A stretch of 38,982 nt of DNA from Clostridia bacterium. Its GTDB lineage: Bacteria; Bacillota; Peptococcia; Peptococcales; BICA1-8. The translations under genes and the position numbers were made by a program. Location: the NCBI GenBank assembly GCA_030154225.1, contig JASKKI010000017.1, positions 1 through 38,982 on the forward strand, given 5' to 3'. Of the stretch, positions 1-38,982 are shown piece after piece (the first letter of the stretch is position 1; each line of letters starts with the position of its first letter). The notes beneath the pieces are model-generated. The model did not search any database. It saw nothing but the letters and a program-made list of their open reading frames with translations, and was not told where the DNA came from.

Positions 1-189
1 CAAAAAATCACATTATGCTTATGGAAAATTTTAACATATGGGTTTTAGGGTTATTAGCTAACGAAGAGGATTACAATTAAATTTACTCTTCAGAGCTGGC
101 TTTATTTAGTTAATCTTGCCATTTGTTTTCTGTTGTGATATACTATTCCTGGATTTTACTTGGATAACTGGGAAGGATATTTGGTGTCA

Positions 190-225
190 AGAGAGTGGGT
201 TTTCGCCCACTCTTTCATGTTATTT
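190..225 (+). terminator. Intrinsic terminator upstream of rimP
   Basis: A 10-bp stem (190-199 pairing with 206-215, core AGAGTGGG/CCCACTCT) with a 6-nt loop is followed by a T-rich but interrupted run. It probably ends the transcript of whatever gene lies before the window. The rimP operon then starts from its own promoter in 226-280, where only weak -35/-10 candidates are visible. Confidence 0.75.
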
Positions 226-295
226 TTGTTCTTGAATATGAGCGATAAATAATGTTAAAAATAAAAATTACGGAATTATGGAAAGGAGTGGGTTT

Positions 296-751
296 ATGGC
301 TAAAATTGAAGCAATTATAACGGAGATTGCTCAACCTATCATTGAAGAAAATGGTATGGAGCTTGTTGATGTGGAGTTTGTTAAAGAAGGCTCGGAATGG
401 TTTTTGAGAATTTTTATTGATAAAGAAGAAGGAATAGACCTTAACGATTGTGAAAAAATTAGCAAGTTGATTGGAAATTTATTAGATGAAAAAGATCCCA
501 TTAATCAATCTTATCACTTGGAAATATCCTCTCCAGGTATAGAACGGCCTTTAAAAAAAACACAGGACTTTCTAAGATTTCAGGGCCACTCCATTCAGGT
601 TAGAACATTTAAACCAATTGAGGGAAGGAAAAAATTTATTGGTACGTTAGAAACTGCCAATGATGATGAGATCTCTATTTTAATTGGAGAAAACAGGGTA
701 TCTATTCCTAGAAATAAAATTTCCAAAGCTAATTTGATCTGGGAAGATTAA
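296..751 (+). CDS. rimP: Ribosome maturation factor RimP
   Basis: RimP binds the small ribosomal subunit and helps assemble the 30S head in the cytoplasm. The 151-residue protein has the usual family length and the conserved LEISSPGIERPL motif at residues 75-86, with the Sm-like C-terminal domain after about residue 90. An upstream in-frame ATG at 278 is unlikely to be used. The AAAGGAG at 282-288 lies 7 nt before the ATG at 296, and MAKIEAI is a typical RimP start. It is the first gene of the rimP-nusA-ylxR-ylxQ-infB-rbfA operon found throughout the Firmicutes. The identification is secure from motif and position. Confidence 0.95.
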   Translation: MAKIEAIITEIAQPIIEENGMELVDVEFVKEGSEWFLRIFIDKEEGIDLNDCEKISKLIGNLLDEKDPINQSYHLEISSPGIERPLKKTQDFLRFQGHSIQVRTFKPIEGRKKFIGTLETANDDEISILIGENRVSIPRNKISKANLIWED

Positions 752-777
752 AAATTTAATAACAGGAGGTTTTTTGG

Positions 778-1857
778 GTGAATCTGGAGTTGATTGAAGC
801 TTTAAAAGAACTAGAAAAAGAAAAAGGAATTGATTCTGAAATTATAATTGAAGCAATCGAGGCTGCACTAATATCGGCATATAAAAAGAACTTTGGTTCA
901 TTACAAAATGTACGTGTATTTATTGATAGGGTTACAGGTGAAATAAAAGTATTTGCCCGTAAGGAAGTTGTGGAAAAAGTAGAAGATGAAAGGGCAGAAA
1001 TTGCCCTGGAAGATGCTATTAAGATTAATCCTAAGTATGAACTGAATGATGTTGTGGAAATAGAAGTTACGCCAAAAAACTTTGGCAGAATTGCCGCTCA
1101 AACTGCAAAACAGGTTGTTGTACAAAGAATAAGAGAAGCGGAAAGAACATTAATATATGATGAGTTTTCCAATCGGGAAAGTGATATAGTTACCGGTACT
1201 ATTCAGAGAATAGAGGCAAAGAATATATTTATTGATTTAGGGAAAACAGAAGCAATTTTAACTCCAACAGAACAAATTCCAGGAGAAAGCCATAATATTC
1301 ATGAACGCATTAAAGCCTACATTGTTGAAGTACGCAAAACACCTAAAGGTCCCCAAATTATTGTTTCCAGGACTCATCCGGGCTTACTAAAAAGATTATT
1401 CGAATTAGAGGTACCTGAAATTCATGATGGAATTGTGGAAATAAAGTCTGTATCCAGGGAAGCAGGGTCCCGTTCTAAAATTGCTGTATATTCCCATGAT
1501 GAAAATGTTGACCCTGTTGGTGCTTGTGTAGGACCTAAAGGCATGAGAGTGCAAACCATAGTTAATGAATTAAGAGGAGAAAAGATAGATATAGTCAAAT
1601 GGGATAAAAACATGGAAGTATATATTGCTAATTCTCTAAGCCCAGCTAAGGTTCTGGATGTGCAGATAAATGAAGAAGAAAAAAAGGCACGAGTTATTGT
1701 TCCAGATTATCAATTATCCTTAGCAATCGGTAAAGAAGGTCAAAATGCACGTTTAGCCGCTAAACTTACTGGTTGGAAGATAGATATTAAAAGTGAAACC
1801 CAAGCTAAAGAAGCGGGAATTTATTTTGAGGATAATAAAGAGTATGTGGAGGGATGA
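778..1857 (+). CDS. nusA: Transcription termination/antitermination protein NusA
   Basis: NusA binds RNA polymerase and nascent RNA and modulates pausing, termination and antitermination. The 359-residue form is typical of Gram-positive bacteria, which lack the C-terminal acidic repeats of the E. coli protein. In order it has the N-terminal polymerase-binding domain (about 1-125), an S1 domain (about 130-200, starting near DIVTGTIQRIEAKNIFIDLG), and two KH domains, including GPKGMRVQTIVNEL and AIGKEGQNARLAAKLTGW. Translation starts at GTG 778, 7 nt after AGGAGGT at 764-770. It lies 26 nt behind rimP in the same operon. Confidence 0.96.
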   Translation: MNLELIEALKELEKEKGIDSEIIIEAIEAALISAYKKNFGSLQNVRVFIDRVTGEIKVFARKEVVEKVEDERAEIALEDAIKINPKYELNDVVEIEVTPKNFGRIAAQTAKQVVVQRIREAERTLIYDEFSNRESDIVTGTIQRIEAKNIFIDLGKTEAILTPTEQIPGESHNIHERIKAYIVEVRKTPKGPQIIVSRTHPGLLKRLFELEVPEIHDGIVEIKSVSREAGSRSKIAVYSHDENVDPVGACVGPKGMRVQTIVNELRGEKIDIVKWDKNMEVYIANSLSPAKVLDVQINEEEKKARVIVPDYQLSLAIGKEGQNARLAAKLTGWKIDIKSETQAKEAGIYFEDNKEYVEG

Positions 1858-1860
1858 TGA

Positions 1861-2124
1861 TTGCCAAAGAAAATTCCACAACGCATGTGTATCGGCTGTC
1901 AAAATATGTTTAATAAAAGGGAATTACTACGTATTGTAAGAACACCAGAAGGGGATATTCTATTGGACAATACCGGAAAGAAATCCGGACGAGGAGCATA
2001 TATTTGTTCTAATATGGAATGTTTTAAAAAAATAGTGAAAACGAAAAAACTGGAAAAAGCTTTAAAGACTACAATACCTGAAGAAGTTTATGAAAATTTA
2101 AAGGTGCATTTTCATGAAGAATAA
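1861..2124 (+). CDS. ylxR: YlxR/RnpM family RNA-binding protein
   Basis: This small basic protein (87 residues) carries the family signature: an N-terminal CIGC motif, the RELLRIVR segment and the GRGAYIC motif. YlxR proteins bind nucleic acid, and the Bacillus member has been reported as a modulator of RNase P (RnpM). The start is TTG 1861, 7 nt downstream of GGAGGG at 1848-1853, which lies inside the end of nusA, so the two are probably translationally coupled. It stays in the conserved nusA-ylxR-ylxQ-infB order. The family call is firm; the RNase P role is from family knowledge only. Confidence 0.9.
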   Translation: MPKKIPQRMCIGCQNMFNKRELLRIVRTPEGDILLDNTGKKSGRGAYICSNMECFKKIVKTKKLEKALKTTIPEEVYENLKVHFHEE

Positions 2125-2416
2125 ACTCCATGTTTTTACCATGCTAGGTTTTGCCCAAAAAGCGGGTAAAATTGTTTCTGGGGAATCTGCCGTAAAAGCA
2201 ATGCTTAATAAGGGGCAAATTCATCTAATAATTATGGCGGAAGATTTATCAGAAAATCGTAAAAAATTTTGGTCATACTTAGCTTTACAAAGTAGAATTC
2301 CTGTTTCTATTATTGGTACGAAACAGGAATTAGGAATAGCTATAGGGTTATCACCAAGGGCTATTATTGGAATTACCGATTTACAAATGGCAAAATCAAT
2401 TGAGTTGAAAATGTAA
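2114..2416 (+). CDS. ylxQ: YlxQ, L7Ae-type K-turn RNA-binding protein
   Basis: This 100-residue protein belongs to the ribosomal L7Ae/L30e/S12e family. The family features [15 protein letters not shown] and [15 protein letters not shown] are visible, followed by a conserved glycine/isoleucine-rich second half. Bacterial YlxQ proteins bind kink-turn RNA, though their cellular target is not settled. The ATG at 2114 lies inside ylxR (11-nt overlap), which implies coupled translation. Conserved position between ylxR and infB supports the call. Confidence 0.88.
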
Positions 2417-2436
2417 TAAAATCTGGGGGTGATTGG

Positions 2437-4641
2437 ATGGCTAAAAAGAGAATTCACGAATTAGCTAAAGATATGGGAATAAGTAGTAAAGATTTATTGG
2501 ATAAATTAATTGATTTAGGGCTTCCTGTTAAAAATCATATGAGTACTATTCCATCTCATGAAGTAAAACGAATTCAAAATATGGTTAATAATTTGAATGA
2601 AAAGAAGGAAACGGAAAAAAGTGATAAAACAGAAAAACCTATTGAAAATACTAAAAATAATAATCGAAAACCAAAACCGGTTATTGATCCTGTTGAAGAT
2701 ATTGATAAAAACCAGGATGAATTTGATGTATTCCCTTATTTAGATGCAACTAAAACCAAGAAAGTTTCTAAAGCCAAAAAAAATATAGAAAGTAATAACC
2801 AAAAACCTTTTAATAAAAATAAGGTGAAAGGTAAGGGTAAAAACAAAAATAGAAATTTCAAAGATACTACTTCCAAGGAAGTAGTAGAGGTAAAAAGACA
2901 TGTAACTTTAAAAGGCTCAATTAGTGTGCAGGACTTAGCTCATCAATTAGGTAAGAAGGCAACAGAAGTAATAAAAAAATTAATGCTGATGGGTACTATG
3001 GTTACTATTAACCAAGAATTAGATGTGGATACAGCAACCATTATTGCCGAAGAATTTGGTGCAACTGTTGAAATAAAAGCAAGTAAAGAAGAAGAACTAT
3101 TTGCAGAGATTGAGGATAAGCCGGAAGATTTAGAATTAAGGCCACCTATAGTAACTATCATGGGCCATGTAGACCATGGTAAGACTTCATTATTGGATAA
3201 AATTAGGGAAACTAATGTTATTGCTACTGAAGCGGGTGGAATTACCCAGCATATTGGGGCTTATCAAGTTGAAATAAGGGAGGAAAAAATTACTTTTTTA
3301 GATACTCCCGGTCATGAAGCTTTTACAGCTATGCGTGCCCGCGGGGCCCAGGTAACGGATATAGCTATTTTAGTTGTAGCAGCTGATGATGGTGTTATGC
3401 CTCAAACTGTTGAAGCAATTCATCATGCTAAAGCGGCAAAAGTTCCTATTATTGTTGCCATCAATAAAATAGATAAACCTAATAGTAATCCCGATAGAGT
3501 AAAACAGGAGCTTACTGAATATGGTTTGGTTTCCGAAGAATGGGGTGGAGATACAATAATGGTTCCTGTTTCTGCTTTGACCGGTGAGGGAATTGATAAT
3601 CTCCTGGAAATGATTTTATTAGTAGCTGAAGTTCAAGAATTAAAAGCTAATCCCAAGCGTAATGCTCGTGGTACTGTTGTCGAGGCTAAACTAGATAAAG
3701 GACGGGGTCCTGTAGCTACTTTATTAATTCAAACTGGAACTTTAAATGTTGGGGATTTTCTAATTGTTGGGTCAACCCAGGGTAGAATAAGGGCTATGTT
3801 TGATTATAAAGGTAAAAAACTAAAAACTGCTGGACCTTCCACACCTGTTGAAATACTAGGTTTATCAGATGTTCCCAGTGCTGGAGATGATTTTATAGCA
3901 GTAGAAGATGAAAAATTGGCTAAACAAGTCGCTGAAAAAAGACAACAGGAAAAACATCACGAAGAAATTACCAAACGGAGTAAAGTATCCCTGGATGAAT
4001 TATTTGCCCAAATTCAAAAAGGTGATGTAAAAGATTTAAATATTATCTTAAAAGCAGATGTACAAGGTTCCATCGAGGCAATAAAACAATCACTGGAAAA
4101 ATTAAGTAATGATGAAGTACGGGTAAATATCATTCATTCAGCCGTTGGTGGTATCAAAGAAACTGATGTTATGCTAGCAACTGCCTCCGATGCCATAATT
4201 ATTGGTTTTAATGTTCGACCTGATATGAATGCTAAAAGAGCAGCAGAAAAAGAAGATATTGATATTAGAACATATAGAGTTATTTATGATGCCATTGAAG
4301 ATGTAAAAGCAGCCCTGAGTGGTTTACTAGCACCGGAAATTAAAGAAGTGGACTTAGGTCAAGCAGAAGTTAGGGCAATTTTTAAAGTTCCCAAAGTAGG
4401 AACTATCGCTGGTTGTTATGTAACTGAGGGCAAAATATCAAGGTCAGCAAAAATCCGGGTGGTACGTGATGGTGTCGTTATTCATGATGGAGAATTGGCA
4501 TCTTTAAAACGCTTTAAAGATGATGTAAAAGAAGTAGCTGCGGGATATGAATGTGGTATAGGTGTAGAAAAGTTTAATGATCTAAAAGAAGGGGATATCT
4601 TAGAAGCATATACATTTGAAGAAATAAAAAGGGAACTTTAA
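2437..4641 (+). CDS. infB: Translation initiation factor IF-2
   Basis: IF-2 is the GTPase that brings initiator fMet-tRNA to the 30S subunit and promotes subunit joining. The 734-residue protein has a short IF2-N domain (about 1-50), a lysine/asparagine-rich linker (about 55-150), a second IF2-N domain (about 160-210) and the GTPase core. Visible GTPase motifs are GHVDHGKT (243-250), DTPGH (289-293) and NKID (343-346). Beta-barrel and C-terminal fMet-tRNA-binding domains follow. It starts at ATG 2437 after GGGGGTGAT. The linker is short compared with enterobacterial IF-2, as is usual in low-GC Gram-positives. Confidence 0.97.
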
Positions 4642-4656
4642 TCCTGAGGTGATTTT

Positions 4657-5037
4657 ATGGGAAAAATGCGCAGTAATAGAATAGCTGAAGAAATAAAACG
4701 GGAATTAGCACAAATTATAAGAACAGAATTAAAAGATCCGAGAATTAAGGGTTTAATAAGTATTACTAGTGTTGAGGTTACAGGTGATCTGCGTTATGCG
4801 GAAGTTTTTATTAGTCATTATGGTAATAAAGAAGAACAAGTAGAAGTTATAAATGCTTTAAAAAAAGCAGCAGGTTTTATGAGAAGCGAACTGGGAAAAC
4901 GAATCAGATTAAGATTTACCCCCGAATTATTATTTAAGTTTGATGAATCAATGGAGCATGGTGCAAAGATATCTGCTATTCTCTCTCAGATTAATACAAA
5001 ACAGGAGGATAGTAATGGAAGACATTCTAAAGATTAA
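4657..5037 (+). CDS. rbfA: Ribosome-binding factor A
   Basis: RbfA is a single KH-type domain protein that assists late 30S maturation, especially processing of the 16S 5' end and cold adaptation. The 126-residue product has the family-typical N-terminus MRSNRIAEEIKRELAQII, the segment LKDPRIKGLISITSVEVTGDL, and RIRLRFTPELLFKFDES. It follows infB by 15 nt. Its last 23 nt overlap the start of nrnA, so the two genes are probably translated in a coupled way. Confidence 0.95.
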   Translation: MGKMRSNRIAEEIKRELAQIIRTELKDPRIKGLISITSVEVTGDLRYAEVFISHYGNKEEQVEVINALKKAAGFMRSELGKRIRLRFTPELLFKFDESMEHGAKISAILSQINTKQEDSNGRHSKD

Positions 5038-5995
5038 AGATCTAATTCTTGAAAGCGAAGAAATCACAATAGTTTCTCATTATCATCCCGATGGAGATAC
5101 ATTGGGTTCTCAGATTGCTTTGGCTTTAGGCTTGGAACAGTTAGGTAAAAAAACAGTGTTAATAAATAAAAATCCAATTCCCAATTACTATCAATTTTTA
5201 TCCAATTGGCAAAATATAAAACCTCTGGATCAAATAGAAAAGCTATCCAAGATTATTATTTGTGTTGATTGTGCCACATTAGAAAGAACTGGTTATGATC
5301 TTTTTAGTTTTAAGAAAAGGGAATCAATTTTGATTAATATTGACCATCATATTAGCAATACTAATTTTGCTCAGTTAAACTGGGTAGATGCCCAAGCAGC
5401 GTCTACTGCAGAGTTAATCTATGACCTATTGGGTTTACTACAGATAAAAATTGATGAAAAAATTGCTACTGCTTTATATACCGGAATAAGTACGGATACT
5501 GGTTCATTTCTTTATGAAAATACCACTCCCACGACTCATATTGTTGTTGCAGATTTATTAAATCGTGGGGCAAATGTCAATCTGGTTAGGACCAATTATT
5601 ATGAAAATGTTAGTATTTCTAAACTGAAATTATTAAAATATGGTCTTAATAATCTTTTCTTTGCAGCTGAAGAAAAGATTGCTTGGATAACTATTAATAG
5701 GGAAACTTTCATATCATCCGGTGCATCTGATGGAGATGCGGAAGGATTAATAAACTATATCAAAAACATAGCCGGTGTAGAAATAGCTATCATTTTTAGA
5801 GAAATATCCTCCGAGAAAATTAAAGTAAGTATGCGTTCTAAAACCTGGGTAGATGTAAATAAATTAGCATCTTCTTTTGGAGGAGGAGGTCATCCGCGAG
5901 CAGCAGGTTGTATTATTTTCGGACAACTAGATCAGGTAGTTGAAAAAGTTACAGCTAGTGCTATGAAAAGTATAGCTCAAGGAGGGGCTAATTAA
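5015..5995 (+). CDS. nrnA: Bifunctional oligoribonuclease/PAP phosphatase NrnA (DHH family)
   Basis: NrnA degrades very short RNAs and dephosphorylates 3'-phosphoadenosine 5'-phosphate. The 326-residue protein has the metal-binding SHYHPDGDT motif (21-29), the DHH triad (110-112) and the C-terminal DHHA1 motif GGGGH (289-293). An earlier in-frame ATG at 4940 lies deep inside rbfA. The ATG at 5015 is preferred because AGGAGG at 5003-5008 sits 6 nt upstream and the protein then begins just before the conserved first strand. Conserved position between rbfA and truB supports the name. Confidence 0.92.
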   Translation: MEDILKIKDLILESEEITIVSHYHPDGDTLGSQIALALGLEQLGKKTVLINKNPIPNYYQFLSNWQNIKPLDQIEKLSKIIICVDCATLERTGYDLFSFKKRESILINIDHHISNTNFAQLNWVDAQAASTAELIYDLLGLLQIKIDEKIATALYTGISTDTGSFLYENTTPTTHIVVADLLNRGANVNLVRTNYYENVSISKLKLLKYGLNNLFFAAEEKIAWITINRETFISSGASDGDAEGLINYIKNIAGVEIAIIFREISSEKIKVSMRSKTWVDVNKLASSFGGGGHPRAAGCIIFGQLDQVVEKVTASAMKSIAQGGAN

Positions 5996-5997
5996 TT

Positions 5998-6870
5998 TTG
6001 GATGGTGTAATTAATGTTTTTAAGCATCCTGGCGTTTCTTCCCATGATATAGTACAAGGTGTTAGAAAATTATTGAAGACTAAAAAAGTAGGTCATACGG
6101 GAACTTTAGATCCTGATGCAGTAGGTGTTTTGCCAATCTGTGTAGGTAAAGCAACTAGGTTAGTAGAATATTTAACGTCTTCAACAAAACTTTATAGGGT
6201 TATAATGACTTTTGGTTATGAGACAGATACTCAGGATGGGTCAGGACAAATTACTAGAAAAACAGAGTTGCCAGAATTAAATGAAAAAGAATTCGCAAAT
6301 ATATTAAATACATTTGTTGGCGAAATTGAACAAATTCCTCCAATGTTTTCAGCAATAAAGATAAATGGACAACCATTATATGAATTAGCTCGTCAGGGGA
6401 AAAAAATTTTAAGAGAACCCAGAAAAGTCCAGATTCACGAAATAAAATTAATAAAATATAGTAAGTATAGAGCTCTTTTTGATGTAAAATGTAGTAAAGG
6501 AACGTATATTAGAACTTTATGTCAGGATATAGGTAGGACTGTTAATTCTAGTGCCTATATGTCCTTTTTATTACGGGTACAGTCAGGTATTTTTCATGTA
6601 GGTAATGCATTTACTTTAGAAGAACTAGCTTTACTTAGTCCTGATCAATACTTAGTGAAACCTGCTGAAAGTTTACGTGACTGGCCTGAATTAATTCTAT
6701 ATAATGAAAATATTAACCGCGTTATTAATGGTAATAAAATTAAACTCACTCATATCTCCACTAAATTTCATGAAGAAAAAATGTATAAAGTTTTAAATAA
6801 ACAAGGGGATTTACTGGCAATAGGATTTATTAAAGATAATTATTTTAAACCAGAAAAGGTATTTAGGTGA
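5998..6870 (+). CDS. truB: tRNA pseudouridine(55) synthase TruB
   Basis: TruB makes pseudouridine 55 in the T-loop of tRNAs. The 290-residue protein shows the catalytic motif GTLDPDAVGVLP with the nucleophilic aspartate at residue 38, and the RNA-binding KGTYIRTLCQDIG segment in the middle. The start is TTG 5998. The nearest ribosome binding site, AAGGAGGGG at 5979-5987, lies within the 3' end of nrnA and is spaced slightly far (about 10-12 nt). No better start exists before the conserved DGVINVFKHPG. It sits in its usual place between nrnA and ribF. Confidence 0.94.
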   Translation: MDGVINVFKHPGVSSHDIVQGVRKLLKTKKVGHTGTLDPDAVGVLPICVGKATRLVEYLTSSTKLYRVIMTFGYETDTQDGSGQITRKTELPELNEKEFANILNTFVGEIEQIPPMFSAIKINGQPLYELARQGKKILREPRKVQIHEIKLIKYSKYRALFDVKCSKGTYIRTLCQDIGRTVNSSAYMSFLLRVQSGIFHVGNAFTLEELALLSPDQYLVKPAESLRDWPELILYNENINRVINGNKIKLTHISTKFHEEKMYKVLNKQGDLLAIGFIKDNYFKPEKVFR

Positions 6871-6877
6871 GAACATA

Positions 6878-7807
6878 ATGAAGATATTCAGAAATTTAGA
6901 AGATTTTGTTTTACCAGATAAGCCGTTAGTAGCCGTTTTAGGAAACTTTGATGGTGTTCATTTAGGACATCAAAAGTTAATAAAAACAGCTAAGGACATT
7001 ACTGATTCTTTGAGAGGAGAAACCCTAGTTTTTACTTTTTTTCCCCACCCCCAACTGGTATTAAATAAGGAAATACAAATGTTAAATTCTTTTGAATTAA
7101 AAACTAGACTTATTAAGGATTTGGGAGTGGATAGTATACTAGCCATACCCTTTACTGAAGAAATTTCTAAATTAACTCCTCAGCAATTTGTGCAACAAGT
7201 ACTCCACGAAAAACTTAAGGTGTCCCATGTTGTGGCAGGATTTAATTTTTCTTTTGGCTATCAAGGAAGCGGAAAAGCTCTAGATTTAATTAGATTAGCA
7301 GGTGAATTAAATATTAAGGTTACTATAATGGAACCTTTTTACATGGATAAGGAACTAGTAAGTAGCACTAGAATCAGGGAGTATATAAAAAAGGGACAAA
7401 TTAAAAAGGCCAGTAAATTATTGGGATATCAACCAACAATACAAGGCAAAGTCGTTTCAGGTAATAGGATTGGTAGGCAAATTGGCTTTCCGACAGCCAA
7501 TTTAGAATGGGATAGGCATCTACTTATACCAGGTCCTGGTGTTTATGCTGTTAAAGTAGCTGTGAATGATGATCTAAAATTGGGTGTTCTTAATATTGGT
7601 TTTAAGCCTACAGTTAGTGAGAAAGAAATTCTTACTATGGAAGTTAACATTTTAGAATTTAATCAAGAAATTTATGATTGGAAAATAGAAATTAATTTTT
7701 ATGAAAAGATAAGGAATGAAAAAAAATTTAATAATATTACCCAACTTAAAGAACAGATAGCCTTAGATATTATTAGTTGTAGGAAAATCTTTGCAAGTCT
7801 AGATTAA
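6878..7807 (+). CDS. ribF: Bifunctional riboflavin kinase/FAD synthetase RibF
   Basis: RibF phosphorylates riboflavin to FMN and adenylates FMN to FAD. The 309-residue protein has the nucleotidyltransferase motif GNFDGVHLGHQ (22-32), the SSTRIREYIKKG segment that ends the adenylyltransferase domain, and the kinase motif GFPTAN (203-208) in the C-terminal half. It starts at ATG 6878, seven nt behind truB, in the usual truB-ribF arrangement. It appears to be the last gene of this transcription unit. Confidence 0.95.
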   Translation: MKIFRNLEDFVLPDKPLVAVLGNFDGVHLGHQKLIKTAKDITDSLRGETLVFTFFPHPQLVLNKEIQMLNSFELKTRLIKDLGVDSILAIPFTEEISKLTPQQFVQQVLHEKLKVSHVVAGFNFSFGYQGSGKALDLIRLAGELNIKVTIMEPFYMDKELVSSTRIREYIKKGQIKKASKLLGYQPTIQGKVVSGNRIGRQIGFPTANLEWDRHLLIPGPGVYAVKVAVNDDLKLGVLNIGFKPTVSEKEILTMEVNILEFNQEIYDWKIEINFYEKIRNEKKFNNITQLKEQIALDIISCRKIFASLD

Positions 7808-7837
7808 TATTTTTTAGAATATTAGACATTTTACTCA

Positions 7838-7882
7838 CCTTTATCAGATATATATTTACTAAATATTACTGATAAGGGGGAG
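7838..7882 (+). promoter_or_regulatory. Inverted repeat covering the ribosome binding site of the next gene
   Basis: CCTTTATCAG at 7838-7847 pairs with CTGATAAGGG at 7869-7878 (10 pairs, one of them G-T). The 3' arm contains the AAGGGGGAG ribosome binding site (7874-7882) of the gene starting at 7889. Inside the loop is a 15-nt perfect palindrome (ATATTTA at 7852-7858, TAAATAT at 7860-7866) sharing almost the same centre. As RNA it could hide the binding site; as DNA it could be an operator. No T-run follows, so it is not a classical terminator. Confidence 0.5.
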
Positions 7883-7888
7883 TTTTTT

Positions 7889-8107
7889 ATGTTGTATTAT
7901 ATTGATGAAAACCATGGTTTTTATAAAGATTTAGCGGAAAAGATAACTAATATTGTCTATACTAAGGAATTTTCTAGTTTACAGTTTGAATTAGAGCTAC
8001 TTTACAACAAACAAGATTTTGACAGACCCCAAATGCAAGCCTTTCAAGATGCACTATATAGTTTCTTAGCCCAAGATGAAGGTTTAAAACCCGCCAAGGC
8101 TTATTAG
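7889..8107 (+). CDS. Small protein of unknown function (72 aa)
   Basis: I do not recognise this protein. It is acidic and soluble-looking, has no membrane segment, and is rich in aromatic and charged residues (starts MLYYIDENHGFYKDL). The reading frame is preceded by a strong AAGGGGGAG 6 nt before the ATG and is followed 11 nt later by another small gene, so the two probably form one unit. A hairpin overlaps its ribosome binding site. It lies between ribF and rpsO, which are adjacent in Bacillus-type gene order. Confidence 0.6.
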   Translation: MLYYIDENHGFYKDLAEKITNIVYTKEFSSLQFELELLYNKQDFDRPQMQAFQDALYSFLAQDEGLKPAKAY

Positions 8108-8118
8108 GGTGAAAAACT

Positions 8119-8340
8119 GTGCGGGTTATAATAACTGAACATGCCAAAAAAAGGTTAAAAGATTGCCGCCAAGAGAAAATTAGTATTTCTGATATAGTCA
8201 TTGCTGCTAAACAAATTCCCGGATTTATTCCTACTGCTACAAGGTTTAGGGGATTTATCAGTAAGTCGGGAAGAATATTTGATATAGTTGCTAAAGATAT
8301 TGATTCTGGCCGGTTGGTTATTACCATAATCGGAAAATAA
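8119..8340 (+). CDS. Small basic protein resembling the DUF4258 family (73 aa)
   Basis: The product starts MRVIITEHAKKRLKD, continues ISISDIVIAAKQIPGF, and ends in a two-strand segment RLVITIIGK. This order (a His-Ala-x-x-Arg helix, an alternating helix and a closing beta-hairpin) resembles DUF4258-type small proteins, some of which are suspected toxins with RNase-like folds. That similarity is from memory of the family pattern and is not verified. GTG 8119 lies 6 nt after AGGGTGA (8106-8112), which overlaps the stop codon of the preceding 72-residue gene, so translation is probably coupled. Confidence 0.55.
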   Translation: MRVIITEHAKKRLKDCRQEKISISDIVIAAKQIPGFIPTATRFRGFISKSGRIFDIVAKDIDSGRLVITIIGK

Positions 8341-8341
8341 C

Positions 8342-8370
8342 TTGCAATAGGTATATATTTTATATATAAT
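8342..8370 (+). promoter_or_regulatory. Sigma-A type promoter of rpsO
   Basis: TTGCAA at 8342-8347 and a perfect TATAAT at 8365-8370 are separated by 17 nt. Transcription would start near 8377 and give a leader of about 84 nt before rpsO. The promoter begins directly after the stop codon at 8340, so rpsO is separable from the upstream genes. Confidence 0.75.
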
Positions 8371-8383
8371 TATTAATGTTGAA

Positions 8384-8431
8384 CTGTAGGCTAGGATTGA
8401 CGAGTTCTCCGGCGTTATTCTTGGCTTATGG
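8384..8431 (+). promoter_or_regulatory. Long hairpin in the rpsO leader, candidate S15 autoregulatory site
   Basis: 8384-8402 pairs with 8413-8431 across 19 positions with a single T-T mismatch, several G-U pairs and a 10-nt loop (8403-8412). It lies within the transcribed leader and ends about 14 nt before the AAGGAGGTGA of rpsO. Ribosomal protein S15 represses its own mRNA in several bacteria by binding leader RNA that mimics its 16S site, which contains a G-U/G-C motif. The function here is inferred; the hairpin itself is clear. Confidence 0.55.
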
Positions 8432-8460
8432 GGTTAATATTTTAAGGAGGTGAAATACCA

Positions 8461-8730
8461 ATGGTTTTAAAAAGTGATCAGAAACAAGAAATAATCAAAC
8501 AGTTTCAAATTCATGAAAATGATACCGGATCACCTGAAGTACAAATTGCAATTTTAACTAACAGAATTAACTATTTAACTGAACATTTAAAAGAACATAA
8601 AAAAGACCATCATTCTCGTCGTGGGTTATTGAAAATGGTTGGTCAAAGGAGAGGTCTTTTAAACTATCTTATGAAAAACGATATTGAAAGGTATCGTAAA
8701 ATAATTTCTATCTTGGGCATACGTAGATAG
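8461..8730 (+). CDS. rpsO: 30S ribosomal protein S15
   Basis: S15 binds the central domain of 16S rRNA and is a primary assembly protein of the small subunit. The 89-residue length is canonical, and the family segments [39 protein letters not shown] and RRGLLNYL are all present. ATG 8461 follows AAGGAGGTGA with normal spacing. It has its own promoter, leader hairpin and terminator, so it can be made as a single-gene transcript. Confidence 0.98.
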
Positions 8731-8739
8731 TAGCATAAA

Positions 8740-8768
8740 AAAGAGCGGTTTAAACCGCTCTTTAAGTA
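8740..8768 (+). terminator. Intrinsic terminator of rpsO
   Basis: A perfect 24-nt palindrome (AAAGAGCGGTTT at 8740-8751, its complement at 8752-8763) gives a GC-containing stem whose 3' end is T-rich. It lies 10 nt after the rpsO stop codon. Because the tail is weak, some read-through into pnp is possible. Confidence 0.8.
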
Positions 8769-8885
8769 TTTATATTACTAAAAGAAGGATATAATAAAAA
8801 TAATATCGAAATTAATTATTTTTAAATATATTTTTTATTGAAATGAATAATTGTGTATTACATAGTAGGAGGTACTTTGCAGTTT

Positions 8886-11015
8886 ATGGAAAATTTTAAT
8901 ATTCTTAGGAAAAGTTTAGATGTTGGTGGGCGTAAGCTTACTGTAGAAACAGGACGGTTGGCTAAACAAGCTAGTGGAGCGGTATTTGTGAGATACGGAG
9001 ACACAGCTGTTTTAGCCACTGCTACCGCTTCCAAAGAACCGCGGGAAGGAATTGATTTTTTTCCATTAACCGTTGATTATGAGGAAAGGTTATATGCAGT
9101 AGGAAAAATACCCGGTGGTTTTATTAAAAGAGAAGGACGTCCAAGTGAAAAAGCTATTCTGTCCAGTCGTTTAATTGATAGACCTATTCGACCATTATTT
9201 CCCAAAGGTTATCGTAATGACGTACATCTAGTGGCAACGGTAATGTCCGTCGACCAGGATAATCCACCAGATATAGTAGCAATGATAGGTGCTTCAACTG
9301 CTTTACATATTTCCCATATACCTTTTCAAGGACCTATTGGTGCGGTGGTTATTGGTTTAATTGATAATGAGTTTATAGTTAACCCTACCGTAGAGCAGGC
9401 CGAAAAAAGTCAAATGCACTTGGTGGTTGCAGGAACAAAGGATGCAGTCATGATGGTAGAAGCCGGTGCCAATGAGGTTCCCGAGGAAATTATCTTGGAA
9501 GGGATTATGAAAGGACATAGTGAAATAATAAAGATTGTTAATTTTATTGAAGAATTCCGGCAGGAAGCCCTGGAAAAGGGATTAGCTAGCCCGAAAACAG
9601 AGCCTATCTTAGAAGTAACACCAGTAGAAATTGAAGAACAAGTTAGAATTTATGCTATGGACAAGTTATTAGAAGCTGTTCAAACAAAAGATAAACATGA
9701 ACGGGAAGATAATATAAATGCTGTAAAAGAAGAAACTATCATTCATTTTGAAGAAATTTTTCCCGAACAAACTAAGGAAATAAAAACAGTTCTAGATAAT
9801 TTATTAAAAGAGATAGTACGTAAACTAATAACTGTTGATAAATTACGTCCTGATGGTAGAGCTTTAGACGAAGTCAGACCTATAACCTGTGAAGTAGGAG
9901 TACTTCCCAGAACTCATGGTAGTGGATTATTTACCAGGGGGCAAACCCAAATATTATCTGCAGTTACTTTAGGAGCAATAGGAGAAGAGCAGATAATAGA
10001 TGGTTTAGGTCTTGAAGAATCTAAAAGATACATGCACCATTATAATTTTCCACCATACAGCGTTGGGGAAGCAAGACCTATGCGTGGCCCCGGGCGACGG
10101 GAAATCGGTCATGGAGCTCTGGCTGAGAGAGCATTAGAACCTATGATACCTTCAGAAGAAGAGTTTCCATATACTATTCGTATAGTTTCCGAAGCATTAG
10201 AGTCCAATGGCTCTACTTCTATGGGGAGTGTTTGTGGAAGTACTTTGGCACTGATGGATGCAGGAGTTCCTATCAAAAGGCCCGTCTCTGGAGTGGCAAT
10301 GGGATTAGTTAAACATGGGGAAGATTTCTCTATCCTTACTGACATTCAAGGAATGGAAGATGCTTTAGGAGATATGGACTTTAAAGTAGCAGGAACTGAA
10401 AAAGGAGTAACCGCTATTCAAATGGATATTAAGATAGCTGGTATTTCAAGGGAAATTTTGAAAGAAGCCTTAGAACAAGCTCGTAGGGGTCGCTTACACA
10501 TTATGGGTAAAATGCTAGAGGTGATTACTGAACCCCGTTCCGAATTATCACCTTATGCACCTAGAATTATTACAACAACTGTTGATCCGGATAAAATCAG
10601 AGATATTATTGGACCAGGTGGCAAAACTATCAAAAAGATAATCGAAGAAACAGGAGTTAAAATTGATATTGAAGATGATGGGAAGGTATTCATCGCTTCC
10701 GTTGATGTAAAGGCTGCGGAAAAAGCCTTGAAACTGATTGAAAATTTAACAAAAGAATTGGAAGTAGGACAGATTTATCTAGGTAAAGTTGCCAGGATAA
10801 CTAATTTTGGTGCTTTTGTGGAAGTTTTACCTGGAAAAGAAGGTTTGGTACATATTTCTCAGCTAGCTCTAGAAAGGGTTGAAAAAGTAGAGGATGTAGT
10901 ATCAGTCGGTGATGAAATTATGGTTAAAGTGACAGAAATTGACCGGCAGGGTAGAGTTAATTTATCCCGGAAAGAGTTATTAAAAGAACAGGATAAAAAT
11001 TCTGAAAAGAAATAA
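8886..11015 (+). CDS. pnp: Polyribonucleotide nucleotidyltransferase (PNPase)
   Basis: PNPase degrades RNA 3' to 5' by phosphorolysis. The 709-residue protein has two RNase PH-like domains separated by a helical domain, then a KH domain ([26 protein letters not shown]) and an S1 domain ([22 protein letters not shown]) at the C-terminus. Core motifs [20 protein letters not shown] and [12 protein letters not shown] are intact. ATG 8886 is chosen by comparison with family N-termini, although AGGAGGT (8867-8873) is 12 nt away. An in-frame TTG at 8877 is too close to that site. A TATAAT at 8790-8795 is a possible promoter element. Confidence 0.96.
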
Positions 11016-11043
11016 GCCGAATAAATTTTCGGTTTATTTTTTT
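11011..11043 (+). terminator. Intrinsic terminator of pnp
   Basis: AAGCCGAA (11014-11021) pairs with TTCGGTTT (11028-11035), and the stem can be extended by three A-T pairs at its base. A long T-run follows (11037-11043). The stem begins within the pnp stop codon. Confidence 0.85.
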
Positions 11044-11045
11044 AC

Positions 11046-11159
11046 TTTTCAAGAAACAGAAACCATGAGGTAAGATGTAAGAAAAATTTGAACTGTGAGA
11101 CGCCAATAGTTACGAAGTAGTCTTAACTAGCCACTAAAACGGGTGTAGCCCGTTTTTTT
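11046..11159 (+). other. Short spacer segment ending in a second intrinsic terminator
   Basis: A strong terminator (AAAACGGG at 11136-11143, CCCGTTTT at 11149-11156, then T's) lies only about 90 nt after the pnp terminator with no gene between. The segment includes a weaker hairpin, TAGTTA...TAACTA, in about 11106-11130. It may be a back-up terminator or mark the end of a small untranslated RNA; no clear promoter was found inside it. Confidence 0.45.
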
Positions 11160-11185
11160 AATGTTTATCAACTTAATAAAGGTAT

Positions 11186-11214
11186 GAATATACTTTTATT
11201 TTATTACATAAGTA
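11186..11214 (+). promoter_or_regulatory. Sigma-E-like promoter before the YlxY-type gene
   Basis: GAATATA at 11186-11192 and CATAAGTA at 11207-11214 are separated by 14 nt. This resembles the mother-cell sigma-E consensus (ATATT-like -35, CATA-x-x-x-T -10). It stands 28 nt before the ATG of a YlxY-type sporulation-associated deacetylase. The match is partial. Confidence 0.4.
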
Positions 11215-11242
11215 TAGTGATAAAAGACTTGGAGGAGATGAG

Positions 11243-11959
11243 ATGAAAATTATCTTTTTACGAAAAAAAAATCTATTTTTTACCATTATCGCTCTGATAT
11301 TATTAATAGTGTTCCTTCTACTTGTTTATAGATTTTTCTATTCTAATACAGTTCCTACTATACAAATGGATCCTATTTACCAAGGTAAAACGGACCAACC
11401 CTGTGTTTCTTTAACCATAAATGTAGATTGGGGTGAGGATGTTATTCCCCAAATGTTAGATGTTCTGGAAAGTAAAAATGTAAAAGCTACTTTTTTTATC
11501 ACAGGTAGATTTGCTAATAAGTTTCCAGAAATAGTAAAAAAAATAAGTGATCTAGATCATGAAATCGGTAATCATGGGTATTCTCATCCCCACCCCGATC
11601 GAATCTCCGTACAAGAGAATTTGAAAGAAATTCAAAAAACGCATGAAATATTACAAAAAATAACTAATAAAAATATATTTTTGTTTGCTCCTCCTTATGG
11701 TGAAAGAGGGTCTAATTGTTTGAAAGCAGCTCAAGAAGCAGGTTATAAAACAATTCTCTGGACTGCAGATACAATTGATTGGCAGGAACCCCCTCCTTCT
11801 GTAAATACTATAGTTAGTAGAGTAACTGGGAAGAAATTAACTAATGGTACAATAATTCTTATGCATCCTAAACCCCATACTTTGAAAGCTTTACCTGTAA
11901 TTATAGATGTTATTAAAGCTAAAGGTTATCAAATCAGGAAAGTTTCAGAAATAATCTAA
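11243..11959 (+). CDS. ylxY: YlxY-type polysaccharide deacetylase-fold protein
   Basis: This 238-residue protein has one N-terminal membrane segment (about 11-33) and an extracytoplasmic NodB-type domain. The metal-binding histidines in NHGYSH (H111, H115), a PPYG motif (150-153) and a late histidine (H208) are present. The usual catalytic TFDDG motif is replaced by TINVDWGED (58-66), where N60 and V61 stand at the aspartate pair. Similar replacements occur in the YlxY sporulation family, so activity may be lost or altered. Position between pnp and the M16 peptidase matches Bacillus ylxY. Start: ATG 11243, 7 nt after GGAGG. Confidence 0.82.
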   Translation: MKIIFLRKKNLFFTIIALILLIVFLLLVYRFFYSNTVPTIQMDPIYQGKTDQPCVSLTINVDWGEDVIPQMLDVLESKNVKATFFITGRFANKFPEIVKKISDLDHEIGNHGYSHPHPDRISVQENLKEIQKTHEILQKITNKNIFLFAPPYGERGSNCLKAAQEAGYKTILWTADTIDWQEPPPSVNTIVSRVTGKKLTNGTIILMHPKPHTLKALPVIIDVIKAKGYQIRKVSEII

Positions 11960-11965
11960 ATTTAA

Positions 11966-11996
11966 AAACCAAGCTAGGCTTGGTTTCATTTCTTTT
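11966..11996 (+). terminator. Terminator-like hairpin after ylxY
   Basis: AAACCAAGC (11966-11974) and GCTTGGTTT (11978-11986) form a 9-bp stem with a 3-nt loop. The following T tract is broken (TTTCATTTCTTTT), so termination may be partial. Confidence 0.65.
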
Positions 11997-12060
11997 CACA
12001 TAAACTTTTTCCTAAAGGTCATACTATTTAAAGCTTAGTATTACATAAAGGAGATTGTTT

Positions 12061-13194
12061 ATGAGGCAGAAAATTCTTTTTACGATAACTTTATTTTTTC
12101 TTTTAAGTTTTACTAAACCTCTCCTAGCAGGTGAACCTCAAATCAGTGCCCAATCAGCTATACTTGTTGATGGGGATACTGGAGCAATACTTTATAGTAG
12201 AAATCCTAACCAGCAAAGACCTCCCGCTAGTTTAACTAAAATTTTAACAACAATATTAGCTATAGAAAAAGGTAATTTAGAAGATGTTGTCGAAATTTCT
12301 AAAAGAGCAGCTCAAACAGGAGAGGCCAGGCTCAATTTACTTGCCGGTGAAAAAATTACATTAGAAAATTTATTATATGGGGCTTTACTAAAATCTGGCA
12401 ATGATGCTTGTGTTGCTATTGCAGAAAACGTCTCGCCTACTGTAGAAGAATTTGTAGCTTTAATGAACTTAAAAGCACAGCTTCTAGGTTGTTATAATAC
12501 TCATTTTGAAAATACTAATGGATTACCGGCCAAAAATCATTATAGTACCGCTCTAGATCTGGCTTTAATTGCCAGGTATGCCCTAGAAAACCCAACCTTT
12601 ACAAAAATAGTTTCAACTCCTGTTTATACTGTGAATTGGGAAGAAAGTGGGAGAAAAAAAAAGCTTAAGAATACTAACCGATTATTAACAACTTATCCTG
12701 GAGCAACAGGTATAAAAACCGGTACTACCATCAAAGCTGGCCAGTGTTTGGTGGCCTCGGCAACAAGGGAAAATAGAAACCTAATTGCTGTAATTTTAAA
12801 AAGTAACAACCGGTTTTATGATGCAAAAGTACTTTTAGATTACGGGTTTGCCAATTTTAGAAACATAGATATCATTGGACAAAATAAAATAATTAAACAT
12901 AATTTAGGTAATAAAGAGCTGGTTTTAATTACCGGAAAACCTCTGACAATTACTGTTAACAACACGGAAAAGTTAAATATAACCCAAGAAGTAGAAGTAG
13001 ATACTTCCTTATTGAATAAATCAATAAAGAAACATCAATTTATGGGTTATATTACATATTTCAATAATGGTTTAGAAATAGGAAAGGTACCTCTTTTATC
13101 AGTTCAAGGAGTAACGGTAAAAGAAAAAGGATATCTAAACTTTAAGAATATCTGGCAGCAACTAAAGGGGAAATCAACAGGAAAAGCGAATTAA
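12061..13194 (+). CDS. D-alanyl-D-alanine carboxypeptidase (DacF-like low-molecular-weight PBP)
   Basis: This enzyme trims the terminal D-alanine from peptidoglycan peptides at the outer face of the membrane. The 377-residue protein has an N-terminal signal sequence (about 1-23, ending LLAG). The three serine-peptidase S11 motifs are ASLTK (S57, K60), SGN (112-114) and KTG (219-221), followed by a C-terminal beta domain. ATG 12061 is used, 7 nt after AAAGGAG at 12047-12053, rather than the upstream TTG. It resembles dacF/dacB; the exact paralogue cannot be fixed from sequence alone. The sporulation-gene neighbourhood makes a role in cortex or cell-wall modification plausible. Confidence 0.9.
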   Translation: MRQKILFTITLFFLLSFTKPLLAGEPQISAQSAILVDGDTGAILYSRNPNQQRPPASLTKILTTILAIEKGNLEDVVEISKRAAQTGEARLNLLAGEKITLENLLYGALLKSGNDACVAIAENVSPTVEEFVALMNLKAQLLGCYNTHFENTNGLPAKNHYSTALDLALIARYALENPTFTKIVSTPVYTVNWEESGRKKKLKNTNRLLTTYPGATGIKTGTTIKAGQCLVASATRENRNLIAVILKSNNRFYDAKVLLDYGFANFRNIDIIGQNKIIKHNLGNKELVLITGKPLTITVNNTEKLNITQEVEVDTSLLNKSIKKHQFMGYITYFNNGLEIGKVPLLSVQGVTVKEKGYLNFKNIWQQLKGKSTGKAN

Positions 13195-13219
13195 TAGGGT
13201 TTTAAAAGGGGGTAGGAAA

Positions 13220-14491
13220 ATGGATTTGACACAATATAAAAAAAGTATATTAAGTAATGGAGTAAGAGTTGTTTCAGAAAATATACCTTATGTAAGATCA
13301 GTGGCAGTTGGTATTTGGGTTGGAGCAGGATCACGGTTTGAAAGTGATGAGTATAGTGGGATTTCTCATTTTTTAGAGCATTTATTTTTTAAAGGGACTG
13401 AAAAAAGAACTGCTAAAGATATAGCAGAAAGCCTGGATGCTGTGGGAGGGCAGCTTAATGCTTTTACGACTAAAGAATATACCTGTTATTATGCAAAAGT
13501 ACTGGATGAACACCTGGACTTAGCCTTAGATGTTTTGGCAGATATGTTTTATAATAGTAAATTTAATGAAAAAGATATAGCTAAGGAAAGGGAAGTAATC
13601 ATTGAAGAAATAAAAATGTATGAGGATACTCCTGATGAACTTATTCATGATGTTTTCTCACAGACAATCTGGGCAGGACACCCCCTGGGTAGGCCTGTAC
13701 TAGGAAGTGAAGAAACTATAAGTACTTTTACCAGGGATGATTTTATTAAATTTATAAATACCCATTATGTTCCCGATAATATAGTCATTGCCTTGGCTGG
13801 AAAGATTGAACATGAAAAAGTTGTCAATTCTTTAGAACAATTATTTGGTAAAGCAGAGAAAGGTCCTGTAGAAAAATATCCCTTTCCGCCAATTAATCAC
13901 GCTGATGTACAAAATGTTTATCGGGATATAGGGCAAGTTCAAATTTGCCTGGGTTCTCCTGGACTCCCTCAGGAGCATCCAAAGATTTATCCGTTATATA
14001 TTTTAAACAGTATTATAGGAGGGGGATTAAGTTCCCGCCTGGTGCAGGAAGTTAGGGAAGAAAGAGGTCTTGCCTATTCAGTCTATTCCTATCATTCCTC
14101 TTTTTCTGATGCTGGATTATTTACTTTTTATGCTGGTACGAGACCGGATAATTATGAGCAGGTAATTCAATTAATTCTTAAAGAATCTATGAAGATTTCC
14201 AAAGAAGGTATTTCTGATAAAGAATTAAAAAAAGCTAAAGAACAATTGAAAGGCAGCTTATACTTGGGTTTAGAAAGTGTAGGTAGTAGAATGACAAGAA
14301 TAGGAAGGTCTGAGCTTTCCTTAAACAGGTTGATTACTCCTGAAGAAGTAGTAGCGAACATTGATAAAGTAACTTCTGAAGAAGTGCAGGAATTAGCAAA
14401 AACTATTTTTAACCCTGAGAAATTTACCATTACTACCATTGGTCCTATTAAAAATATACGTCAAAAAGAATATTTTTTGAATGGAGTATGA
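13220..14491 (+). CDS. mlpA: M16 family zinc peptidase (MlpA/YmxG type)
   Basis: This is a 423-residue pitrilysin-family protein with the inverted zinc motif HFLEH (H50, E53, H54) and a downstream glutamate-rich segment EREVIIEEIKMYED that supplies the third ligand. The second half carries the family's inactive-like domain, with GGLSSRLVQEVREERGLAYSVYS. No signal peptide or membrane segment is visible, so it is probably cytoplasmic. The Bacillus homologue next to pnp-ylxY is called mlpA (ymxG). ATG 13220 follows AAGGGGGT. Its natural substrate is not known from sequence. Confidence 0.9.
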   Translation: MDLTQYKKSILSNGVRVVSENIPYVRSVAVGIWVGAGSRFESDEYSGISHFLEHLFFKGTEKRTAKDIAESLDAVGGQLNAFTTKEYTCYYAKVLDEHLDLALDVLADMFYNSKFNEKDIAKEREVIIEEIKMYEDTPDELIHDVFSQTIWAGHPLGRPVLGSEETISTFTRDDFIKFINTHYVPDNIVIALAGKIEHEKVVNSLEQLFGKAEKGPVEKYPFPPINHADVQNVYRDIGQVQICLGSPGLPQEHPKIYPLYILNSIIGGGLSSRLVQEVREERGLAYSVYSYHSSFSDAGLFTFYAGTRPDNYEQVIQLILKESMKISKEGISDKELKKAKEQLKGSLYLGLESVGSRMTRIGRSELSLNRLITPEEVVANIDKVTSEEVQELAKTIFNPEKFTITTIGPIKNIRQKEYFLNGV

Positions 14492-14495
14492 TAAG

Positions 14496-14864
14496 GTGGA
14501 TAGATTAGAAAAAATTTTTGAATTACAAAAAAAATTAGATACTAAAATTATTCAAGAACGTAATGTTAATTTTGACCTGGATACCTGGATTCAAAAAGAA
14601 ATACTAGCTATTATTTCTGAATTAGCAGAAGTATTAGATGAAACCAATTTTAAATGGTGGAAAAATTCCATGGAAATTGACAATCAAGCCTTGAAAGAGG
14701 AAATCATTGATGTTTTTCATTTCTTTATAAGCTTATGTATAAAAGTAGGTATTTCCCCCCAGGATCTTTATGAGGCCTATATACATAAAAACAAGGAAAA
14801 CCTGTTCCGCCAGGATGGTTTATCGAATAAAGCAGGTTATTCCTTAAAGGAAACGGCAAAATAA
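14496..14864 (+). CDS. All-alpha (dimeric, MazG-superfamily) dUTPase
   Basis: The protein (about 122 residues) is all helical, with an E-rich motif ELAEVLDE followed by NFKWWK, and then EEIIDVFHFFISLCIKVG and YIHKNKENLFRQ. These match the dimeric dUTPase_2/MazG-type nucleoside triphosphate pyrophosphohydrolases, which hydrolyse dUTP with Mg2+ held by acidic residues. The GTG at 14496 is preferred because GGAG at 14483-14486 is suitably spaced and the family starts near LEKIFELQKKLD. An alternative ATG at 14481 overlaps the mlpA stop. It is probably translated together with mlpA. Confidence 0.75.
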   Translation: MDRLEKIFELQKKLDTKIIQERNVNFDLDTWIQKEILAIISELAEVLDETNFKWWKNSMEIDNQALKEEIIDVFHFFISLCIKVGISPQDLYEAYIHKNKENLFRQDGLSNKAGYSLKETAK

Positions 14865-14969
14865 TAAAAAATTGTAGTTATTATATCAAAATGTTATTCA
14901 CCTAGTACTTAATTATTACTAGTAAAATTTTTACTAAATCAATTCAGTGCCAGGGAAGAAATCTCTATA

Positions 14970-14997
14970 AAGTCGTCCACAGGACGACTTTTTTTTG
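14970..14997 (+). terminator. Strong intrinsic terminator after the dUTPase gene
   Basis: AAGTCGTCC (14970-14978) and GGACGACTT (14982-14990) form a perfect 9-bp stem with an ACA loop, followed by a run of T's to 14996. It ends the ylxY/carboxypeptidase/mlpA/dUTPase group. Confidence 0.9.
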
Positions 14998-15044
14998 GCA
15001 TATAGTACCAGTTATCATCATACAGATATAAAGAGGTGAAAGAC

Positions 15045-15362
15045 ATGCTTAAGATTTTTATTTTATTTGTTTTTTTCCTATTGTTTATTTTTGCAGTTAA
15101 GACAAAGATCTTTCTAAATCGGCAAAGACAAAAAGATCTACCGGAGATAACTAATAGCCCCGTATCCCAGGCTTTGACCCAATTGTTAGGAGTAGCAGGG
15201 GGTATATATTTATCTTTAGTAATGCTTGCCGCATTTTTAGGAATTGAAGTACCGGAAAAGGTTTTCTTTATTAATTTGGTTATCGATCCTCTTGCCTTGT
15301 TTTCCTTGGTAATTACTTTATTACAACCTCTATTTATAAAGGCTTTACAAAAATTTTATTAA
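15045..15362 (+). CDS. Small membrane protein of unknown function (105 aa)
   Basis: I do not recognise this protein. Hydrophobic stretches at about 2-20, 45-70 and 78-95 predict three membrane helices, with a short basic loop (KTKIFLNRQRQKDL) after the first. ATG 15045 is preferred over a GTG at 15036 because GAGGTG (15033-15038) sits 6 nt upstream. It ends only 20 nt before the YmxH-type gene, so the two are probably co-transcribed. Confidence 0.7.
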   Translation: MLKIFILFVFFLLFIFAVKTKIFLNRQRQKDLPEITNSPVSQALTQLLGVAGGIYLSLVMLAAFLGIEVPEKVFFINLVIDPLALFSLVITLLQPLFIKALQKFY

Positions 15363-15382
15363 TGGATTTTTGGAGGGAAGCT

Positions 15383-15652
15383 ATGCGTTTAAGTGAGTTA
15401 ATTGGTAAACACATTGTAAATATATATGATGGTGCTAGATTGGGAACTGTTGCTGAATCCGATTTAGTTATTCATACTGAAACCGGTGAAATAGATTCCA
15501 TAATATTACCTAACAGGGGAAATATTCTAAGTATTTGGATGGATAAACCAAGTTTAACAATACCCTGGGAAGCGGTAAAAAAAATTGGTAAAGAAGTGAT
15601 TATTGTGGATTTAGACCAAAGTCATATGAGATTAAAAAGATTTTCTTACTAG
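15383..15652 (+). CDS. ymxH: YlmC/YmxH family PRC-barrel sporulation protein
   Basis: This 89-residue protein begins MRLSELIGKHIVNIYDGARLG and contains DLVIHTETGEIDSIILP and IPWEAVKKIGKEVIIVDL. These are the hallmarks of the YlmC/YmxH group of small PRC-barrel proteins found in endospore formers. The molecular role is not established. ATG 15383 is chosen because GGAGGG at 15372-15377 is just upstream; an earlier ATG at 15362 would lack a binding site. Position between mlpA and the dpa/dap genes equals that of Bacillus ymxH. Confidence 0.88.
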   Translation: MRLSELIGKHIVNIYDGARLGTVAESDLVIHTETGEIDSIILPNRGNILSIWMDKPSLTIPWEAVKKIGKEVIIVDLDQSHMRLKRFSY

Positions 15653-15682
15653 TATAAATAAGTATTATTATACTGGCAACTA

Positions 15683-15711
15683 TTGACACTAAATTTAGCC
15701 CATGATATAAT
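15683..15711 (+). promoter_or_regulatory. Consensus sigma-A promoter of the dap/dpa operon
   Basis: Perfect TTGACA (15683-15688) and perfect TATAAT (15706-15711) are separated by 17 nt, with an extended TG at 15703-15704. Transcription would begin near 15718 and include the entire lysine riboswitch. A full-consensus promoter fits a gene whose output is limited by attenuation. Confidence 0.9.
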
Positions 15712-15745
15712 TACAAAAAATTAAATATTACCTCATCTCTCCGGA

Positions 15746-15929
15746 GGTGGGGTAGAGGCGCGAAAATCATAAGTATTACTAGGGAGATAAGGGAATTTAT
15801 GATCTAGTAAAAAAGGGATCTTCGCCGAAGTCTAATAGTTTCCCTAAATTATTAGGCTGGGGCTGCACTGAATAAGTGCAGAACTGTCATCTATAGCTAC
15901 CCAGGTTATAGATGGAGTGCTATCTCATT
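15746..15929 (+). ncRNA. Lysine riboswitch (L box) aptamer
   Basis: The region contains the conserved L-box blocks in order: GTAGAGGCGCGAA (15752-15764), AAGTATTACTAGGGAGA, AAGGGATCTTCGCCGAAG, GGCTGGGGCTGCACTGAATAA and the closing GTGCTATCTC. P1 forms between 15746-15755 and 15920-15929 (10 pairs including G-U). The aptamer binds lysine. It is followed by a terminator and then dapB, so excess lysine should switch off the downstream diaminopimelate genes. Identification rests on matching the known motif order. Confidence 0.95.
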
Positions 15930-15943
15930 GGAGAATGGGGATA

Positions 15944-15997
15944 TCTTTCTTTGGCCTTTTTACAACCAAAGGGATATTTTTCCCTTTGGTTTTTTTG
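15944..15997 (+). terminator. Riboswitch-controlled terminator with competing antiterminator
   Basis: AACCAAAGGGA (15964-15974) pairs with TCCCTTTGGTT (15981-15991), followed by T's, forming the terminator. The 5' arm can instead pair with ATATC...CTTTGG at about 15940-15955, which is a plausible antiterminator. In lysine-type riboswitches ligand binding favours the terminator. The antiterminator is my inference; the terminator is clear. Confidence 0.85.
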
Positions 15998-16041
15998 TAT
16001 AAAAAAGATCGTGTTTCTAAATGAAGGAGGACAACAAATCT

Positions 16042-16839
16042 ATGGACAAAATAAAAGTAGGAGTTATGGGTGCCTGTGGAAAAATGGGGCGGGAAATATG
16101 TAAAAGCGTTTTAGATGACCCTGATTTAGAACTAACTGCTGCCATTGATGTAGTTAATCAAGGATTTGATGTTGGAATATTAATAGGTAGGCCGGCTTGT
16201 GGAGTTACTATCGAAACAAATTTGAATAATCTTTTAACAAATAAGATCCTCGATGTTTTAATCGATTTTACAAATGCACAAGCGTTATTAAACAATATAC
16301 CTAGAGTTATTGAAAATGGAATAAATGTTGTAATTGGTACTACAGGTTTAACTACCGATGAAATTAGAAATATAAAATTTTTGGCAGAAAAAAACGATGT
16401 TGGTGCATTTATAGCCCCCAATTTTGCAATAGGTGCCGTTTTAATGATGAAATTTGCCAGAGAAGCTGCCCAGTATTTTCCCTATGTAGAGGTAATAGAA
16501 AAACATCATGATCAGAAATTGGACGCACCTTCGGGTACAGCTATAAAAACCATGGAGGAAATTGCCAAGACAAGAAAACCAATGAAACAGGGTAATCCAA
16601 ATGAATATGAGAAAATTCCAGGAGCTAGAGGAGGGGATTTTCAAGGAATAAAAGTTCACAGTATGCGTTTACCAGGTTTAATTGCCCATCAAGAGGTAAT
16701 ATTTGGAGGAGTTGGTCAAATACTTACTATCAGGCATGATTCTTTATCCAGAGACTCTTTTATGCCAGGAATAATGCTAGCCGCCAAAAAAGTTAAAAAC
16801 TGGAAGGGATTGGTTTATGGCCTGGAGAATATTTTATGA
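16042..16839 (+). CDS. dapB: 4-hydroxy-tetrahydrodipicolinate reductase
   Basis: DapB reduces the DapA product with NAD(P)H in the diaminopimelate/lysine pathway. The 265-residue protein shows the Rossmann motif GACGKMG (10-16) and the catalytic segment EKHHDQKLDAPSGTA (from residue 153, H155/H156, K159). ATG 16042 is chosen: AAGGAGGA at 16024-16031 is upstream and MDKIKVGVMG is a normal start, whereas the ATG at 16021 precedes that site. It is the first gene behind the lysine riboswitch. Confidence 0.95.
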   Translation: MDKIKVGVMGACGKMGREICKSVLDDPDLELTAAIDVVNQGFDVGILIGRPACGVTIETNLNNLLTNKILDVLIDFTNAQALLNNIPRVIENGINVVIGTTGLTTDEIRNIKFLAEKNDVGAFIAPNFAIGAVLMMKFAREAAQYFPYVEVIEKHHDQKLDAPSGTAIKTMEEIAKTRKPMKQGNPNEYEKIPGARGGDFQGIKVHSMRLPGLIAHQEVIFGGVGQILTIRHDSLSRDSFMPGIMLAAKKVKNWKGLVYGLENIL

Positions 16840-16936
16840 AAGGTTCCGATAATTTTATAAAAATTTTACCATTGCTTTTCAGGTTTAAAAAATAGGTTTA
16901 GCATCTTTTATAAAAATTTTCTTTTTTAAAACTTGC

Positions 16937-16963
16937 ACTTAATTTCTCCCTATTTCATATACT
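16937..16963 (+). promoter_or_regulatory. Sigma-K/sigma-E-like promoter before dpaA
   Basis: GCAC at 16935-16938 and CATATACT at 16956-16963 are separated by 17 nt. This resembles the late mother-cell pattern (AC ... CATA-N-N-N-T). In Bacillus subtilis the homologous spoVF operon is transcribed from a sigma-K promoter. The 155-nt gap after dapB gives room for an independent start. The match is partial and functional use is inferred. Confidence 0.45.
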
Positions 16964-16994
16964 GGCTGTAGCTAAGAGGTAGGGAGGTTTGAAA

Positions 16995-17918
16995 ATGGTT
17001 GAGAAATTGTTTGGCATTAAGTTAGCAGTTATAGGTGGGGATGAACGGCAAATATTTTTAGTAAATAAATTACTAGAATTAGGGGCAAAGATTAAAATAA
17101 TAGGTTTACCGGAAAGAAAGGAGTTAATAGGCTGTCAATTTTGCCAGGATTTAGCTCAAACTATTGAGGATGTAAATGCTATAATTTTACCTATGCCGGG
17201 AACTGATTTTGAAGGAAATGTTATAACAGCTTTATCTTCCCAAAGTATACAATTAACAGAGCGAATATTCCAAAAAATTCCAAACAATGTACCCATTTTT
17301 TTAGGTGTAGCAAAACCGTTTTTGAAGGAGTGGGCACGGTTTTATCAAAAAAAATTGATTGAGATTGCTGAACTAGATGAAATAGCAATACTAAATTCCA
17401 TTCCTACTGCAGAAGGTTGTTTGCAAATGGCTATGGAAAAGTTACCTATTACTATTCACGGAAGCAAGAGTATTATTATTGGTTTTGGAAGATGTGGTAA
17501 GACTCTAGCCAGAATGTTATATGCCCTAGGAGCTAAAACAACAGTAATTGCCCGTAATCCAGCCCATTTAGCCCGTATTAAAGAGATGGGTTTAAATGTT
17601 GCAAATTATAATGAATTGCCAGAAATTTTAAAAGAAGCCGATATAATATTTAATACAGTACCAATTCAAATTTTAAATGAAAAAATTCTGAAAGTAGTTA
17701 AAAAGGAAGTTTTAATTATTGATATAGCCTCTGCACCAGGAGGTACAGATTTTCAAGCTGCAGAAAGACTAGGCATCAATGCAATTTTAGCTCCCAGTCT
17801 ACCAGGTTTAGTTGCACCTAAAACCGCTGGGCTAATTCTAGCTGATACATTACCAGACCTTATTTTAAGAGAAATCTCCTTACCTAATAAATATGAGGTA
17901 GGAGGTAAAAAAATATGA
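16995..17918 (+). CDS. dpaA: Dipicolinate synthase subunit A
   Basis: DpaA (SpoVFA) with DpaB oxidises a tetrahydrodipicolinate-pathway intermediate to dipicolinic acid, the spore-core chelator, in the mother cell. The 307-residue protein has an N-terminal domain (KLAVIGGDERQIFLV) and a C-terminal Rossmann domain (IIIGFGRCGKTLARMLYALG). ATG 16995 follows GGAGG at 16983-16987 by 7 nt and is preferred to the TTG at 16989. It overlaps dpaB by 4 nt. Presence of dpaAB separates this organism from Clostridium cluster I species that lack them. Confidence 0.95.
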   Translation: MVEKLFGIKLAVIGGDERQIFLVNKLLELGAKIKIIGLPERKELIGCQFCQDLAQTIEDVNAIILPMPGTDFEGNVITALSSQSIQLTERIFQKIPNNVPIFLGVAKPFLKEWARFYQKKLIEIAELDEIAILNSIPTAEGCLQMAMEKLPITIHGSKSIIIGFGRCGKTLARMLYALGAKTTVIARNPAHLARIKEMGLNVANYNELPEILKEADIIFNTVPIQILNEKILKVVKKEVLIIDIASAPGGTDFQAAERLGINAILAPSLPGLVAPKTAGLILADTLPDLILREISLPNKYEVGGKKI

Positions 17919-18496
17919 AATTAAAAGGAAAAAGAGTTGGCTTAGCAGTAACTGGTTCCCATTGTACTTATGATAAAATTATTCCCCAAATTGAAAAATT
18001 AAAGGCGGAAGGTGCTGAAGTTCATGTAATCCTTTCAGAGGCTGCTTTCAAAACCGATACGAGATTTGGTAAAGCCCAGGACTGGTATGATAAATTTTTA
18101 CAAACTTCTTGTAATGAAATAATCACTTCTATAACAGAAGCTGAACCAATAGGACCCCAAGATTTTCTTGATTGTATTGTAATTGCACCATGTACCGGGA
18201 ATACATTGGGAAAATTAGCAAATGGTATAACAGATGGGCCTGTATTGATGGCTGCTAAAGCACATTTGAGAAATATAAAACCTTTGGTTATTGCCATTTC
18301 AACTAATGATGCTTTAGGTAATAATGCTAAAAATCTTGGAATTCTTTTAAATACAAAAAATATTTATTTTGTTCCTTTTGCGCAAGATGATCCTATAAAT
18401 AAACCAAATTCTTTGGTTGCTAATATGAATTTAATAGTTGAAACAGTACTTGCTGCACTAGAAGGAAAACAACTCCAGCCTATCTTGGAGCGATAA
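17915..18496 (+). CDS. dpaB: Dipicolinate synthase subunit B (flavoprotein)
   Basis: DpaB (SpoVFB) is the 193-residue flavoprotein partner of DpaA. Family features are the N-terminal VGLAVTGSHCTYDKIIPQI, the DCIVIAPCTGNTLGKLANGI segment and GPVLMAAKAHLR. The ATG at 17915 overlaps the dpaA stop (ATGA), with AGGAGGT at 17899-17905, so the two subunits are made together in step. It is a soluble protein acting in the mother cell. Confidence 0.95.
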   Translation: MKLKGKRVGLAVTGSHCTYDKIIPQIEKLKAEGAEVHVILSEAAFKTDTRFGKAQDWYDKFLQTSCNEIITSITEAEPIGPQDFLDCIVIAPCTGNTLGKLANGITDGPVLMAAKAHLRNIKPLVIAISTNDALGNNAKNLGILLNTKNIYFVPFAQDDPINKPNSLVANMNLIVETVLAALEGKQLQPILER

Positions 18497-18545
18497 CCTA
18501 CTTCCTTCTTGTGAGCAATGAAATTCCATTAAGGAGGATAAGCCA

Positions 18546-19556
18546 GTGAAAAAACTTAATGTTGCTATTGTTGGAGCTACCGGAGCAGTTGGTCAAGAAA
18601 TTTTAAAGGTAATGTCTGAAAAAAAATTTCCATACAAGAATTTAAAACTACTTGCCAGCCAGCGTTCTGCCGGTACAGAAATTGAATATCAAGGCAAAAA
18701 ATATCTTGTGGAAGAAACAACAGAAAACTCTTTTGATGGTATTGATTTAGCTCTATTTGCAGGTGGGCCTGCAAGTAGAGCCTTCGGTCGTTTTGCCCAG
18801 CAAAAAGGTGTGGTGGTAATTGATAATAGTAGTACTTTTCGTTTAGAGCCAGATGTACCATTAGTGGTTCCCGAAGTTAATGCAGAGGCTTTAAAAAATC
18901 ACCAAGGATTAATTGCTAATCCTAATTGCTCTACAATTATAATGGTAGCTGCCCTTTATCCACTTTATAAGTTTAGTAAAATTAAAAGAATTATAGTCTC
19001 TACTTATCAAGCAGTATCAGGTGCAGGAAAAGAAGGGATTGAAGAATTGGAACTACAGGTCAAACAAAACTTGGAAGGAAATAAGGTAGAACCTAAAGTT
19101 TTCCCTTATCAGATTGCATATAATTTAATTCCCCATATTGATGTTTGGGTTGAAGAAAATTACACCAAAGAAGAAATGAAGATGGTTTATGAAACTCAGA
19201 AAATTTTAAATGATTATGAACTTGCCGTTACTGCTACTACTGTAAGAGTTCCGGTTTATCGCAGTCATTCAGAGTCAATATACATTGAAACAGAGGAGCC
19301 TATTTCCTTAGAAAAAGCAAGGGAATTATTGTGTAATAGCAAAGGTATTATCCTTCAGGATAATCCATCTCAAAACTTATACCCAATGCCATTATATACA
19401 TCTGATACTGATGAGGTTTATGTTGGCAGAATAAGGAAAGATTTATATACACCTAATGGATTAAATTTATGGGTTGTTGCAGATCAAATACGTAAAGGTG
19501 CTGCTACTAATGCTGTGCAGATTGCTGAAGAATTATTGAAAAATAATCTAATTTAA
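18546..19556 (+). CDS. asd: Aspartate-semialdehyde dehydrogenase
   Basis: Asd converts aspartyl phosphate to aspartate semialdehyde, the branch point to diaminopimelate, threonine and methionine. The 336-residue protein has the NADP-binding GATGAVGQEIL near residue 10 and the active-site cysteine C128 in NPNCSTI. The segment TYQAVSGAGKEGIEEL and a RKDLYTPNGLNLWVVADQIRKG-type C-terminus are also present (the latter spans residues about 299-320). GTG 18546 follows AAGGAGG at 18531-18537. Order dpaA-dpaB-asd-dapG-dapA equals that of Bacillus. Confidence 0.96.
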   Translation: MKKLNVAIVGATGAVGQEILKVMSEKKFPYKNLKLLASQRSAGTEIEYQGKKYLVEETTENSFDGIDLALFAGGPASRAFGRFAQQKGVVVIDNSSTFRLEPDVPLVVPEVNAEALKNHQGLIANPNCSTIIMVAALYPLYKFSKIKRIIVSTYQAVSGAGKEGIEELELQVKQNLEGNKVEPKVFPYQIAYNLIPHIDVWVEENYTKEEMKMVYETQKILNDYELAVTATTVRVPVYRSHSESIYIETEEPISLEKARELLCNSKGIILQDNPSQNLYPMPLYTSDTDEVYVGRIRKDLYTPNGLNLWVVADQIRKGAATNAVQIAEELLKNNLI

Positions 19557-19570
19557 TCGAGGTGGAACCT

Positions 19571-20791
19571 GTGAAAATAATTGTACAAAAATTTGGAGGT
19601 TCTTCCCTTACTACTAGAGAAAAAAGAATGCAAGCGGCTGATAAAGTAATTGCAGCCAGGAGAGAAGGTTATTCCTGTGTAGTTGTGGTCTCAGCCATGG
19701 GAAGGACAGGTGATCCTTATGCTACAGATACCCTTATAAATTTGGCTAAGGAAGCTTATAAAGATATAAATCCTAGAGAGTTGGACCTGCTCTTAAATTG
19801 TGGTGAAATTATTTCGGCTGTGGTTTTATGCCAAGTGTTTACAAGCCAGGGTTTTGAAGCCACAGTTTTAACCGGTGCCCAAGCAGGAATAATTACTGAT
19901 AAATCTTTTACTGAAGCGAGAATATTAAAGGTTAATCCTGATAAAATAATTAAAAACTTACAAGAAAATAAAATTGTAATTGTAACTGGATTTCAAGGAG
20001 TTACAGAAGATGGAGACCTAACAACATTGGGTAGAGGGGGAAGTGATACAACAGCTTCTGCTTTGGGAGTAGCTTTAAATGCTGAATTTGTGGAGATATT
20101 TACCGATGTTGATGGGATTAAAACAGCTGATCCCAGGATTGTTAAAGATGCTAAAACTTTAGATGTGATAACTTATAACGAAATTTGCCAACTGGCTCAA
20201 CAGGGAGCAAAAGTTATCCATCCCAGGGCGGTGGAAATAGCCATGCAAAAGAATATACCATTGCGAGTAAGATCAACCTTTGAAGATTCTCCAGGCACAC
20301 TAGTTACAAATTATGGTGAAAGTTATAATACTGTTGAAATTTGTACTGACCGCCTACTTACCGGTATTACTCATGTACCTAACATAACCCAATTAAAAAT
20401 ATTTATAAATAGGTCAGAAAATGCAAAAGGTTTAGAATTGAAGATCTTTAGAGCTATGGCTTTATCAAATATTAGTATTGATTTTATCAATGTTCATCCT
20501 GACCAGGTAATCTTTACTGTGAAGGATGATAATGCGGAAAAAGCTATTAAAATCATTGAGAATCTAGGCTTAGAGGTTCAAGTCCTACCCGGTTGCGCAA
20601 AAGTTTCTGCAGTAGGAGCAAATATGGCAGGAGTACCAGGGGTAATGGCTAGGATTGTTGAAGCATTGACTGAAGAAAACATTAAAATATTACAAACTGC
20701 AGATTCCCATACAACTATTTGGTGTTTAGTTAAAAAAGAAGATATGGAGAAAGCGGTAATTGCCTTGCATAAAAAATTTAATTTAAGTTAG
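19571..20791 (+). CDS. dapG: Aspartokinase I (DapG type)
   Basis: DapG phosphorylates aspartate, the first step of the pathway. The 406-residue protein begins with the kinase motif KFGGSS (7-12). It continues with VVSAMGRTGDPYATDTLI, LTGAQAGIITD and GRGGSDTTASALG, and ends with two ACT regulatory domains (RVRSTFEDSPGTLV onward, KVSAVGANMAGVPGVMARIV). It aligns throughout with Bacillus DapG, the diaminopimelate-inhibited isozyme; that inhibition is from the family. GTG 19571 is preferred, 5 nt after GAGGTGG at 19559-19565, over the GTG within that site. Confidence 0.94.
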   Translation: MKIIVQKFGGSSLTTREKRMQAADKVIAARREGYSCVVVVSAMGRTGDPYATDTLINLAKEAYKDINPRELDLLLNCGEIISAVVLCQVFTSQGFEATVLTGAQAGIITDKSFTEARILKVNPDKIIKNLQENKIVIVTGFQGVTEDGDLTTLGRGGSDTTASALGVALNAEFVEIFTDVDGIKTADPRIVKDAKTLDVITYNEICQLAQQGAKVIHPRAVEIAMQKNIPLRVRSTFEDSPGTLVTNYGESYNTVEICTDRLLTGITHVPNITQLKIFINRSENAKGLELKIFRAMALSNISIDFINVHPDQVIFTVKDDNAEKAIKIIENLGLEVQVLPGCAKVSAVGANMAGVPGVMARIVEALTEENIKILQTADSHTTIWCLVKKEDMEKAVIALHKKFNLS

Positions 20792-20803
20792 GAGGTGAAA
20801 AAT

Positions 20804-21682
20804 ATGGTATTTGGTCGATTACTAACAGCCATGGTTACCCCTTTTAATGAAAAATTAGAGGTGGACTATAAAAAAGCCCAGGAGTTAGCCCAGTATTTAA
20901 TTTCCAGAGGTAATGATGGAGTTGTCGTTGCTGGTACTACAGGTGAATCACCAACGTTATCAAAAAAAGAAAAAGTAAATTTATTTAAAGCTATAAAAGA
21001 AGTAATAGGTAATAAAGGTCAGGTTATTGCAGGAACAGGCTCCTATTCTACTAAGGATAGTATTGAATTAACTGAAGCAGCAGAAGAAATTGGTGTTGAT
21101 GGAGTAATGTTAGTAGTACCATATTATAATAAGCCGCCGCAAGATGCATTGTATGAGCATTTTAAAACTATTGCCCAATCTACAAAACTACCTATTTTAC
21201 TCTACAATGTTCCTGGTCGTACCTCAACTAATATGTTACCTGAAACTGTAGCCAGGCTATCCCAGATCACTAATATTGTCGCTATTAAAGAGGCGGCAGG
21301 TGACATGGATCAGGTAAGTTCACTTAAAAATAATGTTGCAGAAAATTTTATGATTTTTAGTGGGGATGACTCTTTGACGTTACCTATGCTAGCTTTAGGC
21401 GCCCATGGTGTAATTAGTGTTGCCGGGCATCTTGTAGGAAATGAAATCAAGGAGATGATAGATAGTTTCATTAATGGCAATGTTTTAAAAGCCCAACAGT
21501 TACACCAGAGGTTATTCCCCTTATTTAAAACTATGTTTATTACGACCAACCCTATACCCGTAAAGACTGCAGTTAATCTGCTAGGAATTAATGTGGGAGG
21601 TATGCGTCTACCTATGATAGAAGCTACTGAAGAACAAAAAATTAAAATTAGCCAGGTTTTAAAAGAAGTAGGTAAACTTTAA
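20804..21682 (+). CDS. dapA: 4-hydroxy-tetrahydrodipicolinate synthase
   Basis: DapA condenses aspartate semialdehyde with pyruvate. The 292-residue protein has the canonical length and the motifs [19 protein letters not shown] and VAIKEAAGD, with the Schiff-base lysine at K162. ATG 20804 lies 7 nt after AGGAGGT (20790-20796); the GTG at 20795 is inside that site. It is the last gene of the operon and is followed by two terminators. With DapB it supplies both diaminopimelate and, through DpaAB, dipicolinate. Confidence 0.96.
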
Positions 21683-21683
21683 A

Positions 21684-21738
21684 AAACGGGCTGTACCTGT
21701 TTATCTTTTAGAAGCGTACCATTATGGTGCGCTTTTTT
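21684..21738 (+). terminator. Tandem terminators after dapA
   Basis: A weaker hairpin (AAACGGG at about 21684-21690 with CCTGTTT at 21696-21702) overlaps the dapA stop. A strong one follows: AAGCGTACC (21712-21720) and GGTGCGCTT (21726-21734), 9 pairs with a 5-nt loop and a T-run to 21738. Confidence 0.85.
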
Positions 21739-21755
21739 AATACTTTCCAACTCAA

Positions 21756-21907
21756 GGCTCTAAGGAATTATCAAAACTCCCCGACACTTAACTGTAGATA
21801 AAATTTATAAAAGGACTAAATTTACATATTGTAGGTTGTTCTTATTCTTTTAAAGATAATTATATTAATTGTCGGGTCAAACAGTTGATAATTCTAGTCT
21901 TAGAGCC
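21756..21907. repeat. Nested long-range inverted repeat (152 nt), MITE-like or structured RNA
   Basis: Three pairs of arms nest in order: GGCTCTAAG (21756-21764) with CTTAGAGCC (21899-21907), GAATTATC (21765-21772) with GATAATTC (21887-21894), and CCCGACA (21780-21786) with TGTCGGG (21870-21876). All are perfect complements. The interior is AT-rich and has no coding frame of note. The pattern fits a small non-autonomous element with long terminal inverted repeats, the remains of an insertion sequence, or a large RNA domain. No flanking direct repeat was found. Confidence 0.6.
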
Positions 21908-22056
21908 TCTGCGTTCTTTTATTTTCACTCGCCGATGTTTCGTTTTTGATAAATAATAAGGGTTTGTTTTATATTAGACTTTATCAACAGTCTGAAAATT
22001 ACCATAGGTGATTTTGTTTTTAATATAAACGGTAATAATAAATAAGTAGGTAAACC
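21908..22056 (+). other. Noncoding spacer with hairpins, including a terminator-like one
   Basis: No gene is visible. TTAGACT...AGTCTGA (21974-21995) forms a small hairpin. AAAATTACC (21995-22003) pairs with GGTGATTTT (22007-22015), followed by GTTTTT, a terminator-like structure. Together with the nested repeat upstream this suggests a transcribed noncoding segment, or decayed mobile DNA. Confidence 0.4.
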
Positions 22057-22085
22057 TTGTCCTATATTAATAAATATCTTATAAT
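22057..22085 (+). promoter_or_regulatory. Sigma-A-like promoter of RNase J gene
   Basis: TTGTCC (22057-22062) and perfect TATAAT (22080-22085) are 17 nt apart, placing the transcript start about 45 nt before the RNase J start codon. Confidence 0.6.
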
Positions 22086-22137
22086 TATTTAAGGTGTTTC
22101 TGGTTCGGCAAATAAAATATGGAGAGGAGGAATAAAA

Positions 22138-23802
22138 ATAAAGGAAGAAAATAAAATAAGCCTTATTCCCCTGGGCGGTCTTGGGGAAATAGGCAAAAAT
22201 ATGATGATTATAAGATACAAGGATGAAATTATTGTTATCGATTCAGGATTAATGTTTCCAGAAGATGAATTACTAGGAATTGATGTTGTAATACCTGACA
22301 TTACCTATTTAATAGAGAATCGTAGCCTGGTAAAAGGGATTGTTTTAACTCACGGTCATGAGGATCATATTGGCGGTTTACCATATGTTTTACGTGAGCT
22401 AAATGTTCCGGTTTATGGTACTAAACTCACTTTAGGACTTTTAGAGGGCAAATTGAAAGAAACTAATTTTTCTACAGGTGTTAAACTAAATGTTGTTAAA
22501 CCTAGAGATACTATAAGCTTAGGTTCTTTTAAAATAGAGTTCATTAAAGTGAGCCATAGTATCCCTGACTCTGTTGGATTAGGTATTCATACTCCAGTAG
22601 GGATTATTCTTCATACTGGAGATTTTAAGTTTGATCAAACACCTGTTGACGGAAAAGTTACAGATTTTAACCGTATTGCTGAGTTAGGTGAAAAAGGGGT
22701 CATGGTATTATTGTCCGATAGTACTAATGTGGAGAGACCCGGATTTACTATGTCTGAAAAGGTTGTAGGACAAACTTTTGATGAAAATTTCCGATTAGCA
22801 AAAGAGCGGATTATTATTGCAACTTTTGCTTCCAATGTCCATCGTATTCAACAGGTTATAGATTCTTCTTATAGACATGGGCGTAAAGTGGCCATTGCCG
22901 GAAGAAGTATGGTAAATGTTGTAAATATTGCTTCCGAATTAGGATATTTAACTATTCCTGAGGATACCATAATTGAACTGGATGAGGTTGGTAATTATCC
23001 TCGTAACAAAGTTGTATTATTAACTACAGGTAGTCAAGGTGAACCAATGTCTGCTTTAACCCGAATGGCTATGTCTGACCATAGAAGAGTAGAAATTGAA
23101 CCAGGTGATACTGTTATTATCTCAGCTACACCTATTCCGGGTAATGAAAAACTGGTATCCCGGATCATTGACCAGCTATTTAAACTAGGCGCCGAAGTAA
23201 TTTATGAGTCTGTTTCTGGTATTCATGTTTCTGGTCATGCCAGTAGAGAAGAATTAAAATTCATGTTAAATCTGGTTAAACCCAAGTTTTTTGTACCTAT
23301 TCACGGGGAATACCGGATGTTAATAAAACATGCCCAGTTAGCCCAGGAAGTTGGTATACCGGCTAGTAATGTCTTTGTTGCCGAAAATGGACATGTGCTG
23401 GAATTTTCCAATAAAAAAGGTGCTATAGCAGGTAGAGTAACTTCTGGCAGGGTTTTAGTAGATGGTTTAGGTGTTGGTGATGTGGGAAATATTGTTCTTA
23501 GAGATCGCAAACAATTATCCCAGGATGGTATTTTAATTGTTGTAGTCACAATTAACAAAGAGCTTAAACAAGTCGTTGCTGGACCAGATATTGTTTCACG
23601 AGGTTTTGTATATGTCAGAGAAGCAGAAGAATTAATGGAAGAGGCAAAAGAAAAAGTTAAATTAGCCTTGGATAAATGTAGTGAAAAAAATATTACCGAA
23701 TGGGCTGCAATTAAATCAAATGTCAGGGATGTTTTAGGTAAATTTTTATATGAAAAAACCAGAAGACGTCCAATGATCTTACCAATTATCATGGAAATTT
23801 AG
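22138..23802 (+). CDS. rnj: Ribonuclease J, apparent AUA start
   Basis: RNase J is a metallo-beta-lactamase/beta-CASP nuclease with endonuclease and 5'-3' exonuclease activity. The conserved PLGGLGEIGKN and the zinc motif HGHEDHIGG (H72, H74, D76, H77) are intact, as are SHSIPDSVG and HTGDFKFDQTP. The first ATG in frame (22201) would delete the conserved PLGG segment. No in-frame ATG or GTG, and no TTG, lies upstream. AGGAGG at 22125-22130 stands exactly 7 nt before ATA 22138, giving MKEENKISLIPLGG and 554 residues, the normal family length. Position before tepA-ylzJ matches Bacillus rnjB (ymfA). Confidence 0.85.
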   Translation: MKEENKISLIPLGGLGEIGKNMMIIRYKDEIIVIDSGLMFPEDELLGIDVVIPDITYLIENRSLVKGIVLTHGHEDHIGGLPYVLRELNVPVYGTKLTLGLLEGKLKETNFSTGVKLNVVKPRDTISLGSFKIEFIKVSHSIPDSVGLGIHTPVGIILHTGDFKFDQTPVDGKVTDFNRIAELGEKGVMVLLSDSTNVERPGFTMSEKVVGQTFDENFRLAKERIIIATFASNVHRIQQVIDSSYRHGRKVAIAGRSMVNVVNIASELGYLTIPEDTIIELDEVGNYPRNKVVLLTTGSQGEPMSALTRMAMSDHRRVEIEPGDTVIISATPIPGNEKLVSRIIDQLFKLGAEVIYESVSGIHVSGHASREELKFMLNLVKPKFFVPIHGEYRMLIKHAQLAQEVGIPASNVFVAENGHVLEFSNKKGAIAGRVTSGRVLVDGLGVGDVGNIVLRDRKQLSQDGILIVVVTINKELKQVVAGPDIVSRGFVYVREAEELMEEAKEKVKLALDKCSEKNITEWAAIKSNVRDVLGKFLYEKTRRRPMILPIIMEI

Positions 23803-23834
23803 CACAGAGATTAAACTCTGTGCATTTTTTTTTG
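23802..23834 (+). terminator. Terminator between rnj and tepA
   Basis: GCACAGAG (23802-23809) pairs with CTCTGTGC (23816-23823) around a 6-nt loop, followed by a long T-run. It starts at the last base of the rnj stop codon. Confidence 0.9.
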
Positions 23835-23880
23835 GTATTAATACCATACTACTTTTAAAAGCAAAAGGAGTGATGAAAAT

Positions 23881-24693
23881 ATGTATTATAACTCCGAATT
23901 TTTTGGAGATAAGGAAAAATTTTTTTCTGTTGATAACATCCCTATTCCTCCCCAACCTGGTAAACAACCAACAATTCATCCTCAACCAGGTAGTCCGGTA
24001 AGGAGGAAAGCAAAACCAAATCCCAAAAAAGTAGAAACCATTAAAGAATTAGGTGAAGTTAATGTACCAGCTAATTTTCAAAGTAATATTCACTGTATGA
24101 CAATTGTTGGCCAGGTTGAAGGCCATATGGTTTTACCTCCACAAAATAAAACAACTAAATATGAACATATTATTCCTCAAATTGTTGCCGTAGAACAAAA
24201 TCCTAATATTGAAGGTATGCTAGTTGTATTAAATACAGTAGGTGGAGATGTAGAAGCAGGACTGGCTATAGCTGAAACCATAAGAGGCCTGTCTAAACCC
24301 ACAGTTTCTATAGTTATGGGTGGAGGGCACAGTATAGGCACACCTATAGCAGTGTCTGCCGATTACTCATTTATTGCCCCAACAGCAACAATGACTATTC
24401 ACCCCATCAGACTAACTGGCCTGGTCATTGGTGTACCGGCTACCATGGATTACTTGGAAAGAATGCAGGATAGAGTAGTACAATTCGTCACCGAAAACTC
24501 TAATATAAGTGAAGAAAATTTTAGAAAATTAATGTTTAAAATTGGAGAGCTCTCCCAGGATATAGGAACAGTAGTGGTTGGAAAAGATGCTGTTAAATAT
24601 GGTTTAATTAATGAAGTAGGTGGTATGTCCCAGGCTCTCCAAAAACTTAAGCAATTAATTGAGGAAAAGAAAAGTCAAGGTGGGATACATTAA
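23881..24693 (+). CDS. tepA: TepA, ClpP-like serine protease of the spore formers
   Basis: This 270-residue protein belongs to the ClpP/TepA group. It has a proline-rich N-terminal extension (about 20-50), then the ClpP fold with [21 protein letters not shown], the catalytic serine S151 in GGGHSIG and the histidine H174 in TIHP. TepA is associated with protein translocation and with spore germination in Bacillus; which applies here is unknown. ATG 23881 follows AAAAGGAGTG. It lies between rnj and ylzJ as in Bacillus. Confidence 0.9.
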
Positions 24694-24695
24694 TT

Positions 24696-24911
24696 ATGGA
24701 TGTTATTTATACTACTTATCCTCTTGATTTAGTGTTAGAGAATAAAGGGCAGGAAGAAGAATTTAATTTCCAGTACATTTCTTATAATGGGATTGAAATG
24801 CAAGTTGAACCAGTGGGTTGGAATAAATTTAAAATAATAAGACTTTATTGTACTGATCTCAAACATTATCTGGATTCTAATCTACAACCTGGCTCTATCA
24901 TTTCATTCTAG
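24696..24911 (+). CDS. ylzJ: YlzJ-like protein
   Basis: This 71-residue protein starts MDVIYTTYPLDLVLE and ends in TDLKHYLDSNLQPGSII, the two conserved ends of the YlzJ family (YT-x-x-P near the start; a D-x-x-Y/YL and PG near the end). Its role is unknown; it nearly always follows tepA in spore formers. ATG 24696 is 2 nt behind the tepA stop, with AAGGTGG upstream, so the pair is co-translated. Part of its 3' end is repeated just downstream (24917-24936). Confidence 0.82.
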   Translation: MDVIYTTYPLDLVLENKGQEEEFNFQYISYNGIEMQVEPVGWNKFKIIRLYCTDLKHYLDSNLQPGSIISF

Positions 24912-25041
24912 AAAGCACTGACTTAAAACATTATCTAGCTTCGTTAATTTTAAGCCCAAGGTCTTCGATAAATCACTATCCGACTGCAGCCTGAACCTAC
25001 CTCTGTCAAGTAGATAAATATTAGAATACGATTTTAACCAG
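24912..25041 (+). pseudogene. Noncoding segment containing a partial repeat of the ylzJ 3' end
   Basis: 24917-24936 matches 24852-24871 inside ylzJ at 17 of 20 positions, with AAACATTATCT identical. In the repeated copy the frame reads STDLKHYL, close to the CTDLKHYL of ylzJ, then diverges and stops at about 24992. It looks like a decayed duplicate of the ylzJ tail. Chance similarity in AT-rich DNA cannot be excluded. Nothing else coding was seen. Confidence 0.3.
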
Positions 25042-25082
25042 CAACCTTATTCCTATTTTTAATTGGGGTAAGGTTGTTTTCA
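25042..25082 (+). terminator. Intrinsic terminator after the tepA-ylzJ unit
   Basis: CAACCTTATTCC (25042-25053) pairs with GGGGTAAGGTTG (25065-25076), 12 pairs with two G-U, then TTTT. It lies 130 nt after ylzJ. Confidence 0.8.
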
Positions 25083-25281
25083 TTGTTAATCTAATAAATA
25101 CATAATTGCATATCAAATAAGCTAGACATTCATAGGCAAACGTTTTATTATATTACTAGCCACTATTCATTAAAACTTATATCTCCGCAGGCGTTTTTTA
25201 TTTATTTATGAAGCTGCTAATTGGTATAATAATTCAGTAAAAGCTATACTAAAATATAAGAGGATAATTGGGGAGGAGTAT
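25083..25281 (+). promoter_or_regulatory. uppP promoter region
   Basis: No gene is seen. Two promoter candidates overlap: TATAAT at 25225-25230 with a weak -35 (TTATTT at 25202-25207, 17 nt), and TTGGTA (25221-25226) with TATACT (25245-25250), 18 nt apart. Either would serve uppP. Confidence 0.45.
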
Positions 25282-26055
25282 ATGACTATAATTCAGGCAA
25301 TTATTTTAGGCTTAGTACAGGGATTAACCGAGTTTCTACCTGTCAGCAGTTCCGGACACTTGGTTCTCATGCAAAAATTTTTAGGTATTTCTGAAGGTGG
25401 ATTAACATTTGAAGTACTGGTTCACTTTGGTACATTAGTAGCAGTTTTTATTGTCTATTGGCGAGAAATATTTGATTTAATTAAAAACCCTATGCAGAAA
25501 ATGACTTATTTAATAATAGTTGGTGCTATTCCTACTGCATTAATGGGATTTATTTTTAAACCATATTTTGAGAAATTATTTGAATCCATAATAGCTGTGG
25601 GTATAAGTCTAGTTATAACTGGTTGTATTTTATGGATGTCTGATAACCACCTAGGAGGTTTAAAAAATGAGAAAAATACCTCTTGGTTTGATGTTTTGAT
25701 AATAGGTTTTGCCCAAGGCCTGGCTATAACTCCGGGAATATCCAGGATGGGTTTAACTGTTAGTGCTGGGTTGATGAGAGGATTGACCAGGGAGATGGCT
25801 GCTAAATACTCCTTTTTATTATCTATACCGGTAATTTTTGGTGCTAACCTGTTGGAGTTTAAAGATGCTTTTAGCTCAGGTTTGCAGTTAACGGGTAATT
25901 TACCTTATATAATAGGTACTCTGGTGGCAGCTGTTTCCGGCGTTTTTGCCATCAAAGTATTGTTAAAAGTATTAAAAAACGGTAAATTAAGATATTTTTC
26001 GTACTATGTTTGGATATTAGGTATCATAATAATTTTGCAACAAATAATTTCTTAA
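25282..26055 (+). CDS. uppP: Undecaprenyl-diphosphatase (BacA/UppP)
   Basis: UppP dephosphorylates undecaprenyl pyrophosphate at the membrane, recycling the carrier lipid for cell-wall synthesis; it also confers some bacitracin tolerance. The 257-residue integral membrane protein carries the family motifs QGLTEFLPVSSSGH (13-26) and TPGISRMGLTVSAGLMRG, with several hydrophobic helices throughout. ATG 25282 follows GGGGAGGAG. It has its own promoter and terminator and is probably monocistronic. Confidence 0.96.
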   Translation: MTIIQAIILGLVQGLTEFLPVSSSGHLVLMQKFLGISEGGLTFEVLVHFGTLVAVFIVYWREIFDLIKNPMQKMTYLIIVGAIPTALMGFIFKPYFEKLFESIIAVGISLVITGCILWMSDNHLGGLKNEKNTSWFDVLIIGFAQGLAITPGISRMGLTVSAGLMRGLTREMAAKYSFLLSIPVIFGANLLEFKDAFSSGLQLTGNLPYIIGTLVAAVSGVFAIKVLLKVLKNGKLRYFSYYVWILGIIIILQQIIS

Positions 26056-26082
26056 CTCCCATTAAGGGAGTTTTGATTTTTA
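26054..26082 (+). terminator. Intrinsic terminator of uppP
   Basis: AACTCCC (26054-26060) pairs with GGGAGTT (26066-26072) around ATTAA, followed by TTTGATTTTT. The stem starts within the stop codon. Confidence 0.8.
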
Positions 26083-26154
26083 TAACTAGCTTAAATGCAG
26101 GATTTTCCCTTATTATTGTTGAATTTGTTTTATTGATGGTAAAGGAGTGGAAAT

Positions 26155-28353
26155 ATGGCAAAAGCAAAAAAACAATTTAAAGAAGAGATTAAATTTGAGT
26201 TAATTGGTTTATTAATGGTTGGTATTTCCTTTTATATATTTTGGATTATTTTTCAACAACCTTCAGGTCCTTATCCTTTACCTGAAGAAGGAGCCGGAAT
26301 CTTGGGAGAATTTATACTTCGAGTTCTAAGAGGTTTAGTAGGTGAAGGTAAGATACTAGTTCCAATTTTTTTATTATTTTTAGGTATAAGGACAATGTAT
26401 AAAAGGTCAAGTGTTGATAAAAATAGATTTTTAATTTTTGGGATTTTTCTAATTACAATTTTAGCTATTTTAAATTTAAGATTGCCTATAGAGGAACAAA
26501 CCATATTAAATGGTTTAAGAAGTGGAGAAGGTGGAGGTTTTATAGGATGGCTGGTTAGCTGGGTTACTTTAAAGGTGTTTGGTTTAGTGGGCTCTTATAT
26601 ATTATTAATATCAATTAATTTTACTTGTTTATTATATTTAACAGGGACTTCTTTAAAAGATTTAATGATTAGGTTTTGGTCTGTTTTCACTAAAATATTA
26701 AAAAGTATAAAAGAACAACTAACAAATTTTATTTTTACAACTGTTGAAGATATTGATGAAAATAAAAAAATAACCTTAAATATTAAAGGGGATGTTAATG
26801 ATCAATCACCTTTAATCATTAACCATTATGAAAATGAAAATATCAATAAACCTGTTAAAGTCATAAAAAACAAGGAAACTAAGAATAATATAATAGAGTT
26901 TCCTCAGATAAACAAAGAAAAATATGTAAATGATGAGGATTTTCTTCTCCCTAAAGTTTCTATGCTGGAAAAGGTAAAACGAAGTCAAAATATTCTTAGT
27001 CAGAGGGATATTAATGAAAATATTTTTGTTCTGCAAAATACATTAGAAAGTTTTGGGGTTAAAGGTAAAGTTATTCAGGTCAGTTGTGGGCCTTCCATTA
27101 CCAGGTATGAATTTCAACCTGCTCCGGGGGTAAAAGTTAGTAGAATAGTAAATCTATCAGATGATATTGCTTTAAGTTTGGCAGCTGCAGGTGTAAGAAT
27201 AGAAGCACCTATACCTGGAAAAGCTGCTATCGGTATAGAAGTTCCAAATAAAGAAATTGCAACAGTTAGCTTACGGGAGGTTTTAGAAACTGATGAATAT
27301 CAGAACTCCCAATCCAAGTTAACAGTTGCACTAGGTAAAGATATTGCTGGTAAGCCAGTTATGGCGGATCTGGTGAAGATGCCCCATTTATTAATTGCCG
27401 GGGCTACTGGTTCTGGAAAAAGTGTTTGTATGAATACATTAATAACTAGTATTTTATTTAAATCCAGGCCTTCGGAAGTTAAATTTTTAATGATTGATCC
27501 CAAGATGGTAGAACTAACAACTTATAACGGTATTCCTCACTTGATAACTCCAGTAGTTACCGATGCTAAGAAAGCTGCTTCTGCGCTACGTTGGGCTGTG
27601 CATGAAATGGAAAATAGATATGAATTATTTGCTTCTGCTGGTGTAAAGGATATTGTTCGCTATAACCAGATATTTCCCGATAATTTTTTACCATACATAG
27701 TTGTTTTAATTGATGAATTAGCTGATTTAATGATGATTGCTCCAGCAGATGTGGAGGATGCAATTTGTCGTTTAGCACAAATGGCTAGAGCCGCCGGAAT
27801 TCATTTAGTAGTTGCAACTCAGAGACCTTCTGTTGATGTAATTACGGGAATAATCAAAGCCAATATTCCATCCCGGATAGCTTTTGCTGTTTCCTCACAA
27901 ACTGATTCAAGAACAATACTTGATATGAATGGAGCGGAAAAACTTTTAGGAAGAGGAGACATGTTATTTTATCCTACTGGTTACCCTAAACCTGTGAGAC
28001 TGCAAGGGGTTTTTGTCTCTGACCACGAAGTGGAAGAGATTGTAAGATTCTTAAAAGAACAAGAAAAACCAGAATATATTGATGATGTTGTTAATCAAGA
28101 AGTGGAATTAAATAAACCAAAACTCGAAGAAGATGATGATGAATTAATACCAGAGGTAGCCAAGTTATTTATTGAAAATGGACAGGCTTCAATCTCCCTT
28201 ATCCAGAGACGTTTTCGAGTAGGCTATAATCGTGCTGCCCGGATTATAGATATAATGGAAAAGAAAGGAATTATTGGTGGTTATGAAGGAAGTAAGCCCC
28301 GTCAAATCTTGATAACAGTAGATGATTATGAAAGATTATTTGGTAGTTATTAA
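26155..28353 (+). CDS. ftsK: DNA translocase FtsK/SpoIIIE
   Basis: This ATP-driven pump moves DNA across the division or sporulation septum. The 732-residue protein has four N-terminal membrane segments (about 13-33, 65-82, 92-108, 133-162), a variable polar linker (about 185-300) and the motor domain. The motor has Walker A GATGSGKS (416-423) and Walker B LIDELADLM (acidic pair at 520-521). A C-terminal winged-helix gamma domain (QASISLIQRRFRVGYNRAAR) reads orientation sequences. ATG 26155 follows AAAGGAG by 7 nt. Given the spore-former setting it probably serves as SpoIIIE, but the two subfamilies are not separable here. Confidence 0.95.
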   Translation: MAKAKKQFKEEIKFELIGLLMVGISFYIFWIIFQQPSGPYPLPEEGAGILGEFILRVLRGLVGEGKILVPIFLLFLGIRTMYKRSSVDKNRFLIFGIFLITILAILNLRLPIEEQTILNGLRSGEGGGFIGWLVSWVTLKVFGLVGSYILLISINFTCLLYLTGTSLKDLMIRFWSVFTKILKSIKEQLTNFIFTTVEDIDENKKITLNIKGDVNDQSPLIINHYENENINKPVKVIKNKETKNNIIEFPQINKEKYVNDEDFLLPKVSMLEKVKRSQNILSQRDINENIFVLQNTLESFGVKGKVIQVSCGPSITRYEFQPAPGVKVSRIVNLSDDIALSLAAAGVRIEAPIPGKAAIGIEVPNKEIATVSLREVLETDEYQNSQSKLTVALGKDIAGKPVMADLVKMPHLLIAGATGSGKSVCMNTLITSILFKSRPSEVKFLMIDPKMVELTTYNGIPHLITPVVTDAKKAASALRWAVHEMENRYELFASAGVKDIVRYNQIFPDNFLPYIVVLIDELADLMMIAPADVEDAICRLAQMARAAGIHLVVATQRPSVDVITGIIKANIPSRIAFAVSSQTDSRTILDMNGAEKLLGRGDMLFYPTGYPKPVRLQGVFVSDHEVEEIVRFLKEQEKPEYIDDVVNQEVELNKPKLEEDDDELIPEVAKLFIENGQASISLIQRRFRVGYNRAARIIDIMEKKGIIGGYEGSKPRQILITVDDYERLFGSY

Positions 28354-28439
28354 TATTGTATTAAAAATTTATCTTAGGAAGGATAGTAAGTTTTTTTGCA
28401 GAAATAGACAATAAGAACGGTAAAGCTGGTAAGGAGGTG

Positions 28440-29198
28440 GTGAGTTATAATGGGATAGGGGAGATTTTTAAAAATACTCGTATAGAGCGAGGCCTATCAA
28501 TTGCTGATATTGAAAATGGAACTAAAATCAGGAGTAAATATATTGAAGCTATTGAAGAAGAAAACTTTGAGATTTTACCAGGTGAAGTCTATGTAAAAGG
28601 TTTTATAAAATCTTATGCTAAATTTTTAAATATAGAGAATGATGAGGAGATTAAAAAGTATTTAGAAAGCAATCCTATACAAAAAATGGAAACTGTAAAA
28701 AATACCATTCCCAAACAAACAATTAAGATTTCCAGGGGATTTAATAAAAAATATATTACGGTAATTTTAGGTATATTGGCTATTGGATTATTATTTGGTG
28801 TACAAGCTTTCTATCAAAAATATATTCAAAAACAGTCCAATATTAATAACCAAACTCCCATAGACCACAATATACCTGTAGACCCTATTCAAGAAGAGTT
28901 ACCTAGGAAAGAAATTAAAGAAACTAAACTGGAGAAAGTTGAATTAACATTAGAAATCATAGATGTTGGCTCCGATAAAGAAGCCTGCTGGGTACAATTT
29001 TTTAGTGATGAACAATTAATTTTCGAGGGAACGTTATATCAAGGTGATAAAAAAATAATAGAAGCAAAAGAAAAAATTAAAGTTATTTTAGGTAATGCCG
29101 GGGTAGTAAAATTAAGTTTGGGAGAAAAGGAATTGGGTATTCCCGGAAAAGTCGGTCAAGTAGTTGAGAAAGAATTTACTCTCAAAGATTTACAGTAA
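28440..29198 (+). CDS. RodZ-like membrane protein with N-terminal helix-turn-helix
   Basis: The roughly 252-residue protein has an HTH_25-type domain (about 5-70, GEIFKNTRIERGLSIADIE...EEENFEILPGEVYVKGFIKSYA). A basic juxtamembrane segment, one membrane helix (about 105-122) and an extracytoplasmic DUF4115-like domain ending EKEFTLKDLQ follow. RodZ proteins link MreB to the envelope; Bacillus YmfM is in the same position between ftsK/spoIIIE and pgsA. The start is unclear. AAGGAGGTG (28431-28439) directly abuts GTG 28440, and the ATG at 28450 is out of frame. Confidence 0.82.
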   Translation: MSYNGIGEIFKNTRIERGLSIADIENGTKIRSKYIEAIEEENFEILPGEVYVKGFIKSYAKFLNIENDEEIKKYLESNPIQKMETVKNTIPKQTIKISRGFNKKYITVILGILAIGLLFGVQAFYQKYIQKQSNINNQTPIDHNIPVDPIQEELPRKEIKETKLEKVELTLEIIDVGSDKEACWVQFFSDEQLIFEGTLYQGDKKIIEAKEKIKVILGNAGVVKLSLGEKELGIPGKVGQVVEKEFTLKDLQ

Positions 29199-29199
29199 T

Positions 29200-29244
29200 A
29201 AATCCTCTCTATTGAAACTTAAATTATAGAGAGGATTTAGTTTT
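29200..29244 (+). terminator. Terminator after the RodZ-like gene
   Basis: AAATCCTCTCTAT (29200-29212) pairs perfectly with ATAGAGAGGATTT (29226-29238), 13 bp around a 13-nt loop, followed by AGTTTT. The T-run overlaps the -35 box of the next promoter. Confidence 0.8.
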
Positions 29245-29271
29245 GACACTAAAATATGGTTGTAATATACT
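29243..29271 (+). promoter_or_regulatory. Sigma-A promoter of the rimO-pgsA-pgpA unit
   Basis: Perfect TTGACA (29243-29248) and TATACT (29266-29271) are 17 nt apart, 45 nt before the rimO start. Confidence 0.85.
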
Positions 29272-29315
29272 TAGTCTGGATATTATATTAGGTTTAGAAG
29301 GGAGTTACTAATATA

Positions 29316-30656
29316 TTGAGAAGTGTGGCACTTATTTCTCTGGGATGTCCTAAAAATCTAGTTGATTCGGAAAATATGTTAGCCTTAATCAAAGATGCCC
29401 ATTTAGAGATAACAGATAAATTTTCTGAGGCAGAAATAATTATTGTTAATACTTGTGGTTTCATCAATAGTGCAAAAGAGGAGTCAATTAATACAATTCT
29501 GGAAATGGCTGAATATAAAAAAATAGGAAACTGTAAAGTTTTGATCGTAGTTGGTTGTTTAGTGCAGAAATACCAAGAAGAATTAATGGTGGAAATTCCT
29601 GAAATTGATGCTTTTTTAGGTACTCATAATTACCAGGATATAGTAGAAACTATTTACAGGGTCTTAAATAATGAAAAGGTTGTTCAAGTAAATAAAGAAC
29701 ATACTAATAAATATTTTGAGTTACCTCGTTATGTTTATACTTCTAAACATTACGCATATGTGCGAATTGCTGAAGGTTGTAATAATTGTTGTACATATTG
29801 TGCTATTCCGCAAATAAGGGGGCCTTTTCGCAGTAGACCTCAGGAAAATATTGTTGATGAAGTTAAAAACCTTGTAGCTAATGGAGTAAAAGAAGTAATT
29901 TTAGTGGCACAAGATACTACCCAATATGGAATAGATATTTATGGAAAATTTAAATTAGTTAGTTTATTGGAAGAACTTAGTAAGATTGCCCATTTAAGAT
30001 GGATACGCCTTTTATATTGTTATCCTAATTATTTTTCCGATGAATTAATTCAAGTTATTAGAGATGAGCCCAAAATATGCAAATATATAGATCTACCTAT
30101 CCAACATGCTGATAATACTATTCTTAAAAAGATGGGGCGAAGAATAACTTGGCAAGAGATTAAATCTTTAATAATGAAGTTAAGAAATAATATTCCTAAT
30201 ATAATCATTAGGTCAACCTTTATTGTAGGTTTTCCTGGCGAATCTCGAGAACATTATAATAATCTTCTTAAATTCTTAAAGGATACAAAATTAGACCGGG
30301 TTGGAGCATTTACTTATTCTAGGGAGGAAGATACACCAGCTGGTAAAATGCTAAACCAGGTAAGTGAAAATATAAAAAATAAAAGATTAGAAAAACTAAT
30401 GGAACTCCAGTATAAAATTATATTAGAAAAACATGAACAATATATTGGCCAGGAATTAATTGTACAAGTAGATGGATCAAGTACTGATAATGAAAATTTA
30501 TGGATTTGTCGTAGCCAGGGAGAAGCTCCGGAAATTGACCCGGTAATTTTAGTTTACTATCCTAAACCTCTGAAACCAGGTGATTTATTATTAGTTAAAA
30601 TTACCCATTTACATGATTATGATTTAATAGGAGAGATAAACCGTGAACTTACCTAA
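29316..30656 (+). CDS. rimO: Ribosomal protein S12 methylthiotransferase RimO
   Basis: RimO adds a methylthio group to an aspartate of ribosomal protein S12 using radical SAM chemistry. The 446-residue protein has the UPF0004 domain with SLGCPKNLVDSE (C11), NTCGF (C47) and VVGCLVQ, the radical-SAM cluster motif C155-x3-C159-x2-C162, and a C-terminal TRAM domain. SLGCPKNLVDSE is diagnostic for RimO as against MiaB. Start is TTG 29316, 11 nt after AAGGGAG. The gene overlaps pgsA by 14 nt. Confidence 0.95.
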   Translation: MRSVALISLGCPKNLVDSENMLALIKDAHLEITDKFSEAEIIIVNTCGFINSAKEESINTILEMAEYKKIGNCKVLIVVGCLVQKYQEELMVEIPEIDAFLGTHNYQDIVETIYRVLNNEKVVQVNKEHTNKYFELPRYVYTSKHYAYVRIAEGCNNCCTYCAIPQIRGPFRSRPQENIVDEVKNLVANGVKEVILVAQDTTQYGIDIYGKFKLVSLLEELSKIAHLRWIRLLYCYPNYFSDELIQVIRDEPKICKYIDLPIQHADNTILKKMGRRITWQEIKSLIMKLRNNIPNIIIRSTFIVGFPGESREHYNNLLKFLKDTKLDRVGAFTYSREEDTPAGKMLNQVSENIKNKRLEKLMELQYKIILEKHEQYIGQELIVQVDGSSTDNENLWICRSQGEAPEIDPVILVYYPKPLKPGDLLLVKITHLHDYDLIGEINRELT

Positions 30657-31188
30657 CGCTTTAACAATTATTCGTATAATTCTAGTGCCTGTCTTTATGA
30701 TCGTTTTACTGGTAAAGATCCCATATGGACAGTTATTTGCTGCGGCCATCTTTATTATAGCCGCTAGTACAGATGGCTTGGATGGTTACATTGCCAGGAA
30801 AAGAAAACAAATTACTAATTTTGGGAAAATAATGGATCCCCTGGCTGATAAATTATTAGTTTCAGCTGCTCTTATATCATTGGTTCAGTTGGGAAAAATA
30901 GCTGGCTGGGTTGCAGTAATAATAATTGGACGGGAATTTGCAGTTACCGGTTTAAGATCGGTAGCGGCGGCAGAAGGTATTGTAATTTCTGCCAGTAAGT
31001 TAGGTAAATATAAAACGGTTTTTCAAATTATTGCAATTGTGGCAATCTTAGTTAACGAATTGATCATTTCCTTGATCGGGTTACCTTTAGGTCAATATTT
31101 CTTATATATTGCTGTATTTTTTACAATTTATTCAGGATTAGACTACTTTTTTAAAGCTGGAAAACTATTGAAAGTGGGATTAAAATAA
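30643..31188 (+). CDS. pgsA: CDP-diacylglycerol-glycerol-3-phosphate 3-phosphatidyltransferase
   Basis: PgsA makes phosphatidylglycerol phosphate, the committed step to phosphatidylglycerol and cardiolipin. The 181-residue membrane protein begins NLPNALTIIRIILVPVF, which is typical. It carries the CDP-alcohol phosphotransferase motif DGLDGYIARKRK...GKIMDPLADK (D-G-x2-A-R-x8-G-x3-D-x3-D). GTG 30643 lies inside the end of rimO. The next gene, pgpA, catalyses the following step, so the pair forms a pathway unit. Confidence 0.95.
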   Translation: MNLPNALTIIRIILVPVFMIVLLVKIPYGQLFAAAIFIIAASTDGLDGYIARKRKQITNFGKIMDPLADKLLVSAALISLVQLGKIAGWVAVIIIGREFAVTGLRSVAAAEGIVISASKLGKYKTVFQIIAIVAILVNELIISLIGLPLGQYFLYIAVFFTIYSGLDYFFKAGKLLKVGLK

Positions 31189-31614
31189 ATGAATCATATT
31201 ATTAAATTTTTAGCTCTTGGTTTTGGTTCCGGTAATCTTAGACCTGCTCCAGGGACATGGGGTTCTTTATTAGCTTTACTAATTGCGATAGTTTGGTCCA
31301 TACCCCTAGTTTTAATTATTTTAGTAGCAGTAATGGGTATATTTATCTGTCAAAGGGCAGAAAGAATCCTTGAGGAACATGATAGCCCTAGAATTGTTTT
31401 TGATGAAATGGTAGGAATGTGGATTTCAGTTTGGCATGTTCCCTTGATGTTTTTTCCCCTAGCTTTTATTTTATTTAGACTTCTGGATATTAAAAAATTC
31501 TATCCTATCAATATCTTACAACAAGCTCCAGGAGGCCTAGGTATCATGCTTGATGATTTAGCTGCTGGAATTTTAACCAGAATAATAATTGCTTTAATAA
31601 TATATTTTATTTAA
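31189..31614 (+). CDS. pgpA: Phosphatidylglycerophosphatase A family protein
   Basis: PgpA dephosphorylates phosphatidylglycerol phosphate. The 141-residue protein has the family motifs GSGNLRPAPGTWGS and VFDEMVGMWIS, with hydrophobic segments before and after, and a C-terminal DDLAAGILTRI. The ATG directly follows the pgsA stop codon (0-nt gap), so it is co-translated. The adjacent PgsA step strongly supports the assignment. Confidence 0.9.
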   Translation: MNHIIKFLALGFGSGNLRPAPGTWGSLLALLIAIVWSIPLVLIILVAVMGIFICQRAERILEEHDSPRIVFDEMVGMWISVWHVPLMFFPLAFILFRLLDIKKFYPINILQQAPGGLGIMLDDLAAGILTRIIIALIIYFI

Positions 31615-31638
31615 ACACGCTACCTGGCGTGTTTTTTC
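31613..31638 (+). terminator. Terminator after pgpA
   Basis: AAACACGC (31613-31620) pairs with GCGTGTTT (31627-31634), 8 pairs around a 6-nt loop, followed by T's. It begins within the pgpA stop codon. Confidence 0.85.
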
Positions 31639-31675
31639 TTTCCATCCATTTCATAAGGCAAACCAATTCCATCCT

Positions 31676-31684
31676 TGTTATAAT
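31676..31684 (+). promoter_or_regulatory. Extended -10 promoter of the FtsH-like unit
   Basis: TG-T-TATAAT at 31676-31684 is a perfect extended -10 element. No good -35 box is seen at the expected distance. It lies 28 nt before the start of the next gene. Confidence 0.5.
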
Positions 31685-31711
31685 AAAAGACTGAAAGGAG
31701 GCAGGATTAAA

Positions 31712-32272
31712 TTGTCTGTTAATGGTAAAAACTTAGTACTAACTCTACTGGTTTCCTTATTTACTTTAGGTCTACTTTTAGGAACTTATTTTTTTTATAA
31801 ACATTTTTTTGTAAACCAGCCCCTTTCTGTAACTTTGGATAATTCAGAATTGGTTAACAAATACCAGATAATCCAGGACAGAAAAAAACCAGTACTAAAA
31901 ATAGAATTTAATAAAGTTAATGATTTGGCCTATGAGTTCCAACAGTTTTTATATGAAAGTGGACAGATTTTAACAGAAAAGGAATTAGATCTAGAAATAA
32001 CAAGTAAACCTAATCATAAAATCCTTAATTTCTATCAGGAAGTACACCCTTCTTTATATGAAGCTTTGGAATTAGGAAATTATTCAGAACTTCAGGAAAA
32101 AATAAAGGAAATAAATGAAACAAATCCATTAACAAAAGCAGATTTATCAATAACTAAAGATTATGTTTACTTGCAATTGGAAGATAAAGAATACTATTTA
32201 TATACTATTTTTAATAGACATGAAAATAGTTTTCCCAAGATAACTAATATTATGGGAAGTGATTTTGAATGA
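31712..32272 (+). CDS. Membrane-anchored protein of unknown function (186 aa), coupled to an FtsH-like protease
   Basis: I do not recognise this protein. One membrane helix (about 7-30) is followed by a hydrophilic, lysine/glutamate-rich domain of about 155 residues, probably extracytoplasmic, with alternating helices and strands and no cysteines. TTG 31712 follows AAAGGAGG by 10 nt. Its last 4 nt overlap the start of the protease gene (ATGA), which suggests that the two proteins are made in fixed ratio and may act together. Confidence 0.75.
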   Translation: MSVNGKNLVLTLLVSLFTLGLLLGTYFFYKHFFVNQPLSVTLDNSELVNKYQIIQDRKKPVLKIEFNKVNDLAYEFQQFLYESGQILTEKELDLEITSKPNHKILNFYQEVHPSLYEALELGNYSELQEKIKEINETNPLTKADLSITKDYVYLQLEDKEYYLYTIFNRHENSFPKITNIMGSDFE

Positions 32273-33744
32273 AATTAGAAATTATTTCAGGAATAGTATT
32301 AGGGTTTTTTGTTTTTTTGTTTTATCTAGGATATGATATTACACCTTTAATAATACTAGGTATTTTAGGTTTGATATTTTATTTAATGTTACAAAAAAAG
32401 GGATTAGTAAAAACAAATAATTTTCAAGAAGTATCTTCTACCAACAAATTTCACTTTGAAAGTATTGGTGGACAGGATATTGCCAAACAAGAATTAAAAG
32501 AAGCATTAGAGTTTTTAATAAAATCTGAGGAAATAAGTTTAAGGGGCATAAGGCCCTTAAAGGGTATTTTATTGACAGGGCCTCCGGGTACAGGTAAGAC
32601 ACTACTAGCCAAAGCGGCAGCCAATTATTCAGACGCTGTGTTCTTATCAACTTCAGGTTCTGAGTTTATAGAAATGTATGCTGGGGTAGGAGCCCAAAGG
32701 GTAAGAAAAATATTCCAATCTGCCCGTGAAAAAGCTAGGAAAAATAATAAAAACAGGGCAATTATTTTTATAGATGAGATAGATGTATTAGGCGCTCAAA
32801 GAGGTAGTCATGCCAGTCATATGGAGTACGACCAGACTTTGAACCAATTTTTAGTAGAAATGGACGGGTTAAATAGTAATTCAGATGTAAATATTTTAGT
32901 TATAGGTGCTACCAACAGACCGGATTTATTAGATCCTGCTTTACTAAGACCAGGTCGTTTTGACCGGCAGGTTAAGGTTGATGTGCCAACACTTGATGGT
33001 AGATTGGAAATATTAAAACTTCATACGAAAAATAAAAAGCTTGCTGGGGAGGTTGATTTGTTGGAGATTGCAAAAGAAACCTACGGTTTCTCAGGTGCCC
33101 ATTTAGAAAATGTCGCCAATGAAGCAGCAATTTTAGCTATGCGGGATAAATCTCCAGAGATTAAGCAGGTTCACCTCAAAGAAGCTGTTGATAAAGTTAT
33201 TCTTGGTGAGAAATTGGGGGATAAAGCCAATCCTAAAGTACTGAATAGAGTAGCTATTCACGAGGCCGGCCACGCTTTAATTAGTGAGTTGGTTAAACCA
33301 AATTCAGTATCCCAAGTTACCGTTACTTCCAGAGGAAATGCCCTGGGTTATGTACGACAAAGTCAAGAAGAAGATCAAAAACTTTATACTGAACAGGAAT
33401 TAAGAAACCAAATTAAAGTATGCTTGGCAGGTGCAATAGCAGAAGAAATTCATTTAGGTGATAAAAGTACAGGAGCAGGTAATGATTTTAAACAGGCTGT
33501 TAAGATAGCTAAAACAATTATTAATTCGGGATTATCTTCTCTGGGGGTAATTTCCATCGAAGATTTACCTCCGATAAAAGTTAACCAGGTAGTTAAAGAC
33601 ATTATAAAGGATGAAGAAATAGTAGTAAAAAATTTAATGATTGATAATATTGCTGTTTTAAAAGAAATTGTTAATCTTCTTAAAGAGAAAGAGAAAATAT
33701 CAGGTGAGGTCATAAGGAAAATTATTAATGAAAAAGCAGCCTAA
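32269..33744 (+). CDS. Compact FtsH-like AAA+ zinc metalloprotease (M41)
   Basis: This 491-residue protein has two closely spaced membrane helices (about 5-21 and 24-43), then the AAA+ module with Walker A GPPGTGKT (104-111), Walker B IFIDEID (D169, E170) and arginine-finger segment RPGRFDRQ. The M41 peptidase domain follows, with HEAGH (331-335) and a zinc-ligand aspartate at D406 in STGAGNDFKQA. All catalytic parts look intact. Unlike canonical FtsH it almost lacks the extracytoplasmic domain and is about 100-150 residues shorter. It overlaps its upstream neighbour by 4 nt. I leave the symbol blank because a standard ftsH may exist elsewhere. Confidence 0.88.
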   Translation: MKLEIISGIVLGFFVFLFYLGYDITPLIILGILGLIFYLMLQKKGLVKTNNFQEVSSTNKFHFESIGGQDIAKQELKEALEFLIKSEEISLRGIRPLKGILLTGPPGTGKTLLAKAAANYSDAVFLSTSGSEFIEMYAGVGAQRVRKIFQSAREKARKNNKNRAIIFIDEIDVLGAQRGSHASHMEYDQTLNQFLVEMDGLNSNSDVNILVIGATNRPDLLDPALLRPGRFDRQVKVDVPTLDGRLEILKLHTKNKKLAGEVDLLEIAKETYGFSGAHLENVANEAAILAMRDKSPEIKQVHLKEAVDKVILGEKLGDKANPKVLNRVAIHEAGHALISELVKPNSVSQVTVTSRGNALGYVRQSQEEDQKLYTEQELRNQIKVCLAGAIAEEIHLGDKSTGAGNDFKQAVKIAKTIINSGLSSLGVISIEDLPPIKVNQVVKDIIKDEEIVVKNLMIDNIAVLKEIVNLLKEKEKISGEVIRKIINEKAA

Positions 33745-33760
33745 CAGGGCTGCTTTTTCA
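33732..33760 (+). terminator. Terminator of the FtsH-like unit
   Basis: AAAAGCAGCC (33732-33741) pairs with GGCTGCTTTT (33748-33757), followed by a T. The stem overlaps the final codons of the protease gene. Confidence 0.88.
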
Positions 33761-33943
33761 TTAATTAGGCCAAAGATAAAGACAGAGTCTAGTCATACCC
33801 GATAAGTAGTCTCACTAATAAATTATTTACTAAACAATGGACATAGTCGGATTTTTTCAGATATGTTAATATTTAAGTAGAAAATTTCATCTATTAGTAA
33901 CTATGCCATTGGTAACAAATAACTATTAAGTGGGTGATAAAAT

Positions 33944-35188
33944 TTGCAGTCCGAAATTATTAGTGTAGGAACAGAACTATTACTAGGAGATATTTTGGAT
34001 ACTAACTCCAATTATTTAGCTAAAGAACTGGCCAGGTTGGGGATAGATGTATTCTACCTTTCTTCAGTAGGAGATAACCTGACTAGGATACAGGATGCTA
34101 TTAGAATAGCTGCATCTAGATCAGATCTTATTATTCTTACCGGAGGATTGGGTCCTACCGATGATGATTTAACCAAGCAAGCTTTAAGTAATGTTTTAGG
34201 GCTTCCTCTTTATGAGGAGGCCAAGGAAGTAGCTAGATTGAATAATTTTTTCAAAAAAAGGGGGGTAAAAATGTCTTTAAATAATCTCCGGCAGGCTTTA
34301 ATCCCCCAAGGAGCAATAATTTTAGAAAATGCCATTGGTACAGCAAGTGGAATTATAGTAAATAAGGATGAAAAATACTTTATTTTACTTCCGGGACCGC
34401 CTTCAGAAATGAAGCATGTTTTTGAAAAGCAGGTTAAACCTTGGTTAAAAGCAAATATATCAACCAGTAGAGATTATCTTCATTCCCATACTTTAAAATT
34501 TATTGGTATTTCAGAATCAAGGTTGAATTTTGAAATAGAAGATATTTTGAATAATAATGCTAATCCAACTGTAGCCTTATTAGCCAAAAATGGTGAAATT
34601 CACTGTCGTCTAACGGCCAAGGTTAAATCACAATGGGAATTTGAAATGCTTATTGACCCTGTAAAAAAAGAGATATTAGAGAGGGTCGGTCAATATTATT
34701 ATGGAGATGATGATATTAGCTTGGAACAAATTATTGGAAAAATGCTTACTGAAAAAAACTTGACCCTGGTTACTGCAGAATCATGTACAGGAGGTATGAT
34801 TGCTCAAAGGATAACCAGTATCCCGGGTAGTTCAGAATATTTTTTAGGTAGTATAGTTGCTTATGCTAACAGTGTTAAAGAAAACATACTGAACGTACCT
34901 AGAGAAATTTTAAGTAATTACGGTGCAGTTAGCAAAGAAACAGCATTGGCTATGGCCGAAGAAGTAAAAAAAGTACTTAAATCAGACCTGGGTCTGGCCA
35001 TTACGGGAATTGCTGGTCCTGGTGGAGGAACAGAAGAAAAGCCGGTAGGCCTGATATATATTGCCCTGGTTGGGTACAATATAAATGTTTGTAAAAAATA
35101 TATTTTTACCGGCACGAGAAATGATATCAGGTGGCGTTCTTCTACCTGGGCATTAAATTTATTAAGAAGGAGTATAGAAGAACTTTGA
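33944..35188 (+). CDS. cinA: CinA-like protein (competence/damage-inducible, NMN amidohydrolase domain)
   Basis: The 414-residue protein has an N-terminal MoCF/COG1058 domain (SEIISVGTELLLGDILDTNS, LTGGLGPTDDDLTKQA) and a C-terminal CinA domain with VTAESCTGGMIAQRITSIPG and AITGIAGPGGGTEEKPVGL. The C-terminal domain hydrolyses nicotinamide mononucleotide amide in characterised members and the N-terminal domain acts on ADP-ribose-type nucleotides. TTG 33944 follows GGGTGAT by 5 nt. Its position near recA is conserved in Firmicutes. Confidence 0.94.
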   Translation: MQSEIISVGTELLLGDILDTNSNYLAKELARLGIDVFYLSSVGDNLTRIQDAIRIAASRSDLIILTGGLGPTDDDLTKQALSNVLGLPLYEEAKEVARLNNFFKKRGVKMSLNNLRQALIPQGAIILENAIGTASGIIVNKDEKYFILLPGPPSEMKHVFEKQVKPWLKANISTSRDYLHSHTLKFIGISESRLNFEIEDILNNNANPTVALLAKNGEIHCRLTAKVKSQWEFEMLIDPVKKEILERVGQYYYGDDDISLEQIIGKMLTEKNLTLVTAESCTGGMIAQRITSIPGSSEYFLGSIVAYANSVKENILNVPREILSNYGAVSKETALAMAEEVKKVLKSDLGLAITGIAGPGGGTEEKPVGLIYIALVGYNINVCKKYIFTGTRNDIRWRSSTWALNLLRRSIEEL

Positions 35189-36555
35189 GATACTGGTTTG
35201 GGATAATATTACTTTCCACAATAGGTACATTGTTATTCATAAGTTTATTTGGGAATATGAACTTTAATTTCGAAGCCTTGGAATTTCAAATTGGTATACA
35301 AATTTTTGATCACGGCTTTACTGATATAAAAATACCTCCTATTGGAAGTATTAGAGCTAAAACCCATATTGCTCCTTTAAAATTTACTGTTAGTTTACAA
35401 AATATTGATTTAAAATTATTACAGGGTTTACTGGAAACTACTCCAGACAAACAAAAACTTTTAAAAGACTTTGAAAATAAAATTTTTAAAGTAGGAAAAA
35501 TTTTTTTAATAAGATTGTTTTTTCTAGCTATAACGGGTGGAATAGCAGGAAGCTTACTATATGAAAGGAAGAAAATAAAGCCTCTACTTTGTGGTATTCT
35601 GGTAGGGGTTTTCATTTATACAGTATTAATATTAGGAAGCATAGCAACCTTTGATGTAAACGCTTTTAAAAATCCCGAATATCAAGGTGCTCTCGAAGCT
35701 GCTCCCTGGATGATAGGGATGGCTGAACAAGCATTTGTTAAATTAGATACTTTAAGTCAGCAGTTGGAATTAATGGCTAAAAATTTTTATGTTTTGTTTG
35801 AAAAAATTAATTCTCTACAAACCTTAAGTAGTTCAGAGGGGACATTAAAAGTATTACATGTTTCCGATTTTCATAATAATCGTGCTGCATTAAAGTTTGT
35901 TACCCAAGTTGTGAAAAGTTTTAATGTGGATTTTGTTATCGATTCAGGAGATTTTACAGATTATGCCACACCTATCGAAGCCCAGCTGCTAGAATATCTT
36001 AAAGAAATGCCTGTTCCTTATGTGTTTATAGCAGGAAATCATGATGCACCATCTATTATAAAAAAATTACAACAGTTTCCCCAGGTCAAAGTGATAAATG
36101 AAGGAGTAGTAAATATAAAAAACTTAAGAATTCTTGGATTACATGATCCGGCTTCATTAACAAATGAAGTAATTCCACCGGATCCGGAACTGGTAAGTAT
36201 ATATCAAAATAAATTATTAGATTTGTGGGCAAAGAATAAGGAAAATCCACCTGATATAGTTGCCATTCACAACTACCGCATTGGTAAGATTCTTGTTAAT
36301 AAGGCTTCTTTAATACTTCATGGTCATGACCATGAATTTAAAATTTATCAAGACGGAGAAACTTTAATAGTTGATGCTGGCACCGCCGGTGCTGCAGGAA
36401 TTAGAGGATTACAAGCTACTAAAGAAATTCCTTATACAGTTGCTTTACTTCATTTTCAAAAAAATGATAATAAGTATAAACTCTCAGCCATTGATTCTAT
36501 TAAAGTATTTAATTTACAAAGCGGATTTATCTTGGAAAGAAAAGTTATACCGTAA
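35185..36555 (+). CDS. Membrane-anchored metallophosphoesterase
   Basis: The roughly 456-residue protein has an N-terminal membrane helix (about 4-22), an extracytoplasmic beta-rich stretch, and two further helices (about 110-130 and 133-156). A calcineurin-like phosphoesterase domain follows with DFH (D228, H230), SGDFTD, GNHD (284-287) and HGHDH (379-383). The metal-binding motifs are complete. Substrate is unknown. TTG 35185 is preferred because it overlaps the cinA stop (TTGA) and follows AAGGAG; a GTG at 35131 would overlap cinA by 58 nt. It is probably co-translated with cinA. Confidence 0.82.
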   Translation: MRYWFGIILLSTIGTLLFISLFGNMNFNFEALEFQIGIQIFDHGFTDIKIPPIGSIRAKTHIAPLKFTVSLQNIDLKLLQGLLETTPDKQKLLKDFENKIFKVGKIFLIRLFFLAITGGIAGSLLYERKKIKPLLCGILVGVFIYTVLILGSIATFDVNAFKNPEYQGALEAAPWMIGMAEQAFVKLDTLSQQLELMAKNFYVLFEKINSLQTLSSSEGTLKVLHVSDFHNNRAALKFVTQVVKSFNVDFVIDSGDFTDYATPIEAQLLEYLKEMPVPYVFIAGNHDAPSIIKKLQQFPQVKVINEGVVNIKNLRILGLHDPASLTNEVIPPDPELVSIYQNKLLDLWAKNKENPPDIVAIHNYRIGKILVNKASLILHGHDHEFKIYQDGETLIVDAGTAGAAGIRGLQATKEIPYTVALLHFQKNDNKYKLSAIDSIKVFNLQSGFILERKVIP

Positions 36556-36643
36556 AGGTGCAGAGTTCATAATTTTTTCATAGTTAATATTAATTGTCCG
36601 ATAATATCTATTATTTGTCATTGATATTTTGGGAGGTGAGCTG

Positions 36644-37198
36644 ATGCGGTGTTTTCTAGCCTTACCATTAGAAATGCAAGTTAAAAACTATATTTATAAT
36701 TTACAATTAGATCTAAAGAAATCCCTAGCCTTTAATGCTAAATGGGTTAAAAAAGAAAATTTACATTTAACAGTTAAATTTTTAGGAGAGATAGAAAAAT
36801 TTCATTTATCTATAATAGAAGAAGTACTAAAACCGTTTATAGCCACAATTCCTAAACTACAATTTCAGACTGGTAATTTAGGTGTTTTTCCTAATTATAA
36901 AAATCCTCGAATAATTTGGTTGGGGTTAGAAGGAAAAACCGAAGCTTTGCTTAATTTATACAATAAATGTGATGAAATTTCAAAAGCTTTAGGTTTACCA
37001 GAATCAAATACGTTATTTCAACCTCATATTACACTTGCCAGGATTAAAAATATTAAATATTTTGACTACAATTTTTCACAAATAAATGACAATGATTCCC
37101 AGGAAATTGTTTTTGATAAATTAGTTTTGTATGAAAGTATTTTAACTCCACGGGGACCTATCTATACTGAATTGCAAAAATTTCCTTTTAATTGTTGA
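36644..37198 (+). CDS. thpR: RNA 2',3'-cyclic phosphodiesterase (2H family)
   Basis: ThpR hydrolyses 2',3'-cyclic phosphate ends of RNA; the group is also called 2'-5' RNA ligase. The 184-residue protein begins MRCFLALPLE and has both H-x-T motifs, HLTV (H41, T43) and HITL (H128, T130), which form the active site. ATG 36644 lies 7 nt after GGAGG at 36632-36636. The recA promoter begins within its last codons. Location between cinA and recA is common in Clostridia. Confidence 0.92.
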   Translation: MRCFLALPLEMQVKNYIYNLQLDLKKSLAFNAKWVKKENLHLTVKFLGEIEKFHLSIIEEVLKPFIATIPKLQFQTGNLGVFPNYKNPRIIWLGLEGKTEALLNLYNKCDEISKALGLPESNTLFQPHITLARIKNIKYFDYNFSQINDNDSQEIVFDKLVLYESILTPRGPIYTELQKFPFNC

Positions 37199-37224
37199 CA
37201 AAACATTATAAATATAATTATAAT
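37195..37224 (+). promoter_or_regulatory. recA promoter
   Basis: TTGACA (37195-37200) and TATAAT (37219-37224) are 18 nt apart. The -35 box overlaps the thpR stop codon. Confidence 0.85.
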
Positions 37225-37228
37225 AAAA

Positions 37229-37242
37229 CGAACAAACGTTTG
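37229..37242 (+). promoter_or_regulatory. LexA (SOS) operator of recA
   Basis: CGAACAAACGTTTG at 37229-37242 matches the Gram-positive LexA/DinR box CGAAC-N4-GTTYG. It lies 5 nt downstream of the -10 box, at the expected transcription start, where LexA would block transcription until DNA damage. Confidence 0.88.
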
Positions 37243-37262
37243 GGATTTGAGGAGGAAAATTA

Positions 37263-38294
37263 ATGTCTGATAAACGGAAAGCCTTAGAAATAGCCTTAAA
37301 TCAAATTGAAAAGCAATTTGGCAAAGGCTCAATTATGAAATTGGGAGAACAAGCTAAACTAAATGTGGAAGTAATTCCAACTGGTTCCCTGGCTTTAGAT
37401 GCAGCTTTAGGTGTTGGGGGGGTACCCAGGGGGCGGGTAATAGAGATTTTTGGGCCGGAATCGTCAGGTAAAACTACCGTTGCTCTTCATATAATTGCCG
37501 AAGCGCAAAAAGCAGGTGGTGCCGCCGCCTTTGTTGATGCTGAACACGCTTTGGATCCTGTTTATGCTAAAAATTTAGGTGTAGATATTGATAATTTATT
37601 AGTATCCCAACCAGATACCGGTGAACAAGCTTTAGAAATTGCTGAAGCATTAGTTAGAAGTGGAGCTTTAGATGTTATTGTTATTGACTCCGTTGCTGCT
37701 CTAGTCCCAAGGGCGGAAATTGAAGGTGAAATGGGGGATGCCCATGTTGGTTTGCAAGCCCGTTTAATGTCCCAGGCTTTGCGCAAATTGACGGGCTCAA
37801 TTAGTAAATCACGAACTACAGCAATATTTATAAATCAAATTAGAGAAAAAGTAGGAGTTATGTTTGGTAATCCAGAAACAACTCCTGGTGGTAGAGCATT
37901 AAAATTTTACGCTTCAATACGCATGGAGGTAAGACGAGTCGATTCTTTAAAACAAGGTGTAGATATGGTTGGTAATAGAACCAGGGTTAAAATTGTAAAA
38001 AATAAAGTTGCTCCTCCTTTTAAACAAGCTGATTTTGATATAATGTACGGACAAGGTATTTCTCGGGAAGGAAGTATTTTGGATTTAGGAACTGATTTAG
38101 ATGTTATTAAAAAAAGTGGTGCCTGGTATTCATACGGTGATGAGCGCTTAGGTCAAGGAAGGGAAAATGCTAAAGAATTTTTAAAAGAAAATTCCGATTT
38201 ATGTAAAGCTATTGAACTAAAAATAAAACAGATTTTAAATATCCCTGTTAATCAAGAGGAAGTATCTAAAGAAAATGACCTTGGAAAAAGCTAA
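37263..38294 (+). CDS. recA: Recombinase RecA
   Basis: RecA forms filaments on single-stranded DNA, carries out strand exchange and triggers LexA self-cleavage. The 343-residue protein has Walker [10 protein letters not shown] (64-72), [16 protein letters not shown], the L2-region signature [19 protein letters not shown] and a C-terminal domain ([21 protein letters not shown]). ATG 37263 follows GAGGAGG. Its last 20 nt overlap recX. Regulation by LexA is indicated by the upstream operator. Confidence 0.98.
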
Positions 38295-38718
38295 AAATCA
38301 AGCTTTAAAATATTTATCTTATCGCCCCCGTACAGTATGGGAAGTTAGAATATATTTAGAAAAAAAGAAATATGATTGGGAAATAATCAACCAAGCTATT
38401 GATTATTTAAAACAATTATCCTACTTGGATGATGAACAATTTTGTAGGTTATGGATTGAAAGTCGGATTAGGCTCAAACCTATGGGTAAAAAGCGCCTTT
38501 ATGCTGAACTGGTGCAGAAAGGGATTTCTCCGGATTTAATTGAACAGTCTTTAATTGAAAATATAAATGATGAGCTAGAACTGAGTCTAGCCAGAGATTT
38601 GGCTGTAAATAAATTGATAAAAATTTATGAGAACAAGGAAAAAATCATTAATTTTCTCTACCGGAGAGGTTTTGCCCCTGAGTTAATTTTTAAAGTAGTA
38701 GAAGAAATATTTTCTTGA
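38275..38718 (+). CDS. recX: Regulatory protein RecX
   Basis: RecX binds RecA filaments and limits their activity. The 147-residue all-helical protein has the tandem three-helix repeats of the family ([57 protein letters not shown]). It starts within recA (20-nt overlap), so it is co-regulated and coupled to recA, the usual arrangement. A GAGGAAG inside recA serves as the ribosome binding site. Confidence 0.93.
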
Positions 38719-38744
38719 CAAATTCCAGTTACTACCACTATATT
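38715..38744 (+). promoter_or_regulatory. First of two tandem promoters after recX
   Basis: TTGACA (38715-38720) and TATATT (38739-38744) are 18 nt apart; the -35 overlaps the recX stop. The block TTCTTGACA-AATTC around it is repeated 31 nt downstream. Confidence 0.7.
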
Positions 38745-38745
38745 C

Positions 38746-38774
38746 TTGACATAATTCATAATAAACATTAAAAT
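38746..38774 (+). promoter_or_regulatory. Second tandem promoter after recX
   Basis: TTGACA (38746-38751) and TAAAAT (38769-38774) are 17 nt apart. It would start transcription near 38781, just before the rod-like RNA. Confidence 0.75.
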
Positions 38775-38780
38775 AAAATC

Positions 38781-38956
38781 CGAGGAAAACTGTTTATAGA
38801 AATTACCCTATTAATTGCGGGTTTTTATATATTTTTGATATATATAAAAGTTTATATATACCTTTAGTTTGATTTGAAAAAATCAATAACCCATTTTTGG
38901 GAAGGGATTTGTATATACCGTACCCGTTAGGATAATAGTGTAGTTTCTATAAAACC
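38781..38956 (+). ncRNA. Candidate structured RNA or leader, unassigned
   Basis: Four helices stack in register: 38792-38806 with 38940-38955 (15 pairs, one bulge), 38808-38813 with 38933-38938, 38817-38822 with 38922-38927, and 38826-38831 with 38912-38917. The apical 80 nt contains small hairpins such as CCCA-TTTTT-TGGG. It is preceded by promoters and followed by a terminator, and no open reading frame fits. It resembles the rod of a 6S-type RNA in outline, but lacks an obvious large central bubble. It could also be a cis-regulatory leader of the next gene, outside the window. Confidence 0.5.
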
Positions 38957-38978
38957 GAGTTTTTACTCGGTTTTTATT
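38951..38978 (+). terminator. Terminator at the window end
   Basis: AAACCGAG (38952-38959) pairs with CTCGGTTT (38966-38973) around a 6-nt loop, followed by TTATTATT. Its 5' arm overlaps the 3' strand of the closing helix of the upstream RNA by a few nucleotides, so the two may compete. Confidence 0.85.
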
Positions 38979-38982
38979 ATTG

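Follow-up and report, generated by a model that had tools for sequence, protein, structure and literature searches.

The window, a stretch of 38,982 nucleotides from a Clostridia bacterium, carries a nested inverted repeat in the spacer between two genes. The upstream gene we take to be dapA and the downstream gene is presumably that of RNase J (rnj). The features of the locus, in coordinates of the window, are as follows:

20795–21682, plus strand: dapA, upstream gene (open reading frame)
21712–21738, plus strand: terminator-like hairpin and T-run, AAGCGTACCATTATGGTGCGCTT + T, directly 3′ of dapA and to the left of the element (by eye)
21749–21994, minus strand: most likely a left-truncated copy of an IS1182-type MITE; it matches own-genome copies and its core can be aligned to copies in a second genome, G003
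21755–21774, no strand: left outer and middle arms of the palindrome
21780–21876, no strand: inner palindrome and AT-rich core, CCCGACACTTAA ... TTAATTGTCGGG
21885–21908, no strand: right middle and outer arms of the palindrome
21980–21995, minus strand: surviving terminal inverted repeat TCAGACTGTTGATAAA, with 1 mismatch in 16 to TCAGACTGTYGACAAA
21995–22015, plus strand: hairpin AAAATTACCATAGGTGATTTT, its stem flush with the end of the element; presumed target terminator, right-hand copy
22016–22021, plus strand: T-tract GTTTTT behind this hairpin
22201–23802, plus strand: rnj, downstream gene (open reading frame; the frame opens further upstream)

An earlier note on this DNA had described the palindrome as three nested arm pairs of 9, 8 and 7 nt. 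The nested architecture and the 7-nt arm stand, while the other two pairs are both 10 nt long. The outer arms lie at 21755–21764/21899–21908, the middle arms at 21765–21774/21885–21894 and the inner arms at 21780–21786/21870–21876 (7 nt, or 12 nt at 92% if taken as 21780–21791/21865–21876). The arms are beyond chance: chained together they total 27 nt, while dinucleotide shuffles of these 261 nt never exceed 23 (27 or more in 0/1000) and the other tiles of the window never exceed 21 (0/293 reaching 27). The palindrome occupies the interior of a longer element at 21749–21994. The extent first given to it, 21756–21907, is incomplete, as similarity to other copies reaches 21994 and the outer part on the left lacks about 55 nt. 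The minus strand was assigned such that the surviving end, CAGACTG, is the 5′ end, and the first T of TCAGACTGTTGATAAA complements the base at 21995, at the foot of the hairpin. The element contains no transposase gene; no open reading frame of at least 50 aa (ATG, GTG or TTG start) overlaps 21683–22088.

To compare the spacer between relatives, as the note had proposed, 20 rnj loci were fetched, and dapA was recognised upstream in six of them (the window and five relatives) and not in 14. The spacer is 458 nt long in the window, where it carries the repeat, and 157–216 nt in the five relatives, all of which are without it. The RNase J gene is conserved in 19 of the 20 genomes searched. The downstream hairpin that had been noticed is real (21995–22015), with GTTTTT behind it, though it makes better sense as the target of an insertion than as the terminator of a transcription unit of its own. 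In the window copy this right hairpin is present and no duplicated hairpin is seen; the left end is lost, and any left hairpin copy with it. That 21995–22015 might be a diverged copy of the hairpin on the dapA side was considered and rejected, the common TACCAT..GGTG being too weak to count.

By eye, the rnj frame seems to open at a non-standard codon, a Shine–Dalgarno-like GGAGG being followed by ATA at 22138–22140. Read in the same way, the start in relatives is ATA in L233, L234 and L235, ATA or ATT in L231 and ATT in L236, L244 and L245, while L232 has ATG ahead of ATA. The gene infC starts at AUU, and by analogy a non-standard rnj start reminiscent of it could mean autoregulation. The rnj leader at 22099–22116 (TCTGGTTCGGCAAATAAA), just downstream of a TATAAT-like box, is partly conserved in relatives. 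Elsewhere in the window a lysine riboswitch (15745–15930) lies upstream of lysine/dipicolinate-type genes that start at 18546.

Copies of the repeat and their ends

A single copy without variation had been named as evidence against a mobile element; the repeat turned out to be multi-copy. In the bacterium's own genome (G000, a draft of 2.68 Mb in 126 contigs) pieces of the element occur at about a dozen other places. The pieces 21749–21782 and 21889 to about 22015 recur, adjacent or nearly so, three times on contig C11 and on C47 and C113, and single pieces are found on C66, C52, C119, C5, C110 (two places), C118 and C27, with one more on C122. When a short-form copy was used as the query, G000 and G003, a draft genome from another genus of the same family, were the genomes matched among 60. 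The repeat is found at no fewer than 40 places in G003 (at least 40 matches), many of them at contig ends, so that a single insertion can account for two matches. Nine G003 copies have both ends and measure 322–343 bp, and the G003 copies fold close to one long hairpin (L066, 334 nt, MFE −99.4 kcal/mol). The AT-rich core is missing from the five copies on C11, C47 and C113 and present in the aligned G003 copies and the window copy. Because G003 has the same core, the short own-genome copies look like deletion forms, and the window copy reads as the long form, short by about 55 nt on the left. The five coreless copies had also raised the idea that one MITE sits inside the loop of another; this was rejected, since the G003 copies carry the same core. 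Near the repeat pieces, a further stretch (CCGGCACTTAAT..., its tail long and structured) is common to C118 and C110 (L042 and L045) and is perhaps a second repeat family.

The long, strongly folding palindrome, and the terminator-like hairpins that adjoin the G003 copies, would also suit a functional structured RNA or 3′-UTR element under selection, the multi-copy pattern then being a regulon. We consider this improbable. A structured RNA was among the first suggestions for the repeat, but no Rfam covariance model matched the element at gathering thresholds, the riboswitch being the sole match in the window; a permissive search, run on five loci elsewhere, turned up a single tRNA, and the rest of its matches stayed below gathering. 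The own-genome copies vary through loss of the core or of one end, the repeat is absent from the same spacer in the five comparable relatives, and its ends coincide with those of a transposon.

The two-ended G003 copies have imperfect terminal repeats with the consensus TCAGACTGTcGACAAA; they start with the consensus TCAGACTGTcGACAAAG and finish with ...TTTGTCAACAAGCTG, forming an imperfect inverted repeat. The own genome contains one IS1182-family gene with an open frame, 499 codons on C109, that matches NF033551 with 452.5 bits (cut-off 270) and has the Pfam domains DDE and DUF772. The insertion sequence is 1608 bp long (C109:12787–14394), with left end TCAGACTGTCGACAAAG and right end GTTTGTCTACAATCTG. 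Its left end, at C109:12787, follows the TCAGACTGTYGACAAA pattern with no mismatch; two G003 copies (L079 and L088) have the same left end over 17 nt, and the other G003 ends differ from it at a few positions. Given the many copies, and ends like those of an intact IS1182 in the same genome, the window element is most likely an IS1182-type MITE, and the open frame on C109 gives it a putative partner transposase in the own genome. Of the readings first offered, that of a small transposable element fits, and so does the idea of erosion: the feature looks like a MITE whose ends are of the IS1182 type and whose left end is gone, so that the window retains a fossil copy. Beyond the ends, the best matches between the insertion sequence and the MITE are only 9–18 nt (E 1.1 or worse), which counts against the link between them. 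Many MITEs share little with their insertion sequence beyond the ends. No IS1182 transposase was found in the draft assembly of G003, the genome richest in the MITE, which the draft state or loss of the gene could explain. The IS1182 copies of G004 and G001 (L096 and L097) have different ends (GGGGCTGT...) and by eye no hairpin repeat at them; they may use another target mode.

Hairpins at the insertion points

In six of the nine two-ended G003 copies the same stem-loop lies flush on both sides, over 15–26 nt in the alignments. The two sides of these six score 30–42 with one another, and none of the 72 cross pairs scores above 16; the three other copies lack a matching duplicate (scores 8, 12 and 15). 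These nine are the copies with both ends readable among 30 loci fetched from the 40 or more scored places. A seventh case seems, by eye, to be split across two contigs (L086 left, L073 right). Draft misjoins should give mismatched rather than matched flanks and are therefore an unlikely source of the duplication signal. A perfect stem of 5 bp or more lies flush with the element at 17/21 right ends and 10/15 left ends in G003, and at 7/8 right ends in the own genome, the window copy included (8 of 14 listed places being readable). This compares with 3–7% in shuffles, 3–6% for the G003 ends alone, and 5/21 at +100 nt, the latter suggesting that hairpins are common in these spacers anyway. A mismatch-tolerant flush-hairpin score was too permissive, with a score of 5 in 43% of shuffles and 15/36 in a far control versus 28/36 observed, and perfect stems were used in its place. 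In the own genome, copy C11a has by eye the hairpin pair ATCCGCC-CTAGT-GGCGGAT / ATCCGCC-CAAA-GGCGGAT. The pairings for L086/L073, C11a, Desulforamulus putei, L122 and C109 were made by eye and are unscored. In the left flank of L088 a hairpin stands between an element-like right end (TTTATCAACAAACTG) and a left end, so that a single target hairpin may serve two elements.

Autonomous relatives were collected with the C109 transposase as query over named genomes. Among the best 80 of 497 loci, which were taken, the closest relative is that of D. putei (89%); individual genomes such as that of Bacillus sp. OV166 contribute many copies to the 80, which therefore represent close relatives and not a sample of the family. 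Thirteen loci were left out, eight with a flank missing at a contig end and five with an end not found within 4 substitutions. A flush repeat of 19–42 nt (mean 25.8) is present at both ends in 58 of the 67 measurable insertions, without mismatch in 57 of the 58, and all 58 sequences are distinct. None of 4422 mismatched flank pairs shows the repeat. A stem spans the repeat in 57/58 insertions (the exception is L201), all 58 repeats fold better than shuffles (p<0.05), and at least six T follow within 10 nt in 41/58. A pass without end-finding, on a partly different set of 67 loci, gave a direct repeat score of at least 36 in 58/67 (by eye). Two contig-end copies in D. putei, apparently the two parts of a single insertion, have by eye a 27-nt hairpin in common, which lies on the left of one and on the right of the other. 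Copy L122 of G050 has, by eye, the hairpin on both sides within one contig.

A Listeria plasmid stretch (L250), in which an IS1182 lies between two copies of AGACAGCCGCAATGGCTGTCT, was set against four plasmids without the insertion sequence (L258, L259, L260 and L261). L258, a related plasmid that shows the empty site, is identical to L250 minus the insertion sequence and one hairpin over 1258/1258 letters, so the insertion added the insertion sequence and exactly one hairpin. L259 matches the joined flanks with 1 mismatch, and L261 has one hairpin and a diverged flank. On L260, a Listeria grayi plasmid, the same terminator hairpin lies at 505–525 as the reverse complement of that in L258 and L250, as if flipped. 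The hairpin repeat was found in three of eight IS1182 plasmid stretches (L250, L252 and L254) and not in L251, L253, L255, L256 or L257, in a scan that did not locate the ends of the insertion sequence.

The flanking hairpins might nevertheless not be target duplications, being instead carried by the element or brought about by recombination between pre-existing terminators. A matching pair is indeed lacking in 9/67 IS1182 copies and 3/9 G003 copies; at least seven of those nine IS1182 copies carry a different hairpin on each side, as by eye the C109 insertion sequence also seems to, although pairs that differ would be consistent with copies having recombined later. No two of the 58 duplicated sequences are alike, so they are not part of the element, the 4422 cross pairs give no match, and in the one empty site that was compared letter by letter there is exactly one hairpin. 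It would seem very improbable, more so than a structured RNA, that the hairpins came about in either of these ways. A further possibility is stem-loop replacement of the kind described for IS1272, with coincidental flanking hairpins. IS1272 has a transposase of the same family and also targets hairpins, several of them confirmed terminators (PMC4923244 and PMC5678879, in the text available of each). The available text of PMC5678879 describes deletion of all or part of the target stem-loop without duplication, as does that of PMC4923244 for IS1272/TnSha1. Here the stem-loop is kept and doubled, as two hairpin copies in 58/67 insertions of the relatives and the empty site show, and replacement is in our view the least probable of the explanations considered.

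A putative route of insertion and its relation to known systems

Common ends, many copies, flush hairpins, duplication of the whole hairpin and one exact empty site all point, at the level of sequence, to the same reading: the window feature is very probably a decayed MITE copy that was moved in trans by a DDE transposase of the IS1182 family. The points at which a DDE transposase joins the two strands of its target normally have a near-constant spacing, and target duplications are normally near-constant in length, as set by the transposase. In the route we propose, the IS1182 transposase would act on the MITE ends while the target palindrome is extruded into a cruciform or kept in that form by the transposase. 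The extruded hairpins would bring the two 5′ feet together at the four-way junction. If the hairpins were extruded the feet would be adjacent there, so the stagger would equal the length of the hairpin, whatever that length is, and gap repair would then copy the stem-loop onto both sides. As the right hairpin copy usually keeps its T-tract, transcription probably still ends there and the insertion does next to no harm, an advantage that would favour the spread of the element; the genes ahead of the inserted relatives probably keep a working stop signal. In general terms we favour, with some reserve, the proposal that this IS1182 subgroup and its MITEs read the shape of the DNA and not its sequence, and integrate across the cruciform junction at its 5′ feet, the target duplication being the hairpin itself at any length. 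Terminators would be kept working and would serve as a safe harbour, unlike with IS1272.

According to the available text of PMC12056078 there is little information on IS1182-type transposases, which act with or without target duplication or deletion, and that of PMC7335449 gives target duplications of 2–60 bp for IS1182 in ISfinder. A duplication whose length follows the target hairpin could account for this variability. Whole stem-loop duplication by IS1182 is not shown in the available parts of PMC4923244, PMC7335449, PMC2828477, PMC12056078 or PMC5678879; the comparison covers open-access literature, and the pattern may already be known from subscription papers or ISfinder/TnPedia. The pattern would offer a clean system for testing cruciform formation at terminators in living cells. 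It would also give a simple rule for locating the boundaries of such repeats.

Bacterial MITEs such as RUP, Correia/NEMIS and ERIC are likewise short, non-coding, palindromic and intergenic; the present element differs from them in that it targets a hairpin and that the length of the duplication varies. Group IIC introns home to terminator stem-loops and thus resemble the present elements in their targets; to our knowledge they make no DNA target duplication, and the window has no Rfam intron match. Introns of this group and IS200/IS605 ends were weighed as candidates for the window feature by reading and by the lack of an Rfam match at the element, and were set aside.

Closest among known systems is the IS1182 family with IS1272 of staphylococci, which shares the IS1182-family transposase (NF033551), terminal inverted repeats and, in the available text of PMC4923244 and PMC5678879, hairpin targets, often terminators, without a sequence consensus. 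IS1272 removes the stem-loop sequence, whereas the subgroup described here, with ends near CAGACTGTnGACAAA, appears to duplicate the whole stem-loop. Such an outcome corresponds to pathway b in the structure-dependent model, which is drawn there as a hypothetical alternative, the deletion of the stem-loop being what was observed for IS1272 (PMC5678879, Discussion and Fig 13 legend, as far as its text was available). What was hypothetical there is here the pattern in 58/67 natural insertions and at one empty site. These would provide natural evidence for a whole-hairpin pathway so far only drawn in the accessible text of PMC5678879.
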